A stretch of 64,000 bases of DNA, from the NCBI RefSeq assembly GCF_000311845.1, contig NZ_HE978574.1:772201-836200 (forward strand), read 5' to 3'. The number at the start of each line of letters is the position of its first letter. The first letter of the stretch is position 1. The notes beneath the pieces were generated by a model. The model was given only the letters and a program-made list of their open reading frames with translations. It did no database searches and was not told the origin of the DNA. This DNA is from Enorma massiliensis phI. Its GTDB lineage: Bacteria > Actinomycetota > Coriobacteriia > Coriobacteriales > Coriobacteriaceae. The position numbers and the translations under genes are program-made. Positions 1 to 64,000 of the stretch are shown here, piece after piece.

Positions 1-99
1 GGCGGCTACGACGGGCGCGGGCCCTGCCGGGGCGCCGATCTCCTCCATTTCCACAAGGTACTGGGTTCCATCGATCGAGATTTTGAATTTACGCAGCAT
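1..99 (-). CDS. Biotin carboxyl carrier subunit of a Na+-pump decarboxylase (partial)
   Basis: Only the first 33 codons lie in the window; the gene runs off the left edge. It begins MLRKFKISIDGTQYLVEMEE and then enters an Ala/Pro-rich stretch, the usual start of the small biotinyl subunit of methylmalonyl-CoA, glutaconyl-CoA or oxaloacetate decarboxylases, whose biotin domain follows the Ala/Pro linker. In such complexes it carries the carboxyl group from the transferase to the membrane decarboxylase. Its ATG overlaps the last codons of the upstream delta-like subunit, so the two are probably translationally coupled. The biotin Lys motif is outside the window, so the substrate cannot be assigned. 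Confidence 0.75.
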   Translation of the reverse strand, partial: MLRKFKISIDGTQYLVEMEEIGAPAGPAPVVAA

Positions 100-481
100 C
101 GCTTTGGGTCCCTTCCATGTCCTTCTGCTTATAGATGCGCTTTACAGCAAACGAGCTCTTTTCCAGGGCTCCCGCGCCCAGTGCCGTCGCGATGACGGCG
201 ACGCGTTGATGCTCGGGGTTGGCGACCGAAACGCGCTTAACCACGAGCTTGCTTTCTTCTTGGGCGCCTGCGGCGATGGCCGAGGCGATGATGCATGCCG
301 GTAGATGCTCGGCGGGGTCGACGGGAAGGTAGGCGGGTACTTCTTCCCACTCATCCTGGGGGAATCCGGGCGCGATCTCGGGGCGCGCGGCATGCGCGCT
401 CGGCGATCCCGGGGCATCAGCCCTCCGCTTACGCTGCGCGGACCGCGAGAAGCGCTCGCGCAGCCAGGAACGAAAACCCAT
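89..481 (-). CDS. OadG-like / decarboxylase delta-type subunit
   Basis: This 130-aa protein starts at the ATG preceded by AAAGGACGG. Residues about 65-115 (IIASAIAAGAQEESKLVVKR and the following ATALGAGALEKSSF repeat-like stretch) resemble the soluble C-terminal region of OadG/MmdD-type accessory subunits of sodium-pump decarboxylases. I see no clear N-terminal membrane helix; the start is basic (MGFRSWLRERFSR), so it is either a shortened accessory subunit or a divergent one. It overlaps the start of the biotin carrier gene by 11 bases, which supports the operon assignment. The reading frame stays open upstream to about 706, but that extension has no ribosome-binding site. Confidence 0.6.
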   Translation of the reverse strand: MGFRSWLRERFSRSAQRKRRADAPGSPSAHAARPEIAPGFPQDEWEEVPAYLPVDPAEHLPACIIASAIAAGAQEESKLVVKRVSVANPEHQRVAVIATALGAGALEKSSFAVKRIYKQKDMEGTQSDAA

Positions 482-707
482 GTGTCCGTCCTTTCTCACG
501 CGCCCTTTGGGATGGGGAACACGCGGCGCGTGTGCATATGAAGATATTGTATAGGGAATGTAGTGGTTTGTGGGAGCTCGATGAAAACTCGTTGTGTGGA
601 GGTTCCAAGCATCTTGCCGCCCTCCTCCGCCGGTGACTACCGCTTCATGCGCGCGGGCATAATAGGCGAAGTCTAACAGCGTACGCACACGTGACATGGA
701 GGTCAAT
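482..707. promoter_or_regulatory. Divergent intergenic region, decarboxylase / superoxide reductase
   Basis: This 226-bp region separates two divergent genes. On the minus strand TATACAAT near 548-555 is a possible -10 for the decarboxylase genes. On the plus strand CATAAT at about 657-662 is a possible -10 for the superoxide reductase gene. Neither has a convincing -35 box. I see no repeat or RNA structure here. Confidence 0.35.
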
Positions 708-1070
708 ATGGCTACGTTTTATAAGAATGACGCGAACAACTTCCTCGCTGCCCTGCAGGTCGAGACTCCGGCTCCCGCGGGTTATCAGGCGCTCGACGCC
801 AATACGAGCGACGGTGCCGTCGAGAAGCATGTTCCTGTCGTCGAGATTGAGCACGAGGGCCGCCTCATCAAGGTGACGGTCGGCTCGACCGAGCATCCCA
901 TGGAGACGGCCCATTACATTCAGTGGATCGCGCTCGAGGCGGACGACCGTCTCGAGGTGCATCATCTCAAGCCCGGTCAGAGCCCCGTGGCGTTCTTCCC
1001 CGGCGGCGTTAAGGCCGGTACGGTGTACGCCTACTGCAACCTTCATGGGCTGTGGAAGGCAGAGTTCTAG
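708..1070 (+). CDS. Desulfoferrodoxin / superoxide reductase, class II-like
   Basis: This is a 120-aa protein that reduces superoxide to peroxide at a mononuclear iron centre, a typical defence of anaerobes. Family iron ligands are visible: the EKHVPVVE histidine, GSTEHPMETAHYIQWI (two histidines) and the C-terminal YCNLHGLW Cys/His pair. The N-terminal rubredoxin-like cysteines of class I desulfoferrodoxin (CxxC) are absent, so this is the single-iron form with a remnant N-terminal domain. The start at 708 follows GGAGGT; an in-frame ATG at 696 lies upstream of that ribosome-binding site and is unlikely. The gene is monocistronic, with a terminator just after it. Confidence 0.92.
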   Translation: MATFYKNDANNFLAALQVETPAPAGYQALDANTSDGAVEKHVPVVEIEHEGRLIKVTVGSTEHPMETAHYIQWIALEADDRLEVHHLKPGQSPVAFFPGGVKAGTVYAYCNLHGLWKAEF

Positions 1071-1095
1071 GCTCTTCGCTACCAATGGATGCGGA

Positions 1096-1121
1096 AGGGT
1101 CGCCTTCGGGCGGCCCTTTTT
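1096..1121 (+). terminator. Rho-independent terminator after superoxide reductase
   Basis: AGGGTCGCC, a TTCG loop and GGCGGCCCT form a 9-bp stem with one G-T pair, followed by TTTTT. Confidence 0.85.
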
Positions 1122-1197
1122 CGCATAAAATCGCAGAAGAGGTTTATGCATCGCCCGTGCGGGGCGCAGTGGGGCAGAGGGAGAGGGGGAGCGCCCT

Positions 1198-3204
1198 ATG
1201 AAGATCGCAATCGCGCAGATCGACATGCGTCTGGGTGACATCGACGCTATCTGCGCGCGCATCGAGGACCAGGCAGCCCTTGCGCACGAGCAGGGGACTC
1301 GGCTTCTCTGCACGCCGGTCCCCCTGTTCTCGGGCGCCGCGCCTGGCCCGATCGTCGAATCCGCGAACTTCCAGCACGATCTGATCGCCGGCCTGAGCGG
1401 CATGGCGATGCGGCTCGCCCAACTCGACATAGCCGCGCTCGTCCCCGCCTTCGTCGCGCACCAGGGTGCGTACATGCTCGAGGTGTTTTTGCTCAAAGAC
1501 GGGAATGTGTCGCCGCTGCGCACGCTCTTGGCGATTCGCCGCGAGCAGGCGGGCGATGACGACCTGTGGACGCCGCCCGTCTTCGATGTCGACGGCGTCC
1601 GCTGCGCGATCACCTTCGACGTCGAGCGCGCGGGCGAGCTCCTGCCTCCCGGGTGCGACCTTATGATTTACTTCCAGGCTGGATCGCTCGACGTTTCGCG
1701 AGTCGAGACATCGGCCGTAGCCGCCGTGCAGGACGGCCATTTCCGTCCCGTTGCCGTCAAGCGCAGCCTCTGGCTCGCTTGCGTGGCGCCGGTTGGCGGC
1801 TTCGACGGAGCCATCTATGCGGGCGGTTCCTTCGTGATGGATGACTGCGGACGAGTCGTGGCGGCCTCGCCGTGCTTTGAGGAAGACCTGCTCGTGCAGG
1901 ATGTTCAACGCGGTACGACCGTGCCGTGCATCGAAGACCACGAGTTACCGCATTTCAATCGGTCGGAATGGCTGTGGGACGGGCTTCGCGTGGGCCTCGT
2001 GGACGCTGCGACGGCGTGCGGGTGCTCGCGGGCCGCGCTCGTGCTCGATGGCAGCCTGCCCAGTTCACTCGCTGCGACGCTCTGCGTCGATGCCTTCGGG
2101 CCGCGAAACGTCGTCGGCCTGTTTGTGGCGCGGTCCGGCATGCGGACGCCTGCGCAGGATGCGGCCGAGCGGGAACGGGTCGAGCGCGTGCGCGACCTTG
2201 TCGCATCGCTGCACATCCGCCTTGTCGAGCGTGCGGAGCCCGATTGCGCAGCGCTGCTTGACCGGGACGAGTCGCGCATCGCCGTTCCCGGCGACGATGC
2301 TGCCGTTCGCCGGGCATCGGCTCATCTGGCCCAGCTCTTCCTCGACGACATCGCGCATGCCGAGCATGCCTTGCCGGTAAGCTCGCTCACCAAGACCGAC
2401 TACGCCCTCGCGCCCGAGGGTGCGGGCGGGTCGCTGCCGGGGCAGATCGCTCCGTTCGGCGACGTGTACCTTACAGCGCTGGAGTTCGTGGCCCGCATGC
2501 GCAACCGCGCGGGCGCCGCGGTGCCGGCCGCCCTCGTCTCGTTGCGTGCGGTGAAGTCGTATCTCGATGGCATCATCAGGAGAGCCGCCGCACTCGAGGC
2601 ATCGCGTCCCTACTATGCGGTTCGCGTCGCCGAGGCGTTGGGCGCGCTCGAGCCGAGCCAAATCGACGCGGCGCTCGAGGCCCATATCGATCGCGACCTT
2701 CCACTCGACGACCTTCCGCTTGCGGCAACGAGGCCGGATGCGGCGGCGCTTCTGCTCATGCTCGTTCGCCGGGGCGAAGCAGCTCGCCGCGCGCTGCCCC
2801 TGGTGCCTGCGGTTTCGGCTCGTTCCTTCGGCGAGCGGGCCTGGCCGGTCGATCTTGCGTGGTCCGATCTGGGCCGGCATGGAGCCGATCCGCTCGATCT
2901 TGCGGGGCTTGCGCGCGCCGCAATCGAGCGTGCGGAATCGCGCGGGGAAGCGCTGAGCGCACGGGTGCGCGGCGAGATCATGGGGCTGGTGGGGAGCCTT
3001 CTTGGCATCACGCCCGAGCAGCTCGAGGCGATGTCTACGGAAGAGGGCCGGCAGCAGCTGGGCGGGCAGCTCCCCCAGCTCGAGGACCAGGTCCAGCGCG
3101 CGCTGCACGACCTCTTCGAAGGGGGCTCCGCCGATGGCGAGGAGGGCGGCAACCCGTTTGCCGGCCCTGCTGCCCGTGGCTTCTCGTTCTTCTCGCAAAA
3201 CTAG
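1198..3204 (+). CDS. NAD+ synthetase-like protein, both active sites degenerate
   Basis: The 668-aa protein has the fold order of glutamine-dependent NAD synthetase: an N-terminal nitrilase domain (about 1-250) and a C-terminal ATP-pyrophosphatase domain (about 265-545). It starts MKIAIAQIDMRLGD, as NadE does. The nitrilase Glu-Lys-Cys triad is missing: the PELALTGY region reads TPVPLFSG, the lysine position reads RTLLAIR, and the ICED cysteine position reads ITFD (about 138-141). In the synthetase domain the SGGxDSS P-loop reads DGSLPSSL (284-291), although the flanking VDAFGPRNVVGLFV and IAPFGDVYLTALEF match the family. The C-terminal 120 residues are specific. The likely role is structural or regulatory rather than amidotransfer; this is inference. 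It lies just upstream of ruvC. Confidence 0.75.
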   Translation: MKIAIAQIDMRLGDIDAICARIEDQAALAHEQGTRLLCTPVPLFSGAAPGPIVESANFQHDLIAGLSGMAMRLAQLDIAALVPAFVAHQGAYMLEVFLLKDGNVSPLRTLLAIRREQAGDDDLWTPPVFDVDGVRCAITFDVERAGELLPPGCDLMIYFQAGSLDVSRVETSAVAAVQDGHFRPVAVKRSLWLACVAPVGGFDGAIYAGGSFVMDDCGRVVAASPCFEEDLLVQDVQRGTTVPCIEDHELPHFNRSEWLWDGLRVGLVDAATACGCSRAALVLDGSLPSSLAATLCVDAFGPRNVVGLFVARSGMRTPAQDAAERERVERVRDLVASLHIRLVERAEPDCAALLDRDESRIAVPGDDAAVRRASAHLAQLFLDDIAHAEHALPVSSLTKTDYALAPEGAGGSLPGQIAPFGDVYLTALEFVARMRNRAGAAVPAALVSLRAVKSYLDGIIRRAAALEASRPYYAVRVAEALGALEPSQIDAALEAHIDRDLPLDDLPLAATRPDAAALLLMLVRRGEAARRALPLVPAVSARSFGERAWPVDLAWSDLGRHGADPLDLAGLARAAIERAESRGEALSARVRGEIMGLVGSLLGITPEQLEAMSTEEGRQQLGGQLPQLEDQVQRALHDLFEGGSADGEEGGNPFAGPAARGFSFFSQN

Positions 3205-3222
3205 TGCCCGCCTCCGCCTCGC

Positions 3223-3261
3223 TATGATATGATACTAGAACAGATGTTCGAAATCTCGAAC
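3223..3261 (+). promoter_or_regulatory. Promoter with LexA-type SOS box before ruvCAB
   Basis: A TATGAT -10-like element (3223-3228) is followed by GAACAGATGTTC (3238-3249), a perfect match to the GAAC-N4-GTTC core of Gram-positive LexA boxes. A second overlapping dyad, GTTCGA-AATC-TCGAAC, occupies 3246-3261. The position over the transcription start is suited to repression. ruvAB are classic SOS genes, so control by LexA is likely here; the lexA gene itself is not in the window. Confidence 0.75.
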
Positions 3262-3303
3262 ATGCCGTGTGGAGGCATCCAGAGCTGATTGAGGGGAGGG
3301 CCG

Positions 3304-3828
3304 ATGGTCGTCTTGGGAATCGACCCCGGGCTGGCGAATACCGGCTGGGGCGTCGTGGAGGAGCGCCGCGGCATATGCCGTTGCCGTGCCTACGGGTGCA
3401 TCCATACGACGACCGAGGCCGACCTCGCGGCGCGCCTTCGGCACATCGTCGACGAACTCGTTTCGGTTGTCGATCGGTATCAGCCGCATGCGGCGGCGGT
3501 CGAGGGCATCTATTTCGGGGCGAATGTCCGCTCGGCCATCCCCACGGCACATGCGCGCGGCGCTGCGCTCGTTGCCTGTTCCCTTGCGGGCGTCGAGGTG
3601 GGGGAATATACCCCCATGCAGATTAAGCAAGCGGTTGTGGGGACGGGCGCTGCAGATAAGCGTCAGGTAACCTATATGGTCCGCAGCCTCCTGAACCTCG
3701 ATCACGACCCCAAGCCCGACCACGCGGCCGACGCCCTCGCGTGCGCGATCTGCCATGCGAACCTCTGGCGCACCGCGGCCGCTACGGACGGCGCCTATGT
3801 CAAGGAGAAGGGAAACCCCTACGCATGA
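3304..3828 (+). CDS. ruvC: Crossover junction endodeoxyribonuclease RuvC
   Basis: This 174-aa Holliday-junction resolvase has the RNase H-like motifs in order: GIDPG with D7, AVEGIYFGANVRSA with E67, and DHAADALACAI with D139 and D143, giving the four acidic metal ligands. The QIKQAVVGTGAADKRQV motif is also canonical. The start at 3304 follows GGGGAGGG; an in-frame TTG at 3289 falls on that ribosome-binding site. Its TGA overlaps the ruvA ATG (ATGA). The gene order ruvC-ruvA-ruvB is standard for actinobacteria. Confidence 0.97.
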   Translation: MVVLGIDPGLANTGWGVVEERRGICRCRAYGCIHTTTEADLAARLRHIVDELVSVVDRYQPHAAAVEGIYFGANVRSAIPTAHARGAALVACSLAGVEVGEYTPMQIKQAVVGTGAADKRQVTYMVRSLLNLDHDPKPDHAADALACAICHANLWRTAAATDGAYVKEKGNPYA

Positions 3829-4439
3829 TCGCTCAACTCCACGGAATCCTGCTCGAGGCCACCCTCTCGGTGGCGGTGCTCGACGTTTCGGGTATCGGGT
3901 TCGAGGTCGGCATCTCGGGCATGACGGCGGCCTCTCTGCCCCCGCTCGGTGAAGAGGTGCGGCTCTATACGCGGATGCGCATCGGCAACGATGCCGTCGC
4001 GCTCTTTGGCTTCGCCACCGTCGAGGAGCGCACGATGTTCGATCGCTTGGTTGCGGTTTCAAGCGTGGGACCGCGTCTTGCGCTCGCAGTGCTGTCCAAG
4101 TATTCCGTCTCGCAGATCTACTCCATCGTCATGGCCGAAGACACCACGGGCATGTCTGCGGTGCCTGGCGTGGGAAAGAAAACGGCGCAGCGGCTTATCC
4201 TCGAGCTCAAGGGCACGCTTGCCAAAGACCATGGCCTCGCTGCAGCCGATGTACCCGCCGCGGGCCAGCTCCCGCTCAGCCGCGCTGCCTCGTCGCCGCT
4301 TGACGACGCGCGCGCCGCGCTCCTTTCCATGGGCTTCAGCCCGCAGGAGACCGATCTTGCCCTCGACGGGTATGATGAGGGCATGCGGGTGGAAGACCTG
4401 CTCGCGGCCGCACTGAAGAGACTCGGGATGGATGCATGA
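3825..4439 (+). CDS. ruvA: Holliday junction DNA helicase subunit RuvA
   Basis: This 204-aa protein binds the four-way junction and recruits RuvB. It has the N-terminal OB fold ([12 protein letters not shown]... [17 protein letters not shown]), tandem helix-hairpin-helix motifs ([13 protein letters not shown] and [17 protein letters not shown]) and the C-terminal UBA-like domain ([21 protein letters not shown]) that contacts RuvB. The length is normal for the family. It overlaps ruvC by ATGA at the start and ruvB by ATGA at the end, so the three proteins are translationally coupled. Confidence 0.97.
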
Positions 4440-5518
4440 TGTGGGAAGCGGATGAACAGGACCTGTGGCAGGACGTGCCGCAGCGGCACGGTGCAGCGAA
4501 CGGTCCGGCTGCGGCCCGCGGCGATCGCTTCGTGACGGGCAATCTCACCTCAGACGACCTCGATGTGGAGCGCAGCCTGCGCCCCCAGCTTCTTGACGAC
4601 TATTGCGGCCAGGAGCATATCAAGCAGAGCCTGCGCATCCTCATCGAAGCGGCACAGAGTCGTGGCGAAACGCTCGACCACGTGATTTTCTCCGGCCCTC
4701 CGGGCCTCGGCAAGACGACGCTCGCCTCGGTGCTCGCCAACGAGCTCGGTGCGCAGATTAAGACGACATCCGGCCCGGCCATCGAGCGCACGGGCGACCT
4801 CGCGGCCATCTTAACCAATCTTCAACCGGGCGACGTGCTCTTCATCGACGAGATTCACCGGCTGAACCGTTCCGTCGAGGAGATTCTTTATCCTGCGATG
4901 GAAGACTTCGCGCTCGATATCGTGATCGGCAAGGGGCCGGCCGCGCGTTCCATCCGGCTCGAGATCCCGCACTTCACCCTTGTGGGGGCGACCACTCGCT
5001 CGGGCATGCTCACAGGGCCTCTGCGCGACCGCTTCGGCATCTCGTTCCGCTTGGACTATTACGCAATCGAGGACCTCGCCCAGATCGTTGAGCGCTCCGC
5101 CTCGATTCTGGGGGTGCAGATCGATCACGATTCCGCGGTCGAGATCGGCTCCCGTTCACGTGGTACCCCGCGCCTGGCAAACCGCCTGCTCAAGCGTGTG
5201 CGCGACTACGCGCAGGTGCGCGGCAGCGGCGCCATCGACCTCAAGACCGCTCGCGAGGCCCTCGAGTTCTTCGAGATCGACGAACTCGGTCTCGATTGGA
5301 TGGACATCCGCATCCTGGAAACGCTCGCCCAGACGTTCCGCGGCCGTGCGGTTGGTCTCAGCACGCTGGCGAGCGCCGTAGGGGAGGACCCCTCCACGCT
5401 CGAGGACGTCTACGAGCCCTACCTCCTGCAGCGTGGCCTCATCGTGCGTACCCCGCAGGGCCGCATGGCCACAACCGCCGCCTTCGACCACCTTGGCATG
5501 AAGCCGCCCACAGCGTAG
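4436..5518 (+). CDS. ruvB: Holliday junction branch-migration ATPase RuvB
   Basis: This 360-aa AAA+ ATPase drives branch migration with RuvA. The Walker A GPPGLGKT is at 87-94, Walker B is [10 protein letters not shown], sensor 1 is [18 protein letters not shown], and a C-terminal winged helix ends near the stop. The first 40 residues ([16 protein letters not shown]...) form a longer, poorly conserved extension than in E. coli RuvB. The ATG at 4436 overlaps the ruvA stop. Confidence 0.97.
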
Positions 5519-5782
5519 CTAATTTCGCTAGAGGAGCCGCCTCTGCCCGTTGCGGGAAATGGCCCCGCTGCTTCCTTTTGTGGGGTGATGCCCGCAGGGG
5601 TAGGTCGTGTGCTGGCATCTCGTCGTTGTGCCCACCGCGCGGTGCGATGCCGCAAAGCGGCGAACCCCCGAGCGCGCAGCATCCCATTATTGTGCCCCAC
5701 CGCACAGGGCGATGCCGCAAAGCGGCGAGCCCTCCAAGCCCTCGCCATGTCCCATCCAGCCCAATCGCGCAGCCCGCACGCA
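5519..5782. repeat. Intergenic region with a tandem GC-rich direct repeat
   Basis: This gap lies between convergent ruvB and the cold-shock gene. A segment beginning TTGTGCCCACCGC near 5626 and containing GATGCCGCAAAGCGGCGA recurs about 60 bases later, near 5688 (TTGTGCCCCACCGC...GATGCCGCAAAGCGGCGA). Each copy includes a small palindrome, GCCGC-AAA-GCGGC. I see no coding capacity that looks real. Confidence 0.5.
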
Positions 5783-5881
5783 GGGGCGCTCCCCCGTTTC
5801 TCCTGCGCAGTTTCGCAGAAAGGCCCAGCAAAGCTGGGCCTTTCGAGAATGTATGAGCAAGGAGAAACGGGGGAGCGCCCC
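5783..5881 (-). terminator. Two-helix 3'-end element, copy 1 (after cold-shock gene)
   Basis: A perfect 22-bp outer stem (5783-5804 with 5860-5881) encloses a 12-bp inner hairpin (5818-5844, loop AAA). Read in the direction of the cold-shock gene, the inner helix is flanked by TGCTCATACATTCTCG and CTGCGAAACTGCGC. The same two linkers recur at 12.2 kb and 48.6 kb around different helices. The outer arm starts 15 bases after the gene's stop. It probably acts as a terminator or 3'-end stabiliser. Confidence 0.7.
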
Positions 5882-5896
5882 GCCGGGAGCAGGACC

Positions 5897-6124
5897 CTAC
5901 GCGATCTTCCTCACATTGAGCGCCTGCGTCTCGCCCGGCTTCTTTCCCGGACCGACCTCGAATTCAACACGGTCGCCCTCGTCAAGGGTCTTGAAGCCGT
6001 CCATCTGAATCGCGCTGAAGTGCACGAAGATGTCGGACTTGGTGCCGTCGGCGGGCGCGTCGTCGGGGGCGATGAAGCCGTAGCCCTTCTCGCGGAAGAA
6101 GGACTTCTTGATCGTTCCGGTCAT
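5897..6124 (-). CDS. Cold-shock domain protein
   Basis: This 75-aa single-OB-fold nucleic-acid-binding protein has both RNA-binding motifs, KGYGFIAPD and DIFVHFSAI, as in CspA-type RNA chaperones. It has an acidic insert (DAPADGTKS) between the two motifs. The start follows GAAAGGTACAGC. It is monocistronic, and its 3' end carries the two-helix element. Such proteins melt mRNA structures at low temperature or in stationary phase; which of these applies cannot be told from the sequence. Confidence 0.93.
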
Positions 6125-6365
6125 GCTGTACCTTTCTTTCTACGCTCTCATGCGAGCGGGTCGTGCGCCGGCGGTCGCCGACACGAAGACTAAGCATACC
6201 CCTAACGCCCCCTCGTCAATCCGAGATTCGCGGTCGCAAGGGCATGCAGTGTGCCCCCTTGCAGAACCCTTACGTTGGGTGGGTGAATGTCCGCGCGTGG
6301 GGGTACACTTGATGGTGCGTAGCCCGCTCGGGCACGTGACCTGTACGCTCAAGCAAGGAGGCTTC
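6125..6365. other. Divergent intergenic region, csp / C69 dipeptidase
   Basis: These 241 bp hold the promoters of two divergent genes. The cold-shock leader (6125-6190) is pyrimidine-rich on the plus strand. The dipeptidase ribosome-binding site is AAGGAGGC just before 6366. I find no convincing -35/-10 pair and no long repeat. Confidence 0.3.
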
Positions 6366-8009
6366 ATGCCCTGCACTACCATTCTCATCGGCAAGAAGGC
6401 GAGCTACGACGGTTCGACCATCGTTGCTCGCAACGAGGACTCACCGAACGGGCAGTTTGAGCCCAAGCGCCTCACGGTTGTCCATCCAAGCGAGCAGCCG
6501 CGCACCTACACTTCGACCGCTTCGCACCTCACTATCGAGCTGCCGGATAACCCCATGCGCTACACCGCCGTGCCCGATGCCATCGAGGGCCACGGTCCTT
6601 GGGCGGCGGCAGGCTTCAACGAGCTTAACGTGGGCATGAGCGCCACGGAAACCATCACTTCGAACCCGCGTGTGCTCGGCGCGGACCCGCTCGTCGTCTA
6701 CAAGCCCGCAAAGGGCACCGAAGGCGAGGAGGGCTACGTGCCCGCGGTTCCCGGTGGCATCGGCGAGGAGGACATGGTCACGCTCGTGCTGCCCTATATC
6801 AAGAGCGCTCGCGACGGCGTTCGGAGGCTGGGCGAGCTTCTGGAGCGTTACGGCACGTACGAGATGAACGGCATCGCATTCAGCGATGTGGACGAGATCT
6901 GGTGGCTCGAGACCATCGGCGGCCATCATTGGATCGCGAAGCGCGTGCCGGACGATTCGTATGTGACCATGCCCAATCAGCTTGGCATCGACTACTTCGA
7001 CCTCGCGGATGCCGAGGGCGATGAGGTCGAGCACATGGCGAGCCCCGACCTGCGGAGCTGGATGGCAGAGCATCACCTTGACCTCACGCTGCTGCGCCCC
7101 GAGGTCTTCGACGATATCTACGACGACTTTGCGGACGACCTCGCAGACGACGTGGAGCAAGATGACGAGGACGACTTCGCAGACGGGCTTCTCGACCTCA
7201 TCGAGGACGTGCGTGCCGGCATGCTCAATGGCGATATCTTCAATCCGCGGCAGGCGTTCGGAAGCCACAGCGAGAGCGACCACGTATATAACACGCCGCG
7301 CGCGTGGTACATGCAGCGCTGCCTGAACCCGAGCGACGGCTGGGACGGGCCTGCCGCCGTCTTTGGCCCCGAGTCTGATGACATCCCGTGGTCGCGCGTC
7401 CCGGAGCGCAAGCTCACGATCGAGGATGTGAAGGACGTGCTCTCCGCGCACTATCAGGGCACGCCGTTCGACCCCTATGGCACCATGGGTAACGCCGCTT
7501 CGCGCAACCGCTACCGCCCCATCGGCATCAATCGCAACGGCCAGCTCGCGGTGCTGCAGCTCCGCCCCTATGCACCTGAAGCGTACCGAGCCGTTCAGTG
7601 GATGGCGTTTGGCTCGAATCCGTTCAACGCCCTCGTCCCGTTCTATGCAAACGTCGATGAGCTGCCCGAGTACCTCGGCAATACCGGTGCCCGCGTGACG
7701 AGCGAAAGCTTCTACTGGGCGAACCGCATCATCGCCGCCCTCGCCGACGCGCGCTTCCATGAAAACGCGGCTGCGGTCGAGGCATACCAGGAGAAGATGG
7801 CTGCCCTGGGTCACAAGATGCTCCATGAGACCGATGCCGCCGTGGCGGGCCTTGATGTGGCTGCGGTGCCGGAGAAGCTCGCAGCGGCGAACAGCGATCT
7901 CGCTTCCGAACTCAAGTGCGCAACGGAGGAGCTGCTCGGCAAGGTGCTCTATACCACGAGCTGCGCGATGAAGAACGGCTTCGCGATGTCTGACAACGTG
8001 CGCGAATAG
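6366..8009 (+). CDS. C69-family dipeptidase (PepD-like)
   Basis: This 547-aa protein belongs to the N-terminal-nucleophile peptidase family C69 (dipeptidase A type). The predicted nucleophile is Cys3 in MPCTTILIGKKASYDGSTIVARNED, a motif typical of the family; the protein would need only removal of the first residues to expose it. Further family blocks are GPWAAAGFNELNVGMSATET and FSDVDEIWWLETIGGHHWIA. An acidic stretch (DDFADDLADDVEQDDEDDFAD, split in the middle by EQ) is at about 255-275. There is no signal peptide, so a cytoplasmic role in peptide catabolism is likely. The start at 6366 follows AAGGAGGC. Confidence 0.9.
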   Translation: MPCTTILIGKKASYDGSTIVARNEDSPNGQFEPKRLTVVHPSEQPRTYTSTASHLTIELPDNPMRYTAVPDAIEGHGPWAAAGFNELNVGMSATETITSNPRVLGADPLVVYKPAKGTEGEEGYVPAVPGGIGEEDMVTLVLPYIKSARDGVRRLGELLERYGTYEMNGIAFSDVDEIWWLETIGGHHWIAKRVPDDSYVTMPNQLGIDYFDLADAEGDEVEHMASPDLRSWMAEHHLDLTLLRPEVFDDIYDDFADDLADDVEQDDEDDFADGLLDLIEDVRAGMLNGDIFNPRQAFGSHSESDHVYNTPRAWYMQRCLNPSDGWDGPAAVFGPESDDIPWSRVPERKLTIEDVKDVLSAHYQGTPFDPYGTMGNAASRNRYRPIGINRNGQLAVLQLRPYAPEAYRAVQWMAFGSNPFNALVPFYANVDELPEYLGNTGARVTSESFYWANRIIAALADARFHENAAAVEAYQEKMAALGHKMLHETDAAVAGLDVAAVPEKLAAANSDLASELKCATEELLGKVLYTTSCAMKNGFAMSDNVRE

Positions 8010-8154
8010 ACCGGTCAACCGGATTGGCAACGGGGCCAAGGGAAGTTGCCGGCCCCGCCCCGTTGTTACCGCAGCGCTCCTTTGGGGTACAAGGGGAGCA
8101 ACGAAAACCGCGGCGCTCGGGCTAGCTGCGCGTCCGCTCGTTTGAGGAGGCAAC
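8010..8154 (+). promoter_or_regulatory. Leader of the phasin-like/UbiB pair
   Basis: Besides the hairpin at 8028-8065, GGTACAAGG near 8086 may be a -10-like element. Nothing else is evident. Confidence 0.3.
8028..8065 (+). terminator. Possible hairpin terminator after C69 dipeptidase
   Basis: CAACGGGG (8028-8035) pairs with CCCCGTTG (8058-8065), with further GC pairing inside. There is no clear T-run, so it may act as a 3' stem rather than a simple intrinsic terminator. Confidence 0.45.
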
Positions 8155-8607
8155 ATGGCTATGTCTTTCGACGAACTTGTCAACAACATGGTGAACGTGA
8201 GCCTGGGCGCCGCTGCCATGGCGGCCGACAAGGGCAAAGAACTCATCGACGATCTGAGCGCCCGCGGCGCGCAGGCCCGAAGCGATGCGTCTCAAGGTGA
8301 TTTCGCACGCTCCATGGCCGACGTGTTCAAGCAGGCCGGCGGGGCCGTGAGCGATGTGACCGAGCGGCTGAGCGAGCAGGGAGCGACGGTTGCCGAGCGC
8401 ATCTTGGACGAGCTCATCGTCGCTCGCGTGCGCCCGCTCACGACGGCCGAGCGCGCCGCCTTCGTAGCCCATGTCACGGAGCTCGTGGAGGCGGTTCCCG
8501 CCGCTGCCGTGAGCGTGCCCGTGGAGTCGGTTGCAGCCGAGGAAGCTGCCGGCGAGCAAGCGCCGGGCGATGCCGAGGGCGTTGCCGACGAGAAAACCGA
8601 GGAATAA
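8155..8607 (+). CDS. Phasin-like small helical protein
   Basis: This 150-aa protein is nearly all helix: FDELVNNMVNVSLGAAAMAADKG, then a heptad-like stretch to about residue 105, then an acidic Ala/Glu tail. The pattern resembles the phasin-like proteins often encoded beside UbiB/ABC1 kinases, which bind hydrophobic surfaces or the kinase. It has no Cys, no signal and no membrane span. The start follows GAGGAGGC, and the UbiB-like gene begins 18 bases after its stop, so the two are probably one transcript. The biochemical role is unknown. Confidence 0.6.
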   Translation: MAMSFDELVNNMVNVSLGAAAMAADKGKELIDDLSARGAQARSDASQGDFARSMADVFKQAGGAVSDVTERLSEQGATVAERILDELIVARVRPLTTAERAAFVAHVTELVEAVPAAAVSVPVESVAAEEAAGEQAPGDAEGVADEKTEE

Positions 8608-8625
8608 CGAAAGCGATTATCCGCC

Positions 8626-10401
8626 ATGGACTTCGGCACGAAGAACAACCCATCGCCGCCTCCCGAGCCCTTGATTCCGGAAGAGCGAGTGCCCGGCGAG
8701 GAGCCTGAGTTCGGCCCGTCGCGCACGAGTTTTCGGCGCGAGCGGGCCGTGGACGAGGTGCCCGATGAGCCCGAGGTCATGGCGGATGTCGATAAGTACC
8801 AGCTCACCCTCACGGGGCGTCGTCGTCGTATCGCGCAGATCTTCCATATTGCACGCAAGTATGAGGTGTGGAGGAACATCACGCCGGTGCGCCTCCGCCG
8901 CATGCTCGAGGAGCTCGGCCCCATGTTCGTCAAGATGGGCCAGATCCTCTCAAACCGCTCTGAAATCTTGCCCCAGCGCTATTGCGACGAGCTGCGCCGC
9001 CTGCGCACCGAGGCCGACCCGGTTCCCTATCCCGTGGTGCTCGAATGCCTCGAGGCAGAATACGGCAAGAAGCTCGGCGACCTCTTCGATGCCATCGATC
9101 CCAATCCGCTCGGTAGCGCCTCGCTTGCGCAGGTTCATCGCGCCCGCCTCGTTACCGGAGAGGACGTTGCCGTAAAGGTGCAGCGTCCTGGCGCCCAGCA
9201 GGTCATGGCGCAAGACATCGATATCATGCGCTCGCTCGCGCGCCTTGCGACGCGCCTCATCAAGACCGAGCAGATCATCGACTTGGGCGAGGTGGTGGAA
9301 GAGCTCTGGCGCTCGTTCCGCGAAGAGACGAACTTCCTTGCCGAGGCGCGCAATCTCGACGAGTTCTATGCCTTCCACAAGCATACGCCCGGCATCTCGT
9401 GCCCGCGTTCGTATATGGACCTCTGCACTGAGCATGTCGTGGTGATGGATTACATCGAGGGCATCTCGATCTCGGAGCCCGAGCTGCTCGTGCGCGCGGG
9501 CTACAAGCTCAAGGACCTGGGCAACGAGATCGTGGACGACTACGCCACGCAGGTGCTCGACGACGGCTTCTTCCATGCGGACCCCCATGCGGGCAACATC
9601 ATCCTTTCGGGCGGGGTCATCTACTTCATCGACCTCGGCATCGTGGGGCGCATGTCCGCGCATGACCGCGGTGTGGTGAAAGACATCATTTTCGCCGTGG
9701 CCGAAAACGATGTGCCCAAGCTCAAGGACAGCTTTATGCGCTTCGCCATCTCGCGCGGCGACACGGCTGCCATCGACCACACGGCGTTCCTCACGGACCT
9801 CGATTACATCGTGCAGGATTTTGGCGGAAGCAATCTCAAAGACCTCGATATCGGCCGTTTCCTGACAGCGCTCATCAATCTGGCGCGCAAGAACGATATC
9901 GAGCTGCCACCGGTGGTGACGATGTTCGCGCGCGGTATGGTGACGCTCGAGGGCCTGCTTTCGGAATATATGCCCGACGTCAACATGATCGAGATCATCC
10001 AGGTGCATATCGCCCACGAGAAGAGCGGCTACGAGCGTGCGCGCGAAGCTGCGGAAGAGCTTGCAGTGGGTACCGCCCGCGCCGTAAAGGGGTCGCTCCA
10101 GACGGCGGAGTACCTCGGTCTCGCGTCGCGCATGCTCACGCGCGGCCAGCTCAAGGTGAATACCGAGCTCATGGGTTCCGACGAGGTGCTTCGGCGCCTG
10201 GGCGGCATCGTGGACCGTGCGTCGATGGCGATCGTGATCGCGGGTCTCTTCATCGGGTCGTCGGTCGTGTACTATGCGAAAATCGAGCCGGTCATCTTCG
10301 GCATCCCGATCATCGGCTTTCTCGGCTATGTTTCTGCGCTCGTGCTCGCGCTCATGCTCGGTCGCGAGATTTGGCGCAACTCCCACGGCAAGCGCCGGTA
10401 G
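8626..10401 (+). CDS. UbiB/ABC1-family atypical kinase-like ATPase
   Basis: The 591-aa protein carries the UbiB signature: KMGQ (the KxGQ motif) near residue 104, SASLAQVHRA in place of a glycine loop, VAVKVQRP with the ATP lysine, FFHADPHAGN (catalytic loop) and IDLGIVG (metal aspartate). Two hydrophobic helices at the C-terminus (about 530-580) suggest a membrane anchor, as in UbiB. Family members support isoprenoid-lipid or quinone metabolism as ATPases, not classical kinases. No quinone genes are nearby; the phasin-like gene just upstream is the only obvious partner. The first 60 residues are proline-rich and variable. Confidence 0.88.
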   Translation: MDFGTKNNPSPPPEPLIPEERVPGEEPEFGPSRTSFRRERAVDEVPDEPEVMADVDKYQLTLTGRRRRIAQIFHIARKYEVWRNITPVRLRRMLEELGPMFVKMGQILSNRSEILPQRYCDELRRLRTEADPVPYPVVLECLEAEYGKKLGDLFDAIDPNPLGSASLAQVHRARLVTGEDVAVKVQRPGAQQVMAQDIDIMRSLARLATRLIKTEQIIDLGEVVEELWRSFREETNFLAEARNLDEFYAFHKHTPGISCPRSYMDLCTEHVVVMDYIEGISISEPELLVRAGYKLKDLGNEIVDDYATQVLDDGFFHADPHAGNIILSGGVIYFIDLGIVGRMSAHDRGVVKDIIFAVAENDVPKLKDSFMRFAISRGDTAAIDHTAFLTDLDYIVQDFGGSNLKDLDIGRFLTALINLARKNDIELPPVVTMFARGMVTLEGLLSEYMPDVNMIEIIQVHIAHEKSGYERAREAAEELAVGTARAVKGSLQTAEYLGLASRMLTRGQLKVNTELMGSDEVLRRLGGIVDRASMAIVIAGLFIGSSVVYYAKIEPVIFGIPIIGFLGYVSALVLALMLGREIWRNSHGKRR

Positions 10402-10458
10402 TCTGTACTCCGGGCGCTCCTTGCGGCATCGAGGCGCTCTGGCTCTCAGCGCCGTGGC

Positions 10459-11055
10459 TTACGAGGCGGGGTTGGCGATCTCGATGTTGGAGAACGCGCC
10501 GGAATCGCGGTCGTATTCAAAAACGAGGACGCAGCAGTTGCCCAGATAGACATCTTGCTCGCAGCGCGCGTTACGCTCCCAGACCGTTTTGAACAGCTTG
10601 CTGATAGAGCCGTGCGATACGGCGAGCGCGTCTCCGGTGCATCCGTCCATGAGGCCGCGAAGGGTGCTCACGATGCGGTACCGGGCGCATGCCTGGGTCT
10701 CGCCGCCGCGCATGACCGCCGCGTCGCCTGGTTCCCATGGGCTCACACCCAGGCGTTCGACGGGTTCCCCCTCGAATCTGCCGTAATCGCGCTCCATGAG
10801 CCCGGCGGAGGAAATGCGGGGGAGCGTGGAGAGTCCGGGGACCTCCGCTACGACGATGTCGAGCGTTTGCTGCGCGCGCCCCAAGGGCGATGCGGCTATA
10901 CAGGAGAAGTCTGCTTCCTGGCTGCGAAGCCATGCGGCGGTGCGTCGTGCCTGCGCCACGCCCTCATCGGTGAGTGGCGAGTCGCAGCGGCCCTGGAGGA
11001 TATGCTGGGTGTTGTACACCGTCTGCCCATGGCGCATGAGATAGAGCTTCTGCAT
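10459..11055 (-). CDS. Histidine phosphatase (phosphoglycerate-mutase-like)
   Basis: This 198-aa branch-2-type histidine phosphatase has the phosphohistidine motif LMRHGQTVYN (His8), ASPLGRAQQT and the second catalytic His in VSHGSISKLF. The acidic residue lies in MERDYGRFEGE. The size fits small broad-specificity phosphatases of the CobC/GpmB type; the substrate cannot be deduced. It converges on the UbiB-like gene with a 57-bp gap. A GNAT gene lies just upstream on the same strand (stop at 11058, start here at 11055), so the two are a tight operon. Confidence 0.88.
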   Translation of the reverse strand: MQKLYLMRHGQTVYNTQHILQGRCDSPLTDEGVAQARRTAAWLRSQEADFSCIAASPLGRAQQTLDIVVAEVPGLSTLPRISSAGLMERDYGRFEGEPVERLGVSPWEPGDAAVMRGGETQACARYRIVSTLRGLMDGCTGDALAVSHGSISKLFKTVWERNARCEQDVYLGNCCVLVFEYDRDSGAFSNIEIANPAS

Positions 11056-11057
11056 CG

Positions 11058-11612
11058 TTACACCAACTTTTCGTATGCGATGCGCGTGAGGTCGGTCTCG
11101 GCATCCCCTTTGGTCTTGAGCTCGAAGGTCATGAGCTCGGTGAAGCCGTGGCGGGTGAGGAACGAGCGCATAGCGACGTTGCCGGGATGCGTGTCGATCC
11201 TAAGGCTTTTGCGGCCGTTCTCCCGTGCGATGTTCTCCGCCGCCGCGAACATGAAGCCCATCACGCCGCGCTTGAGCGCGCCGGCGGCGGTGGCACAGCG
11301 ATGGATGGCGGCGTAGGAGGGCGTGCAGCCGGGGGTGGTCTGCGGGGTGAGCCAGGTGAGCTCGGGCATGCGGTATTCGGGATCCTCGTCGAAGCGAAGG
11401 GCAAGCGTGCCGAGCAGCGAGCCGGAGGCGTCAACGGCGACCCAGCAGGCGTCGAGGGCGAGGTCTCCCTCAACGCTCGCGCGGTTGGGATAACCGTGCT
11501 GCCATTGCTCGATGCCGAATCGCGCGATGGAGCGCTTGCCGTCTTCGAGTATCTCCATGACGCGGTCCGCCTCGCCGGGCAGCGCGCGCCGCATGGTCAG
11601 GGTGTCGTTCAT
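11058..11612 (-). CDS. GNAT-family N-acetyltransferase
   Basis: This 184-aa acetyl-CoA-dependent acetyltransferase begins MNDTLTMRRALPGEADRVMEILED after GAGAGGC. Motif A is present in the region GVMGFMFAAAENIARENGRKSLRIDT, and NVAMRSFLTRHGFTELMTFE is the usual C-terminal beta4-alpha4 block. ERFGIEQWQHGYPN-type sequence (here IARFGIEQWQHGYP) near residue 35 is shared with small-molecule acetyltransferases of Firmicutes and actinobacteria. The acceptor is unknown. Its stop is 2 bases from the start of the phosphatase gene. The frame is open further upstream, but no ribosome-binding site supports a longer form. Confidence 0.88.
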   Translation of the reverse strand: MNDTLTMRRALPGEADRVMEILEDGKRSIARFGIEQWQHGYPNRASVEGDLALDACWVAVDASGSLLGTLALRFDEDPEYRMPELTWLTPQTTPGCTPSYAAIHRCATAAGALKRGVMGFMFAAAENIARENGRKSLRIDTHPGNVAMRSFLTRHGFTELMTFELKTKGDAETDLTRIAYEKLV

Positions 11613-11799
11613 GGTGAAAGCCTCTCGATGGTATGCGCCCACGGGCGCTCGATTGACCGGCTGCATTACGATAGGCGTTTTCTCCGCTCGCGCAAGGGCC
11701 ACCCGCCGACTCAAGAAAGCGGCATAATTGGGAAAGAGATGACGGCTGGGGTGAGGCGCTGGAGCCTGCCTCATGCGAGTTCGGTAGGGGAGGAACGAC

Positions 11800-12084
11800 A
11801 TGCAGGACGTCCAGGACATGCTGCCGCTCTTCGATGTTGAATCGCAGACACCGGGTGTCTGCGATTCACATGACGCGCGAAAACCGGGTGTCGGCGCGTC
11901 ATACGCCATCGACATCGATCGCTGCATGCACTGTGGCGATTGCGTTCGCGCCTGCCTCTTTGGCGCCATCGCCGCCGGTCCGATGGGCCGCACCCTTCGC
12001 ATCCTGGAAGATCGCTGCACTGCTTGCGGCGCCTGCCATGAGGCGTGCCCCACCGGCGCCGTCTACGAACGCAGGGAACGTTAA
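11800..12084 (+). CDS. 2[4Fe-4S] ferredoxin with palindrome-encoded N-terminal insert
   Basis: The 94-aa protein has two CxxCxxCxxxC-type clusters, CMHCGDCVRAC (with a C at the usual fourth position replaced by LFGA) and CTACGACHEACP, in the arrangement of bacterial polyferredoxin modules. Residues 1-35 are unusual: the DNA for about residues 14-33 consists of two adjacent palindromes (11838-11866 and 11869-11901) sharing the core CCGGGTGTC. Ordinary ferredoxins of this type begin near YAIDIDRC, so the N-terminus appears extended by inserted repeats. The first cluster reads C-x2-C-x2-C-x3-C if ACLF is counted, so both clusters are likely intact. The start follows GGGGAGG. Confidence 0.8.
   Translation: MQDVQDMLPLFDVESQTPGVCDSHDARKPGVGASYAIDIDRCMHCGDCVRACLFGAIAAGPMGRTLRILEDRCTACGACHEACPTGAVYERRER
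11838..11901. repeat. Two palindromes inside the ferredoxin gene
   Basis: GAATCGCAGACAC, CGG and its exact complement form a 13-bp perfect stem (11838-11866). Immediately after, ATGACGCGC and GCGCGTCAT bracket a 15-base centre. Both centres contain CCGGGTGTC. The reading frame passes through both without a stop. Confidence 0.7.
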
Positions 12085-12108
12085 CCCCGCACCGCTGCTC
12101 CATCATTC

Positions 12109-12141
12109 ATGAGACACTTAGACCCGGCACAAGTGTCTCAT
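12109..12141. repeat. TGAGACA palindromic repeat, copy with compensatory change
   Basis: ATGAGACACTT and AAGTGTCTCAT form an 11-bp perfect stem around AGACCCGGCAC. Copies near 53.8 kb have CAGTT/AACTG in place of CACTT/AAGTG, so the pairing is kept while the bases differ. It sits 25 bases after the ferredoxin stop. Confidence 0.7.
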
Positions 12142-12202
12142 TCAAGGATGGCTGCCATGCGAGGGGGAATCCCCGCCGCGAGTGCAAGGCCGTCCGCAGG
12201 GC

Positions 12203-12294
12203 GGGGCCATATGCTCCCGGCGCAGTTCCGCAGAAAAAGAGCCCCATCGGGGCTCTTTTTCGAGGACTGTTTGAGCACGGGGGCATATGGACCC
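12203..12294 (-). terminator. Two-helix 3'-end element, copy 2 (after MetRS)
   Basis: The outer stem (12203-12220 with 12278-12294, about 16 pairs with small defects) encloses an inner hairpin AAAAAGAGCCCC-ATC-complement (about 12234-12261). Read along the MetRS gene, the linkers are GTGCTCAAACAGTCCTCG and CTGCGGAACTGCGC, matching copies 1 and 3. It begins about 20 bases after the MetRS stop. Confidence 0.7.
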
Positions 12295-12314
12295 GGCCCG
12301 CCGGGAGGACGCCC

Positions 12315-14378
12315 TTAGTACGAGAAGAAGTCGAAGCGCGGCGGCAGCTCCTTCACGCGGTGGGTGCCCGGCTTCTCGCCGAGGCTTTCCACAAGGGCAT
12401 CCGTCGAGTCAAGCACGTGCTCCCAGGAGAAGAACGCCTCGGGAGCTATGTCGAAGTGCTCGCAGATGAGCTCGCATCCGGCAGGCACGATGCCATGCAT
12501 GAGGACGGTTGCCACGCGCAGCTCCAAGAACGCGTCGACGAGCGCCTGATGCATGAGCGCATCGCCCGCAGCCTGGTCGTCCTTCTGCACCGCCTTGGCC
12601 GCCTTGCTCTCGTCGCTCCAGCGCTTATTGGCGGTGCGCAGGAAGGCGTCGCACACGCCGAGCGCGCGATGGAGCTCGGTGCGCCACATGGCCTGCTCGA
12701 AGGCGAGGGCTGCCTGCTCGGCGGCCTCTGTCGCTTCGGCCGAAGCTTCGCCTGCGGGAATGCATCCCGTGCGCACCGTGCTCGGGTCGCCGTCCTTTTT
12801 TGCAACGCCGTAGAAGCACGAACGCGCCAAGCGGTTGAACACGCCGGTAAGGAGCGTTCCCTCCTTGAGCACCGGGTCGATCACGCGCTTGTCGTCGCGG
12901 GCAAGGAGCGGCGTTCCATCGGGGTTCTTGCCCGTCTCGCGCAGATCGTATGCCTTAGGGCTGAAACTCACCGGCTTCTCACCAAGGCCCAGTGAGAGGA
13001 AGTGGGCGCGCAGCTGTTCGGTGCTGTAGTGGTCGAGGAGCTCGCTTGCGGGCGGCGGCGGGGTCTTGGAGCTCGAGCTTGCCTTCTTGCCCATGTAGAG
13101 TACGTGGTAGTTTGCCACGAGCGTGCTCTGCTGCATGTTCCAGCCGAGCGCTTCCCACATCGCCGTCTGCGCGATGCCGTAGAAGTAGATGTTGTCCTGA
13201 CCGATGAACTGGTACACGTGCGCCTCGGGATCGCACCACCAGTCGCGCCAGTTGTGCGCAGCGTAACGCGTGCCACCGGCCCGCTCGTCTGCCGCAAGCG
13301 CCGTGCGCGTGAAGCTGACGGGCGCCCAGAGGCTCTCGGGCCAGACCCAGCAGGTGAGGCCGGAGCAGCCGCATTCATCGGTTACGGGGACGCCCCAGGC
13401 GATGTTGCCCGTAAGGCGGAACGGCACGAGCGCCTTTCCGGAGCGGAAGCGCACGCCGCCTGCTCCGAGCACCTCGTGCGCGTCGTCGCGTTCGCGCCAG
13501 CTCGGGAAGGTCACGGTGAACGAGCTCTTGTTGCCTTCGGGGTCTGTCACGGTGTGCGGCGGCAGCTCGCCCTCGATGGCGTCGAATGCCTCGCGGAACT
13601 TGTTCTGGATGTAGAGCTGCGGCGGGTTAAGCCACTCTTCGAGGGTCTTTACCACCACGGAGCGCACCGTCTCGTCGCCCTCGAGCTTCTTGGTGAAGCC
13701 TTTCAGGAAGTCGAGGTAGGACGGGAGGTCGAAATAGATGTTGTCCACGGGGCGAAGTTCCGGGGTCTCGCCGGTGAGCGCGCTCTTGGGCGCGATGAGC
13801 TCCTCCGGTTCGAACTGATGCCCCAGGTCGCACTCGTCCGCATAGGCTTTCTCGGACTTGCAGCCCTGGATGGGGCATCTGCCCGTGACCTGGCGCCCGT
13901 TCAGGAACTGCTGCGCCACCGGATCGAAGAACTGCTTGGTTGCGCGCTTCTCGAGCACGCCCTGCTCCTTGAGGCGCAAGATGATCTCGTCGGTCATCTG
14001 CTCGTGAACGTGCGCGGCGGGTTCGAGGGCGCTGCCACCGAAGAAGTCGGGTTCCACGTCGTAGCCGGCGAGCGTTGCGGCTTGGCTCTCGTGGTTCGCC
14101 TCCACATAATCGGAGATGTGCTTTTCGTAGCCCTGTTCGTCATGCAGCTTGCGATAGCTTTCCATGATAGGGCTGCCGTAACAGTCGGTGCCAGAGACGA
14201 ACAACACGTTCTCGCGGCCGATGCGGTCGCGCAGGAAGCGCGCATAGAAGTCGGCGGGAATGAAGACGCCGCCCACATGGCCGAAGTGCAGGTTCTTGTT
14301 GCCATACGGCATGCCGGCCGTTACGATGGCGCGGCGCGGCCAGGTGGGGCGCGAATCTTTGCTCAGCTTGGATGCCAT
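12315..14378 (-). CDS. metG: Methionyl-tRNA synthetase-like class I aminoacyl-tRNA ligase, divergent
   Basis: This 687-aa class I synthetase has the N-terminal block RAIVTAGMPYGNKNLHFGHVGG (split here: MPYGNKNLHFGH holds the HIGH-type HFGH) and SGTDCYGSPIMES, and the methionine-pocket region FIGQDNIYFYG with W-rich neighbours. The KMSKS lysine loop is replaced by MGKKASSSSKTPPPP, which keeps a lysine (SSK) but not the motif. The protein lacks the C-terminal dimerisation OB fold of many MetRS. This pattern occurs in a minor MetRS clade, so activity is plausible but not certain. The start at 14378 follows AGGGAGG. Confidence 0.75.
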   Translation of the reverse strand: MASKLSKDSRPTWPRRAIVTAGMPYGNKNLHFGHVGGVFIPADFYARFLRDRIGRENVLFVSGTDCYGSPIMESYRKLHDEQGYEKHISDYVEANHESQAATLAGYDVEPDFFGGSALEPAAHVHEQMTDEIILRLKEQGVLEKRATKQFFDPVAQQFLNGRQVTGRCPIQGCKSEKAYADECDLGHQFEPEELIAPKSALTGETPELRPVDNIYFDLPSYLDFLKGFTKKLEGDETVRSVVVKTLEEWLNPPQLYIQNKFREAFDAIEGELPPHTVTDPEGNKSSFTVTFPSWRERDDAHEVLGAGGVRFRSGKALVPFRLTGNIAWGVPVTDECGCSGLTCWVWPESLWAPVSFTRTALAADERAGGTRYAAHNWRDWWCDPEAHVYQFIGQDNIYFYGIAQTAMWEALGWNMQQSTLVANYHVLYMGKKASSSSKTPPPPASELLDHYSTEQLRAHFLSLGLGEKPVSFSPKAYDLRETGKNPDGTPLLARDDKRVIDPVLKEGTLLTGVFNRLARSCFYGVAKKDGDPSTVRTGCIPAGEASAEATEAAEQAALAFEQAMWRTELHRALGVCDAFLRTANKRWSDESKAAKAVQKDDQAAGDALMHQALVDAFLELRVATVLMHGIVPAGCELICEHFDIAPEAFFSWEHVLDSTDALVESLGEKPGTHRVKELPPRFDFFSY

Positions 14379-14460
14379 GCAGCCTCCCTGCTTTGGTCGA
14401 AACATCCAGATAGGCAACCATTATGGCACAGCACGCCAGATTCCGTGTATGCTTGGACAC

Positions 14461-15108
14461 ATGAGATGCCGAAGCAACATACACACGTTCGAGGACGAGG
14501 ATTTCCTCAAGCGCATGACCCAGTGCTCTGCCGTGACGTTCATCATCGGGTTGGCGGCGACGCTCGTGTTCGCGGTCGCGCTTGCCGTGGCCGTTCCCGA
14601 GAGTTTCGACGGCCTGCTGGTGGGGATTTTTGCGGAAGACGGGCGCGGCATCGTCGACTACCTGTTCTGGATCGCTTGGGTCGCGGTGGCGCTCGTGGTC
14701 TCGCTTGCGGCGCACGAGCTCGTGCACGCCATCTTCTTCAAAGCATTCGCTCCGGCGGGTACCCGCGTGTCGTTCGGTGCCAACTGGAAGCGCGGCATGC
14801 TCTACGCATGCGCCGAGGGCATCGTATACACCCGCTCGCAGTACCTCATCATCGCGCTTGCGCCCACGTTCGTCGTGACGCCTCTGGTGGTTGCAGCGGG
14901 GCTTGCGTGCGGTTGCCCCGTAGCGGGCGCCTTCGCGGCGGTGCTCCATCTTACCGGGTGCGCGGGCGACTGGGGGTACGTCCATGAGCTTCGCGCCGAT
15001 CCTCTCATCACGCATTGCGAGGACACCTCGTACGGTGTGTGCTTCTACGGTGATGACGAGGATTGCGATGCCGCCTTTGGCGAGGAGCAAGAGGAGGTGC
15101 GCTCATGA
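14461..15108 (+). CDS. DUF3267-type membrane zinc metallopeptidase-like protein
   Basis: This 215-aa integral membrane protein has four hydrophobic segments (about 20-45, 62-85, 115-140 and 142-165). The second ends in AAHELVHAIFFKAF, which contains HExxH (HELVH), the zinc motif of intramembrane site-2-type proteases and of the DUF3267 family. A C-terminal acidic, Cys-containing tail (HCEDTSYGVCFYGDDEDCD) follows. There is no good ribosome-binding site before 14461; an ATG at 14449 is an alternative start. The stop overlaps the queH ATG (ATGA), so the two are coupled. The substrate is unknown. Confidence 0.75.
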   Translation: MRCRSNIHTFEDEDFLKRMTQCSAVTFIIGLAATLVFAVALAVAVPESFDGLLVGIFAEDGRGIVDYLFWIAWVAVALVVSLAAHELVHAIFFKAFAPAGTRVSFGANWKRGMLYACAEGIVYTRSQYLIIALAPTFVVTPLVVAAGLACGCPVAGAFAAVLHLTGCAGDWGYVHELRADPLITHCEDTSYGVCFYGDDEDCDAAFGEEQEEVRS

Positions 15109-15686
15109 CGCGCCTGCTGCTCCATGCCTGCTGCGCCCCTTGTTCGCTCGAGCCTGTGCGCCTGCTCTGCGAGGAGGGCTTCGAACCAACGATTTGCTGG
15201 ACGAACCCGAACATACAGCCCGTTGAGGAGCACGATCGCCGTCTTACCGAGCTTCGGCGTTGGTGTGCGGTGGAGGGCATCCCACTCATCGAGGCGGAGG
15301 AAGACGCTGTTCGATGGGAGCGCTCGGTGGCACCCATTGGCGCTGAGGCGCGCGAGCGCCGGTGCCGTGCCTGCTATGCGATGCGCCTCGCTGAGGCCTG
15401 CCGCGTTGCAGAGCGCGAGGGCTTCACCCATATCGCGACGACGCTCGCCGTGTCGCCGTATCAGCTGTTCGAAACCTGCAACGACGTGCTTTGCCGGCTC
15501 GCCTCGGCGCGCGGCCTCACGCCGGTAATCCGCGATTTTCGCCCCTGGTATCCCGAGGCAACGCGTCGTTCTCGCGAACTCGGGATGTATCGGCAGAACT
15601 ACTGCGGGTGCCGTTTTTCCGCTGCCGAGGCCGCGCTTGACCGCGCTCGTCTGCGCGATGAGCGCCGTGCCGCGAAGAAGCATTGA
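15105..15686 (+). CDS. queH: Epoxyqueuosine reductase QueH
   Basis: This 193-aa protein performs the last step of queuosine synthesis, reducing epoxyqueuosine in tRNA. It is the non-orthologous replacement of QueG. The family motifs are visible: LLLHACCAPCSLEPV (adjacent Cys pair and CxxC-like), WTNPNIQP, RRCRACYAMRL, TTLAVSPYQ and YCGCRFS. These cysteines bind the iron-sulfur cluster and metal. The ATG at 15105 overlaps the stop of the DUF3267 gene. QueA and Tgt, which act earlier in the same pathway, are at 25.6 and 33.2 kb. Confidence 0.93.
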   Translation: MTRLLLHACCAPCSLEPVRLLCEEGFEPTICWTNPNIQPVEEHDRRLTELRRWCAVEGIPLIEAEEDAVRWERSVAPIGAEARERRCRACYAMRLAEACRVAEREGFTHIATTLAVSPYQLFETCNDVLCRLASARGLTPVIRDFRPWYPEATRRSRELGMYRQNYCGCRFSAAEAALDRARLRDERRAAKKH

Positions 15687-15709
15687 CATTTTCCAACTTG
15701 AGCCTCGAA

Positions 15710-15828
15710 ACAGTACCTTTTGGGCGCTTGGTTGGGTGGGTCGCCCTTGCGCTTCGCGGTGACCTGCGGTCTTGCAGCTTGATCTCCGTGCGCACCGATA
15801 GCCGTGCGCGCCGATAAAAAGGTACTGT
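15710..15828. repeat. 119-bp element with 12-bp terminal inverted repeats
   Basis: ACAGTACCTTTT at 15710-15721 is inverted exactly at 15817-15828. The interior is GC-rich with smaller hairpins (GGGCG...CGCCC and GTGCGC repeats). CTTGAGC occurs at 15697-15703 and again at 15829-15835, which may be a target-site duplication, although the left copy is six bases from the repeat end. No coding capacity. It lies just after queH. Confidence 0.55.
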
Positions 15829-15922
15829 CTTGAGCGCTGATCTGTCTTCGCCTTGTCCGGTGCCCCGAGACGGCCTTCAGCATGAGGCAAAGGCGCCCCT
15901 TTAATTCCCGGCCGCTAGGATT

Positions 15923-15953
15923 AAAATGACTATCAGAACGCAATAGTCATTTT
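15923..15953. promoter_or_regulatory. Dyad (probable TetR operator or hairpin) before MFS pump
   Basis: AAAATGACTA and TAGTCATTTT form a 10-bp perfect dyad with an 11-base spacer, ending in a T-run just before the GGAGG of the MFS gene. The T-run would allow it to act as an attenuator, but the linked TetR gene makes an operator more likely. An identical TGACTA half-site is not repeated elsewhere nearby. Confidence 0.5.
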
Positions 15954-15968
15954 TTTGGAGGCTGAGGA

Positions 15969-17465
15969 ATGGAGCGCATGGCAGAGAGTGCGCCAGGCAA
16001 CAGAGCGGGGGCCGCCAAGGCGGGCACCAAAGCGGGCGGTGGTCACGCAGGGGCGGCGCTGGTCGTCATTCTCGCGATGACATTCATGGAGATTCTCGAC
16101 GGCACTATCGTAAACGTCGCACTTCCCTCCATGCAGCAGGAACTCGGGGTGGATATGGCGTCCATCCAGTGGGTCGCAAGCATCTACAGCATCGTGACCT
16201 GCGCGGCGCTCCTCGTGTTCGGACGCCTCGGCGATATGTTCGGCAAGGTGCGCATCTTCCAGGTCGGCGTGGCACTCTTCACCGCGGGGTCGGCGCTCTG
16301 TGCGCTTTCGGGAACGTTCGAGATGCTTGTCGTTGCTCGCGCCGTCCAGTCGCTTGGCGGCGCGGCGTCACTCGCCAACAACCAGGGCATCATCACCGAG
16401 ACCTTCCCAGACAGCCGCGGCCGCGCGCTCGGGCTCGTGGCGACGTTCACCGCGCTCGGCGCCATGTGCGGCCCCACGCTCGGCGGTCTCATCGTGGCGA
16501 CGCTTCCGTGGGAGTTCATCTTCATCATCAACCTGCCCATTGGCCTCATCTCGTTTGTCGTCGGGCTCAAGGTGCTCAGCAACCGTCACCCTGTGCACCG
16601 CCCGTCGTTCGATGCGCTCGGCACGGTGCTGCTCATCCCCTCCATCCTGTTAATCTTCTTCGCCATTACGCTCACGGAACGCGGGGTCACGCCCTTTACC
16701 ATCGGCATGCTTGCGTGCGGGATCGGGCTGCTCGTCGCCTTCGTCGTGGTGGAGAACCATGCGAAGTCTCCGCTCGTAACACTTGGCGTCTTTCGCGACG
16801 TTCGCTTCGTCATCGACCTCATCAACATGGCGCTCGTTTTCCTCGCCATGGCGGCCTATACGTTCATCTTCCCGTATTACCTGCAGGAGGCGCGCGGCAT
16901 CGGCGCGGGTGTAGCTGGCCTTATCATGGCGTGCTATCCGCTCGTCAACTCCATCGTAGGCCCCATCTCGGGCGCCGTGTCGGACAAGGTGGGGTGCGAA
17001 AAGCCCACGCTCGTGGGGCAGATCATCTACACCTGCGGGCTCGCCATCATGGGCTTCGTGGCGCTCGATACGCCGCTCTTCGTGCTCATTCCCTGCATCA
17101 TGTTTACCTCGCTTGGTAGCGCCATCTTCCAAGCCCCCAACAACTCCATGGTGATGGGGCACGCGCCCGAGGGATCGCTTGGCTTCGTGGGGTCGCTCGG
17201 CAACCTCATGAGGTACCTGGGACAGTCCGTGGGCATCACGGTGGGTTCGGCGCTGCTCTACGGCGGCATGTCGCAGTCGATCGGCTATCCGGTCACAAGC
17301 TATATCGAAGGGCGCCCGGATGTGTTCATGGACGGCATGCATCTTGCGTTCCACGTGGTTGCGGTCATCGTGCTCGTTAGCGTGGCGCTCGCGTTCGTTC
17401 GCGAGTGGCTGAACTATCGGGAGCGCCGCGCCAAAGCGGTTGCGACCGACGCCTCGGCGCGCTAA
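15969..17465 (+). CDS. MFS drug/proton antiporter, DHA2 (14-TMS) family
   Basis: This 498-aa membrane protein has about 14 hydrophobic segments. DHA2 motifs are present: LDGTIVNVALPSMQQEL in TM1 (motif D1), GRLGDMFGKVRIFQ in loop 2-3 (motif A), ARAVQSLGGAASLANNQGII (motif B) and ALGAMCGPTLGGLI in TM5 (motif C, the antiporter signature). It is probably an exporter of toxic compounds driven by protons. The first 30 residues are a Gly/Ala-rich cytoplasmic tail. A TetR gene starts 16 bases downstream, and a dyad lies just upstream, so substrate-induced derepression is likely. Confidence 0.9.
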   Translation: MERMAESAPGNRAGAAKAGTKAGGGHAGAALVVILAMTFMEILDGTIVNVALPSMQQELGVDMASIQWVASIYSIVTCAALLVFGRLGDMFGKVRIFQVGVALFTAGSALCALSGTFEMLVVARAVQSLGGAASLANNQGIITETFPDSRGRALGLVATFTALGAMCGPTLGGLIVATLPWEFIFIINLPIGLISFVVGLKVLSNRHPVHRPSFDALGTVLLIPSILLIFFAITLTERGVTPFTIGMLACGIGLLVAFVVVENHAKSPLVTLGVFRDVRFVIDLINMALVFLAMAAYTFIFPYYLQEARGIGAGVAGLIMACYPLVNSIVGPISGAVSDKVGCEKPTLVGQIIYTCGLAIMGFVALDTPLFVLIPCIMFTSLGSAIFQAPNNSMVMGHAPEGSLGFVGSLGNLMRYLGQSVGITVGSALLYGGMSQSIGYPVTSYIEGRPDVFMDGMHLAFHVVAVIVLVSVALAFVREWLNYRERRAKAVATDASAR

Positions 17466-17480
17466 CGGAGTGATGGTCGA

Positions 17481-18074
17481 ATGCCAGCTATTTTTACGCA
17501 GCAGAACCGAGACGAGCTGTATCGCCGCATGATCGATGCGGGCTGGGACCAACTGGTGCGAAACGGGATCCGCTCCCTGCGCGTGGAGCAGGTCGCAGCG
17601 GCCGTGGGCATAGCCAAGGGCACGTTCTACCACTTCTTTGACTCCAAGGACGACTTCATCTACGCCATGCTCATAGAGAATCGCCAGCACGCGGTGGACG
17701 TGCTCGAGCGCACGCGCGAGGAGGCGGGCGCTCCGCTCGATCGCGCGCGCATGCGCTCGTGGCTCGAGCTTCTTTGGCGGTCGGATCGAAACATCTTCCG
17801 CATCGCAACGGCTGAGGAGTACCGTTATCTCGTGCGAAGTCTGCCCGATGAACGGACGCTCGATCCCGCGTCCGACGGCGCGCTCGTGCGCTGGATCGTG
17901 AATGAGGTTGCCGACGCGCGGCCTGGGGTGGATGTCGCCGCCGTGCAGAACCTGCAGTTCGCGCTCGCGCTCACGCTGCTCAACCGTAGTCTTCTGCGTG
18001 CCGAGGCGCTGGAGTGCACCGTCGATGCCCTGATCGACGACACATTGGATGAGCTATTCGGCAGGTCTGGTTAA
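17481..18074 (+). CDS. TetR-family regulator of the MFS pump
   Basis: This 197-aa repressor has the N-terminal TetR helix-turn-helix: DAGWDQLVRNGIRSLRVEQ, VAAAVGIAKGTFYHFFDSKDDF. The ligand-binding C-terminal domain is poorly conserved, as usual. It follows the MFS gene by 16 bases on the same strand and presumably represses the operon by binding the dyad at 15923-15953; that is inferred from arrangement. The ATG at 17481 has a weak ribosome-binding site (GGAGTGATGGTCGA), consistent with low expression. Confidence 0.9.
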   Translation: MPAIFTQQNRDELYRRMIDAGWDQLVRNGIRSLRVEQVAAAVGIAKGTFYHFFDSKDDFIYAMLIENRQHAVDVLERTREEAGAPLDRARMRSWLELLWRSDRNIFRIATAEEYRYLVRSLPDERTLDPASDGALVRWIVNEVADARPGVDVAAVQNLQFALALTLLNRSLLRAEALECTVDALIDDTLDELFGRSG

Positions 18075-18183
18075 GCGCTGTCTGTCCTTGGATTCGGGCA
18101 GGGTTTTCGGGTGGGCCGCTGCTCGTGAGCGTTTGGAGCGCAGGTCTCGCGGCACATGAGGTCGGTGCGGAGGTCGCGCTTCG

Positions 18184-18318
18184 TTAGTTCTTGCGACGCT
18201 TGTTGCATGCCGGCCGGCAGCAGACACTCGCGAACACGTACACACAGTAGCCGAAGAGCGCGGCGCATCCGGCACCGAGGAACACTCCGGCGAGAGCGAT
18301 CGGGGTTATCTCGTGCAT
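18184..18318 (-). CDS. 44-aa Cys-rich single-span membrane peptide
   Basis: This small ORF begins MHEITPIALAG after AAGGAGACC (8-base spacing to the ATG at 18318). It has one hydrophobic helix (about residues 6-33, ending FGYCVYVFASV) followed by CCRPACNKRRKN, a tail with three cysteines and five basic residues. The strong ribosome-binding site, the clean helix and the positive-inside tail argue for a real peptide. It has no neighbour in the same direction; TetR converges on it. The size and topology resemble accessory peptides of membrane transporters, but I do not recognise the family. Confidence 0.55.
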   Translation of the reverse strand: MHEITPIALAGVFLGAGCAALFGYCVYVFASVCCRPACNKRRKN

Positions 18319-18397
18319 GACATGGTCTCCTTCCCGTGGCGGGCTCAAGGTGTTCGACACCCGCAGGATTCATGGTCGGAAGCCCGAATTCTTCCCC

Positions 18398-18419
18398 GCA
18401 TGTTTCATCTGAAACATGC
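18398..18419. promoter_or_regulatory. 22-bp perfect palindrome, parS-like
   Basis: The core TGTTTCATCTGAAACA matches the parS consensus TGTTTCACGTGAAACA at 14 of 16 positions, differing only in the two central bases; the palindrome extends three bases further on each side. It lies upstream of the small peptide gene and the sensor kinase gene. It could be a ParB site or a regulator's operator. Confidence 0.4.
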
Positions 18420-18550
18420 GAAATGCGGACGAATCCAAGATTCCAGGCAGCGACATACAAGTGTTACGGGGGCTCCACGGGCATGCCCTGCTGTCGAATT
18501 CAGTACAGCATGTGAGCGGTAAAGGCGGCATTAAGCTCGAGCGCCTGGAT

Positions 18551-18570
18551 ATTAAAATGTCATAAAGATG
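18551..18570 (+). promoter_or_regulatory. Probable response-regulator site, copy 1
   Basis: ATTAAAATGTCATAAAGATG lies about 92 bases before the sensor kinase start. A near copy (ATTAAGATGCCACAAAGAT, 16 of 19 identical) lies about 99 bases before the P-type ATPase gene at 21139. A TATACT -10 box is at 18629-18634. The shared site suggests control by the linked response regulator. Confidence 0.45.
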
Positions 18571-18661
18571 CAGGTAGTCAACGCATTACCCATGAAGGGC
18601 GAACGCGTTGCACCCCGCGTTGCCGCGCTATACTGGGGAGCGACGCGAAGGGAGGCGGCGG

Positions 18662-20275
18662 ATGGGCAAGGTGAACGTACGGGCACCGCGACGCGAAGGA
18701 AGAATGGCGGCGCGTCTTGGCGCCATGTGCGTGCTCCTGGCGTCATCGACCGCGATCGGGCTCGGTTTTCATGAGCTGGGCTTTACCGATTCGAGCATCA
18801 TCTCGCTTTACATCCTGTCGACCCTGCTCACCGCTACGGTCACATCGGGGCGCATGTACACGCTGCTTTCGTCTGCGCTCTCGGTGGTGCTCTACAATTT
18901 CTACTTCGTCGTGCCGCGCTTTTCGTTCGAGTCGCTCGACACGAGCTACCTCGTCACGTTCGCCATCATGTTCGTCGCTGCCATCGTTGCCTCGGAGCTC
19001 ACGAACCACATTGCGAGAAACGCCCGCGAGGCGCGGCGGACGGCCTATCGCACGAGCGTGCTCCTTGAGACGAACCAGCTGCTTCAGCAGGCGGATGATC
19101 CCGAAAGCATTGCACGGATAGCTTTGAGTCAGCTCTTGAAGCTCCTTGATTGCCCGGTAGCGTTTTACCCCGCTGAGGGGGACGGCCTCGGATCTCCGCT
19201 GGTGGGCAATGGGGACGATGAGGCGATGCGAGCGGCAACCGCCGAAAACGCCCGCGTGGATGCATTGCGCGCGTTCCGGTCTGCCAAACCCTCGGACGGC
19301 GCCGCTTCGGCCGCCGATTCGCTCGCCCCTGCGCCGCCCGTGTCTGCCGAGGCTTCAGAAATCGTTTCCATTCCCATGGGAGACGGCATATTCCTGCCCG
19401 TGCGCACGCATGATGAGGCATTCGGTGTGGTCGGCATTCGTGCTGCCGAGCGCGACATCGACTCGTTCGAGCTCTCCATCGCTCGTTCGATCATCGGTGA
19501 GTGCGCGCTCGAGCTCGCTCGAGAACGGGAGGCGCGCGAGCGTGAAGAGGCCGCTGTGCTTGCGCGCAACGAGCAGCTCCGAGCGAACCTGTTGCGCTCG
19601 CTTGGACATGACCTGCGCACGCCGCTCACGGCGATCTCGGGTGCCGCGGCGATTCTACGCGATGATTCCGACCGTCTTGCACCCGAGCAGCGTCGTGCGC
19701 TTTTGGACGACGTGTACCACGACTCGCTTTGGCTCATCGATATGGTCGAGAACCTGCTCACCATCACGCATTTCGATGAGGGCACCATCAAGCTCACCTT
19801 GAACTCCGAGCTCATCGACGACATCTTCGAAGCCGCCGTGTCGCACCTTGCGAACCAAGCGGGTGGGCACCGTATCGTCATCGAGCCCGCGGAAGAGATT
19901 CTCCTCGTGCGCATCGATGCGAGCCTCATCATCCAGGTGCTCACGAATCTCGTGGGCAACGCCATCAAGTACACCCCGGCAGGTTCGACCATCCAGCTGA
20001 GCGCTCGGCGCGAGGGGGCGTTCGTGCGCGTGACGGTTGCAGACGACGGGCCGGGCGTGGCGGACGACGACAAACCACACGTGTTCGATCGCTTCTATTC
20101 CGGTGCGAAGGCAGAGCGACCGGCAGACGCGCAGCGGAGCTTCGGCTTGGGGCTCGCGCTCTGCCGTTCCATCGTCGAGGCGCATGGCGGCGCTATCGAG
20201 GTGCACGACAACGTGCCCCATGGCGCCGTCTTTTCGTTCACGCTTCCCGCAGAGGAGGTTGCGATTCATGGATAA
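18662..20275 (+). CDS. KdpD-like membrane sensor histidine kinase (C-terminal half only)
   Basis: This 537-aa kinase starts at the ATG after GGGAGG (18662). Four hydrophobic segments at about 20-110 match the DUF4118 membrane domain of KdpD. They are followed by a GAF-like region (about 130-265), the dimerisation/phosphoacceptor helix LLRSLGHDLRTPLTAISGAAAIL with the H-box histidine, and an ATPase domain with N box (NLVGNAIKYTP), G1 (DDGPGV) and G2 (FGLGLALC). The KdpD N-terminal Usp/K+-sensing domain is absent. The stop overlaps the regulator start by 8 bases. Confidence 0.9.
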   Translation: MGKVNVRAPRREGRMAARLGAMCVLLASSTAIGLGFHELGFTDSSIISLYILSTLLTATVTSGRMYTLLSSALSVVLYNFYFVVPRFSFESLDTSYLVTFAIMFVAAIVASELTNHIARNAREARRTAYRTSVLLETNQLLQQADDPESIARIALSQLLKLLDCPVAFYPAEGDGLGSPLVGNGDDEAMRAATAENARVDALRAFRSAKPSDGAASAADSLAPAPPVSAEASEIVSIPMGDGIFLPVRTHDEAFGVVGIRAAERDIDSFELSIARSIIGECALELAREREAREREEAAVLARNEQLRANLLRSLGHDLRTPLTAISGAAAILRDDSDRLAPEQRRALLDDVYHDSLWLIDMVENLLTITHFDEGTIKLTLNSELIDDIFEAAVSHLANQAGGHRIVIEPAEEILLVRIDASLIIQVLTNLVGNAIKYTPAGSTIQLSARREGAFVRVTVADDGPGVADDDKPHVFDRFYSGAKAERPADAQRSFGLGLALCRSIVEAHGGAIEVHDNVPHGAVFSFTLPAEEVAIHG

Positions 20276-21005
20276 GGAATCGAAATGGGCGGCATCGGCC
20301 GGTGCGGATGGTGCGGTGCTCTCCGTCCTTGTGGTAGAAGACGATGCGGCGGTGCGTCGTCTTATCGCGACAGCTCTTGCCATGCATGGCTACCATGTGG
20401 AGGTCGCCGCTACAGGTGAGGCGGCGATTCTCGAGGCGGCGTCGCATGGCCCAGAACTCGTCCTGCTCGATCTGGGCCTTCCGGATGTGGACGGCATTGC
20501 CGTCATCAAGAAGCTGCGCTCATGGTCGAACGTGCCGATCATCGTGATTTCGGCGCGCATCGAGGAAGCGGACAAGATCGAAGCGCTCGATACGGGAGCG
20601 GACGACTATCTCACGAAGCCGTTTTCCGTGGAAGAGCTTCTCGCTCGCGTGCGTGCCTGGCAACGACGTGCTCGCATGTCGCTCGGTGACGACCCGGGCG
20701 AGAGCGTGTTCGAGAACGGTCCTTTGCGCGTGGACTATGCGGCGGGATGCGCGTATCTAAACGGTGAAGAGCTGCATCTCACGCCCATCGAGTACAAATT
20801 GCTTGTGCTCATGTGCAAAAACGTGGGAAAGGTGCTCACCCACACGTACCTTACGCACGAGATTTGGGGCACGTCGTGGGACTCCGACATCGCGAGCCTG
20901 CGCGTCTTCATGGCGACACTTCGGAAGAAGATCGAGCGCGACCCGTCGCAACCGAAGCTCATTCAGACGCATGTGGGCGTTGGTTACCGCATGCAGCGGC
21001 TGTAA
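20268..21005 (+). CDS. KdpE-like OmpR-family response regulator
   Basis: This 245-aa regulator has a receiver domain (LVVEDDAAVRRL, phospho-Asp in LLDLGLPDVDG, Thr/Lys in DYLTKPF) and a C-terminal winged helix (HLTPIEYKLLVLMCKNVGKVLTHTYLTHEIWG, ending RVFMATLRKKIERDPSQPKLIQTHVGVGYRM), the pattern closest to KdpE. The ATG at 20268 follows GAGGAGG and overlaps the kinase stop, so the pair is translationally coupled. No kdpFABC is in the window; the adjacent P2-type ATPase and TrkA-like genes are the likely targets. Confidence 0.92.
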   Translation: MDKESKWAASAGADGAVLSVLVVEDDAAVRRLIATALAMHGYHVEVAATGEAAILEAASHGPELVLLDLGLPDVDGIAVIKKLRSWSNVPIIVISARIEEADKIEALDTGADDYLTKPFSVEELLARVRAWQRRARMSLGDDPGESVFENGPLRVDYAAGCAYLNGEELHLTPIEYKLLVLMCKNVGKVLTHTYLTHEIWGTSWDSDIASLRVFMATLRKKIERDPSQPKLIQTHVGVGYRMQRL

Positions 21006-21032
21006 AGCTGCAGTCGCACCAGGCACCCCCGA

Positions 21033-21136
21033 CCGGCTGCGCAGGGTGCCCGAGGTTGCCGCGAAAGCCGAGCGCGCACGCCTTCGTGCGGCGCCCGAAG
21101 GCTTGAACGGCAAGATCGGGCACCCTGCGCAGCCGG
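21033..21136. terminator. 104-bp nested hairpin after the response regulator
   Basis: A perfect 21-bp outer stem (21033-21053 with 21116-21136) encloses further stems TTGCCG/CGGCAA (21056-21061 with 21108-21113), AAGCC/GGCTT and a GCAC-GTGC tip with loop GCCTTC. There is no T-run. It is either a terminator or an mRNA-stabilising 3' structure separating the two-component genes from the ATPase gene. Confidence 0.55.
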
Positions 21137-21138
21137 GC

Positions 21139-21199
21139 ATTAAGATGCCACAAAGATATGGCCAAACCCCTTGAAGCTGCTTTTTCCCGTGACTAAGAT
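21139..21199 (+). promoter_or_regulatory. Promoter and probable response-regulator site of the P-type ATPase
   Basis: ATTAAGATGCCACAAAGAT (21139-21157) resembles the site before the sensor kinase gene. TTGAAG (21171-21176), a 17-base spacer and TAAGAT (21194-21199) form a good sigma-70-type promoter. The site ends 13 bases before the -35 box, a typical activator position. Confidence 0.5.
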
Positions 21200-21256
21200 G
21201 CTTTCGCAATCGCGGATGTGCTGCCGGCACTCCGCGATCAGGGAAGGAGAGGTTTC

Positions 21257-24130
21257 ATGGGAAGCAGTTTGGGCTCAGGTGCCCCGGCATCCGTCGCCGC
21301 AACGGATCTGGATGCGCTCGATGCCATCCGCAAGGCACCCATCGACGGCGTGTTCGGCGAACTTGAGACGGCGCGCGTAGGACTCGCCTCGGACGAGGCG
21401 GCCGTACGCCAGGGGCGCTTCGGAAAAAACGTCATCCAAAGCGAAAAGAAGAAGTCGCCCGTCATTGCGTTCCTCGCGAACTTCACACACCTCATGGCGG
21501 TGCTTTTGTGGGTCGCGGGCACCATCGCGTTCATCGCGGGGCTCCCGGAGCTTGGCGTCGCAGTGTGGCTCGTGAACATCATCAACGGCGTGTTCAGCTT
21601 CTGGCAGGAGGCGCGTGCGAGCCAGGCGACCGAGGCGCTTAAGAAGATGCTGCCGGCCTATGCCACGGTGATTCGCGACGGCCAGGAGCAGAAGATCCTG
21701 GCAGAAGACCTCGTGCCGGGCGACGTCATGCTCCTTGCCGAGGGCGACAAGATCTCTGCAGACGCGCGCGTCATCGCGAGTTCAGACTTGCAGGTGAACC
21801 AATCCACGTTGAACGGCGAATCCACCCCGTCCCGCAAGACCGCGGACGCGGTGCTCGAAGAGGGGCTTTCCGCCGCGGAGATTCCCAACCTCGTCTTCGC
21901 GGGCACGAGCGTGTCTGAGGGCAACGGCCGCGCCGTGGTGTTCCGCATTGGCATGGACACGGAGTTCGGCAAGATCGCGAGCCTCACGCAGAACATGCAG
22001 GCGGCGGAGAGCCCGCTCACGCGTCAGCTCAACCGCCTCACGAAGCAGGTCACGATCTTTGCCATGTGCATGGGCATCGCGTTCTTCTGCCTGTCCCTGT
22101 TCGTGGTGCACGAGCCGTTCGCGTCTTCGTTCATCTTCGCGCTCGGCATGGTCGTGGCATTCATTCCCGAAGGCTTGCTGCCCACGGTGACGCTTTCGCT
22201 CGCTATGGCGGTGCAGCGCATGAGTCGCCGGAACGCCCTGGTGAAGAAGCTCGATTCCGTGGAGGCGCTTGGCTCCACGAGCGTGATCTGCACGGATAAG
22301 ACCGGTACGCTCACGCAGAACGAGATGACCGTGAACCATCTGTGGACGGCGACGCGCGAATACGAGATCACTGGCGTGGGGTACGCGCCCGAGGGTCAGA
22401 TAGAAGCCGAGGGACGCAGTTGGCGCGCTGTGGACGATGCCGACCTCGAGCTCTTGCTCGAAGGCGGCATGCTCTGCGGCAACGCGCGCCTCGCCGAGCC
22501 GGAAGAGGAGGGCAAGCGCTACGAGGTTTACGGTGACCCCACGGAGGCATGCCTCATCGTTTCCGCGCAGAAGGGCGGCATCGATCGCGCCGAGCTCGAG
22601 GCGCGTATGCCCCGCGTGAAGGAGCTGCCGTTCGAGAGCCGCCGCAAGCGCATGACGACCGTGCATGCTCTTGAGTACCCGCTGGACGGGGCGCGCCGCA
22701 TCGCGTTCACGAAGGGCGCACCGAACGAGGTCGTGCGGCTTTCGACCCATGTTCGTGTGAACGGCGTGGTCGAGCCTATGACCGAGGAGCTCCGCCAACG
22801 CATCATGGAGGCGAACGACACGTACGCCGCCGACGGCCTGCGCGTGCTCGCGGTGGCGTACCGCCCGCTCGACGGTGCGAACGCGGAGGCGGGTGTCCCC
22901 GATGCCATGAGCGATTACACGACCGAGAATATCGAGTGCAACCTCACCTTCGTGGGGCTCGAGGTCATGATGGATCCGCCTCGTCCCGAAGTCGCGGCGG
23001 CTGTGGCAGAGTGCCATCGCGCGGGTATCCGCATCGTCATGATCACGGGCGACTACGGTCTCACCGCGGCGAGCATCGCGCGGCGCCTGAAGATCGTGGA
23101 GGGCGAGGGACTATCCGTCATCTCGGGTTTCGAGCTTTCGAAGATGGGCGATGAAGAGCTCAAGGAGAAGCTCGCCGGCCAAGTTGTCTTCGCCCGCATG
23201 GCACCCGAGCAGAAGCTCCGTGTGGTCACGGCGCTCCAGGAGATGGGCGAGATCGTGGCCGTGACGGGTGACGGCGTGAACGATGCTCCCGCGCTCAAGA
23301 AAGCCGATATCGGTGTAGCCATGGGCATCACCGGTACCGATGTGGCGAAGGAGGCGGCCGATATGATCTTGACGGACGATAACTTCGCCTCGATCGTCGC
23401 CGCGATCGAGGAAGGGCGCGCGGTCTACAGCAACATCCGCAAATTCTTGCTCTACATCTTGAACTCCAATGCGCCCGAAGCGGTGCCGAACGCGGTCTAC
23501 CTGCTCTCGGGTGGTGCCGTGCCGTTGCCGCTCACAACCATGCAGATCCTTACCATCGATCTGGGTACGGACATGCTGCCGGCGCTGGGTCTGGGCACTG
23601 AACCGCCGGAGGAGACCATCATGGATCAGCCCCCGCGCGACCCCAACGAGCGCCTGCTCAACCGCCGCGTACTCGTGAAGGCCTTCCTGTGGTATGGCCT
23701 TATGGCCTCGATCGTCGCCATGGCGGGCTATTTCCTGGTGAACCTGCTCGCCGGTTGGCCGGGGATCCCGCTCGCCGGCTTGGGCAACGATAGCGACCCG
23801 GTGTACATCCAGGCAACGACCATGACGCTTGCAGGCATCATCTTCGCGCAGATCGGCCAGGTCATGAACTGCCGCACCGAGACCACCTCGGTATTCAAGA
23901 TCGGTCTCTTCTCGAACCGCCGCATCCTCATAGGCATCGTGTTCGAAGTGGTGCTGCTCGTGATCCTCACCACGTTCCCGCCGCTGCAGGGTGTGTTCCA
24001 CACCGCGCCGTTGGCTTGGCAGGATTATGCGTTCCTCTGCTGCATCCCGCCCGTGGTCATCGCCATCGAGGATATTCGCAAAGCATGGTTGCGCCGCCGC
24101 GAACGGGCGCGTGTCGCCGCGAAGCGCTAG
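21257..24130 (+). CDS. P2-type cation-transporting ATPase (Na+/K+- or Ca2+-ATPase-like)
   Basis: This 957-aa P-type ATPase has the TGES-equivalent LNGESTPSRK, the membrane motif IPEGLLPTVTLSLAMAVQRM, the phosphorylation motif CTDKTGTLTQNEM, KGAPNEV (ATP site), the MITGDYGLTA and VTGDGVNDAPALKKAD hinge motifs, and ten predicted membrane segments. PEGLLPTVT is closer to Na+/K+-type than to SERCA-type pumps (PEGLPAV). The ion cannot be fixed from this. The KdpDE-like pair upstream and two TrkA-like genes downstream suggest a monovalent cation. The start at 21257 follows GGAAGGAGAGG. Confidence 0.9.
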   Translation: MGSSLGSGAPASVAATDLDALDAIRKAPIDGVFGELETARVGLASDEAAVRQGRFGKNVIQSEKKKSPVIAFLANFTHLMAVLLWVAGTIAFIAGLPELGVAVWLVNIINGVFSFWQEARASQATEALKKMLPAYATVIRDGQEQKILAEDLVPGDVMLLAEGDKISADARVIASSDLQVNQSTLNGESTPSRKTADAVLEEGLSAAEIPNLVFAGTSVSEGNGRAVVFRIGMDTEFGKIASLTQNMQAAESPLTRQLNRLTKQVTIFAMCMGIAFFCLSLFVVHEPFASSFIFALGMVVAFIPEGLLPTVTLSLAMAVQRMSRRNALVKKLDSVEALGSTSVICTDKTGTLTQNEMTVNHLWTATREYEITGVGYAPEGQIEAEGRSWRAVDDADLELLLEGGMLCGNARLAEPEEEGKRYEVYGDPTEACLIVSAQKGGIDRAELEARMPRVKELPFESRRKRMTTVHALEYPLDGARRIAFTKGAPNEVVRLSTHVRVNGVVEPMTEELRQRIMEANDTYAADGLRVLAVAYRPLDGANAEAGVPDAMSDYTTENIECNLTFVGLEVMMDPPRPEVAAAVAECHRAGIRIVMITGDYGLTAASIARRLKIVEGEGLSVISGFELSKMGDEELKEKLAGQVVFARMAPEQKLRVVTALQEMGEIVAVTGDGVNDAPALKKADIGVAMGITGTDVAKEAADMILTDDNFASIVAAIEEGRAVYSNIRKFLLYILNSNAPEAVPNAVYLLSGGAVPLPLTTMQILTIDLGTDMLPALGLGTEPPEETIMDQPPRDPNERLLNRRVLVKAFLWYGLMASIVAMAGYFLVNLLAGWPGIPLAGLGNDSDPVYIQATTMTLAGIIFAQIGQVMNCRTETTSVFKIGLFSNRRILIGIVFEVVLLVILTTFPPLQGVFHTAPLAWQDYAFLCCIPPVVIAIEDIRKAWLRRRERARVAAKR

Positions 24131-24165
24131 AGTTGAGGGTACACACCATCTGAAAGGTGGAGATT

Positions 24166-24819
24166 ATGAACGTCATTATCGTAGGCATGGGCTTCATCGG
24201 ATCGGGGCTCGCGTGGAAGCTCGCGCGGCAGGGGTTTTCGGTCACGGCGGTCGACCAAGATCAGAAAGCACTCGATGCGCTGGGCGATTCGTTCCCCGGC
24301 AAACGCGTGTGCGGCATCGGCCTCGATCGCGATGTGCTTCTGCGCGCGGGAATCGACCGCACGGATGCCGTCGTTTCCTGCATGCGCTCCGACGAGGCGA
24401 ACATCGTGGTGGCGCACGTCGCCCGCTCGACGTTTCGCGTGCCCCGCGTCATCGCGCGTCTGCACGATCTTACGAAGGCCGATACGTACCGTCGCCTGAA
24501 CATCCAGACGGTCTCGCCCAATGCCTGGGGCATCGCGCGCATCGGCGAGCTCCTTACCTATAACCACCTCGATAACGTGTTCGAAGTGGGATCGGGCGAT
24601 GTGCGCCTGGTTCGCGCGGACGTGCCGGCGCTGCTCGACGGCGCCACGGTGCGCGAGATCTCCGCGCTCGGCGAGGTGCAGGTCGTGAGCGTCTCGCACG
24701 ATAACGAAACGTTCATCCCCACGCAGGGCACCGTGCTCGCCGCCGGCGACATCATCTACGCTGCCGTGGCGACCTCTGCCAGCAGGAAGTTCAAGCAGAT
24801 GCTCGGCATCACCGATTAG
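24166..24819 (+). CDS. TrkA-like RCK-domain protein 1
   Basis: This 217-aa cytoplasmic protein has a Rossmann NAD-binding fold starting MNVIIVGMGFIGSGLAWKLA, with the acidic residue after beta2 (AVDQD), then the TrkA_N pattern DAVVSCMRSDEANIVVAHVAR, and a C-terminal TrkA_C domain (LLDGATVREIS...GDIIYAAV). Such proteins gate Trk/Ktr-type K+ channels. No TrkH/KtrB membrane subunit is encoded in the window. The start at 24166 follows AGGTGGAG; a GTG at 24157 overlaps that site and is unlikely. The second TrkA-like gene follows by 8 bases. Confidence 0.88.
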   Translation: MNVIIVGMGFIGSGLAWKLARQGFSVTAVDQDQKALDALGDSFPGKRVCGIGLDRDVLLRAGIDRTDAVVSCMRSDEANIVVAHVARSTFRVPRVIARLHDLTKADTYRRLNIQTVSPNAWGIARIGELLTYNHLDNVFEVGSGDVRLVRADVPALLDGATVREISALGEVQVVSVSHDNETFIPTQGTVLAAGDIIYAAVATSASRKFKQMLGITD

Positions 24820-24827
24820 GAGGAATC

Positions 24828-25487
24828 ATGCAGGTCATCATTGTCGGCGGCGGCAAGACCGGCGCCCATCTCGCCTCCCGCCTCACGGACGACGGCATCG
24901 CGGTCACGGTCATCGAGCAGCGCGCTGAAGTCGTCGAGCGCGTGCGTCAGATATGCCCGAACGTTTCCGTTATCGAGGGGAGTGGTTCGGATCCCGAGGT
25001 CTTGGAGCGCGCGGGCGTGCGCATCGCGGATGCTGTCGCGGCTGTGACGGGATTGGACGAGACGAACCTCGTGACGTCGATGCTCGCGAAGATGGAATAT
25101 GCGGTGCCGCGCGTTGTGGCGCGTGTGAACAATCCGGCGAACGCGTGGATGTTCACGGCGGTGAACGGTGTGGACGTGGGTGTGAACCAGGCTGAAATCA
25201 CGGCGCGCTTCGTGATTGAGGGCATGGACGTGCATGACATGTACACGCTCATGAAGCTCGGTCGAGACGAGCACAGCATCGTACAGGTGGCGGTGGGTGC
25301 GCATGCCCGCGTGGCAGGACTTGCCCTCAAGGACATCCCGTTCCCGGCGGAGACCATCGTGACCGCCGTGGAGCATGGGGGCAACCTCATCGTGCCGAAC
25401 GGTGATACCGTCTTGGAGTCGGGCGATGAGGCGATCATCTTCACGAGCGAGGAAGGCCGCGACGAGATTCGCCGCCTCTTCTCATAA
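24828..25487 (+). CDS. TrkA-like RCK-domain protein 2
   Basis: This 219-aa paralogue of the preceding protein has GGGKTGAHLASRL in the dinucleotide loop, VIEQRAEVVERV after beta2, and AVTGLDETNLVTSMLAKMEYAVPRVVARVNNPAN, with a C-terminal TrkA_C domain. Pairs of single-domain TrkA proteins (as in the CeoB/CeoC arrangement of mycobacteria) form mixed gating rings. The start follows TAGGAGGAATC. Its position after the ATPase suggests a shared operon under the KdpDE-like system. Confidence 0.88.
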   Translation: MQVIIVGGGKTGAHLASRLTDDGIAVTVIEQRAEVVERVRQICPNVSVIEGSGSDPEVLERAGVRIADAVAAVTGLDETNLVTSMLAKMEYAVPRVVARVNNPANAWMFTAVNGVDVGVNQAEITARFVIEGMDVHDMYTLMKLGRDEHSIVQVAVGAHARVAGLALKDIPFPAETIVTAVEHGGNLIVPNGDTVLESGDEAIIFTSEEGRDEIRRLFS

Positions 25488-25498
25488 AGGCAGCGTGC

Positions 25499-25578
25499 GG
25501 CTACCTCGCTTCAGAACGGGTCGTTTCGCTTCGGCATCCGTGCTAAGCTATTCAGCCGGATAAGAAAGCGAGGTAGCC
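25499..25578 (+). promoter_or_regulatory. Leader hairpin that covers the queA ribosome-binding site
   Basis: GGCTACCTCGCTT (25499-25511) pairs perfectly with AAGCGAGGTAGCC (25566-25578). The right arm contains the Shine-Dalgarno sequence and directly abuts the queA ATG. The 54-base loop contains a smaller ATCCG/CGGAT stem. If transcription reads in from trkA, the start would be occluded. A TAAGCT -10-like box inside the loop (about 25544) could give a shorter transcript lacking the left arm. Confidence 0.5.
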
Positions 25579-26799
25579 ATGCGTACCGATGATTTCGATT
25601 ACAACCTGCCCGAGGAGCTCATAGCCCAGGCACCGGCGGAGCCGCGCGATTCGTGCCGCCTGCTGGTGCTGCACCGCGGCGAACCGCTTGCGACCACGGG
25701 CGAGACCGTGCCGCTTGCTCATGGCGGCAGCGTGGAGCACCGTCACTTCTACGACATCATCGACTATCTGGAGCCTGGCGACCTGCTCGTGGCGAACGAG
25801 ACGCGCGTGATGCCGGCGCGTCTCATCGGGCGCAAGGCGAAGACGGGCGGTATGGCCGAGACGCTCTTGCTCACCCGCCGCGAGGACCAGGATTCGCTTG
25901 GTCATGTGTGGGAATGCCTTGTGAGCCCTGGCAAGCGCCTCAAGCCCGGTGCGGTCATCGAATACCGCGCGGGCGGTCCGCACGCGCCCGAAAGCGCGCC
26001 CGTGGTACTTGTGGGGGAAGTGCTTGACTTCGTGCCCGATAGCCGCGGCGGACGTCTCGTGCGCTTCACGCCGCAGGGCGAGAACGCATCGGGCGCGTCG
26101 CGCACGCTCGACGAGGCGATCCATGCCGCGGGGCACGTGCCGCTGCCGCCCTACATCACCGATTACGAAGGCGACCCCGAGAAGTACCAGACCGTCTACG
26201 CCATGAGCGAAGAGCATTCCGCCGCAGCTCCCACGGCCGGGCTCCATTTCACGCCCGAGCTCATCGAGCGCATCAAGCAGAAGGGGGTCGGCTGGGCGAC
26301 GGTCGAGCTCGAGGTGGGGATCGACACCTTCCGCCTTGTGGAGGAGGACGATCCCACCGAGCACGTCATGCATACCGAGCGCTACCACGTGCCGCAGTCG
26401 GTTGTAGATGCCGTGCACGCCACCAAGGCGGCGGGGCACCGCGTGATCGCTGTGGGCACGACGGCGGTGCGCTCGCTTGAGAGCGCGTGGGACGCTCAGG
26501 CAGCCGCGTCCGAGCCCCCTGTTGTCGCGCGCCGGTTCGAGAATGCTCCCGGCTCGGCGGTGGAGGGCATGGGCGATATCGTCGCTCGGGAGAACGCGAC
26601 GACGAATCTTTACCTCATGCCTGGTTCTACCTACCATGTGGTCGACGCGCTTATCACGAACTTCCACGTGCCGCGTTCGACCCTCATGATGCTTGTCTCG
26701 GCTCTCGCCACGCGCGAGCAGATCATGGATGCCTATCGCGAGGCCGTGCGGGAGCGTTACCGCTTCTTCTCGTTCGGCGACGCCATGCTCATCGAGTAG
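25579..26799 (+). CDS. queA: tRNA preQ1(34) S-adenosylmethionine ribosyltransferase-isomerase QueA
   Basis: This 406-aa enzyme transfers and rearranges the ribosyl group of SAM onto preQ1-modified tRNA to give epoxyqueuosine. Diagnostic blocks are MRTDDFDYNLPEELIAQAP, LLVANETRVMPARL, HVPLPPYI, YQTVYA...GSAAPTAGLHFT-type sequence (here SAAAPTAGLHFTPEL), VGIDTFRLV, HTERYHVP, VGTTAVRSLESA and LITNFHVPRSTLMMLVSA. The length is somewhat greater than in E. coli QueA because of inserts near residues 135-180. It acts after Tgt and before QueH. Confidence 0.97.
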   Translation: MRTDDFDYNLPEELIAQAPAEPRDSCRLLVLHRGEPLATTGETVPLAHGGSVEHRHFYDIIDYLEPGDLLVANETRVMPARLIGRKAKTGGMAETLLLTRREDQDSLGHVWECLVSPGKRLKPGAVIEYRAGGPHAPESAPVVLVGEVLDFVPDSRGGRLVRFTPQGENASGASRTLDEAIHAAGHVPLPPYITDYEGDPEKYQTVYAMSEEHSAAAPTAGLHFTPELIERIKQKGVGWATVELEVGIDTFRLVEEDDPTEHVMHTERYHVPQSVVDAVHATKAAGHRVIAVGTTAVRSLESAWDAQAAASEPPVVARRFENAPGSAVEGMGDIVARENATTNLYLMPGSTYHVVDALITNFHVPRSTLMMLVSALATREQIMDAYREAVRERYRFFSFGDAMLIE

Positions 26800-26968
26800 C
26801 CTCGCCCGCTGCCTGGGGCTCTCGGACGCGGGCCTTGTCTCGGCGCTTGCGCGGGCGGAAAGATGCTGACGTTGCAAAAAGCGGATGCCTGCGGCCCCGA
26901 TGTCCGCAGGGGCGTATATCATTGGTAGAGAGAGATTCATTCGTCTACGATCGACATGGGAGAGAACG
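26800..26968 (+). promoter_or_regulatory. Intergenic hairpin and promoter before coiled-coil protein
   Basis: CCTGCGG-CCCCGATGT-CCGCAGG forms a short hairpin at about 26890-26912. GTATATCATT at about 26917-26926 looks like a -10 region, with TTGCAA near 26873 too far away to be its -35. The hairpin could be the terminator of queA or an operator. Confidence 0.35.
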
Positions 26969-28420
26969 ATGGTTGACGATTTCGATACCAAGATTGATGA
27001 CATGGAAAACGAGCAGGACGGCGTCTTGGAGGGCGCTGCCGACGTCGATGCGCTTGCCTCTGATTCTGCCGCGGCCACTGCTAACGAGGTCGATGCGCCC
27101 GAGGGAACCGCAGCGGCCGATGCGCCCGAGGACGCGGGTGCGGCGGCGGATGATGCGCCTCGCATCCCCGAGTTCCTGCAGCATCCCGTCACGGGGGCTG
27201 CGCCCCGCACATCCCAGGTGGTAGACGAGGAGCCCGTGCCAACCGAGGAAGCTCCTGGGGCCTCGCCGGTCGAGGCGGTCGGTTCCTTCTTCTCCGAGGG
27301 CGCCGCGGCGGTGCGTGAGATGAGCGCCGCCCGCAAGGCGCATGCCGAAGCGCGCGAGCAGCTCGAGCAGCTCGATGCAACGATCGCCGGCGAAGAGACG
27401 GAGCTCGCTCATCGGCGTGAGGTCGCCGCAAACTACCATGCGATCATATCCAGCGAAACCGCGCGTCGCGACGGCGCGACCAAAGCCGAACAGGCGGCGG
27501 AGGCCGAGCAAGCGCGCATCCAGGGCGAAATCGATGCGCTCAAAGAGCGTTTGCAGCAGATGAAGGACGCGGACTCCCAAACCGAGAAGCGCCTCAAGGC
27601 AGCCCTCGATGCCGCGGAGGCGCGGGAGGCCTCCTCGCGCGAGAACGGCGCGCGCCTGCAGCGCCGGCTCGACGATGCGAAACGGAACCTCGAGAAGGCC
27701 GAGGAGGATCAGAAAAATGGCGTTGCCGCCGCGCAGGCGGCGGTGGAAAGCGCCGAGTCTCGCCTCGCTATGCTCCACGACGAGTATGCCGAGGTCCAGC
27801 GCAACCCCTCGGCAAATTCCGCTGCCTACAGCGTGCGCGCCGACGAGTTGCAGACAGAGATTTCCGATGCTGCCCACGAGTTACAGTCCGCACGGGACGA
27901 CCTTCCCCGCATCACGCAGGAGCTTGAAGACGCCCTCGTCCATGCTCGAAAGGCGGTTTCCGAGGCCGAGAAGCCCATGGACGACGCGAAGCAGGCCTTC
28001 CGCGAGGTGAGCTCTGCCGCAGACGAGGCGCGCAACACCTACCGCGAGGCGAAGGATGACGCGACGGAACGCCAGCGCAAGCTGAAGGAAGAGATCTCCG
28101 GCAAGGAAAAGGAGCGCCGCGCGCAGGAGCAGGCTGCCGAGGACGCCCGCGAGGAGGCGTCCGAAGCCCAGGCGCTCATTGACGAGGCGAACGATATCCA
28201 TGCGCATCCCGAGGTTACCGAGACGATTGCCGCGCGCCTCGAGGCGGACCGGGCGGAGCGCGAGGAGCAGGCCGTTGAGGTGGAACAGCTCGCGAGCACA
28301 GAGAAGGCGGTGCGTGAGCGCACGCGTGGATCGCGCGCGAGGTTCATCGGCGCCATCGTGGGCATCGTGGTGCTCGTGGTTGCCGTTATTGCGCTCGTCA
28401 TCGTGTTCATGAACCGATAG
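26969..28420 (+). CDS. Tail-anchored coiled-coil membrane protein
   Basis: This 483-aa protein has an acidic, low-complexity N-terminus (1-110), a long predicted coiled coil (about 115-450, dense in Glu, Ala, Arg and Lys with heptads such as REQLEQLDATIAGEETELAH), and one C-terminal hydrophobic helix (FIGAIVGIVVLVVAVIALVI) ending MNR. The topology places the coiled coil in the cytoplasm. I do not recognise a family; such proteins may tether or space components at the membrane. The start at 26969 (MVDDFDTKIDDM) follows GGGAGAGA. It appears monocistronic. Confidence 0.65.
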   Translation: MVDDFDTKIDDMENEQDGVLEGAADVDALASDSAAATANEVDAPEGTAAADAPEDAGAAADDAPRIPEFLQHPVTGAAPRTSQVVDEEPVPTEEAPGASPVEAVGSFFSEGAAAVREMSAARKAHAEAREQLEQLDATIAGEETELAHRREVAANYHAIISSETARRDGATKAEQAAEAEQARIQGEIDALKERLQQMKDADSQTEKRLKAALDAAEAREASSRENGARLQRRLDDAKRNLEKAEEDQKNGVAAAQAAVESAESRLAMLHDEYAEVQRNPSANSAAYSVRADELQTEISDAAHELQSARDDLPRITQELEDALVHARKAVSEAEKPMDDAKQAFREVSSAADEARNTYREAKDDATERQRKLKEEISGKEKERRAQEQAAEDAREEASEAQALIDEANDIHAHPEVTETIAARLEADRAEREEQAVEVEQLASTEKAVRERTRGSRARFIGAIVGIVVLVVAVIALVIVFMNR

Positions 28421-28539
28421 CTCACGTCTGTGCGCAGATCGATTATCGCGGTGGGCCTGTAGCCTCGTAGCTGCAGGCTCGCTGCTTCGCGCTTCGCCCC
28501 CGAAACCCTCTGAAGCTGCGGCGTTCTTCGTGCTGCCCC

Positions 28540-28570
28540 TTGACTTGGAGTTCACTCCACCATCTACCAT
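28540..28570 (+). promoter_or_regulatory. MerR-type promoter with 19-bp spacer
   Basis: TTGACT (28540-28545) and TACCAT (28565-28570) are separated by 19 bases, and the spacer contains the perfect dyad TGGAGTTCACTCCA (28546-28559). This is the architecture of MerR-family activated promoters, including those of aldehyde-responsive regulators that control reductase genes. No merR gene is in the window. Confidence 0.65.
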
Positions 28571-28631
28571 AGGTGGCGACATGGCCATGGGTGCCATGAG
28601 ACGGCAAGCTCACATAACAGAGGGGATGCGC

Positions 28632-29771
28632 ATGCTGTACAAGGATTTTCAGGGGCTCAAGCTTTCGGCGCTCGGTATGGGTGCCATGCGCCTGCCGGTG
28701 ATCGACGGCGACGATGCCAAGATCGACCAAGCCGCTACGCAGGAGATGGTCGATTACGCTATCGAGCACGGCATCAACTACTTCGACACCGCGTGGGGCT
28801 ACCACGGTGGGCAGTCCGAGATTGCCATGGGCAAGGCGCTCAGCAAGTATCCCCGCGATTCGTTTTACCTTGCTACGAAGTTCCCCGGCTACGACCTTTC
28901 CAACATGGACAAGGTCGAGGAAATCTTTGAGAAGCAGCTCGAAAAGACGGGGATGGAGTACTTCGACTTCTACCTCATCCACAACGTCTGCGAGATGAAC
29001 ATCGATGACTATCTCGACACCAAGCACGGCATCATGGATTACCTGCTCGACCAGAAAGACGCTGGGCGCATCAAGCACCTGGGCTTCTCGGCGCATGGTG
29101 CCATTCCGGTGATGGAGCGCTTCATCGATTTCTATGGCGAATACCTTGAGTTCTGCCAGATCCAGCTCAACTATCTGGACTGGGAGTTCCAAGATGCATG
29201 CGGCAAGGTGGAGCTGTGCGCCAAGCACGGCCTGCCCGTGTGGGTCATGGAGCCGGTTCGCGGCGGCAAGCTTGCTAACCTGCCCGAGGCCGATGCGGCG
29301 CGCCTCACGGAGCTTCGTCCGGACGAGAAGCCCGTTGCCTGGGCATTCCGTTTCATCCAGGGCATTCCCGAGGTGTGCGTGACCCTTTCCGGCATGTCCA
29401 ACTTCGAGCAGATGCGCGAGAACATCGCCACGTTTGAGGAGGAAAAGCCTCTCAACGACGAAGAACGGGCAGCGCTCCAGCAGGTCGTCGACGGCATGAC
29501 CGCTCAGCACACGGTTCCGTGTACCGCGTGCCATTACTGCACGAGCCATTGCCCCATGGGACTCGATATCCCGAAGCTTCTCGAGATGTACAACGAGGCC
29601 ATGGTCACCGGAGGCGCGGGCGGGTTCATTCCGAGCATGTTCGTGGGGACGCTTCCCGAGGACAAGCGTCCGAGCGCCTGCATTGGGTGTGGGAGCTGCG
29701 AGGCGGTGTGCCCGCAGCAGATCAATATCCCCGATACGCTTGCAGACTTCGCCTCGAAGCTTGCCGGATAG
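28632..29771 (+). CDS. Aldo/keto reductase with C-terminal [4Fe-4S] ferredoxin domain
   Basis: This 379-aa oxidoreductase has an AKR barrel (KLSALGMGAMRLP; catalytic Asp/Tyr region NYFDTAWGYHGGQSE; FYLATKFPG; FDFYLIHNV) followed from about residue 290 by two cysteine clusters, CTACHYCTSHCPMG and CIGCGSCEAVCPQ, which form two [4Fe-4S] centres. This fusion is common in anaerobes and probably links carbonyl reduction to ferredoxin-type electron transfer. The start at 28632 has AGAGGGG at proper spacing; the ATG at 28626 is too close to it. Its promoter has MerR-type geometry. Confidence 0.9.
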   Translation: MLYKDFQGLKLSALGMGAMRLPVIDGDDAKIDQAATQEMVDYAIEHGINYFDTAWGYHGGQSEIAMGKALSKYPRDSFYLATKFPGYDLSNMDKVEEIFEKQLEKTGMEYFDFYLIHNVCEMNIDDYLDTKHGIMDYLLDQKDAGRIKHLGFSAHGAIPVMERFIDFYGEYLEFCQIQLNYLDWEFQDACGKVELCAKHGLPVWVMEPVRGGKLANLPEADAARLTELRPDEKPVAWAFRFIQGIPEVCVTLSGMSNFEQMRENIATFEEEKPLNDEERAALQQVVDGMTAQHTVPCTACHYCTSHCPMGLDIPKLLEMYNEAMVTGGAGGFIPSMFVGTLPEDKRPSACIGCGSCEAVCPQQINIPDTLADFASKLAG

Positions 29772-29991
29772 GAGCAGCCTCGCTGGCGGTAGGGGATTGA
29801 GCCGTAGTTGGATGAGGCCCTGCAGCTTTGGTGGCAGTTGCTATGCCGTTCGCCGCCATTTCTCAACCGTTTGCGGACTCGCTCAGGTTGTCGAGGTGTT
29901 CGTGCATGGGAATGGGTTTACGGGGAACATATAGCAATGAACATCCAAGTCGCTTCAGGAAAGCAAGCGACGACCGAAGGAGGCGAGTCCA

Positions 29992-30051
29992 ATGGGTACA
30001 GAAGACATAGCACAAGCATTCGGGCTCGTTGCCTGGGGTCTTGAGGCTTAA
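29992..30051 (+). CDS. Possible 19-aa peptide (MGTEDIAQAFGLVAWGLEA)
   Basis: The ATG is preceded by GAAGGAGG at about 10-base spacing and the frame ends in TAA. The peptide is amphipathic with one Trp. It lies within the region proposed as a structured RNA, so the two readings compete: a dual-function RNA, a leader peptide, or a chance ORF. Confidence 0.25.
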   Translation: MGTEDIAQAFGLVAWGLEA

Positions 30052-30232
30052 CCGTTGTGGGTACGCAGAGGCGACCCGTTGGATTCCGTCAGAGCATGGA
30101 AGCGAGCTGTTGAGAAGACCTTAGAACGACCGGGTGCATCTATAGCTTGTGCGCGTTCGGCTGGTCCTGGGGGACAAAGTGGACGCAATGACGAATAGAT
30201 GCATTGGGGTGAGTCCAAAGTATTGAACAGGC

Positions 30233-30274
30233 CGAGGGGCGGCGCAGCAGAGGAGGCGCCGCCCCTCGCTTTGT
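30233..30274 (+). terminator. Terminator of the 30-kb RNA
   Basis: CGAGGGGCGGCGC and GCGCCGCCCCTCG (30233-30245 with 30256-30268) form a 13-bp perfect stem, followed by CTTTGTG. The T-run is weak. Confidence 0.55.
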
Positions 30275-30302
30275 GCCGTTCTGGGTCATTCTGGTCATTC
30301 TG

Positions 30303-30375
30303 GGACGGGTTTGTTTTGACTCGTTTTGACCCCGCTCGCGAATGAGTCAATATGGGACGGGTTTGTTTTGACTCA
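30303..30375. repeat. TGAGTCA/GGGACGGG repeat (one full, one partial copy)
   Basis: A full 33-bp copy, TGAGTCAATATGGGACGGG continuing to TTTGTTTTGACTCA, occupies 30343-30375; its ends TGAGTCA/TGACTCA are inverted. A partial copy GGGACGGGTTTGTTTTGACT begins at 30303. The same family recurs at 31268, 34587 and 47643. Confidence 0.8.
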
Positions 30376-30455
30376 TTCACAGCGATAGCTCAAGACGGCC
30401 CCGTCTCAAAACGGTAGTCTCAAAACGGCGCGATTTCGGCGCGAGCGAAGCCGAT

Positions 30456-31124
30456 CTATCGATTGAACCAACGGTCTGCATGGCGGCCTATAACCGCGAT
30501 CAAGCTTGATGCGGCAATCGTGATGATAGCGCTCAGGGGCGTGAGCCATCCAGCTCCGGCGAGGGCGATGAGCATCATCGCATCGCATAGCAGGCAATTC
30601 CAAACATAGATGTGCGAAAGGATGGACCTCGTCAAACGCATGCCGAGGGATTTTTCTTGCTGCATGTGCTCGAGCAGATGGGCGCTTATGTCACCGATGG
30701 TTTTGAGCCCATTACGGCGCGTGTATCTGAGGTAGGGAATGAAGGACATGATCCAGATGCCGAGCACGAAGGCCTCTGCCACCGCTATTGACAGCTCCTC
30801 TTCATGATTGGGGGCGTTTGCTGCGAAGAGACCTAAGAGATAAGAGGAGACCCAGCATACTTGCATGAGGAAGAAGATTGCCAGAAAACGGCGTGAATCG
30901 GCATCGAAGCGCTCGATGATATGAGGGGCGTCGTCACCGATGAGGGCATCGACCGAGGTATCAAAGGCTGTGGCGATGGCTTTAAGGCTCGCGATATCTG
31001 GAAGGGTCTTGTTGCGCTCCCAATTGGATACCGTTTGACGGCTCACCTTGCAGGCAGCGGCAAGCGCTTCCTGCTTCATGCCGTTCGCTTGGCGATGCTC
31101 TCGGATGCGTGTGCCGATTTCCAT
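30456..31124 (-). CDS. XRE-family regulator with C-terminal membrane domain
   Basis: This 222-aa protein has an N-terminal helix-turn-helix (GTRIREHRQANGMKQEALAAACKVSRQTVSNWERNKTLPDI, read in pieces) and a linker to residue about 75. Four hydrophobic segments follow (about 80-100, 110-130, 165-190 and 192-210). Membrane-bound XRE regulators of this build sense membrane or transport states in many Gram-positives; the ligand is unknown. The start at 31124 has only a weak ribosome-binding site (GGGACAAGCT). It is not obviously in an operon. Confidence 0.8.
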   Translation of the reverse strand: MEIGTRIREHRQANGMKQEALAAACKVSRQTVSNWERNKTLPDIASLKAIATAFDTSVDALIGDDAPHIIERFDADSRRFLAIFFLMQVCWVSSYLLGLFAANAPNHEEELSIAVAEAFVLGIWIMSFIPYLRYTRRNGLKTIGDISAHLLEHMQQEKSLGMRLTRSILSHIYVWNCLLCDAMMLIALAGAGWLTPLSAIITIAASSLIAVIGRHADRWFNR

Positions 31125-31234
31125 AGCTTGTCCCTTTGTGGCTCGCCGAATGTCCCTGCGGCACCAGTATGGCTCTTCGTATGGCGCGTGCCGCTGAGTA
31201 TCGCGTCAAAATGCTTTGACATATCGGTCATTCT

Positions 31235-31300
31235 GGGACGGGGTCATTTTGACCCGCCCGCTGCGAATGAGTCAAAACAACCCCGTCCCATATTGGCTCA
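31235..31300. repeat. TGAGTCA/GGGACGGG repeat at the end of the LUD gene
   Basis: A full copy lies at 31268-31300 and a partial copy (GGGACGGGGTCATTTTGAC) at about 31235-31253. The TGA that ends the LUD protein is the first codon of the full copy (minus strand, TGAGCCA). Confidence 0.75.
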
Positions 31301-31948
31301 GTAGCCGAGGTCCTCCCCGATGAGCACCACGCGGATGCGTCCATCGTGGCGGCTGTGGCGCGTGACCACCACGTTGCAGCACATGCAGCGCTCTGCATGG
31401 CATTCCGAACAGACGCCCGCAACCTCGCATGGCGTGTTGGTGTGCAGGCGCGCGGCATTGAGCGGGCAGGTCACCGTTCGAATGCGCTTGATACCGGCTT
31501 CCACGTCTGCCACGAGCTTGTTCATCCCTGCGAGCACCACCACGTGCGCGGGGCCGTGCAGAAGGAGCGACAGGCGGTCGGAGTTGCCGTCGATGTTAAC
31601 GAGCTCACCGTTCAGCGTGAGGGCGTTGGCGCTCATAAAGAACCAATCCGCCGAAGTGCGGTTGCGCCACATCTCGCGTTGTTCCTCGGGCGTGGTTGCG
31701 GTGGTGCGGTCGAGCATGCGGTAGCAGCCCGCGTTCTCGAGAGTCGCCTTCATGCCGGTTTCCTTGAACGTCTCGCTGCCGCCCCAGGTTACGGAGTCGC
31801 CTTCGTGCATCCAGGAGCGCACAAGCTCCACGGCCTCGGCGCTCGTGGCGCAGAAATGTCCCTGCATGCCATGGCGCTCGAGTTTCTTGATAACGGTCGA
31901 TGCGGTGGTGCGATATGCTGCGAGTGCGGTTTCGGTGCTTTTGGCCAT
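31298..31948 (-). CDS. LUD-domain protein (LutC/YkgG-like)
   Basis: This 216-aa protein has the LUD fold found in lactate-utilisation proteins and in stand-alone forms: GDSVTWGGSETFKETGM, NALTLNGELVNIDGNSDRLSLLLHGPAHVVVLAGMNKLV (in parts) and CPLNAARLH. Unlike LutC it ends with a Cys-rich stretch, CEVAGVCSECHAERCMCCNVVV, which could bind metal. The start at 31948 follows AAGGGAAG. The stop codon lies in an intergenic repeat. No lutA/lutB genes are nearby, so the enzymatic role is open. Confidence 0.82.
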   Translation of the reverse strand: MAKSTETALAAYRTTASTVIKKLERHGMQGHFCATSAEAVELVRSWMHEGDSVTWGGSETFKETGMKATLENAGCYRMLDRTTATTPEEQREMWRNRTSADWFFMSANALTLNGELVNIDGNSDRLSLLLHGPAHVVVLAGMNKLVADVEAGIKRIRTVTCPLNAARLHTNTPCEVAGVCSECHAERCMCCNVVVTRHSRHDGRIRVVLIGEDLGY

Positions 31949-32214
31949 AGGTGCTTCCCTTCGGTTGGCGCCGCGCTGAATAAGGCCTATGGTACGAGAA
32001 ATGCCGGCCACATGCTTTTGTCATCTCGAGCTGTAATCTTGAGCATATGGAAACATCAGGCGATTGAAGCGCGCGGAATCACCAGCCGAGCGACCCCAGC
32101 CGATGTACTGGGCCTGCAGGCTTTCCCAGGTGCATCGTCGATCGGGATGGTCGGTGTAGTTGCGTCTGGGTATGATGTGTTGAACTGAGTGGATGTGGAC
32201 GAAGGGTCTGGTTC

Positions 32215-32889
32215 ATGGCAAAAAGATGGCTGGAGCTCCTGCGCGAGAACAAGCGCGTGGCGATCGTGGCGGCATGCACCATCGTGTTTCTCGTGCTTCT
32301 GGAAGATGTTCTCGAGGGCGGGCTTATCAAACTCGATGAGGCCGCGTATATGCTCATTGTCGAGCATCTGCGCACCGATTGGCTCACGCCTATCATGGAG
32401 TCCATCTCGGCGCTTGCCACACCGGTCACCCTCTTGGTGATGCTTTTGCTCATCGTCGCCTTCGCGCCGGGCAGGCGGCCGGGCGCGTGCTGCGCACTTA
32501 ACCTAGCACTCGTGGTGGTGCTCAACCAGGTGCTCAAGTTCCTCGTCCAACGGCCTAGGCCAGAGGGTTTTCGCCTTGCGGCAGAAACGGGGTTCAGTTT
32601 TCCCTCGGGCCACTCGATGGCCGCGATGGCGTTCTTCGGCCTGCTCATTTGGATGGTCTGGCACTACGAGCGCGATCGTGCGGTGCGCATCGGGTGCTCG
32701 GTGGCGCTTGCGGCGCTCATTGTCGCTGTGGGCGTAAGCCGCATCTATTTAGGTGTTCACTATGCGTCAGACGTGGTGGCGGGCTTCTGCGTGAGCCTCG
32801 CCTGGCTTGCCTTCTATACGCGTGCGGTGGCGCCGCTCTTTTTGGGAGAGGCACCGGCGAGGGAGGCGAAGGCGAAGGACTCGGATTAA
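32215..32889 (+). CDS. PAP2-family membrane phosphatase
   Basis: This 224-aa protein has six hydrophobic segments and the three-part acid-phosphatase signature: KFLVQRPRP (C1), FPSGHSMAAMAFF (C2, catalytic His) and SRIYLGVHYASDVVAG (C3, catalytic His/Asp). It probably dephosphorylates undecaprenyl pyrophosphate or a lipid phosphate at the outer membrane face. It is divergent from the LUD gene. A long AT-rich hairpin follows at 32908-32972. Confidence 0.92.
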   Translation: MAKRWLELLRENKRVAIVAACTIVFLVLLEDVLEGGLIKLDEAAYMLIVEHLRTDWLTPIMESISALATPVTLLVMLLLIVAFAPGRRPGACCALNLALVVVLNQVLKFLVQRPRPEGFRLAAETGFSFPSGHSMAAMAFFGLLIWMVWHYERDRAVRIGCSVALAALIVAVGVSRIYLGVHYASDVVAGFCVSLAWLAFYTRAVAPLFLGEAPAREAKAKDSD

Positions 32890-32907
32890 CCCGCGGCCTG
32901 TTTTTGC

Positions 32908-32972
32908 CAAAATTGTCGTACTTTTTATAGAAAATAGGCAATAGAAAGCTATAAAGTTTACGACAATTTTCG
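32908..32972. repeat. AT-rich 65-bp hairpin after PAP2
   Basis: CAAAATTGTCGTA...TTTTTATAG (32908-32930) pairs with CTATAAAG...TACGACAATTTTCG (32949-32972) with one small mismatch, around an 18-base A-rich loop. It is much richer in A+T than its surroundings. It may be a terminator or a small mobile hairpin. Confidence 0.6.
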
Positions 32973-33184
32973 GGGCGAACGGGGCGAGTGCCGGCCGGCT
33001 CCCCATGCTTCGAGTCGAATCGCGGGTATGCCAGAATTTGATGGTGTGAGGCGCGGGCGAGGGAAAGGGTCGAGCAGCCCGCTATACTGGTTCATCATCG
33101 AAGCGACAGGCGAGCGGGCGCACGCGCTTATGGGAGCACGTCCGCTCGCCCAGAACGAGACCGAGACGAGAAACGCGAGGCCCC

Positions 33185-34324
33185 ATGGACCAGAGCCTAT
33201 TCACCTACGACATCATCGCCGAAGACTCCAAGACGCATGCGCGCGCGGGCGTGCTGCACACGCCGCACGGCGACATCGAGACACCTATCTTCATGCCGGT
33301 GGGCACGCGCGCCACGGTGAAGGGCGTGCCGTGGGAGACGGTCAAGGACCTGGGCGCGCAGATCGTCCTCTCTAACACCTACCACTTGGCCATGCGCCCC
33401 GGCGCGGACCTCATCGACGAGATGGGCGGTCTCCACAGCTTCATGAACTGGCACGGCCCCATCCTCACCGATTCGGGTGGGTTCCAGATCTTCAGCCACT
33501 CCGACGCCGTGAAGCTCTCGGACAAGGGCGTGCGCTTCATCGCCACCGACTACGACGGCAGCCACGTGTTCTGGAGCCCCGAAGACAATATGGCCATCGC
33601 GCAGAAGCTCGGCTCCGACATCTGCATGCAGCTCGACCAGTGCATCGGTTACCCGGCGGAGCGCCGCGACGTGCAGCGCGCCATGGATCTCTCGAGCCGT
33701 TGGGCGGAGCGCTGCTACAAGGCGCATACTCGCCCTGACCAGGCGCTCTTCGGTATCGTGCAGGGCGGCATGCATCTGGATCTGCGCATCAGGTCGCTCG
33801 AGCGGCTGGAGGAGATGGGCAACTTCCCGGGCTACGGCATCGGTGGCTATTCGGTGGGCGAGGACCACGAGACCATGTTCGAGTCCCTCGAGCCGCTCGC
33901 CGCGGAGTACATGCCCAAGGGCAAGCCGCGCTACCTCATGGGCGTGGGCAACCCCACCACGCTCGTCCGCGGCGTGGCGTGCGGCATCGATATGTTCGAT
34001 TGCGTGCTGCCCACGCGCACAGGCCGCATGGGCACGGCGTTCTCCAGCGAGGGGCGCTTGAACTTCCGCAACGCCCGCTTCGCGCACGATGGCGGCCCCG
34101 TCGACCCGCAGTGCACCTGCCCTGTGTGCACCGGCGGCTACACGCGTGCGCACATCCGGCACATGGTCACGGTCAAGGAGATGCTCGGCGGCATCTTGCT
34201 CTCCATGCACAACATCTATTACCTGCTCGCCCTCATGCGCCGCGCGCGCCAGGCCATCATCGACGGCACCTACAGCGAGTTCGTGAACGATTGGATGGCC
34301 TCGCCGGCAGCGAAGGATTACTAG
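33185..34324 (+). CDS. tgt: tRNA-guanine transglycosylase
   Basis: This 379-aa enzyme exchanges guanine-34 for preQ1 in Asp, Asn, His and Tyr tRNAs. It has the family's FMPVGTRATVKGV, SNTYHLAMRPG, LTDSGGFQIFS (active-site Asp), GIVQGG, GVGNPTTLV...GIDMFDCVLPTRTGRMGTAF (nucleophile Asp) and the zinc site CTCPVC...H. The start ATG at 33185 has only GAGG upstream. It converges with a small minus-strand gene whose stop overlaps its own. Confidence 0.97.
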   Translation: MDQSLFTYDIIAEDSKTHARAGVLHTPHGDIETPIFMPVGTRATVKGVPWETVKDLGAQIVLSNTYHLAMRPGADLIDEMGGLHSFMNWHGPILTDSGGFQIFSHSDAVKLSDKGVRFIATDYDGSHVFWSPEDNMAIAQKLGSDICMQLDQCIGYPAERRDVQRAMDLSSRWAERCYKAHTRPDQALFGIVQGGMHLDLRIRSLERLEEMGNFPGYGIGGYSVGEDHETMFESLEPLAAEYMPKGKPRYLMGVGNPTTLVRGVACGIDMFDCVLPTRTGRMGTAFSSEGRLNFRNARFAHDGGPVDPQCTCPVCTGGYTRAHIRHMVTVKEMLGGILLSMHNIYYLLALMRRARQAIIDGTYSEFVNDWMASPAAKDY

Positions 34325-34524
34325 GAGGCCGCTTGCGTCGATTGCTCGGAGCCTTGCTCGCTTTCGCGCCAGAATACGAGTGCGGTCTTCACCGGGGGTC
34401 CGTAGACGAGTGAGGACGTAACGAGCTTCCAGCCTTGGAGCTCCATCTCGTTCGCCTTCTCGGTGATCGCGTCTGCCGTGTCTTCGGCGAAGGCGCGCTG
34501 CCTGACCAGCTCCGTACGATACAT
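34321..34524 (-). CDS. Small DUF4177-like protein
   Basis: This 67-aa protein begins MYRTELVRQRAFAEDTADAI after GGGGAGG. The motif NEMELQGWKLVTSSLVYGPP resembles the LNxLGxEGWELV core of DUF4177-type small proteins. It is cytoplasmic and has a hydrophilic tail. Its TAG overlaps the tgt TAG on the opposite strand. The function is unknown. Confidence 0.6.
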   Translation of the reverse strand: MYRTELVRQRAFAEDTADAITEKANEMELQGWKLVTSSLVYGPPVKTALVFWRESEQGSEQSTQAAS

Positions 34525-34586
34525 GCTGCCTCCCCGGGGTCGGCGCCTGCATACCTTGTTGCTGATATACCCAAACGGGTCAAAAC

Positions 34587-34639
34587 GGGACGGGGTTGTT
34601 TTGTGCGCGTGCAAAACAACCCCGTCCCATTTTGACTCA
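34587..34639. repeat. TGAGTCA/GGGACGGG repeat as a 17-bp hairpin at the CotH stop
   Basis: GGGACGGGGTTGTTTTG (34587-34603) and its exact complement (34612-34628) form a 17-bp stem with loop TGCGCGTG. TTTTGACTCA follows. The CotH stop TGA (34637-34639, minus strand) is inside the TGAGTCA end. Confidence 0.8.
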
Positions 34640-36037
34640 CTCCAGGTCGGAGAGCTCGCCCATGTCTTCGATGTGGATGGACGAGGCGTCTACGAGCGTA
34701 TCGGGGGCTGCGATCTGCCCTTCGAGGGTGCTTGGGATATGGCCGTCTAGTTGCCCGCGGATGCTCTGGGCGCGAAGCAGGCAGAACGCCTCAAGGGTAT
34801 CCACGCCCAGCTGGAAGTCCTCGAAACTAATAAACGCCGTGGGATCTTCTGCGACATAAGGAGCGATGAGCTCCTCTGCCTGGCGCACCGTCGTCTGCAG
34901 GCGCCCACTCTCCACGTAATCCTGTACGAGCTCGTCAAGGTAGCCGTGGTAGTGTTCGCGGTAATCGCCGTGAGCCATGAGGTTGGTGAAGAGCGGTCGC
35001 TCGGCAAGCACCTCGGGTGCTGCCGGCGTATCGATGGGCAGGTTCACGTAGGCGCTGGCATCGTCCGGCAGCTCAGCTCGTCCGAGGGCGTAGGTGCCGA
35101 AGGCCAGGTTATAGTCCCAGGGGAGCATCGCCAGGCGTCCGTCCTCCTCGTAAAGGAAGTAGTTGTGGCCCGTGCTTCCCAGGTAGCTGTCGAGATTCGC
35201 CACGAAGGTCTGCACGGCGAAGTACCTCAGCACCTCATCGACGTCCACTGAGCGCTCGATCTCGTCGCGCTCTCCTGTGGCCAGCGCCTTGAGTGCGTCT
35301 ACCACGCGCTTTTCGTCCACCGCCGTCGCATCGAAGCGAGCGCTTTCGAGGATTCCCGGGTAGGATGCGGGGTCGTCGTTCACGTAGCGCAGTGCCACAT
35401 CGGCGTTTTCGTCATCGAGAGAGCGGTAGTCGGGTTTGTAGAGCATGCCGTGCCCCTCGCCCCATACGCGCTCGGCGAAGGCATCCTCCGGCTCCTCGAT
35501 GGCAAGGAACAGCCCCCAGGCCTCGCCGTTAACGCTCACCTGCACAAAGCTCGTTGCGGGCGTAGGGACACCCATGAAGCGCATCATGTCGAGGGCGAGG
35601 TAGGTCTTAAGGTAGCTGTTGTCTTGGAAGGATGCGTCGAGCGAGAGTTTGTCCAGGCCGTGGTAGGTGAGCCCCGTATCGAAGTGATCGAATTCGATCT
35701 TGAGGCTGTAGCGCGAAAGCCCACGCTCTGCGATGTGCCCGAGCGAGTTGTTCCCCTTGGCGCGCAGCCCCACCCCTGTGAACGTCTCGCCATCGATCGC
35801 CACGTCGCACCGGGAATAGCTCTCGGTCGTCGCGGTGGCGAGGAAGGCGTCCCAATCATCAATCTGGATGTCGATGCTGTGCACGCGATCCTGCTGGAAG
35901 AGCAGGTCGAGGTAATCGTCGTCGCGTGCGGGTGTGATGATGCCCGCCACGCCGGCAGCGTAGAGTCCGCCGGTGAACAGGATGGCGCAGGCGAGTGCCG
36001 CGATGCAGACGGCGTCGATGAAGCGCGACCCGAGCAT
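34637..36037 (-). CDS. CotH-family protein kinase-like membrane protein
   Basis: This 466-aa protein has an N-terminal membrane anchor (about 8-30) and an extracytoplasmic CotH domain. Family features are visible: GVGLRAKGNNSLGH (the RGN-type loop before the ATP site), YSLKIEFDHF (lysine), KLSLDASFQDNSYLKTYLALDMM, and LAMLPWDYNLAFG with the catalytic/metal Asp. CotH proteins are atypical secreted kinases that phosphorylate serine-rich proteins. It follows the DUF4956 gene by 4 bases. Its stop lies in an intergenic repeat. Spore formation is not expected in this lineage, so it should act at the vegetative cell surface. Confidence 0.85.
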   Translation of the reverse strand: MLGSRFIDAVCIAALACAILFTGGLYAAGVAGIITPARDDDYLDLLFQQDRVHSIDIQIDDWDAFLATATTESYSRCDVAIDGETFTGVGLRAKGNNSLGHIAERGLSRYSLKIEFDHFDTGLTYHGLDKLSLDASFQDNSYLKTYLALDMMRFMGVPTPATSFVQVSVNGEAWGLFLAIEEPEDAFAERVWGEGHGMLYKPDYRSLDDENADVALRYVNDDPASYPGILESARFDATAVDEKRVVDALKALATGERDEIERSVDVDEVLRYFAVQTFVANLDSYLGSTGHNYFLYEEDGRLAMLPWDYNLAFGTYALGRAELPDDASAYVNLPIDTPAAPEVLAERPLFTNLMAHGDYREHYHGYLDELVQDYVESGRLQTTVRQAEELIAPYVAEDPTAFISFEDFQLGVDTLEAFCLLRAQSIRGQLDGHIPSTLEGQIAAPDTLVDASSIHIEDMGELSDLE

Positions 36038-36041
36038 AGGG

Positions 36042-36737
36042 CTAGCCTAGGTAGTCGCCGTTGTAGGAAACGAGGCTGGCGTCGCTGACGCCATCGATGG
36101 CGCAGAGGGCATCGATGAACGCCGTCTCGCCGTCCTTGAGCCTGACCTCATAGGTGAGGTCGAGCGCACCTGTGCCCTCATCTGCGGCGGAGCGGTCTTT
36201 CGCCTTGAGGACATGCCGCTTGGTGCTCGATGCCACGAGCGCCTCGACTGCTCGCTCGGCGGTATCTACCGTCTCGCCCGAGCAGCGCACAACGAGCATA
36301 AACGGCCGGTCCATGGTGCGGGTGTTGGCGAAGATGAGGAGCACGAGGCCGATTGCGATGCAGCCGACGACGGCAAGGAATAGCAGGCCCGCGGCGAGCA
36401 CGATGCCCACCGCGATGCACCAGAACAGAAACACGATATCCATGGGCTCCTTGACCGGCGTGCGGAAGCGCACGATGGATAGGGCGCCCACCATGCCGAG
36501 CGAGAGCAAGACGTTGCTTGACACCGCAAGGATCACCAGCGTCGTGATGAGCGTAAGCGCCACGAGCGTGGCCTCGAAGCTCGTGGAGTGCATGACGTTC
36601 GTGCTCGTCTTCTTGTAGATAAGCACGATGAACAGGCCGAGCGCGCAGGCGAGCGCGAGCGCGAGGATGGCGTCGAGTGGGGGCACCGCATCGATGCGGT
36701 CGAGAAACGATGACTTGAAGATGTCGTTGAAGGTCAT
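36042..36737 (-). CDS. DUF4956 membrane protein
   Basis: This 231-aa protein has four hydrophobic segments (about 22-42, 55-72, 78-92 and 108-138) with the family motif SLGMVGALSIVRFRTPVKEPMDI, and a cytoplasmic ferredoxin-like C-terminal domain (AAERAVEALVASSTKRHVLK-type region onward). DUF4956 genes are regularly found next to VTC-domain polyphosphate polymerases and CotH proteins, and this cluster has both. The start ATG at 36737 has AAGGCG upstream. Confidence 0.85.
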   Translation of the reverse strand: MTFNDIFKSSFLDRIDAVPPLDAILALALACALGLFIVLIYKKTSTNVMHSTSFEATLVALTLITTLVILAVSSNVLLSLGMVGALSIVRFRTPVKEPMDIVFLFWCIAVGIVLAAGLLFLAVVGCIAIGLVLLIFANTRTMDRPFMLVVRCSGETVDTAERAVEALVASSTKRHVLKAKDRSAADEGTGALDLTYEVRLKDGETAFIDALCAIDGVSDASLVSYNGDYLG

Positions 36738-36757
36738 GGAATCGCCTTACGTCGAAT

Positions 36758-36811
36758 GGTTGCTTGGGCGGTGCTGCTTGGGCGGTGGTTGCCCGGGTGG
36801 TGATTGCCTGG
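36758..36811. repeat. Short tandem repeat between DUF4956 and VTC genes
   Basis: Three units of 14-15 bases, GGTTGCTTGGGCGGT, GCTGCTTGGGCGGT and GGTTGCCCGGGTGGT, plus a partial GATTGCCTGG, fill most of the 129-bp gap between two genes of one operon. Confidence 0.6.
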
Positions 36812-36866
36812 TTTGGCTCCCGGCGCTCACGCGCAGGGTCGCCATTCAAGCTGCGTGCGGTGCCCA

Positions 36867-37628
36867 CTATTCAAGCCGCCGCGCGAGCGCATATTTGGAG
36901 TGAGCTACGCGCACGGCGCCGGGCACTTGTATGGCGTCGCGCACGATGTCGGGAAGGTAGGCGTCGTATTTCACCTCCAGCACGACGGCGCCCGGAGCAT
37001 AGGGGACGAGAAGCCGGCTAGGGTCGAAGAAGCTCTCGGGGTGTCTGCACGACCGCATGCGAGCATCGAGGGTGACGCGAACGTTGCCCGGCTCGAACGT
37101 GAATGCTTCGCGTTCATAGGCTACGACGACGCAAGGGCGTAGCCCCAAGACGCGCTGGGCAGCTTTGAACTCTTCAAGCACCGGATCGTTACTGACTTCT
37201 CTGGCCGGGGCGGGGGAGAGACTGTGCTCATGCCGCCCTTTCTGCTCCCGCGGTGTGCCTCGGCTCGGTATCGCAAGGCTTCGGGCTTCGCACGGGGTGA
37301 GCCATGAAGCGTGCTTCGAGCCGGCGCCATTCCGCTTCACCTTCTTTTCCAGACGAATGACGCGCTTCGCGCCATCCATTGCGAGCGGCTCGGTTCCATA
37401 CGCGCGCATGCGCCATTTCGCCCGCGACGTGAACCCCTCGTGCTTCTCACGCAGAGCGTCGTCGAAGGGCGTGTCGAAATAGAGGCTGCGCACGGTGTAG
37501 CGCCCGTCGGGCCCGGCATGCTCGTCCCGAGGGAAGAGCATGCCGAGGCGTTTTGCGAGCAGGAGGGCTTCGTGCGGCGGGAGCTCGAATTTAAGCTCGT
37601 GTCGCTGTTTCGTGCGCGCCGGCAGCAT
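36867..37628 (-). CDS. VTC-domain polyphosphate polymerase-like protein
   Basis: This 253-aa protein has the triphosphate-tunnel fold of VTC4. Tunnel residues are visible in order: RHELKFELP, YTVRSLYFDTP, RAKWRMRAYG, RLEKKVKRNG, CVVVAYEREAF, RVTLDARMR and VVLEVKYDAYLP, i.e. alternating basic and acidic residues typical of the family. It probably makes or binds polyphosphate at the inner membrane face together with DUF4956. Its ATG (37628) overlaps the upstream TGA (TGATG), so it is coupled to the RsgI-like gene. An insert at about 105-140 (PSRGTPREQKGRHEHSL) is not conserved in the family. Confidence 0.85.
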   Translation of the reverse strand: MLPARTKQRHELKFELPPHEALLLAKRLGMLFPRDEHAGPDGRYTVRSLYFDTPFDDALREKHEGFTSRAKWRMRAYGTEPLAMDGAKRVIRLEKKVKRNGAGSKHASWLTPCEARSLAIPSRGTPREQKGRHEHSLSPAPAREVSNDPVLEEFKAAQRVLGLRPCVVVAYEREAFTFEPGNVRVTLDARMRSCRHPESFFDPSRLLVPYAPGAVVLEVKYDAYLPDIVRDAIQVPGAVRVAHSKYALARRLE

Positions 37629-38551
37629 CAATCGTCGTACCCGCTGTTGTTGCTGTCGTAGCTCGAGTTGCCCCCGCTGTCATAGCCGGAGTTATTGCTG
37701 TCGTATCCGGAATTGCCGCTATAGCCGGAGTTGCCTCCGTAGTTCGAGTTGCCGTAGTTCGAGTTGCCCCCTGAGGGTGCTGGCGTCGAGGATCCGCCGC
37801 CGGACGAACCGCCCGAAGAAGTGCTTCCTGAAGATCCGCCTGACGAGCCGCCGGAGCCACCGGAGCTGCCGGATGAGCTGCCGCCGGAGCTACCCGACGA
37901 CGTGGCGGGCGGGGCGGTGGGCGCTGGCTCCTGGTAATCGGTGACGCCGTCGTTCAGCGGACCGTAGTCGGAGTCGTAGTAATCGGTGACGCCGTCGTTT
38001 TCGGGGCCGTAGTCAGAATCGCTATAGTTGGTCCACCCATAGTTGCTCGAACCGGTGACCTGCATGGACGCGGCCTTGTTCTGGCCGATGACGTAGGTTT
38101 GGGAATCGCTCACGATATTCTTGAGAAAATCGTTCGCCGGCAAAGACGACCCGTCCTCTACCTCGAGGTCGATCGTGTTGCCCTCGCCTTCAACCTCCTC
38201 GACGAAATAGCCCGCCTCATTGATGCGCGCGATGAGGGTGGAGACCGCTGTGCGGCATTCCTGCCCTTCCAGCGCGCTCAGGTCGAGCCCCATGTTCTCG
38301 GCATCGGCGTTGAGCGCCTCCACGCCCACGACCATGCCGTCTGCATCGTAATGGATGGCGAATTCGGGATTCACGCGCAAGATGAGCGTGCCGCCGCCCT
38401 CAGGATAGGGAAGTTCTTCGGGCTCGGTCGCTGCCGCGGCGGGCGCTTGCGCTGGCGCCTGTGTGCCGCTCCAGATGGCAAAGAGTGCTCCGCCGCCAAC
38501 GATCACAGCGAGCAGCGTGGCGAGCACGATGGTGAGTTGTTTGTTCGTCAT
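37628..38551 (-). CDS. Membrane-anchored RsgI-like protein with Ser/Gly/Asn/Tyr-rich tail
   Basis: This 307-aa protein has a signal anchor (about 6-28), then a domain at about 55-140 (LILRVNPEFAIHYDADGMVV, VEALNADAENM) that matches the extracytoplasmic middle domain of RsgI-type anti-sigma factors. Two copies of DSDYGPxNDGVTDYY follow, then about 60 residues of Ser/Gly, then NSGYDSNN/NSNYGG repeats to the end. The Ser-rich region is a plausible substrate for the CotH-like kinase four genes downstream; that is inference. The start at 38551 follows GAGGGG. It is the first gene of the operon. Confidence 0.75.
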   Translation of the reverse strand: MTNKQLTIVLATLLAVIVGGGALFAIWSGTQAPAQAPAAAATEPEELPYPEGGGTLILRVNPEFAIHYDADGMVVGVEALNADAENMGLDLSALEGQECRTAVSTLIARINEAGYFVEEVEGEGNTIDLEVEDGSSLPANDFLKNIVSDSQTYVIGQNKAASMQVTGSSNYGWTNYSDSDYGPENDGVTDYYDSDYGPLNDGVTDYQEPAPTAPPATSSGSSGGSSSGSSGGSGGSSGGSSGSTSSGGSSGGGSSTPAPSGGNSNYGNSNYGGNSGYSGNSGYDSNNSGYDSGGNSSYDSNNSGYDD

Positions 38552-38971
38552 GTTGTTCACCCCTCGGTCGTCTAGGCGTATTCGCCGGGTTATCCCAGCG
38601 AATGGCTTCCCTTGCGCAGGAAGTCGGTTGCCCTACCAGGGGTAGCCGCCTCTCTTATAGCATGCCCGTGGGGGCATTATGATGCGCGGCCCTGTAAGCG
38701 CTTTGTAAGGTCTTGCGTGGCGACCACTTGCCGGCCCTTTGCCTCCGTTCGCCGATTCTCCGGATGCACTTTTTGCAGCTCGGGCGGCATTAATCCGGGG
38801 GAGGAGATTCATTTTTCTCGATTCAGACGAAAAGCGTCCGGCACCGGTGAAGGCCCCCGGCCGGGAAGGCTGGTTGCAGATGGCTTTGGAGGGCTCGAGC
38901 CTAGGGCGGCGCGCTATCTGAAGCATTCAGGCCCAGTTGGATGCCATCGCTCGTCCGTTCCTGGCGCATTC
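38552..38971. other. Long intergenic region before the PARG-like gene
   Basis: This stretch precedes the RsgI-like gene on the minus strand. CTACC-AGG-GGTAG is a small palindrome at about 38632. CCGGATGC...TTTTTGC (from about 38759) is inverted imperfectly as GACGAAAAGCGTCCGG (near 38830-38845), another long-hairpin pattern. TTATAGCAT near 38655 is a possible promoter element. I see no convincing gene; an open frame across 38612-39181 looks like chance. Confidence 0.35.
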
Positions 38972-39103
38972 GTTCCACTTTTGGGAACTTCTTTTTGCTC
39001 TTTCAGCAGGAGTGTGGTCTGCTCCCTAGGAACGTGCAGGATTCTGGCGAGTGTTCTACCGGTTGCAGCGCGCGGACGAGAAAGATATTCCCAAAAGTGG
39101 AAC
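38972..39103. repeat. 132-bp element with 16-bp perfect terminal inverted repeats
   Basis: GTTCCACTTTTGGGAA (38972-38987) is inverted exactly at 39088-39103. The inside contains GCAGGATTCTGGC and AAAGATA next to the right end. A related element in the opposite orientation is at 61464-61604. No coding capacity. Confidence 0.7.
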
Positions 39104-39244
39104 GAACATCCCTCTCAGCCTGTGCGCTCTGCAAAACATCTTTGTTGGGGGAGCATTTGTGGCGTGCATGCGCCGTGCTAGGCGGGTATGCTAGTGCAAG
39201 CTGTGAAGTGACGCCGGATGGCCGGCAGAGATGAAGGTGATGAT

Positions 39245-40180
39245 ATGGCAGAGCGAAACGATCGACGTGGCGAACGTCGGGGCAACCCGCGGCGCGAGGC
39301 GCGCGCGAAGGCGGCGGAGCAGCACACCGCCGAGGTGGCGCAGCGCCTTGCCAAGGATATCGAGCGCTCGGTGGCAGGCGTGACGCGCTATGATGGCGCG
39401 CCCAAGGTGGAAGTAGCCGATCCCTGCGTGCCGGAGGTCTCGGTCGTGGCTTCGAGTGCGACCGATGCCGTTTTGGAAAACGGCCGCGGCTATGCGCAGT
39501 TCTGTGACCTCGCCGTGCTCGATTTCGCTTCGTTTGTGAGCCCGGGAGGTGGCTACATCAAGGGTAGCTGGGCTCAGGAGCAGGCGCTCTGCGCGGACTC
39601 ATATCTGTATAACGTTCTCATCGAGCAGCGCGATTGGTATGGCGAGAACCGTCGCCGCAACATTAACTGCGAGCTGTATCGCGAGCGTGCCCTCGTGGTG
39701 CCGGCGGTGCGTTTCGAGCGCGACAAGATGCACGCCTATGCAGACGTTATCGTGGCGGCTGCCCCCAACGCCCAGCGCGCACGGGCGGACTACCATGTGA
39801 AGGGCGAGACGCTCGTTGCCGCCATGCGTGACCGCATCCGGTTCGTGCTGGATATCGTGGATGCGCTGGGGCGCGAGAAGGTTGTGCTCGGCGCATACGG
39901 GTGCGGCGCCTTCGGTTGGGACGCCGAGACGGTGGCCGGGCTTTTCCGCGAGGAGCTCGCAACGGGCATCCATGGGGTGAAGCAGGTGGTCTTTGCCGTT
40001 CCCCGCACGCGCTACGATGAGCATTTTGCCATGTTCGAGCATGCGTTCAGCACCTTCCCCGAGGCGCCCGCAACGACGTATGCCGAGGCTGCCGCCGCAG
40101 CGGCGCGCGCCCAAGAGGCCGCGGCAGCTGCTGTCGTCGAAGACGACGAGGACGAGGACGATTGGCGCAAGTACCTGTAG
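39245..40180 (+). CDS. TIGR02452-family (microbial PARG-like) macrodomain protein
   Basis: This 311-aa protein has the poly(ADP-ribose) glycohydrolase core: VLDFASFVSPGGGYIKGSWAQEQALC at about 90-116 in overlapping pieces, AYADVIVAAAPNAQ, and VVLGAYGCGAFGWD (ADP-ribose-binding loop). The PARG signature is GGG-x(6-8)-QEE; here it reads QEQ (111-113), so the usual catalytic second Glu is Gln. It may bind ADP-ribose without efficient hydrolysis. The N-terminal 40 residues are basic and the tail is acidic (EDDEDEDDW). The start at 39245 has AAGGTGAT upstream; an ATG at 39218 lacks a site. Confidence 0.8.
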   Translation: MAERNDRRGERRGNPRREARAKAAEQHTAEVAQRLAKDIERSVAGVTRYDGAPKVEVADPCVPEVSVVASSATDAVLENGRGYAQFCDLAVLDFASFVSPGGGYIKGSWAQEQALCADSYLYNVLIEQRDWYGENRRRNINCELYRERALVVPAVRFERDKMHAYADVIVAAAPNAQRARADYHVKGETLVAAMRDRIRFVLDIVDALGREKVVLGAYGCGAFGWDAETVAGLFREELATGIHGVKQVVFAVPRTRYDEHFAMFEHAFSTFPEAPATTYAEAAAAAARAQEAAAAAVVEDDEDEDDWRKYL

Positions 40181-40374
40181 AGCGAACTGGGCTAGACGCC
40201 TGTCCGTAGTCGGCGGGCGCCTGCCGTTCGTTTCGGGATTGACGCGCGCCCATGCCGTCTGCCCGGCGGGCGCCTTCCCTCACGTTCGGCAGGCATCTGC
40301 CCGCCCTCGGTAGGCGCTCTCGCTTAGAATCTGCGAAACCGATGGGGCTAACCGCTTGCCCCATGCATAACAGA

Positions 40375-40411
40375 GCCGGCGGGCCCGCCTTCCTTGGCAG
40401 GGCCCGCCGGC
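40375..40411. terminator. Bidirectional hairpin between convergent genes
   Basis: GCCGGCGGGCCC and GGGCCCGCCGGC (40375-40386 with 40400-40411) form a 12-bp perfect GC stem with a 13-base loop. It lies between the PARG-like gene and the convergent HdeD-like gene. T-runs are short. Confidence 0.6.
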
Positions 40412-40471
40412 GTATCTTGTGCGCCTTCTCTGCGAGGTCGCTATCCAGCCGGGCTATAGCCGGCTCGTGCA

Positions 40472-41062
40472 TCAGCGTTCGATGCGCTTGATCGAGACGC
40501 CCTCGACGATGAGGGTCGCTCCCGCCACGATGAGGTATGCTGCGAGCAGGTAGCTCAAGACCACGCTCGTGAAGAGCGGGGTGAGGGCAAGCACGACGCC
40601 GAGGATGATGTTCACGATGCCCATCACGGTGCCTGCCGATGATCCCTCAAGCTGGTAGTAGCGCATGCTCTGAGCGAAGGACAGGCGCTCGATGCCGGTC
40701 ATGATGAGCAGGAACGCGAGCAAGAAGCCGAGCGTGCTTGCGGTGAAGGACGCCGGCAGCGCGAAGAGGAGCACGCCGAGAAGCGCATTCAGGATGCCCG
40801 CGGCAAGCGTTGCCCCATTACGGAAGAAGGCAGGCGTTTGGATGTAGCTCGCAATGTTCGAGCCGCCGCGAACGATGAGCACGCCTGCGATGAGGCCCTG
40901 GATGAGGGCGTACATGCCGAGCGGCGCCACCGCGCTCGCGATGCCCGTGAGTACGAGCACGGCGCCGAGGGCGATCATCCAAGCCTTCGCGCTTCGAATC
41001 TTCTGGTTCCAGGTGTCGATGTATTCATTCACATAGTCGTGATCGGGGTCAAACCACTGCAT
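40472..41062 (-). CDS. HdeD/DUF308-family membrane protein
   Basis: This 196-aa protein has six hydrophobic segments arranged in three pairs, as in DUF308 proteins (AWMIALGAVLVLTGIASAVAP; GVLLFALPASFTAS; VLSYLLAAYLIVAGATLI). Glycine-rich helix ends (GVLIVRGGSNIA, GFLLAFLLIMTGIERL) are typical. E. coli HdeD is linked to acid resistance, but that role cannot be assumed here. The start at 41062 follows TAGGAGGAACA. Confidence 0.85.
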   Translation of the reverse strand: MQWFDPDHDYVNEYIDTWNQKIRSAKAWMIALGAVLVLTGIASAVAPLGMYALIQGLIAGVLIVRGGSNIASYIQTPAFFRNGATLAAGILNALLGVLLFALPASFTASTLGFLLAFLLIMTGIERLSFAQSMRYYQLEGSSAGTVMGIVNIILGVVLALTPLFTSVVLSYLLAAYLIVAGATLIVEGVSIKRIER

Positions 41063-41082
41063 TGTTCCTCCTACAAAAGAAG

Positions 41083-41111
41083 GCCTCCCAATCGTGAGTC
41101 GACTGGGAGGC
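41083..41111 (-). terminator. Leader hairpin upstream of the HdeD-like gene
   Basis: GCCTCCCA and TGGGAGGC (41083-41090 with 41104-41111) form an 8-bp stem followed, on the minus strand, by CTTCTTTT, 20 bases before the ribosome-binding site. It could be the terminator of upstream transcription or an attenuator. Confidence 0.5.
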
Positions 41112-41290
41112 ACGTTGTTATCACTCTTCTACCCTGCGGGGAGTAGGCTAAGCGCAGACGGCATAATCAGGCAGTTTTGGCTCGAGCTCCGCTATTTCTC
41201 CACGTTTGACGAATAGCGTACAGCTGTCAGCTCGAATCCGTTCCAGGCCCGGCTGCATGCAAGGTTCATCCGTTCATGAAGGCTGAGCGC

Positions 41291-42016
41291 TCAGCGCTTG
41301 CGCGAGCCCACGGCATAGGTGTAGCGGTCCGTGGCGATGTATTGCAGGTTTACGTAGACCACGGAGCTTGAGAGGTCGAGTACGGTCTCGGTGACCTTGA
41401 GGAGCGGTATGCCGGTTTCGGTGCCTAGGAGCGTGGCGAGTTCGTCGCTCGCCTCCTCGATGCCGAATTGGTCCTCGAAACCTCCCACCTCCGTTCCGCA
41501 GTGCTCGGCGATGGTGGAGAAGAGCGAGCGGTCCTCGAGCGGCGTTTCTAGAAGGAAACGGTACGCGAGGGGGAAGTAATCAAACTCCACGATGCAGGGG
41601 ACCCCGTCAACGAGCCGCAGGCGACGAATTTCGATGAGCTGGTCGTCGTCGGTGTTCAGCATCTGCTTGATCTGCGGGCTTGCGGCGCGCGTCTCGCAGC
41701 AGATGATGCGCGTGGAGGGCGCGCACCCGGTCTTGATGCAGGTTTCGGTGAAGCTGCCCGAGGTCAGCGTGCTTTCGACGTGAACCGTCGGGCGGACGAA
41801 GGCACCGCGCCCTTGGCGCTTGACAAGGTAGCCCTTCTCAACGAGGCGGCTGAGCGCGATGCGCACGGTAACGCGGCTCACACCGTACAGCGCGGAGAGC
41901 TCGTGCTCGGAGGGAATCTTCTCTCCCGGCGCATAGGTGCCGTGCTGGATGCGGTCGAGCAGGTCTGCCTCAACGCGTTCCTGGAGCGTGAGGGCGCAGG
42001 AATCCTTGGGGCACAC
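41291..42016 (-). CDS. GntR-family (HutC type, UTRA domain) regulator
   Basis: This 241-aa regulator has an N-terminal winged helix (DRIQHGTYAPGEKIPSEHELSALYGVSRVTVRIALSRLVEKGYLVKRQGRGAFV in parts) and a C-terminal UTRA ligand domain ending LLKVTETVLDLSSSVVYVNLQYIATDRY. It starts at a GTG (42016) after GGAGGAACC. It is divergent from the BtpA-PTS operon and is the obvious candidate to control it, with a phosphorylated sugar as ligand. The AT-rich intergenic region would hold the operators. Confidence 0.9.
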   Translation of the reverse strand: MCPKDSCALTLQERVEADLLDRIQHGTYAPGEKIPSEHELSALYGVSRVTVRIALSRLVEKGYLVKRQGRGAFVRPTVHVESTLTSGSFTETCIKTGCAPSTRIICCETRAASPQIKQMLNTDDDQLIEIRRLRLVDGVPCIVEFDYFPLAYRFLLETPLEDRSLFSTIAEHCGTEVGGFEDQFGIEEASDELATLLGTETGIPLLKVTETVLDLSSSVVYVNLQYIATDRYTYAVGSRKR

Positions 42017-42149
42017 GGTTCCTCCTTATCGGGTCGTTGGGCAAGGCAGGCTCATTGCTTCAATGGTATATCGCGAGCGGGGATGCGCATAGCGGCTTGC
42101 GGGGCGCATGTGCCGCCATGCAGGGGTTATCCAGCGACAAAGGGGGTTA

Positions 42150-42346
42150 AACATGCCGTTGACCTGTGATTTCACAACGCTCACGGAAGTATCTCGTTAA
42201 GCTTATATTAACTTGTTGTATTAGTTGCACTAAATCTTTATATTTCAAGAACACGCCTGTTGGCGTGCGATGGCCGAAGGGCGTGGGGCGCCGTGAGCGG
42301 CGGAGCGGAGGGCGCGCCCATGCCGGACGAGGAGGTGGTTCAGGTG
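42150..42346 (+). promoter_or_regulatory. AT-rich regulatory region of the PTS operon
   Basis: The segment 42165-42250 is unusually AT-rich. It contains AACTTGTTGTATTAGTTGCA and nearby TTATATTAAC and TTTATATTTC, which offer -10 boxes and a likely GntR site. The downstream leader is GC-rich and open to translation from 42320, but a GAGGAGGTG ribosome-binding site at 42330 favours the start at 42347. Confidence 0.45.
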
Positions 42347-43093
42347 ATGGACGCCAAAGGCTTCCTTTCGGTGTTCAAAGAGCGAAAGCCCGTTATGGCG
42401 ATGCTGCACCTTAAGGGAGAGACCCCGGATGAAGTCCTCGAGCGTGCGAAGCGCGAGCTCGACCTTTATATCGAGGGAGGGGTCGATGCGGTAATCGTGG
42501 AGGACTACTTCGGAACATACGGCGACATGCGCCGCGCGCTCGAGTACATCCGCGAGGCGAAGAGCGAAATCGTCTACGGCGTGAACTGCCTCAACATCGA
42601 TGCCATGGGCTTTGAGCTCGCTCAGGAGTTCGGTGCGGCGTTCGTCCAGCTCGACTCGGTGGTAGGCCACGTGAAGCCGCGCGACGAGGAGGCGCTCGAG
42701 GCGTTTCTCGACCTTTACCGCGGGCGCTACGACGGTTGCGTGCTCGGTGGGGTGCGCTTCAAGTACCAACCGGTGCTTTCGGACCGCACGCTCGAAGAGG
42801 ACCTCGCGATCGCGCGGGGGCGGTGCGACGCCGTAGCGGTGACGCAGGATGCAACAGGGCAGGAGACCTCGATCGATAAGATCCGCTCCTTCCGTGCGGG
42901 CTTAGGCGACTTCCCGCTCATCGTGGCCGCGGGCGTTACCCCCGAGAACGCGCGCGAGAGCTTGAAGATCGCGGACGGCGCGGTTGTGGGCAGCTATTTC
43001 AAGGACACCTATCACGATGACGGCGAGGTATCGCTCGATCACGTGCGCGCGATCATGGACGCGGTGCGCGCCGTGAGGGAGGAGACGGCATGA
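42347..43093 (+). CDS. BtpA/SgcQ-family TIM-barrel protein
   Basis: This 248-aa protein starts MDAKGFLSVFKERKPVMAM after GAGGAGGTG. It has the family pattern PVMAMLHLKG, YIEGGVDAVIVEDYFG, GVNCLNIDAM, FVQLDSVVGHVKP, DAVAVTQDATG and AAGVTPENARESLKIADGAVVGSYFK, with the phosphate-binding loop of TIM barrels near the C-terminus. In E. coli, SgcQ is encoded in a PTS cluster and the family is otherwise known as BtpA. It probably acts on a phosphorylated sugar delivered by the PTS that follows. It overlaps the IIB gene (ATGA). Confidence 0.8.
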   Translation: MDAKGFLSVFKERKPVMAMLHLKGETPDEVLERAKRELDLYIEGGVDAVIVEDYFGTYGDMRRALEYIREAKSEIVYGVNCLNIDAMGFELAQEFGAAFVQLDSVVGHVKPRDEEALEAFLDLYRGRYDGCVLGGVRFKYQPVLSDRTLEEDLAIARGRCDAVAVTQDATGQETSIDKIRSFRAGLGDFPLIVAAGVTPENARESLKIADGAVVGSYFKDTYHDDGEVSLDHVRAIMDAVRAVREETA

Positions 43094-43563
43094 TCAAGAT
43101 GACGCGCGTCGACCACCGGTTGCTCCACGGCCAGGTGGCATTTACCTGGATCAGGCAGGTGGGTGCCGACTGCATCCTCATTGCCAACGACGCGGTGGCC
43201 AAGGACGAGCTGCGCATGTCGGTGCTTCGCATGGCAAAGCCCCAGGGTGTGAAGCTCGTCATGAAGAGCGTGGACGATTCCATCAAGGCGCTTACGAGCG
43301 GCGTGACCGATAAGTACAACCTGTTCATCATCACCGAGAGCATCGAGGATGCCTGGCGCCTCTGCAAGGCCGTGCCGGCAATTCGCGAGCTCAATATCGG
43401 TGGCGTGAAGGTGGAGGACGGCAAGCGGCAGATCTCCGAGGCGGTGTTCGTCTCCGATGAGGAATGTGCGCGCATCCGCGAGCTCGACGCTGCCGGCGTG
43501 CACGTGTTCGTCCAGATGACGCCGAGCGAGCGCTCGGATGAGGCTATGAAGCTCATCGGATAG
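43090..43563 (+). CDS. PTS mannose/sorbose-family IIB component
   Basis: This 157-aa cytoplasmic subunit has the phosphorylation-site motif VDHRLLHGQV, with the active His14. Further family blocks are ANDAVAKDELRMSVLRMAKPQG and LNIGGVKVEDGKRQISEAVFVS. It takes the phosphoryl group from an EIIA, which is not encoded nearby, and transfers it to the sugar during transport. Its start overlaps the BtpA-like stop and the IIC gene follows by 13 bases. Confidence 0.93.
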   Translation: MIKMTRVDHRLLHGQVAFTWIRQVGADCILIANDAVAKDELRMSVLRMAKPQGVKLVMKSVDDSIKALTSGVTDKYNLFIITESIEDAWRLCKAVPAIRELNIGGVKVEDGKRQISEAVFVSDEECARIRELDAAGVHVFVQMTPSERSDEAMKLIG

Positions 43564-43576
43564 GGAGGAGAAATCC

Positions 43577-44356
43577 ATGGACAACCTGATGATGCAAACC
43601 GTATTCATTTTCTTCGTGTCCGCCTTCGGCTACTGCAACAGCTGCTTCAACAGCGCGCTGTTCAACCGCCCGCTCGTGCTCGGCGCGCTCACCGGCCTTG
43701 CGCTCGGCGATGTGGCGACCGGCTGCCAGGTGGGCGCCACGCTCGAGCTCGTGTACCTGGGCGCCCAGGCCATCGGTGCGAGCAACCCGCCTGACATGAC
43801 CTCCGGTTCCGTGATCGGCACCGCGTACGTGATCGCTGCGGGCACCGACGTTGCCGAGGCCGTGGCTATCGCCGTGCCGGTGTCGCTGCTCATGTCCATG
43901 TGGTCGAACTTCCTTATGGCGGTCGTCGGCCCCATCATGGCGGCGAAGGCGGACCAGTACGCGCTCGCTTGCAACCGTCGGGGCATCGACCTTATGCATT
44001 GGGGCTTCGTGCTCATCCAGGTCATCTCTGCTGCCGCCTTCTGCGCAGCCGGGTTCTATGTGGGCACCCAGGCCATCCAGGGCATCGTCGATTCCATCCC
44101 GGCCTTCATCACCGACGGGCTCAACTACGCCATGGGCATCATCCCGGCCATCGGCTTTGCGATGCTCGTGCGCATGATCATCTCCAAGAAGCTCGCGTGC
44201 TTCCTGTTCATGGGCTTCTTGCTCGTGGCGTACGGCGGGATGAACGTCGTGGGCGTTACCGCTGTCGCAGCGGTGATCGCCGCCGTGCTCGTGTTCAACA
44301 CCGGTCTCTTTGCGCCCACGCAGGTCGCATCCGATGTAGACGACAACGAGTTCTAA
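43577..44356 (+). CDS. PTS mannose/sorbose-family IIC component
   Basis: This 259-aa permease subunit has about seven hydrophobic segments and the family motifs RPLVLGALTGLALGDVATG and QVGATLELVYLGAQAIGAS. It forms the translocation channel with IID. The substrate cannot be inferred from the sequence. The start follows GGGAGGAGAAATCC. Confidence 0.93.
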   Translation: MDNLMMQTVFIFFVSAFGYCNSCFNSALFNRPLVLGALTGLALGDVATGCQVGATLELVYLGAQAIGASNPPDMTSGSVIGTAYVIAAGTDVAEAVAIAVPVSLLMSMWSNFLMAVVGPIMAAKADQYALACNRRGIDLMHWGFVLIQVISAAAFCAAGFYVGTQAIQGIVDSIPAFITDGLNYAMGIIPAIGFAMLVRMIISKKLACFLFMGFLLVAYGGMNVVGVTAVAAVIAAVLVFNTGLFAPTQVASDVDDNEF

Positions 44357-44395
44357 TCCCGCCTACTTGAGAAGACCGCGAAGGAGGTTTTCGCT

Positions 44396-45232
44396 ATGTC
44401 CGAAATCAAGATTGCGCCCGAGCGTAAGCTGACCGACCGCGACCTGCGCCGGGTGTTCTGGCGTTCCTGCATGCTCGACAGCTCATGGAACTATGAGCGG
44501 CAGCAGAACATCGGCTATTCGTTCGGTATCGTGCCGGTTATCGAGAAGGTTTACGAGCCCGGGAGCGAGAAGCAGAAGCGCGCTTACGCCCGCTCGCTCG
44601 ATTTCATGGCCATCACGCCGCAGCTCTCCACCCTCCTTATGGGGATTGATGCCGCCATGGAGGAGGAGAACGCTGCGAACGACGAGTTCGATGATTCTGC
44701 CATCACCGCTGTCAAGACCTCGCTCATGGGCCCGCTCGCCGGCATCGGCGACTCGCTCATCGCCGGTACGCTCCGCGTGATCGGCACCGGCATCGCCATC
44801 GGATTCGCCCAGCAGGGCAGCCCGCTCGGCGCCATCCTGCTGCTGCTCATCTTCAACATCCCCGGCCTGCTCATCCGCTGGTTCGGCCTGAAGTTCGGCT
44901 ACCAGTACGGATCGACGTTCATCACGGATGCCGCGAAGGGTGGCCTCATGGAGAAGGTCACGTTTGCGGTGAGCGTGGTGGGCCTTGCTGCCATCGGTGG
45001 CATGGTTGCGAGCTATGTGTCGCTCGACCTGTCGATGATCACCGTTGGTAGCGGCGACTTCGCGCAGCCGATTTCCGACTACTTCGACATGATCATGCCG
45101 TGCCTGCCCCAGCTCATCGTCTTCGGCTTCATGTACTGGATCATGGGCAAGAAGTTCAAGACCACGTGGGTGCTCGTGGGAACGATCGTTGTGTGCATCG
45201 CGGCCTGCTGGATTGGGTCAATGATGGCGTAA
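44396..45232 (+). CDS. PTS mannose/sorbose-family IID component
   Basis: This 278-aa subunit has the IID-specific N-terminus KLTDRDLRRVFWRSCMLDSSWNYERQQNIGY in parts and MGPLAGIGDSLIAGTLRVIGTGIAI. The C-terminal half has hydrophobic helices. It completes the IIB-IIC-IID set; the matching EIIA must be encoded elsewhere. The start follows GAAGGAGG. A long hairpin follows the stop. Confidence 0.93.
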   Translation: MSEIKIAPERKLTDRDLRRVFWRSCMLDSSWNYERQQNIGYSFGIVPVIEKVYEPGSEKQKRAYARSLDFMAITPQLSTLLMGIDAAMEEENAANDEFDDSAITAVKTSLMGPLAGIGDSLIAGTLRVIGTGIAIGFAQQGSPLGAILLLLIFNIPGLLIRWFGLKFGYQYGSTFITDAAKGGLMEKVTFAVSVVGLAAIGGMVASYVSLDLSMITVGSGDFAQPISDYFDMIMPCLPQLIVFGFMYWIMGKKFKTTWVLVGTIVVCIAACWIGSMMA

Positions 45233-45258
45233 AGCTGCATCGGGTTTTTGCTCCCGGC

Positions 45259-45353
45259 GGAAGGCCCCGAGGGTTCCTGCGCGTGTGGTCCTCGCTGTTC
45301 GGCGGAGCCGAACAGCTGCGGGAAACACGCTTCGGAACCCCTCGGGGCCTTCC
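45259..45353 (+). terminator. Divergent two-helix 3'-end element after PTS operon
   Basis: A 19-20-bp outer stem (45259-45277 with 45334-45353, one bulge) encloses CTGTTCGGC-GGA-GCCGAACAG (45295-45315). The linkers are TGCGCGTGTGGTCCTCG and CTGCGGGAAACACGC. GTCCTCG and CTGCGG match the minus-strand copies at 12.2 kb, while GCGTGT/ACACGC add a third helix. A partial repeat GCGGGAAACACGCTCCGGAA follows at about 45391. Confidence 0.6.
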
Positions 45354-45513
45354 TGCGTTCAAACCCATGGCGGGGGTGGGGTAAGTTGGCGCGGGAAACA
45401 CGCTCCGGAATCCCTTGCCTATTTGTTTAGGGCGACGTGCTCGGCAGGACGGTTGCCGGGATGCGGAGTAGTAGTATTGAGGGGCTGCGGATGCACAGGC
45501 GATGGGGGGCACG

Positions 45514-45876
45514 ATGGCGCGCATCTATATCAATCGGCTGAGCGCCCGGGAACGGGAGCAGCTTGTTGGGCGGAGGTTTTCGATCGATGAGCTCGAGATG
45601 CTGCACGCATCGCTTCTTCGGGGCCAGCGTGCGCGCATGAAGCGACTGCGTGTGCTCATGGTCGTACTGCCCTTGGGGTGCTTGGCGCTCGGTTCGATGA
45701 CCGCGAGCCTGGCGGGATGGACGGCGGCGGTGCTTGTCGCGACAGCTGCGATCCTCGTGATGGTGACTCTGTTGCTGCTGCTCACATGGTACTTGGCGGT
45801 TGGGCTCTACGCACGCCAGTTCAACGATGCTGTGGACGAAGGATATCCCGAGCTATTGGGGCGCCTCCACCTTTGA
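45514..45876 (+). CDS. Small two-helix membrane protein
   Basis: This 120-aa protein begins MARIYINRLSAREREQLVGRRF after a GGGGGG ribosome-binding site. A charged N-terminal region (1-48) is followed by two hydrophobic helices (about 50-72 and 75-97) and a short cytoplasmic tail. I do not recognise a family. It stands alone between the PTS operon and the convergent thiD gene. Confidence 0.6.
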   Translation: MARIYINRLSAREREQLVGRRFSIDELEMLHASLLRGQRARMKRLRVLMVVLPLGCLALGSMTASLAGWTAAVLVATAAILVMVTLLLLLTWYLAVGLYARQFNDAVDEGYPELLGRLHL

Positions 45877-45899
45877 TGACCGCCGATGCAGAGAAAAGC

Positions 45900-45931
45900 A
45901 GCCGACCCCGCTCGCTCAAGTGGGGTCGGCC
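45900..45931. terminator. Bidirectional terminator
   Basis: GCCGACCCC and GGGGTCGGC form a 9-bp stem around a 13-base loop between two convergent genes. It probably serves both the small membrane protein gene and thiD. Confidence 0.6.
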
Positions 45932-45961
45932 ACGTGTACCGTAACGCGAGTGTTGCAAAGA

Positions 45962-46777
45962 TCAGTATGCCCACATGTGGTCGACCGGCCCCGATCCGTG
46001 GCCCAGGTCGAGCCCCGCGGCGAGCGCCCCGGTGAGATACGTCTTCGCCTGGTCGATGGCTTCGGGGAGCGTCCGCCCCTGCGCAAGCCCGCAGGCTATG
46101 GCCGAGGAAAGCGTGCATCCGGTGCCATGGGTGTTCTCGGTGACCACGCGCTCGTGGCGGAACCAAGTGACCTCAGGCGCGTCGCCTGTGCCCGGGGATG
46201 GCTCTGCCAGCACATCGTTTGCATCGTTGACGTTGTGGCCACCTTTGACGAGGACGGCGCACCCGAACCGCTCGACCAGGGCCTGCGCTACGAGTGCTTG
46301 GTCTCGGCTGCTCTCGATGCTCATGCCGGAGAGAGCCTCGGCCTCCATGACGTTCGGCGTGATGACTGTCGCGAGGGGCAATAGCCGTTCGGTGAGCGCC
46401 TCGACGGCGTCTTCGCTTATGAGGCGAGCGCCCGACGTGGCAACCATGACGGGGTCGACCACGATGTTGACGGCGTTCCAGTATTTCAAACGTTCGGCGA
46501 TGGTTTCGATGATGGCGGCGGAAGAGACCATGCCGATCTTGACCGCTGCAGGGGGGATGTCTTCGAAGACGGCGTCGATCTGCTGCGCCACGAATTCCGG
46601 CGTGGCCTCCTGCACGGCACGCACGCCGGTCGTGTTCTGGGCGGTGAGCGCGGTGATGGCAGTTTCCGCGAAGAGGCGGTGGGCTGCGATGGTCTTGATA
46701 TCCGCCTGGATGCCCGCGCCGCCACTCGAATCAGAGCCAGCGATGGAAAGGACGGCGGGGATGGTTTTCGTCTGCAT
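45962..46777 (-). CDS. thiD: HMP/HMP-P kinase ThiD
   Basis: This 271-aa ribokinase-fold enzyme phosphorylates hydroxymethylpyrimidine and its phosphate. It has SIAGSDSSGGAGIQADIKTI, ALTAQNTTGV, VKIGMVSS, VVDPVMVATSG, TPNVMEAEALSG, VLVKGGH and the anion hole NTHGTGCTLSSAIA with the catalytic base Asp/Cys region. It lies last in the thiamine gene row but is separated from thiE by a strong terminator, so it probably has its own promoter. Confidence 0.96.
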   Translation of the reverse strand: MQTKTIPAVLSIAGSDSSGGAGIQADIKTIAAHRLFAETAITALTAQNTTGVRAVQEATPEFVAQQIDAVFEDIPPAAVKIGMVSSAAIIETIAERLKYWNAVNIVVDPVMVATSGARLISEDAVEALTERLLPLATVITPNVMEAEALSGMSIESSRDQALVAQALVERFGCAVLVKGGHNVNDANDVLAEPSPGTGDAPEVTWFRHERVVTENTHGTGCTLSSAIACGLAQGRTLPEAIDQAKTYLTGALAAGLDLGHGSGPVDHMWAY

Positions 46778-46887
46778 GGAGCCTCGCTTTCATTTGCGGC
46801 CGCGACATGCGGCTGGTCTTATTGTTCCCCATGGCGCGCGTCGAGCCCATCATGTATGCGAACCTTTTGCCCACGAACCAAAAAAGC

Positions 46888-46920
46888 ACCGAGAGGGTTA
46901 TTTCAGACCCTCTCGGTGCG
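46888..46920 (-). terminator. Rho-independent terminator after thiE
   Basis: On the minus strand GCACCGAGAGGG, an 8-9 base loop and CCCTCTCGGTGC are followed by TTTTTT. The stem is 12 bp and perfect. Confidence 0.92.
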
Positions 46921-46957
46921 AGGCGCGTGCCGCTTTTCGGGTGAGACGGCGTTTTGC

Positions 46958-47680
46958 CTAAAGGACCCGGTCGATTTCGGCGGCAAGCGCACGGGTCGCT
47001 GCCGGGATATCGTCGGCTGCGAAGATGGCGGAGACCACGGCGGCGCCATCGACGCCGGTATCGGCGAGCACATCGAGTGTTCCCGCGTGCAGGCCACCGA
47101 TGCCCACGACGGGGATGCTCACGGTGCTGCAGATCCGCGCGAGCTCGTCCTTGGTGACATCGACCGCGTCCGGCTTGGTGGGCGTGGGGATGAGCGCCCC
47201 GACGCCGAGGTAGTCCGCACCGGCTTCCTCGGCGGCACGGGCCTCCTCGACTGTCTGGGCAGAGACGCCGACGATGGCATCCGGTCCCAAGATGCGGCGC
47301 GCCTCGGCGCAGGCGGTGTCGCTTTGGCCCACGTGCACGCCGTCTGCGCCCGCGAGCTTCGCGGCCTCGACATCGTCGTCGATGAGGAAGGGAACTCGGT
47401 GGGCGCGGCAGATGGGAATGATGGTCTGGGCAAGCCCAACGATTTCCTCGGTAGAGGCGTGCTTCTCGCGCAGTTGCACGAAGGTCGCGCCGTTTTCAAC
47501 CACCTGCTCTACACACTCGGCGAGCGTGCGCTCGCCGAGCCAGGCGCTGTCGGTTACGGCGTAGAGGTGCATGCCGCGGCGGATATCTTCCGGCGACCAT
47601 GGCCCGCGCGAACAGGGGGCCTTTGTGGAGCATTCGGGGCTATGAGTCAAAACAGACCCGTCCCATATTGACTCAGCCAT
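46958..47680 (-). CDS. thiE: Thiamine-phosphate synthase ThiE with repeat-encoded N-terminus
   Basis: This 240-aa TIM-barrel enzyme joins HMP-PP and thiazole phosphate. Key motifs are LYAVTDSAWLG, VQLREKHAS, FLIDDDVEAA, GVHVGQSD, VGVSAQT and the phosphate loop IGGLHAGTL. The ATG at 47680 has GGAGCTC upstream and follows the thiM stop by one base. The first 36 residues precede the usual start region, and codons 2-13 are encoded by a copy of the TGAGTCA/GGGACGGG repeat (47643-47675). An internal ATG at 47572 (MHLYAVTD) would remove the extension but has a poor ribosome-binding site. Confidence 0.88.
   Translation of the reverse strand: MAESIWDGSVLTHSPECSTKAPCSRGPWSPEDIRRGMHLYAVTDSAWLGERTLAECVEQVVENGATFVQLREKHASTEEIVGLAQTIIPICRAHRVPFLIDDDVEAAKLAGADGVHVGQSDTACAEARRILGPDAIVGVSAQTVEEARAAEEAGADYLGVGALIPTPTKPDAVDVTKDELARICSTVSIPVVGIGGLHAGTLDVLADTGVDGAAVVSAIFAADDIPAATRALAAEIDRVL
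47643..47675. repeat. TGAGTCA/GGGACGGG repeat within the start of thiE
   Basis: This full 33-bp copy ends in TGAGTCA and TGACTCA and reads GGGACGGGTCTGTTTTGACT on the minus strand. It begins three codon positions after the thiE ATG and stays open in the thiE frame, giving AESIWDGSVLTHS. Confidence 0.8.
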
Positions 47681-47681
47681 G

Positions 47682-48515
47682 TTAGAGCTCCTCGACCTGG
47701 GCACCGTTCATGAGCTGGTCGGCCGTCATGTTATAGGCAGCGTCGATGAGGTAGGTGCGGAAGCTCGCGTTGCCGTCGAGCTCGCCCATGCGCCCCTCCG
47801 CGACTTCGCCTGCAAGGCCCCAACCGGCAATGGCGGCAGCGGTCGCCTCGAGCGCGTGCTCGGGGTTGGCCACCACGTAGGCGGCGATGATCGTGTCCAG
47901 CATGCAGCCCGTGCCCGTGATCTTGCCCATGATGGGGCGGCCGTTTCGCACGGCGAGGGCACGGTCGGCGGTGGCAACGAGGTCGATTGCCCCCGTCACG
48001 GCGACCACGCAGCCGAGCTTGGCGGCAAGCTCGCACACGATGGCGGCGACCTCGGCGAGGTTCTCGTCGGTCACGGCGTCGTCGGGGTTGGCGTCCACGC
48101 CGCGGGTTGCGGCTGCGGCGCCGGTAAGGGCCTTGATCTCGCTCATGTTGCCGCGAACGACGGTGACGGGCAGCTCGTCGATGAGCGCGGCGGCCGTCTC
48201 GGTGCGCATGGCGGAGGCGCCGGCGCCAACCGGATCGAGCACGATGGTATGGCCGAGCTCCCCGGCGACCTTGCCCGCCTTGTGCATGGTGGCAACGGTC
48301 CGGGCGTTCAGCGTGCCGATGTTGAGCACGAGGCCGCCGCAGATCTGCGTGATGGCGGGGGCGTCGTTCTCGTCGTCCGCCATGATGGGGGAGCCACCGC
48401 AGGCGAGCAGCGCGTTGGCGCAGTCGTTGACGGTGACGTAGTTGGTGATGCAGTGCACGAGCGGCGTCGTTGCGCGGACGTTCTCAAGTGCAGTGCCAAG
48501 CATGTTCTTATCCAT
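47682..48515 (-). CDS. thiM: Hydroxyethylthiazole kinase ThiM
   Basis: This 277-aa salvage kinase phosphorylates the thiazole of thiamine. It has PLVHCITNYVTVNDCANALLACGGSPIM (in parts), GLVLNIGTL, VLDPVGAGAS, RGNMSEIKAL and GKITGTGCMLD with the catalytic Cys. The start at 48515 follows AAAGGACTTCACC. A GTAA tetranucleotide run lies 10 bases further upstream. Its stop is one base from the thiE start. Confidence 0.96.
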   Translation of the reverse strand: MDKNMLGTALENVRATTPLVHCITNYVTVNDCANALLACGGSPIMADDENDAPAITQICGGLVLNIGTLNARTVATMHKAGKVAGELGHTIVLDPVGAGASAMRTETAAALIDELPVTVVRGNMSEIKALTGAAAATRGVDANPDDAVTDENLAEVAAIVCELAAKLGCVVAVTGAIDLVATADRALAVRNGRPIMGKITGTGCMLDTIIAAYVVANPEHALEATAAAIAGWGLAGEVAEGRMGELDGNASFRTYLIDAAYNMTADQLMNGAQVEEL

Positions 48516-48529
48516 GGTGAAGTCCTTTC

Positions 48530-48549
48530 TTACTTACTTACTTACTTAC
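48530..48549. repeat. Tetranucleotide repeat (TTAC)5 in the thiM leader
   Basis: Five perfect TTAC units (GTAA on the coding strand) end 2-3 bases before the thiM Shine-Dalgarno sequence. Such tracts change length by slippage and could alter translation or mRNA folding. Confidence 0.85.
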
Positions 48550-48615
48550 TGAAGCATCGTCGTCGACAAGGTGTTAGTGCGACGCTCGATCTCAGTGCCG
48601 ACAACGCCTTGCGGA

Positions 48616-48709
48616 GGCCTAGGCCTATACCTCCGCGCGCAGTTTCACAGGGAGTTCGGCTCTGCCGAACTCCCGAGAATGTTTGAGCACGGAGGTATAG
48701 GCCCAGGCC
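48616..48709 (-). terminator. Two-helix 3'-end element, copy 3 (after thiC)
   Basis: A 20-bp outer stem (48616-48635 with 48690-48709, one mismatch) encloses GGGAGTTCGGC-TCT-complement (48650-48674). Along the thiC transcript the linkers read GTGCTCAAACATTCTCG and CTGTGAAACTGCGC, as in copies 1 and 2. It starts 10 bases after the thiC stop and may separate thiC from thiM. Confidence 0.72.
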
Positions 48710-48719
48710 CTTTGCTTTG

Positions 48720-50087
48720 TTATTCCGTGCCGAGGTCGATCGTCGTGCCCTCAAACACCTTGTTGACCGTGCGGACCGCGCACATCTTGCCGCACATGGT
48801 GCAGGTCCCCTCGGTCGAGGCGGGCGATGCCTCGTAGCGGGCGCGGGCCGTATCGGCGTCGAGCGCGTAGTTCCACATCTCATTCCAATCAAGGCGGCGT
48901 CGTGCATCACCCATGCGATCGTCCACGTCGCGCGCGTGCGGCACGCCCTTCGCGACGTCGGCGGCATGCGCGGCGATCTTCGTAGCGATGAGCCCCTCGC
49001 GCACATCGTCGGCGTCGGGCAGGCACAGGTGCTCCGCCGGCGTCACGTAGCAGAGGAAGTCCGCCCCGGCGCTTGCGCTGATCGCTCCGCCGATGGCCGC
49101 TGTGATGTGGTCGTAGCCCACGCCGATGTCCGTCACGAGCGGCCCCAGCACATAGTAGGGGGCGCCGTGGCACAGGCGCTTCTGCAACGCCACGTTCGCC
49201 GCGATCTCGTTGATGGCCATGTGGCCCGGGCCTTCGATCATCACCTGCACGCCGGCGTCCCATGCGCGCTTCGTGAGCTTGCCGAGCTCGATCATCTCGG
49301 CTGTCTCTGCCGCATCGTTGGAATCGAAGAGGCATCCCGGTCGGCAGGAGTCGCCCAGCGAAATGGTCACGTCGTATTCGTGACAGATTTCCAGGACCTC
49401 GTCATAGTACTCATAGAAGGGATTCTCGTTACCGGTGACCTCCATCCAGCCGAACAGGAGCGACCCGCCGCGGCTCACGATGTTCATGAGGCGGCCGGTT
49501 TCTTTGAAGGTCTTGATGACCGAGCGATTGATGCCGCAGTGGATGGTGAGGAAGTCCACGCCGTCTTCCGCGTGCGCGCGAACGGTGGCCAGCAGGTCGT
49601 CTTTGGTGAGCTTGACGAGCGGCTTCTCCATGTAGCCGATAGCGTCGTACATGGGCACGGTGCCCACCATGAGCGGCGTCTTTTGCACGAGTTCCTGGCG
49701 GAAAAAGCGCGTCTTTCCGGAGTTGGAGAGGTCCATGATGGCGTCGGCGCCCAGGCGCTCGGCGCAAGCGACCTTCTCCCATTCCACGGCAGCGTCTGCG
49801 ACATCTCCCGAGATGCCAAGGTTCACGTTGACCTTCGTGGAGAGGCCCTCGCCCACGCCCGCGGGCTTGAGGCCCGCCGCGAGGTGCCGCACGTTGGCTG
49901 GAATGGCGATGCGGCCAGCGGCCACGCCTGCGCGGATGAATTCTGGATCGCGGTGTTCCGCCTCAGCCACGGCGCGCATGGCGTCGGTGATGACGCCTGC
50001 ACGGGCGAAATCCATTTGCGTGACGAGCTTGTGGGCGGCTTCGCCTCCCGTGCCCGATGCAGTTGTTGCAGTTTGCGGTGCGTCCAT
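48720..50087 (-). CDS. thiC: Phosphomethylpyrimidine synthase ThiC
   Basis: This 455-aa radical-SAM enzyme rearranges AIR to HMP phosphate. It has NVNLGISGD, GADAIMDLSNSGK, TIHCGINRSVIKTFKETGR (in parts), SRGGSLLFGWM, SLGDSCRPGCLFDS, MIEGPGHMAINEI, VTDIGVGYDHITAAIGG, and the C-terminal cluster motif CTMCGKMC, a shorter-spaced form of the CxxCxxxxC site. The start at 50087 (MDAPQ) is chosen from the GAAGGGAG at the end of the riboswitch; an ATG at 50093 is too close to it. TPP regulation is indicated by the riboswitch. Confidence 0.95.
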   Translation of the reverse strand: MDAPQTATTASGTGGEAAHKLVTQMDFARAGVITDAMRAVAEAEHRDPEFIRAGVAAGRIAIPANVRHLAAGLKPAGVGEGLSTKVNVNLGISGDVADAAVEWEKVACAERLGADAIMDLSNSGKTRFFRQELVQKTPLMVGTVPMYDAIGYMEKPLVKLTKDDLLATVRAHAEDGVDFLTIHCGINRSVIKTFKETGRLMNIVSRGGSLLFGWMEVTGNENPFYEYYDEVLEICHEYDVTISLGDSCRPGCLFDSNDAAETAEMIELGKLTKRAWDAGVQVMIEGPGHMAINEIAANVALQKRLCHGAPYYVLGPLVTDIGVGYDHITAAIGGAISASAGADFLCYVTPAEHLCLPDADDVREGLIATKIAAHAADVAKGVPHARDVDDRMGDARRRLDWNEMWNYALDADTARARYEASPASTEGTCTMCGKMCAVRTVNKVFEGTTIDLGTE

Positions 50088-50091
50088 ACGC

Positions 50092-50232
50092 ATGCTCCCT
50101 TCGTTGGCATTACCCATGTCAGGTTCCACGAGTCGGGGCGGGCGCGCCCCCTCTCAGCCTGCCGCTGCGCTGGCGTCCGTCGCGCGTTATCGCGTTCGGC
50201 CTCGCCTTCGCTCCTGCAAGCTCCCCGTTATG
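50092..50232 (-). promoter_or_regulatory. TPP riboswitch (THI element) of thiC
   Basis: On the minus strand the conserved aptamer segments appear in order: GGGGAGCTTGC..., GGCTGAGAGGG, CCCGACTCGTGGAACCTGA, CATGGGTAATGCCA and ACGAAGGGAG. CTGAGA and GAACCTGA...TAATGCCA are the thiamine-pyrophosphate-binding cores. The end of the aptamer runs into the ribosome-binding site, so translational control is likely. A larger P3 extension than usual lies between 50160 and 50220. Confidence 0.93.
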
Positions 50233-50273
50233 TTTTGCCGCGCGGCATGCACGCCGCCACGGCCCGAAGCTCA

Positions 50274-50279
50274 TTATAC
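50274..50279 (-). promoter_or_regulatory. -10 box of the thiC promoter
   Basis: TATAAT on the minus strand, preceded by CG, lies about 40 bases upstream of the riboswitch. The -35 region is not conserved. Confidence 0.5.
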
Positions 50280-50620
50280 GCTGGCGCGGGCAGCGCGGGC
50301 TGATCGGGTTTGGCCGATCGGACGTGGTGGGAGTCAATCGGGCTCCTATCTTGGAAGTCGGCAATCGTGCTTCCTCCGCGCGTGCCTGCGATTTGATCGC
50401 TTCCGACGATGGAGAGAGCGCTTGTGGGGCGCATGCCGTGTAGGGCGGGGAAGGGGAGATACGTTTGAGAAGCGCTTAGTGATAGGCTCATATTGTTTCT
50501 TGGTGCAGGGAGAAAAGCGCTGTATCGGTTTTGGAGCAACGGCATGCTTGCCGGTAATTAAACGTTGCGAGGAAGCGGCCTTGTCAAAATGTAATACCTC
50601 CCCTGTCTGCGAGAATCTAT
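50280..50620. other. Intergenic region upstream of thiC
   Basis: This 340-bp stretch holds no convincing gene. GTTTGAGAAGCGCTTAGTG near 50464 contains the palindrome AAGCGCTT. Several short AT-rich spots could be promoters. Nothing more is supported. Confidence 0.3.
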
Positions 50621-50775
50621 CCAAATTTGCGCTAAGTCGGTCTTTATTCCTGCAGTTCGGGTGTCGGATTTGTCAACCACGCTGGTAGACCGCCCGCGGC
50701 GAGCGCTCTACCAGCCTGTTGGGCGGTCGGCACCCGCGTTTCGCAGGAAAAAAGACCGACTTAGCGCATTTTTGG
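50621..50775. repeat. 155-bp element with 33-bp terminal inverted repeats
   Basis: The arms 50621-50653 and 50743-50775 match at 30 of 33 positions; their centre is GCGCTAAGTCGGTCTTTATT. Inside are CGGGTG/CACCCG and a GCTGGTAGA/TCTACCAGC stem (near 50681 and 50706). There is no coding capacity. It could be a miniature inverted-repeat element or a structured RNA. Confidence 0.65.
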
Positions 50776-51394
50776 TTTCATTTGCTCGGATAGGGGGTTG
50801 TATAAAAAAGTCGCGACTGCATCTCATGCGGACGCGGCCTCCGCCGCAGCTATGGCTTCCAAGCGGCTTGCTGATCCGGCAGGTTATAAAACTATTGAGA
50901 TGCTGCCAAAGATGCAGATCTTCCAGCTTTGGAGCGGTGGCTTCCTGCTTTCTGGGTGGTAATCAAGCGACGAGGCGTGCGTAATAGCTGCTGAAGCCGT
51001 TTTGAACCTGTGTCGTTCTGGCTGGGGCCGCACTGTCGGTTGCGTACGCGCCGTCCTCCTCTCAGGCCGCCATTAGGTCGGCTGTCGTTTCGGGTACAAT
51101 GAACTCGACGCGGCCCACGTCCCGGCTCTTGGGTTCACTTGGCCGGGGCGCGGGTCCTCCGCTTACCTCGGGCTAATCGTCACGGTCACGCGGTAGGCGC
51201 GGCCATCGACCACGACGAGGAGGCGAACGGCCCATTCGCAGGCAAGCCGTAGCCGCGTTCGTGTGGCGAATCTGGTCCTTACATAATGCTGATGCGAAGC
51301 AAGCGGGGAGCTGTCACAATGATGCGTCGATGGAAGGGGCGCTGAGGCCATGTTGGCATGGCGGCGCTAGCTGAGACGCAGGGAGTGTGCATAT
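50776..51394. other. Intergenic region before the phosphatase gene
   Basis: GTACAAT near 51096-51102 is a possible -10. A minus-strand frame (51163-51351) ends in ACEWAVRLLVVVDGRAYRV, which looks protein-like but has no ribosome-binding site or complete domain; it may be a gene remnant. The remaining sequence is GC-rich and featureless. Confidence 0.3.
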
Positions 51395-52312
51395 ATGTCT
51401 AAGGCTGCAGAGCTGTATCCGCAGGATGGAAGCATTGCCGGCGCGGCGCCGGGCGGCGTGGCCGAGGTTCGGGAGCGCATTGCGCGCCGTATCGAGGCCA
51501 TCGAGGAGCAGGCTCCCTTCGCGGTCGAGGTTCCCGCTGCGGTGGGGCCGGCAGAGCGCGAGACCTATGGCTGGATCGATTTCGGCCACTTGCCCAACAC
51601 CCGCGACCTGGGCGGGCTCGCTGCCGCCGAGGGCTCACGCGTGAAGCCGGGCTTGCTGCTCCGCTCTGGTGCGCTCGGGTTTGGCAGCGACGCGGACCTC
51701 AGGCGGCTGCGCGATGAGTACCACCTCATGCTCGTGGTGGACCTTCGCAACGACGAGGAGCTCATCGAGATTCCCGATCCCATGGATGCTTTCCCTGGCG
51801 CGCGTTACGTGCATGCCGACATTCTCGCGCGCAGCGCGACAGGTATCACGCAGGAGAAGGCCACGCGCGAGAAAATCGCCCGCGAGCGTCGTGAGTTCGA
51901 GCGCTCGATGCGCGATGACTCCGATGACAACATGGAAATCATGTACCGCTACCTGCTTATGAGTGCCTCGGGCATGCTCGGCTACCGCTCGCTCATGCGG
52001 AGCATCATCGAGCTCCCGGAGGGCGCCGCGCTCTGGCACTGCTCGGTGGGCCGCGACCGCTGCGGTCTCGCTTCTGCGCTCGTTGAGACCGTGCTCGGGG
52101 TGAGCTGGGAAGATATCGAGGCGGATTATCTGGCAACGAACATCTTCGCCACAAATGAGCAAACGTTCAGCTACCCGGCGGTTATTCGCGCCCTGTGCGC
52201 CGCCCGCGACGCGGCGAGCGAGCGCTACGGCAGCCTTATGGGGTATATCCACGAAGCGCTTGAGGTAACGCCTGCTGAGGTTGAGCAGCTGCGCGAGCGG
52301 TATCTGTCGTAG
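51395..52312 (+). CDS. Tyrosine/serine protein phosphatase
   Basis: This 305-aa protein has the CX5R active site in ALWHCSVGRDRCGLASAL: the Cys nucleophile, a P-loop with GRDR and the expected Asp of the general-acid loop further upstream. The N-terminal block GHLPNTRDLGGLAA...GLLLRSGAL and VVDLRNDEELIEIPDP are typical of the bacterial PTP family related to LipA/MptpB. There is no signal peptide, so it is cytosolic. The ATG at 51395 has weak upstream GGGAGTG. It stands alone. Confidence 0.88.
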   Translation: MSKAAELYPQDGSIAGAAPGGVAEVRERIARRIEAIEEQAPFAVEVPAAVGPAERETYGWIDFGHLPNTRDLGGLAAAEGSRVKPGLLLRSGALGFGSDADLRRLRDEYHLMLVVDLRNDEELIEIPDPMDAFPGARYVHADILARSATGITQEKATREKIARERREFERSMRDDSDDNMEIMYRYLLMSASGMLGYRSLMRSIIELPEGAALWHCSVGRDRCGLASALVETVLGVSWEDIEADYLATNIFATNEQTFSYPAVIRALCAARDAASERYGSLMGYIHEALEVTPAEVEQLRERYLS

Positions 52313-52383
52313 CGCGGCCGCAGCGCAGTGACGGGCGTTGCGCTGTTCGGCTCGGGCCTTTTCATGCGGACTTTTGGGTGTTA
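52313..52383. other. Short gap between convergent phosphatase and broken GNAT
   Basis: This 71-bp gap has GCGGCCGC but no good hairpin terminator. Confidence 0.3.
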
Positions 52384-52845
52384 TCAGCCACGCTTCACCA
52401 TGCGATAGTTTGTTAGCTCGATGCCGCGGCGCGTTACCGTTTGCCGGGCAACGGCGCGGTAGCCGTGGCGTTCAAAGAAGGGCTTTGCCGTAATGGACGC
52501 CTCGACGTCGAGCGGGCGCGGCGCATCGCGCTCGAGCTCGCGCAAGAGGGCGCTGCCGACTCCCTGGCCAAGGCAAGAAGCATGCACATACAGACGGTCG
52601 ATGTGGCCCTGCGCGATGTCGCCGAACCCGACCAGCTTGCCCGCGCTGTCAACTGCAACGTAGGCTCGATGCGCCGCAAGGGAGGTTTTCTAGGCTTGGA
52701 TGTCGGGGTCGGCGGGCGCCCAGGCATCGAGCTGGCCTGCAGAATATGCATCGGCGTTGACCGTGTGAACGGTCTCCCAGAAGAGCTCGAGAACGGCGGG
52801 AAGGTCCTCTTGCCGAAAAGGTTGAATGGCGAACGGAGTATTCAT
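52384..52845 (-). pseudogene. GNAT acetyltransferase interrupted by an in-frame TAG
   Basis: One frame encodes a complete small acetyltransferase of about 153 residues: MNTPFAIQPFRQEDLPAVLE, then LDAWAPADPDIQA, then TAG at about 52690, then KTSLAAHRAYVAVDSAGKLVGFGDI, HIDRLYVHASCLGQGVGSALL and FFERHGYRAVARQTV. Related proteins have a tryptophan where the TAG stands (DIEAWK-type), so TGG to TAG is the simplest explanation. There is no frameshift or other damage. Its start overlaps the yaaA stop (ATGA). It could be a recent pseudogene or read through by a suppressor. Confidence 0.82.
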
Positions 52846-53705
52846 GCACGGAGCTCCTCGCGCAAAAACACCAGCGTTTGCTCGCGAGCGCCTGTTTTGA
52901 GCTGTCGCTCGTCGCAAAGCTCCGGCGCGTAGCGGTAGCCTATGTTGAACCGCGTGAGGTCTTCGGCCCGTTCGATGTGCCGTTCCGCCATCCATCGGAC
53001 CATGGACCCACGGGCAATCTTGCTTGCGGTGGCGCGCTGCACGGGCTTTCCGTCTCGAAGGTCTTCGCCAAAGACGCAGGTAGCGATCTGTGTGGTTGGC
53101 GCCGTGTAGGGAAGAACCGCCTTGGCGTACTCGACGCTTGCGAGGTTCACGATGAGGGCGGGTTCAGTTTCCGTGGCGTCCCCGTGCGTCGCCGCGCCCT
53201 CGATTGCGTCTGCGATGCGGCCGCCCCAGAACGCGTAAAGGTCGCGCGCGCCGTCGATCGAAAGCTTGGCGCCCATTTCGAGCCGGTAGGGCTGGACGGC
53301 ATCGAAGGGCCGCGCGCATCCATAAAAGCCCGAGAGAATCCAGAGGTGGTCTTGAATCCACGAGAGCGCATCGAGGTCGAGCACCTCGGGCGCGAGGCTC
53401 TGGTACTGAATGCCGACGTAGGAAAACGCCGCCGCCGAAACCGCGCGGGCAACATCCGGCTCAGCGAGCTGCCCTTCGTCGAGAACGGGCGTGAGGCCGT
53501 GCAGCCGCTTGATGTTCTGGTTGAGGAGCTTGTCGTTTACGCGCCAGAGCTTCTTGAGGCCGTCGGCACCTTGTTCGCGCTCGATGCGAAGGAGTTCCTG
53601 GCGCAGGCGCTCCGTCGCGGTGGGGAAGGGAGGGATGCCCTGCGGCGCGAACGCGTCTTGAGCAACGCGCATCTGCTTAGCGGGGGAGATGATGGCCTGG
53701 AGCAT
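52842..53705 (-). CDS. yaaA: YaaA-family peroxide-stress protein
   Basis: This 287-aa DNA-binding/iron-limiting protein of the DUF328 family has the motifs LQAIISPAKQM, LNQNIKRL, YSG-type AFSYVGIQYQSL, LDALSWIQDHLWILSGFYGCARPFDAVQPYRLEMGAKL (in pieces), DLYAFWG, LIVNLASVEYAKAV and FNIGYRYAPELCDE. In E. coli, YaaA lowers iron during peroxide stress. The start at 53705 (MLQAI) has AAAGGACGCC upstream. A long G-tract lies just upstream on the plus strand. Confidence 0.93.
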   Translation of the reverse strand: MLQAIISPAKQMRVAQDAFAPQGIPPFPTATERLRQELLRIEREQGADGLKKLWRVNDKLLNQNIKRLHGLTPVLDEGQLAEPDVARAVSAAAFSYVGIQYQSLAPEVLDLDALSWIQDHLWILSGFYGCARPFDAVQPYRLEMGAKLSIDGARDLYAFWGGRIADAIEGAATHGDATETEPALIVNLASVEYAKAVLPYTAPTTQIATCVFGEDLRDGKPVQRATASKIARGSMVRWMAERHIERAEDLTRFNIGYRYAPELCDERQLKTGAREQTLVFLREELRA

Positions 53706-53741
53706 GGCGTCCTTTCAGAGCGTGTCGCGGTAGGCGCGACA

Positions 53742-53775
53742 GGGGGGGCGAGGTGGGGCAGGGGGGCAAGGGGGG
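53742..53775 (+). other. G-quadruplex-type motif upstream of yaaA
   Basis: Four G-runs (GGGGGGG, GGGG, GGGGGG, GGGGGG) with loops of 6, 2 and 3 bases fill 34 bases just upstream of the yaaA start. On yaaA's coding strand this is a C-tract in the leader. Confidence 0.6.
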
Positions 53776-53778
53776 CGA

Positions 53779-53884
53779 CGGCACGATTGTCTCACGCTCA
53801 GCGGGAGATGCGCGGCAGTATGAGACAGTTTAACCCGGCACAACTGTCTCACATGAGACAGTTTAACCCGGCACGATTGTCTCA
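53779..53884. repeat. TGAGACA palindromic repeat array (two full copies and a half)
   Basis: Full copies lie at 53821-53851 and 53854-53884: TGAGACAGTTTAACCCGGCA then CAACTGTCTCA or CGATTGTCTCA. A half copy CGGCACGATTGTCTCA is at 53779-53794. The first copy has a 10-bp perfect stem. Core CCCGGCAC is shared with the copy at 12.1 kb. Confidence 0.75.
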
Positions 53885-53941
53885 TGCGCTGATGGGTCAC
53901 CGCTCGCGGGACGACGCCAGACCGCTCGCGGAGCCCTTCCG

Positions 53942-54090
53942 TGGAACTGTTCCATATTTCGACCGCTCGCCGAATCGTGAGCGGTAGACGGCGCAGCGTA
54001 CTCCATGAACGGTCATTTTGGAAACGTTTCATTTCTGCGAAAGCGCTGGCGAGCGATAATAATGCCAACAGAAATTGGAAACGTTTCCAA
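53942..54090 (+). promoter_or_regulatory. LacI-type operators and promoter of the maltodextrin operon
   Basis: TTGGAAACGTTTCA (54018-54031) and TTGGAAACGTTTCCAA (54075-54090, perfect palindrome) match LacI/CcpA-type sites. GATAAT (54055-54060) between them is a likely -10. TGGAACTGTTCCA at about 53942-53954 is a third dyad. The LacI-family gene in the operon (57.3 kb) is the likely regulator. Confidence 0.8.
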
Positions 54091-54120
54091 TTTCAATTCA
54101 AACGTGAGGAGGAAACTATC

Positions 54121-55473
54121 ATGATGAATCGTCGTCAGTTCATCACGGCTGGGCTCGGTGCCACGGCAGGTGTCGCGGCGATCGCGGCGACGGGCTGCTC
54201 GGGCGGTGGCGACACCGGCAGCACGGCGGGCAGCGGCGGCGCGAGCGCGGCGGGCGAGGTCTACTACCTCAACTTCAAGCCCGAGCAGGATGCTCAGTGG
54301 CAGGAGCTCGCTGAGCTGTACACCGAGGAGACCGGTGTTCCCGTAACGGTGAAGACCGCCGCTTCCGGCCAGTATGAGACCACGCTGAAGTCCGAGATGG
54401 CCAAGTCCGAGGCCCCGACCCTCTTCCAGGTAAACGGCCCGGTTGGCCTGGCTTCGTGGACGGATTACTGCCTCGACCTCGACGACGCCGACGTCATGAA
54501 GACCCTCACCGACGATTCCTATGCCCTCAAGGGCGAGGACGGCAAGACCAAGGGTGTGGCCTACGTCATCGAGTCCTATGGCCTCATCTACAACAAGAGC
54601 CTGCTCGACCAGGCCGGTTACTCCGAGGCGGACATCACCAACTTCGATTCCCTGAAGAAGGTCGTCGAGGACATCACCGCCCGCAAGGACGAGCTCGGCT
54701 TTAGCGCCTTCACCTCTGCCGGTATGGATTCCAGCTCCGACTGGCGCTTCAAGACCCACCTGGCCAACCTCCCGATCTACTACGAGTACAAGGAGAAGGG
54801 CATCGACAACACCGATGCCATCGAAGGCCTCTATCTCGATAACTATCGCCAGATCTGGGACCTCTACATCAACAACGCAACCTGCGAGCCGGGCGTGCTC
54901 TCCACGAAGACCGCCGACGACGCCACCGCCGAGTTCGTGACCGGTCAGGCCGTGTTCTATCAGAACGGCACCTGGGAGTACGCGAACATCTCCGAGGTCG
55001 GCGACGACAACCTCGGCCTGCTCCCGATTTACATCGGTGTCGAGGGTGAAGAGGACCAGGGCATCTGCACGGGCTCCGAGAACTACTGGTGCGTGAACAA
55101 GAACGCCTCCGAGGACAACATCCAGGCGACGCTCGACTTCATCAACTGGTGCGTGACGTCCGATACCGGCACCAAGGCCATGTGCGGCGCCGACGGCGCC
55201 ATGCCCTCCGGTGAGGCCGGCATGGGCTTCGTGATCCCGTTCGAGGGCAACCAGCCTTCCGAGAACGTGCTCAACCAGATCGCCGACGAGGTCAACTCCG
55301 AAAAGACCCCGGTTTCCTGGAACTTCTCGACCATGCCGAGCGAGGAGTGGAAGAACGGCGTGGGCTCCGCTCTCACCACCTATGCTGCGGACCAGACCGA
55401 TGGCAACTGGGACGGCGTCGTGACCGCATTCGTCGATGGCTGGGCCACCGAGGCGGCCGCTGCGGCAGAGTAG
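54121..55473 (+). CDS. Maltose/maltodextrin-type solute-binding lipoprotein
   Basis: This 450-aa family 1 binding protein has a twin-arginine-type signal (NRRQFITAGLGATAG) ending in a lipobox, ATGC, so it is probably exported and lipid-anchored at Cys26 (counted from 54121). A Gly/Ser linker follows, then the binding domain from EVYYLNFKPEQDAQWQELAELY. It captures oligosaccharides and passes them to the two permeases that follow. The start is ATGATG after GAGGAGG; either ATG (54121 or 54124) is possible. Confidence 0.9.
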   Translation: MMNRRQFITAGLGATAGVAAIAATGCSGGGDTGSTAGSGGASAAGEVYYLNFKPEQDAQWQELAELYTEETGVPVTVKTAASGQYETTLKSEMAKSEAPTLFQVNGPVGLASWTDYCLDLDDADVMKTLTDDSYALKGEDGKTKGVAYVIESYGLIYNKSLLDQAGYSEADITNFDSLKKVVEDITARKDELGFSAFTSAGMDSSSDWRFKTHLANLPIYYEYKEKGIDNTDAIEGLYLDNYRQIWDLYINNATCEPGVLSTKTADDATAEFVTGQAVFYQNGTWEYANISEVGDDNLGLLPIYIGVEGEEDQGICTGSENYWCVNKNASEDNIQATLDFINWCVTSDTGTKAMCGADGAMPSGEAGMGFVIPFEGNQPSENVLNQIADEVNSEKTPVSWNFSTMPSEEWKNGVGSALTTYAADQTDGNWDGVVTAFVDGWATEAAAAAE

Positions 55474-55591
55474 CCCGGTACATGCTGTAACGGGAGCCGG
55501 GCATCCGGCTTCCTGCCTGCATCGTAACGTCACGGCGGGCGGGGCAGGTTCCCGCCCGCCGTCGCTGTCTCTAGGGTAAGGAGGTCAGCAT

Positions 55592-56434
55592 ATGGAAAAA
55601 GCAATCAAGAAGTATTGGCCTGTCTTTTTGGTGCCTACGCTCGTCTCGTTTCTCATCGGCTTCATCGTGCCGTTTATCTTGGGCGTGTGGCTGTCGTTCT
55701 GCGATTTCACCACGGTGACGGATGCGCAGTTCACCGGTATCGAGAACTACCTTCGTGCGTTCCAGGACACCATCTTCCAGCATGCGTTCTGGTACACGGC
55801 CCTCTTCGCCATCGTGTCGCTTCTCGTGATCAATGTCATCGCATTCGCGCTGGCGCTCGCCCTCACGCAGAAGATGCGCGGGACGAACCTCTTCCGCACG
55901 GTGTTCTTCATGCCCAACCTCATCGGCGGCATCGTGCTGGGCTATATCTGGCAGCTCATCTTCAACGGTATCCTGGCGCAGTACAGCCAAGCCATCAACC
56001 TCAATGAATGGTACGGCTTCGCGGGGCTCGTGATCTTGGTCTCGTGGCAGCAGATCGGTTACATGATGATCGTCTACATCGCCGGCTTGCAGTCGATTCC
56101 CACCGACGTGCTCGAGGCCGCCGAGGTCGACGGCGCCGGTCCGTGGGAGCGTCTGAAGAGCGTCATCATCCCCATGATGATGCCCTCGATCACCATCTGC
56201 ACGTTCCTCTCGATCACCAACGGCTTCAAGCTCTTCGACCAGAACCTGTCGCTTACGGCGGGCGAGCCCTCGAAGCTCTCCGAGCTCTTGGCGCTTAACA
56301 TCTACAACACCTTCTACGGCCGTACCGGCTGGGAGGGCGTGGGCCAGGCGAAGGCCGTCATCTTCTGCCTCGTGGTCGTGGCCATCGGCCTCATCCAGCT
56401 GCGCGTGACGCGCTCCAAGGAGGTGCAGCAGTAA
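55592..56434 (+). CDS. ABC sugar permease, MalF-like
   Basis: This 280-aa inner-membrane protein has six hydrophobic segments and the EAA loop EAAEVDGAGPWERLKSVIIPMM, which docks with the ATPase. The pattern MQKMRGTNLFRTVFFMPNLIGG-type (here LTQKMRGTNLFRTVFFMPNL) is typical of maltose-type permeases. The gene is preceded by GTAAGGAGG and its TAA is directly followed by the second permease start. The gap of 118 bp after the binding-protein gene contains short GC-rich inverted bases but no clear terminator. Confidence 0.93.
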   Translation: MEKAIKKYWPVFLVPTLVSFLIGFIVPFILGVWLSFCDFTTVTDAQFTGIENYLRAFQDTIFQHAFWYTALFAIVSLLVINVIAFALALALTQKMRGTNLFRTVFFMPNLIGGIVLGYIWQLIFNGILAQYSQAINLNEWYGFAGLVILVSWQQIGYMMIVYIAGLQSIPTDVLEAAEVDGAGPWERLKSVIIPMMMPSITICTFLSITNGFKLFDQNLSLTAGEPSKLSELLALNIYNTFYGRTGWEGVGQAKAVIFCLVVVAIGLIQLRVTRSKEVQQ

Positions 56435-57271
56435 ATGAAACGCAAGCATATCTTGAGTTGGGTGGGCACGGCGTTCTTCTGCGTGCTGTGCTTCATCTGG
56501 GTGCTGCCCATCATCATCGTGCTCATGGACTCGTTCAAGAGCCGCACCTTCATTAGCTTGCAGCCCTTCGAGCTGCCCACCGAGCAGACCTTCGTGGGTC
56601 TCGAGAACTACATCCAGGCCATCGATCGCTATGGCTTCCTCGATGCGGTGTGGTGGACGGTCTTCATCACCATCGGCTCGGTCTTTGTCATCCTGCTGTG
56701 CTGCTCCATGTGCGCGTGGTTCATCACCCGTGTGAGCAACCGGTTCAACCGGGCCGTCTATTTGCTGTGCGTGCTCTCGATGGTCGTGCCCTTCCAGATG
56801 GTCATGTTCACCCTCTCGCTCGTGGCCGACCGCCTGAACCTCGACACCCCTTGGGGAATCATCATCATCTATCTTGGCTTTGGAGCGGGCCTTGCGGTCT
56901 TCATGTTCTGCGGCTTCGTGAAATCGATTCCCATCGAGATCGAGGAGGCCGCGCTCATCGACGGCTGCTCGCCGCTGCGCACCTTCTTCTCGGTGGTGCT
57001 TCCCATCATGAAGCCCACCTATATCTCGGTGGGCATCCTGCAAACCATGTGGATCTGGAACGACTTCCTCCTGCCGTACCTCGTGCTCGACACGAACGAT
57101 TACAAGACGATCTCCATCGTGATCCAGTTCATGAAGGGATCGTACGGCCGCGTGGACATGGGCGCCATCATGGCGGCCCTCATCATGGCGGTCATCCCCG
57201 TGGTGGTGTTCTATCTGCTCTGCCAGAAGCACATCATCAAGGGCGTCGCCGCAGGCGCGGTCAAGGGCTAG
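56435..57271 (+). CDS. ABC sugar permease, MalG-like
   Basis: This 278-aa membrane subunit pairs with the preceding MalF-like protein. It has six hydrophobic segments and the EAA loop EEAALIDGCSPLRTFFSVVLPIM, with TMWIWNDFLLPYLVL near the C-terminus. It starts immediately after the stop of the preceding gene, so it is probably coupled. The LacI gene follows by 6 bases. Confidence 0.93.
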   Translation: MKRKHILSWVGTAFFCVLCFIWVLPIIIVLMDSFKSRTFISLQPFELPTEQTFVGLENYIQAIDRYGFLDAVWWTVFITIGSVFVILLCCSMCAWFITRVSNRFNRAVYLLCVLSMVVPFQMVMFTLSLVADRLNLDTPWGIIIIYLGFGAGLAVFMFCGFVKSIPIEIEEAALIDGCSPLRTFFSVVLPIMKPTYISVGILQTMWIWNDFLLPYLVLDTNDYKTISIVIQFMKGSYGRVDMGAIMAALIMAVIPVVVFYLLCQKHIIKGVAAGAVKG

Positions 57272-57277
57272 GTCATC

Positions 57278-58456
57278 ATGGACATCCGGGACATCGCACG
57301 GCTTTCTGGATACAGCTTGGGAACGGTTTCGCGCGTGCTGAACGGGCACCCGAACGTGAGCGACAAGGCGCGGATGCGCGTACTCAAGGTGGTCGAGGAG
57401 GTTGGGTACGAGCCCAATTCGAACGCCCGCTTCCTAAAGATGCAGGGGCGCACGGCCATCGCCGTCTTCGTGAAGGGCGCGCGGAACCTGCTGTTCGCCG
57501 ACATCCTCGAGCGCATCCAGGCGCTGCTCTCGGAGGCGGACGAGCAGGCGGACGTGATCTATCTCGACGAGGATGAGAACGAGGTGCTCTACGCGATCCA
57601 CTACCAGCAGGTGCGCCATCCCAAGGGCATGCTCTTCTTGGGTGGTGACCCGGCGTTCTTCAAGACGTCGTTTAGCCGGGTGAGCGTGCCGGGCGTGCTC
57701 GTGACCAACACTGCAGCCGGGCTGGCGTTCAAGAACCTTTCGAGCGTTTCGACGAACGACGTAGAGGCCGCACGCGAGGTCGTGGAGTACCTGTTTTCCC
57801 GCGGCCATAGGCGCATCGGCATCGTAGGCGGCAATCGCGCGCTCAGCCAGGTGAGCGGTCGGCGCTTGCACGGTGCGGAGGAGGCGCTGCGGGCGCACGG
57901 CATCGAGCTCGATTATGAGCGCGATTACGAGCCCTGCCACTTCTCGATGGAGGAGGGCTACGACGCGATGGTGAGGCTCATCATGCGTTCCCCGGACCTC
58001 ACGGCCGTCTTCGCGCTCGGCGACGCGATCGCGCTCGGCGCGATGCGGGCGGTTTTCGATATGGGGCTGTCCATCCCCGGAGATTTGTCGCTCGTGGGGT
58101 TCGACGGGGTGAACTCATCGCAGTTCTCGATCCCGCGCCTCACGACGATTCGCCAAGACACCCGCCTCATCGCGACGCGGAGCGTGGAAACGCTTCTGGC
58201 TTGTTTGGGCGGCGAGACCAAGCCCGTGCGCGAGATGGTCCCGTTCCAGCTGCTCAAACGCGAGAGCGTGCGGGCCCTTTCGCCAGAAGATCGTGTCGGT
58301 TCCGCACCCGCCGCAGATGGTGGCGACGATGCGTCCAATGCCGTTGCGGCGACGGTCGGCGTTTCCGCCGGCCGCGCTCCCGAGACGGCAAAAGCGGGAC
58401 GGACCCGTGCGCGGGCGTCCCGGGTTCAGGTTAGTGAAAGGAGGGGAGTGATATGA
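57278..58456 (+). CDS. LacI-family regulator of maltodextrin genes
   Basis: This 392-aa repressor has the LacI helix-turn-helix at the start (MDIRDIARLSGYSLGTVSRVLNGHPNVSDKARMRV in pieces) and a periplasmic-binding-protein-like sensor domain with GHRRIGIVGG, FSMEEGYDAM and ALGDAIALGAM. The C-terminal 60 residues (about 330-392) are an extra Ala/Arg-rich tail. It lies inside the operon and probably binds the two operators at 54.0-54.1 kb. Its stop overlaps the malQ start. Confidence 0.9.
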   Translation: MDIRDIARLSGYSLGTVSRVLNGHPNVSDKARMRVLKVVEEVGYEPNSNARFLKMQGRTAIAVFVKGARNLLFADILERIQALLSEADEQADVIYLDEDENEVLYAIHYQQVRHPKGMLFLGGDPAFFKTSFSRVSVPGVLVTNTAAGLAFKNLSSVSTNDVEAAREVVEYLFSRGHRRIGIVGGNRALSQVSGRRLHGAEEALRAHGIELDYERDYEPCHFSMEEGYDAMVRLIMRSPDLTAVFALGDAIALGAMRAVFDMGLSIPGDLSLVGFDGVNSSQFSIPRLTTIRQDTRLIATRSVETLLACLGGETKPVREMVPFQLLKRESVRALSPEDRVGSAPAADGGDDASNAVAATVGVSAGRAPETAKAGRTRARASRVQVSERRGVI

Positions 58457-60045
58457 GGCGTTCCGGCATCTTGATGTCCATGACCGCCCTACCCTCGCCG
58501 TGGGGCGTCGGTACGCTCGGCGCCGAGGCGCGCGCGTTCGTGGACTTCCTCTCCGCTGCGGGCCAATCGGTCTGGCAACTGCTGCCAATCGGACCGACGA
58601 GCTACGGCGATTCCCCTTATCAGTCCTTCTCTTCGTTTGCAGGCAATCCCTATCTCATCGATCTTGATGATCTGGCAGAGGAGGGCTTGCTCGAGCCGGG
58701 CGAGTACGAGGGGCGCTTCTGGGGCGATGACCCTGCGCGCGTTGATTACGGGGCGCTCTACGAGGGCCGCTTCGACGTGCTTCGCCGCGCGGTGGAGCGC
58801 CTTGAGAGCGAGCGCGCCGACGAGCTTCGGACATTTTGCGAGCGCGAGGGCGCATGGCTCGACGATTATGCGCTCTTCATGGCAATCAAGGGCGACCATG
58901 GCGGCGCCGCGCTCTCGACGTGGGAGCCGGGACTGCGCATGCGCGTTCCCGAGGACCTTGCCGCCGCCCGCAGCAAGCTCGCTTGCGAAGTGCGTTTCTG
59001 GAAGGGCGTGCAGTGCCTCTTCTTCAGACAGTGGACGCGCCTCCACTCCTATGCTCGCGAACACGGAATCGAGCTCATGGGCGACCTTCCCATCTATGTG
59101 GCCGAGGACAGCGCGGACCTCTGGGCGCATCCCGAGCAGTTCCAGCTGGATGAGGACCTTCGTCCTCGCGAGGTCGCGGGGTGCCCTCCCGATGGCTTTT
59201 CCGATACGGGCCAGCTTTGGGGCAATCCGCTCTTCGCGTGGGAGCGCATGGCGGAAGACGGTTACGCATGGTGGATCGAGCGCATTTCCTACCAGCTCGA
59301 TCTCTACGACATCTTGCGCATCGACCATTTCCGCGGCTTCGATTCCTACTATGCCATCCCGGCGGGAGCGTCGACCGCGGCGGGCGGGCGCTGGAAGCCC
59401 GGCCCGGGCAAGGCATTCTTCTCGGCGCTCGAGGCGAAGCTCGGCCCGTGTCCCATCGTGGCCGAGGACCTTGGCTTCTTGACGCCCTCGGTGTACCGCC
59501 TGCTTTCCGACACCGGCTATCCAGGCATGAAGGTGCTGCAGTTCGCCTTCGATAGCAGGGATGGCGGCGGAAGCTTGTACCAGCCGCACAACTACACGCC
59601 TCATTGCGTCGCATATGTGGGCACGCACGACAACGATACCGCGCTCGGCTGGCTGCATACCGCAGATGCAGGCGACGTTGCGCTCGCCCGCGAGTACCTG
59701 CACCTCGACGCAGTTGAAGGCGAGGGCTGGGGCATGATGCGCGCCATCTGGTCGAGCGTCGCGGACCTTTCGATCGTGACCATGCAGGACGTGCTGGGCT
59801 TGGGAAGCGATGCCCGCATCAACACGCCCTCGACGCTCGGCGGAAACTGGTGCTGGCGTGCGCTGCCGGGCTATGCGACCGAGCAGGTCGCGCGCCGTCT
59901 CCATCGAGCGATGGAACTCTATGGCCGCTTGCCGAAGGCGGAGGTTGCGGCACGGGACGCCGCGCTGAACGCCGAGGCCGCAGCGGAGGCATGGGCCGCG
60001 CAAAGCGATGCCCGTGTGCAGTCATCCGAGGAAACTACCCGATAA
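58453..60045 (+). CDS. malQ: 4-alpha-glucanotransferase MalQ
   Basis: This 530-aa GH77 enzyme rearranges maltodextrins. It has ALPSPWGVGTLG, WQLLPIGPTSYGDSPYQSFS (split), NPYLIDLD, LMGDLPIYVAEDSADLW, RIDHFRGFDSYYAIPAG with the catalytic Asp, VAEDLGFLTP with the acid/base Glu, and THDNDTALGW. It has the short plant/Gram-positive type length rather than the longer E. coli form. The ATG (58453) overlaps the LacI stop (ATGA) and has AAAGGAGGGG upstream. Confidence 0.95.
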   Translation: MRRSGILMSMTALPSPWGVGTLGAEARAFVDFLSAAGQSVWQLLPIGPTSYGDSPYQSFSSFAGNPYLIDLDDLAEEGLLEPGEYEGRFWGDDPARVDYGALYEGRFDVLRRAVERLESERADELRTFCEREGAWLDDYALFMAIKGDHGGAALSTWEPGLRMRVPEDLAAARSKLACEVRFWKGVQCLFFRQWTRLHSYAREHGIELMGDLPIYVAEDSADLWAHPEQFQLDEDLRPREVAGCPPDGFSDTGQLWGNPLFAWERMAEDGYAWWIERISYQLDLYDILRIDHFRGFDSYYAIPAGASTAAGGRWKPGPGKAFFSALEAKLGPCPIVAEDLGFLTPSVYRLLSDTGYPGMKVLQFAFDSRDGGGSLYQPHNYTPHCVAYVGTHDNDTALGWLHTADAGDVALAREYLHLDAVEGEGWGMMRAIWSSVADLSIVTMQDVLGLGSDARINTPSTLGGNWCWRALPGYATEQVARRLHRAMELYGRLPKAEVAARDAALNAEAAAEAWAAQSDARVQSSEETTR

Positions 60046-60058
60046 GGAGGGGCATACC

Positions 60059-61249
60059 ATGGCAGAGGTTAGTTTGAGGCATATCGAGAAGGTTTACCCG
60101 CACGCCGGGGGCAAGCGCCGTGCCCACAAGGCCAAAGACGGCGAGAAGAAGGGGCCAAACCTCAAGGTGACGGACGAGGGCGTGCTCGCTGTCGAGGATT
60201 TCAACCTCGAGGTGGCCGACCGCGAGTTCGTGGTGCTCGTTGGCCCTTCGGGCTGCGGCAAATCGACGACGCTGCGCATGGTTGCCGGCTTGGAAGAGAT
60301 TTCTCGCGGCGAGCTCTACATCGACGGCAAGCTCGTAAACGACGTTGAGCCCAAGAACCGTGACATCGCGATGGTCTTCCAGAGCTACGCGCTCTACCCG
60401 CACATGACCGTGCGGGGCAACATGGAGTTTCCCCTGAAGCTGCGCAAGATTCCCAAAGAGGATCGCGACAAGAAGGTTGAGGAGGCAGCGAAGATTCTCG
60501 GCATCACGCAGTACCTCGACCGCAAGCCCAAGGAGCTCTCAGGCGGCCAGCGCCAGCGCGTCGCCATCGGGCGCGCCATCGTGCGCGAGCCGAAGGTGCT
60601 CCTCATGGACGAGCCACTCTCCAACTTGGATGCCAAGCTTCGCAACCAGATGCGTGCCGAGCTCATCAAGCTGCGCGAGCGCATCGACACCACGTTCATG
60701 TACGTTACGCACGATCAGACCGAGGCCATGACCTTGGGAGACCGCATCGTGGTCATGAAAGACGGCACCGTGCAGCAGATCGGCACGCCGCAGGATGTCT
60801 ACGACCATCCGTCCAACGTCTTCGTGGCCGGGTTCATCGGCACGCCGCAGATGAATTTCTATGACGCTGAGCTCGTGCGCGAGGCGGGCGGTTCCTATAC
60901 CGTGCGCGTTGGCGACGCGCAGGTGGTGCCCTCGGCCGAGAAGCAGGCGCGGCTCGCCGCGAACGGTGTGGGCTCGCAGTCGATTACGCTCGGCGTGCGC
61001 CCCGAGCACATCGCGCTCTCTGATGAGGGCCAGAACGTGCTGAATGGCGTGGTCGATGTGGTTGAGCTCATGGGCAGCACCGTGAACCTCCATGTAAACG
61101 CATACGGCCACGATAGCGTTATCGTGGCGCAGGCCGCTTCGCTCATGGAGCACGCTGGCATCGTCAAGACGGGCGACGCCGTCTCGTTCTCGTTCAGCGG
61201 CAACACGGTGCACTTCTTTAGCAGGGAAACCGGCTTGAATCTTGAGTAG
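60059..61249 (+). CDS. ABC sugar-transport ATPase (MsmK/UgpC type)
   Basis: This 396-aa ATPase powers the maltodextrin transporter. It has Walker A GPSGCGKSTT, Q loop FQSYALYPHMTV, signature LSGGQRQRVAIGRA, Walker B VLLMDEPLSNLDA and H loop VTHDQTEAM, then a C-terminal TOBE domain (about 290-390). A Lys/Gly-rich insert at about 15-40 (GGKRRAHKAKDGEKKGPN) interrupts the first strands, longer than in E. coli MalK. The start at 60059 follows AAGGAGGGG. It could also serve other ABC importers, as MsmK does. Confidence 0.93.
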   Translation: MAEVSLRHIEKVYPHAGGKRRAHKAKDGEKKGPNLKVTDEGVLAVEDFNLEVADREFVVLVGPSGCGKSTTLRMVAGLEEISRGELYIDGKLVNDVEPKNRDIAMVFQSYALYPHMTVRGNMEFPLKLRKIPKEDRDKKVEEAAKILGITQYLDRKPKELSGGQRQRVAIGRAIVREPKVLLMDEPLSNLDAKLRNQMRAELIKLRERIDTTFMYVTHDQTEAMTLGDRIVVMKDGTVQQIGTPQDVYDHPSNVFVAGFIGTPQMNFYDAELVREAGGSYTVRVGDAQVVPSAEKQARLAANGVGSQSITLGVRPEHIALSDEGQNVLNGVVDVVELMGSTVNLHVNAYGHDSVIVAQAASLMEHAGIVKTGDAVSFSFSGNTVHFFSRETGLNLE

Positions 61250-61305
61250 ATGAGGCGGGGGCGAGGCGCACCGTTTGGCCGTTCCTTTGAGGCGGACAGG
61301 CGGGC

Positions 61306-61364
61306 GCGTCGCCCCGGCCCGCGTTGCCCGGCCTGCATTGCCCCGGCCCGCGTCGCCCCGGTCC
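61306..61364. repeat. 15-bp tandem repeat, about four units
   Basis: GCGTCGCCCCGGCCC, GCGTTGCCCGGCCT, GCATTGCCCCGGCCC and GCGTCGCCCCGGTCC lie head to tail between the ATPase stop and the terminator. Confidence 0.75.
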
Positions 61365-61425
61365 GTCGAGTGGGCGAGGCCTTGAGGCCGGGCCAAGTCC
61401 TCACGTGAGGCGCCCTTCCTTCCAG

Positions 61426-61461
61426 ACGGGGCCCTCCCGCGTCGCTGCGGGAGGGCCCCGT
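61426..61461 (+). terminator. Strong terminator of the maltodextrin operon
   Basis: ACGGGGCCCTCCCGC and its exact complement form a 15-bp stem with a six-base loop. There is no long T-run, but TTCGTTTC follows. Confidence 0.75.
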
Positions 61462-61463
61462 GC

Positions 61464-61604
61464 GTTCGTTTCACGTTTGGGAATATCTTTTCATTCGGCG
61501 TGCGATATCGCTCGCCGTTGCCAGCGGGATCCTGCGGTTTTTTAGAATGCGTTCAGGTCATGCTCGGAGATGCTAGAGAAGAAGTTCCCAAAACTGGAAT
61601 GAAC
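61464..61604. repeat. 141-bp element related to the one at 38972
   Basis: GTTTCACGTTTGGGAA... and ...TTCCCAAAACTGGAATGAAC are imperfect terminal inverted repeats. Read on the minus strand, the segments TTTTGGGAACTTCTT, GCAGGAT and AAAGATATTCCCAAA match the element at 38972-39103. Confidence 0.65.
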
Positions 61605-61622
61605 TTGGCGACACGCGGCTTC

Positions 61623-62393
61623 CTAGAACCCGAGGGCCTCACGCGCAGCCTTTTTGATCCCCTTCCACATGGCGAAGCCCCAGACCGGCGTCTTCTCGAG
61701 CATCTCACAGGCACCGGTAAAGGGATCAACGAGTATGGGCAGGTCGAAGGCGGCAAAGTGCTTCTTCGGCAGCTCTTTGGTGAAGGCGACGGCGTTCGCG
61801 TTCAAGGGATGCTGGAGCAGGATGGCGTAGGAGACCACGCCTTTCTGGAGCCCGCGCAGCGCTCCCTGGTAATTGTTGAGAGCCCAATCGGAACATGCCT
61901 TCATGTAGGCCTGCATCTCGGGGTAACCTGCCGCGTCGTATACGCTCACGAAGAAATGCTGGTGCATGTTCGCGAGCGCGGCGGAGAACCGTTTGGTAAC
62001 GATAAGGTAGGCGCCCAGCTCGGGAATGTACTGGGCCGGCTCCCCCAGGCGATTCGACATCGCCTGCACGAAGGCGGGGAGCATGCTCAGGGAATCGGAA
62101 GCGGGTGCTTGGGGGCTTGCGGCGGGTGCCGTCGCTGGTGCCGGGGCAGGCATCGTAGCGGGAGCTGCCGGAGCGGGGGCTGCGGGCGAGGCGGCAGGGG
62201 TCGGGGCAGGGGCTGCCGCCGGGGTGGGTGACGCAGCAGGGGCCGGTGCCGGCGCGGCGGGTGCCGGCGGGGTTTGCGGCGTGGCCGAAACGGCCTGGTT
62301 CACAGCGGATGTCGGAGCGCCTACCGGTGCTCCGCAGCGGGAGCAGAACCTCGAGTCATCGGGTAGCTGGTTGCCGCATTGCGTGCAGAACAT
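61623..62393 (-). CDS. Zinc-ribbon protein with Ala/Pro-rich linker
   Basis: This 256-aa protein begins with a zinc-ribbon, MFCTQCGNQLPDDSRFCSRCGAPVG (CxxC-x11-CxxC), then about 85 residues of Ala/Pro-rich linker, then a globular domain from about 115 (MLPAFVQAMSNRLGEPAQYIPELGAYLIV, in pieces) of unknown fold. No catalytic motif is seen. The start at 62393 follows GAAGGAGG. Zinc-ribbon plus linker proteins often act as adaptors. Alone on the minus strand. Confidence 0.65.
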   Translation of the reverse strand: MFCTQCGNQLPDDSRFCSRCGAPVGAPTSAVNQAVSATPQTPPAPAAPAPAPAASPTPAAAPAPTPAASPAAPAPAAPATMPAPAPATAPAASPQAPASDSLSMLPAFVQAMSNRLGEPAQYIPELGAYLIVTKRFSAALANMHQHFFVSVYDAAGYPEMQAYMKACSDWALNNYQGALRGLQKGVVSYAILLQHPLNANAVAFTKELPKKHFAAFDLPILVDPFTGACEMLEKTPVWGFAMWKGIKKAAREALGF

Positions 62394-62595
62394 GGCGCCT
62401 CCTTCTTCGGGGACAGGCCCCGATTCCTGAATCAATCGAGTTATCTGCCATGGTACCTCAGGTGCAGGGTGAGGGGCTGCCGGTTTTCGCTTGGCGCGGG
62501 GGCCGTGCCGCCGACTGGCTCGAAATAACGTATCCCTGCCCGGTGGGGTATGATGGGCAGAAACAATTCTCCAACCGACTGAGAAGAGGGGCACG

Positions 62596-62862
62596 ATGGC
62601 CAAAAAGAACGCTCAGAGAAAAGACGATTCCGAGCGTCCCGCCGAGCGGCCCAGGCGTTCGATGCCCCGCTGGCTTCGCCGCGCCATTTGCTTTGCCGGC
62701 TCGGTCTTCCTTATGTTCTGCGCTGTCTATATGTTCTTCATCATGGTCATCGAGGGCTACGGTCTTCCTATCGGCATCGTGGGCACCATCGTTTTTTCTG
62801 CAATGGCGATACATCTCTTTCGCGCTGGTTTGGCCGACGGCCAATGGCGCGTGGAGCACTGA
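62596..62862 (+). CDS. Small two-helix membrane protein
   Basis: This 88-aa protein begins MAKKNAQRKDDSERPAERPR, a basic cytoplasmic tail, followed by two hydrophobic helices (about 28-50 and 55-75). It starts after GAAGAGGGGCACG. GTATGAT near 62547 is a possible -10. I do not recognise the family. The zinc-ribbon gene is divergent from it. Confidence 0.65.
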   Translation: MAKKNAQRKDDSERPAERPRRSMPRWLRRAICFAGSVFLMFCAVYMFFIMVIEGYGLPIGIVGTIVFSAMAIHLFRAGLADGQWRVEH

Positions 62863-63008
62863 GGGCCTAATTCCAAAAAACGCGGAAATGAGCAGCCATG
62901 CCGATGTGCGGGCACAATTTCGCTTGGCTTGCTGGCCGCGCATCCCCCGTATGCAGGCATGCTCCTCGTTACGGCGCTTGGCGCCGCGCCACTGCGCTCA
63001 GGAAGGAA

Positions 63009-63089
63009 ATCGTTCACAAACTTGCTGACAATCGTTCATGAACCTGCTGAATGCGGCGTATTTGTCGCACTCAGCAAGTTCATGAACGA
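63009..63089. repeat. Inverted repeat with an extra left-arm copy
   Basis: TCGTTCATGAACCTGCTGA... (63032-63055) pairs with CGCACTCAGCAAGTTCATGAACGA (63066-63089) at 22 of 24 positions. ATCGTTCACAAACTTGCTGA at 63009-63028 is an additional copy of the left arm. The centre is TGCG...CGCA. Confidence 0.65.
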
Positions 63090-63117
63090 ATAGGTGCGCT
63101 TTGGTTCCCCGTATAAA

Positions 63118-63150
63118 AACGGGCCCGACGGAGAATCCGCCGGGCCCATG
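63118..63150 (-). terminator. Terminator of the M18 aminopeptidase gene
   Basis: On the minus strand GGGCCCGGCGGA, TTC and TCCGTCGGGCCC form a stem with one G-T pair, followed by GTTTTTATAC. Confidence 0.85.
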
Positions 63151-63201
63151 CTTCTTGCATGCGTTGCGTTCGGGAGCGCGCTCTCGTGTCAAGCGGCGCT
63201 G

Positions 63202-64000
63202 TTACGCGCGCTCGATAAACGCCTTATATCCCTTGTATGCCTCGTAGATGTCTGCTTTGTTGGCAACTTCCCACAGCGAGTGCATCGAGAGGACGGCCAC
63301 GCCGGAGTCGATCACCTGCATGCCGTATTCAGCGAGGATATAGGCGATCGTACCGCCGCCGCCCGCGCCGATGCGGCCGAGCTCGCAGGTCTGGAAGGCC
63401 ACGCCGGCCTCGTCCATGATGTCGCGGATGAGCGCGAGGTACTCGGCGTCGGCGTCGTTGGAGCCGCTCTTGCCGCGCGCGCCCGTGAACTTGTTGAAGC
63501 AGAGGCCGTGGCCCATGATGGCGGCATTCTTCTTCTCAAAGCGGTCGGCGTAGAGCTGGTCGAACCCGGCGGAAACGTCGGAGGAGAGCATGCGGCTCGC
63601 AGCCAGGCAGCGGCGGAGCGCCAGCGGGCTCTCGAGACCCGCGAGGGCGAGCACCTCGGCCATGGCGTTCTCGAAGAAACGGCTCGTCATGCCGGTTGCG
63701 CCCACCGAGCCGATCTCTTCCTTGTCGCAGAGCAGGCATACGCTCGTGCGCTCGACCTCGGGCACCGCGAGCTGCGCGGCAAGGGAGGTGTAGGCGCAGA
63801 CGCGGTCGTCCTGGCCGTACCCTAAGATCATCGAGCGGTCGAGCCCCATCTCGCGCGCACCGCCGGCGGGCACGACCTCGAGCTCGGCGGAGAGGAAGTC
63901 CTCTTCGTCGATGCCGTACTTCTCGGCGAGGACGTCGAGAAGCATCTGCTTCACGGGCTCCTTGGGGGCCTCGGCATCCTCGTCGCCCTCGCTCGAGATC
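63202..64000 (-). CDS. M18-family aspartyl aminopeptidase (partial, N-terminus off the window)
   Basis: The 265 codons present are the C-terminal half. Family motifs are visible: CLLCDKEEIGSVGATGM (metal-binding Asp/Glu), GLDRSMILGYGQDDRVCAY, SDVSAGFD (metal ligands) and the C-terminal IDSGVAVLSMHSLWEVANKADIYEAYKGYKAFI, which includes the final His ligand. The enzyme removes N-terminal residues from peptides and is a cytoplasmic di-metal dodecamer in this family. The start is outside the window; an internal Met at about 63954 is not the start. The gene ends with a terminator. Confidence 0.9.
   Translation of the reverse strand, partial: ISSEGDEDAEAPKEPVKQMLLDVLAEKYGIDEEDFLSAELEVVPAGGAREMGLDRSMILGYGQDDRVCAYTSLAAQLAVPEVERTSVCLLCDKEEIGSVGATGMTSRFFENAMAEVLALAGLESPLALRRCLAASRMLSSDVSAGFDQLYADRFEKKNAAIMGHGLCFNKFTGARGKSGSNDADAEYLALIRDIMDEAGVAFQTCELGRIGAGGGGTIAYILAEYGMQVIDSGVAVLSMHSLWEVANKADIYEAYKGYKAFIERA

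Follow-up and report, generated by a model that had tools for sequence, protein, structure and literature searches.

A long palindromic element with a conserved bulged core and nearly free stem sequence at bacterial gene ends

The attC sites of integron cassettes form a folded hairpin just behind the stop codon, usually oriented with the gene, in which conserved unpaired bases are combined with a terminal stem of variable sequence. REP sequences and BIMEs are situated for the most part between genes that are co-directional or convergent, and they occur in inverted pairs (PMC3733652). Sequence similarity is the usual way to find repeat families, and covariation the usual way to find structured RNAs. 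The element described here is nearly invisible to the former approach and misleading to the latter.

The window (the whole 64-kb stretch of DNA that was analysed) contains four copies of the element (Table 1). All of them share one plan, in which an outer stem is followed by a conserved bulged core, an inner hairpin and the strand that closes the core. The original prediction had proposed such an architecture behind three minus-strand genes. The position given for its first copy is exact, the hosts are confirmed as the genes of a cold-shock protein (csp), MetRS (metG) and ThiC (thiC), and a recurrent paired architecture with conserved linkers at gene 3' ends is supported. The elements were said to start 10–20 nt past the stop codon, which is close to the about 9–15 nt measured for these three copies. 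Copy 4 was missed at that stage and was found by a structural scan based on the core strands, the inner hairpin and the outer arm. The linkers are near-identical, as predicted, but not fully identical: copy 2 carries TGCTCAAACAGTCCTCG (one base longer) and CTGCGGAACTGCGC, and copy 3 carries CTGTGAAACTGCGC, in distinction from copy 1. Linker matches by themselves are within chance expectation for 64 kb, while linker, inner hairpin and outer arm together, found four times in the window by the structural scan, are beyond chance; the same scan of both strands of a reversed, non-complemented control sequence gave no elements. The RNA fold of copy 1 has an energy of -84.2 kcal/mol (z = -10.9). Inside the stem, the inner hairpin ends in T3 in copy 1 and in T5 in copy 2, and the terminator scan, run on these two hairpins, flagged neither; copy 3 has no U-tract. 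Directly downstream of copy 1, two near-identical 37-nt copies with CGATGCCGCAAAGCGGCGA are located at 5631-5667 and 5696-5732.

Table 1. Location of the four copies in the window and of the structural parts of copy 1.
Feature	Position	Strand	Remarks
Copy 1, whole element	5783..5881	-	15 nt past the stop codon of the cold-shock gene
Copy 1, outer 5' arm, 22 nt	5860..5881	-	paired with 5783-5804
Copy 1, 5' core strand, conserved	5844..5859	-	TGCTCATACATTCTCG
Copy 1, inner hairpin	5819..5843	-	AAAGGCCCAGC-TTT-GCTGGGCCTTT; A/T ends, terminator-like
Copy 1, 3' core strand, conserved	5805..5818	-	CTGCGAAACTGCGC
Copy 1, closing arm, 22 nt	5783..5804	-	
Copy 2, whole element	12196..12301	-	behind MetRS (metG); inner hairpin ends A5/T5
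Copy 4, whole element	45259..45353	+	behind PTS IID gene; variant core GTGTGGTCCTCG / CTGCGGGAAACAC
Copy 3, whole element	48616..48710	-	behind thiC

The core, as we read it from the listed sequences, is 5'-GC UCARA CAG (U) X1X2 U CG-inner-C U G C X2'X1' AA CUG C GC-3'. X1X2 is CC, UC, AC, UU or CU, each with matching partners, so that the core pairs X1 and X2 covary (C-G/U-A/A-U). Smaller forms of the core (L266, L280, L330) are devoid of the U.C mismatch and the bulged U and keep UCARA and AA. A second subtype, GCTGGTCCTCG / CTGCGGAATCGC, is represented by roughly ten copies in the window's own genome. The stems range from about 20 bp to well over 50 bp and are almost free in sequence, most arm positions showing all four Watson-Crick pairs across copies. 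In several copies a hairpin with A/T tracts is nested within the outer stem, and a U-tract is often absent from the elements. The loops of short inner hairpins (e.g. L066, L067, L074, L083) are mostly TNC closed by C-G. On the opposite strand these are C(GNA)G loops, which we take to be of the very stable DNA mini-hairpin type. In Eggerthellaceae GTC or GTCC stands directly outside the outer stem in 21 of 33 copies, as compared with GTCC in 2 of 86 copies elsewhere (counted by slightly different criteria), and may be a lineage-specific foot. A presumable resemblance of ACAGUCC / UGCUCARACA to the hairpin ribozyme or to boxA was rejected because there are core variants without these bases.

A covariance model built from seven own-genome copies gave 30 matches at about 25 distinct places in the 2.28-Mb genome. 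A search of relatives with this model, similar to the one proposed along with the original prediction, gave matches in 34 of 60 genomes. The strict pattern CAGTCCTCG-N(9-36)-CTGCGGAACTG is present in 28 out of 248 genomes of the class, and its matches in the GTDB collection include Collinsella, Olsenella, Adlercreutzia, Slackia, a Bdellovibrionales MAG, Omnitrophota, Myxococcales and Hydrogenedentota. Near-exact cores with long perfect stems were found in Eggerthellaceae, Atopobiaceae, Bdellovibrionales, Omnitrophota, Myxococcales and Hydrogenedentota. Nearly all GTDB matches carry the outer GTGCTCRRA / CGC linkers and long perfect stems unrelated to each other, and about ten matches without outer linkers and long stems are due to chance. 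No paper describing the element was found in the literature by core sequence or taxon, the one match to the core 12-mer being a PCR primer. Apparently, we are dealing with a large and undescribed family of long DNA hairpins.

In the Bdellovibrionales MAG HKST-UBA12 (L104, L113, L169, L200, L240) about 17 copies were seen. Their inner hairpin is almost constant, and the arms measure from about 50 to over 100 bp; the outer ends share GGTGCCTGACACTTTTTCCAGTCCCTA in several copies and GTCTCAnnnTGA in others. The unrelated arms of 45–80 bp in a Bdellovibrionales MAG prompted the idea that arms are inverted copies of an insertion target. It was dropped because in several copies the arms proved to be related to each other though diverged, with mismatches retained and both the outer and the inner ends conserved. 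A phage element was rejected as well, with one match in the viral collection, and so was an autonomous cargo-bearing transposon, the partial cores being variants or decayed copies. No partner enzyme was found beside the elements in distant phyla, where the neighbours belong to housekeeping families only.

The gene neighbours of 96 elements were called with our own codon-usage gene finder. Sixty-five elements are forward, i.e. behind a stop codon at a median distance of about 13 nt, and 31 are reversed and lie upstream of a gene. Divergent intergenic regions, which make up about 23% of the intergenic length, contain none of the 96 elements, versus about 22 expected, and a tail-to-tail arrangement was seen for 27 of 28 neighbouring copies. 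At the csp site an intact copy is present in the window genome only (nine genomes read); the relative G001 has kept the inner hairpin with decayed arms, and G002, which belongs to the window's genus, and G007 have ordinary U-tract hairpins, so that gain and decay are seen at this site. At the metG site none of the 21 other relatives read has an intact element. The thiC site is occupied in 8–9 of 19 genomes compared, always in the same orientation. These occupancies mean that elements are gained and lost, yet able to persist.

Covariation of the stems, the check suggested by the original prediction, is overwhelming. The model alignment has 108 distinct rows and includes a few palindromes for a second time, as matches on their reverse strand. 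In this alignment 94.9% of the cells are paired, compared with 67.8% after shuffling and 34–48% after sliding, double-sided changes occur at 33 of 37 pairs, and the covariation score is 0.530 versus 0.136 for the shuffled control; fitting of the alignment to the structure biases these values towards the structure, though the margin is very large. As a signature of a conserved RNA, for which the covarying stems had been taken, this result does not hold cleanly. A helix selected as RNA should contain more G.U than A.C on the transcribed strand. The outer arms contain 30 G.U and 32 A.C (15:13 within the model and 15:19 beyond it), or 12:18 if each context is counted once, i.e. A.C is tolerated as often as G.U. 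For 42 ordinary terminators of the same genomes the ratio is 32:6 (p = 2e-5), which differs from that of the outer arms with Fisher p = 0.0003, on modest counts from related sequences and copies that are not independent. Besides, in both orientation classes the mRNA strand folds less stably than its complement, by 2–3 kcal/mol on average. What the covariation seems to mirror is a palindrome maintained at the DNA level. One outer-arm position, about fifth from the core (A3 columns 15/170), is A.C in 58 of the 108 copies, G.T being absent from it; this directional position is outside what the DNA-palindrome explanation accounts for.

Arm changes between relatives were counted at orthologous sites on the model columns; 77 of them are double-sided and 26 single-sided. 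At the dut site (L285 versus L291, L308 and L310) about 10 bp are replaced on both arms, and the surrounding arm and the core are unchanged between near-identical flanks. For L059 versus L060 at site A, identity is 93% in the flanks and 78% in the element; the palindrome interior differs and both arms are shortened. Comparison of L293 with L285 shows two members of a pair apparently swapped relative to the flanking genes, and the sequences would be consistent with an inversion. For most orthologous copies the conservation of the element is similar to that of its flanks (mean 88% versus 84–91%), hence block exchange is occasional. It was shown that single template-switching events during replication generate perfect stems and keep them perfect (PMC8794818). 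This mechanism explains the homogenised arms, but neither the preserved core mismatches nor the site A changes, which are well above the flank rate and for which exchange between copies would be the simpler explanation.

Our preferred reading, to which we assign a little less than an even chance, is a DNA palindrome at gene ends that is read by its structure and has an inner hairpin able to serve as a bidirectional terminator. Each copy would represent a DNA palindromic unit just outside a gene, in which a sequence-free outer palindrome brackets the asymmetric bulged core and an exchangeable inner hairpin. Folded DNA, either as a cruciform or as a single-strand hairpin, would be the form that matters in the cell, with a putative protein reading the bulged core. 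Copying or exchange of the arms as DNA, by template switching and conversion between copies, would keep them perfectly palindromic. The unit would mark the 3' boundary of its gene, and an inner hairpin with A/T-tract ends may double as a bidirectional transcription terminator. In this respect the original prediction of a new terminator class or another 3' role is partly retained, being likely for the inner hairpins of some copies and losing covariation as its RNA argument.

The reading of the original prediction was an RNA element, namely a new terminator class or an mRNA 3'-end stabiliser with a protein bound to the bulged core in the 3' UTR. Such an element would well account for the short distance to the stop codon (median 13 nt), the exclusion from divergent regions, the strong covariation and the constant orientation at the occupied thiC sites (8–9 of 19 genomes). 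The excess of forward copies, about two thirds of the total (65 versus 31), is also expected of an mRNA 3' element and counts against a DNA palindrome; the directional A.C position together with the strand-asymmetric fold may indicate that one strand is more important than a pure palindrome predicts. We nevertheless consider an RNA element doubtful, since the arms are not enriched in G.U over A.C, the fold is better on the complementary strand in either orientation class, about a third of the copies are reversed and lie upstream of genes, and both arms can be replaced as a block. In addition, a nested A/T-tract hairpin, if terminating, would stop the transcript before the outer arm closes, and the closing arm would never be transcribed.

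Patchy spread over phyla, tail-to-tail pairs with an apparent swap within one of them, replacement of the whole interior at site A between kept flanks and the existence of decayed copies are features of the kind expected from a recombination or transposition site. It would act as folded single-strand DNA of attC-like or REP-like type, its arms being regenerated by a putative recombinase or nuclease at each event. We regard this as improbable: no recombinase or transposase adjoins the elements in distant genomes, no element lies within about 1.5 kb of 12 Y1 (RAYT) transposase loci, the attC R boxes RYYYAAC ... GTTRRRY occur in 0 of 108 elements, the partial cores include no autonomous or cargo-bearing version, and viral contigs gave one match only. 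It is very hard to believe that the element is a functionless mutational by-product, i.e. a long perfect palindrome that template switching has made out of an ordinary terminator. The process can create and maintain perfect stems (PMC8794818) and fits the concerted arm changes, but the asymmetric core with its fixed mismatches is conserved across phyla and not homogenised, which requires selection or copying of the core.

The DNA palindrome of our preferred reading could even belong to a new kind of genetic element that extends over several phyla, is recognised by its bulge geometry and is copied, exchanged or inverted at gene ends by a dedicated putative protein; this broader proposal is speculative and we hold it rather unlikely. 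Covariation alone is no proof of RNA function, and the wobble-versus-A.C comparison provides a way to tell RNA helices from DNA palindromes. The element points to a putative hairpin-reading protein common to unrelated bacteria and acting at the ends of housekeeping genes.

Other repeats were observed in the window. A separate 32-nt palindromic repeat, ATGAGACAGTTTAACCCGGCACAACTGTCTCA, is located at 12109-12140, 53820-53851 and 53853-53884; a repeat of this type adjoins a Y1 (RAYT-like) transposase gene elsewhere in the genome (L347, about 1950-2035), and it looks like the REP family of this enzyme. One further family of dispersed repeats, with GTCATTCTGGGACGGGTTTGTTTTGACTCGTT and ATGAGTCAAAACARNCCCGTCCCATATTGRCTCAG, is found at 30294-30377, 31227-31301, 34579-34640 and 47642-47676; it is REP-like, with inverted copies close together.

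With attC the element has in common a folded-DNA-like hairpin behind the stop codon, mostly oriented with the gene, conserved unpaired bases and a terminal stem that varies in sequence. It differs from attC by the long variable outer stem outside the conserved part and by its hosts, which are housekeeping genes and not cassettes. Intrinsic terminators are likewise situated behind genes, and part of the copies have inner hairpins with A/T tracts; in contrast to these Rho-independent terminators, the element possesses a long outer stem with conserved bulges and strand-symmetric arms, and the U-tract is often missing. Conserved loops and covarying stems are reminiscent of the structured RNAs of Rfam. 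In agreement with the suggested novelty, no transposon linkage was found, and neither the window nor 20 related loci gave an Rfam match at the gathering score; below this score there are weak matches only, far under the curated scores and mostly to microRNA-type hairpins.

REP, BIME and REPIN sequences resemble the element as dispersed imperfect palindromes which avoid divergent promoters and often form inverted pairs (PMC3733652), and their placement is reproduced here (0 of 96 elements between divergent genes and a tail-to-tail arrangement of 27 of 28 neighbours). However, REP stems are 6–13 bp long, have a family-specific sequence, GTAG or CGTC tags and frequent G.T pairs, whereas the stems of the element are long and free, with no enrichment in G.T. 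A stem sequence common to the copies, as in REP, is absent, and terminal GTAG and CGTC are at background level (9 and 18 of 108 elements versus 14 and 38 of 214 control sites). An origin from RAYT/REP was rejected; Y1 transposases are present in the own genome, and one locus that was read adjoins the GAGACAGTT repeat. The best reading is that of a REP-like DNA palindrome which is defined by structure rather than by sequence and would set a boundary at the gene 3' end.
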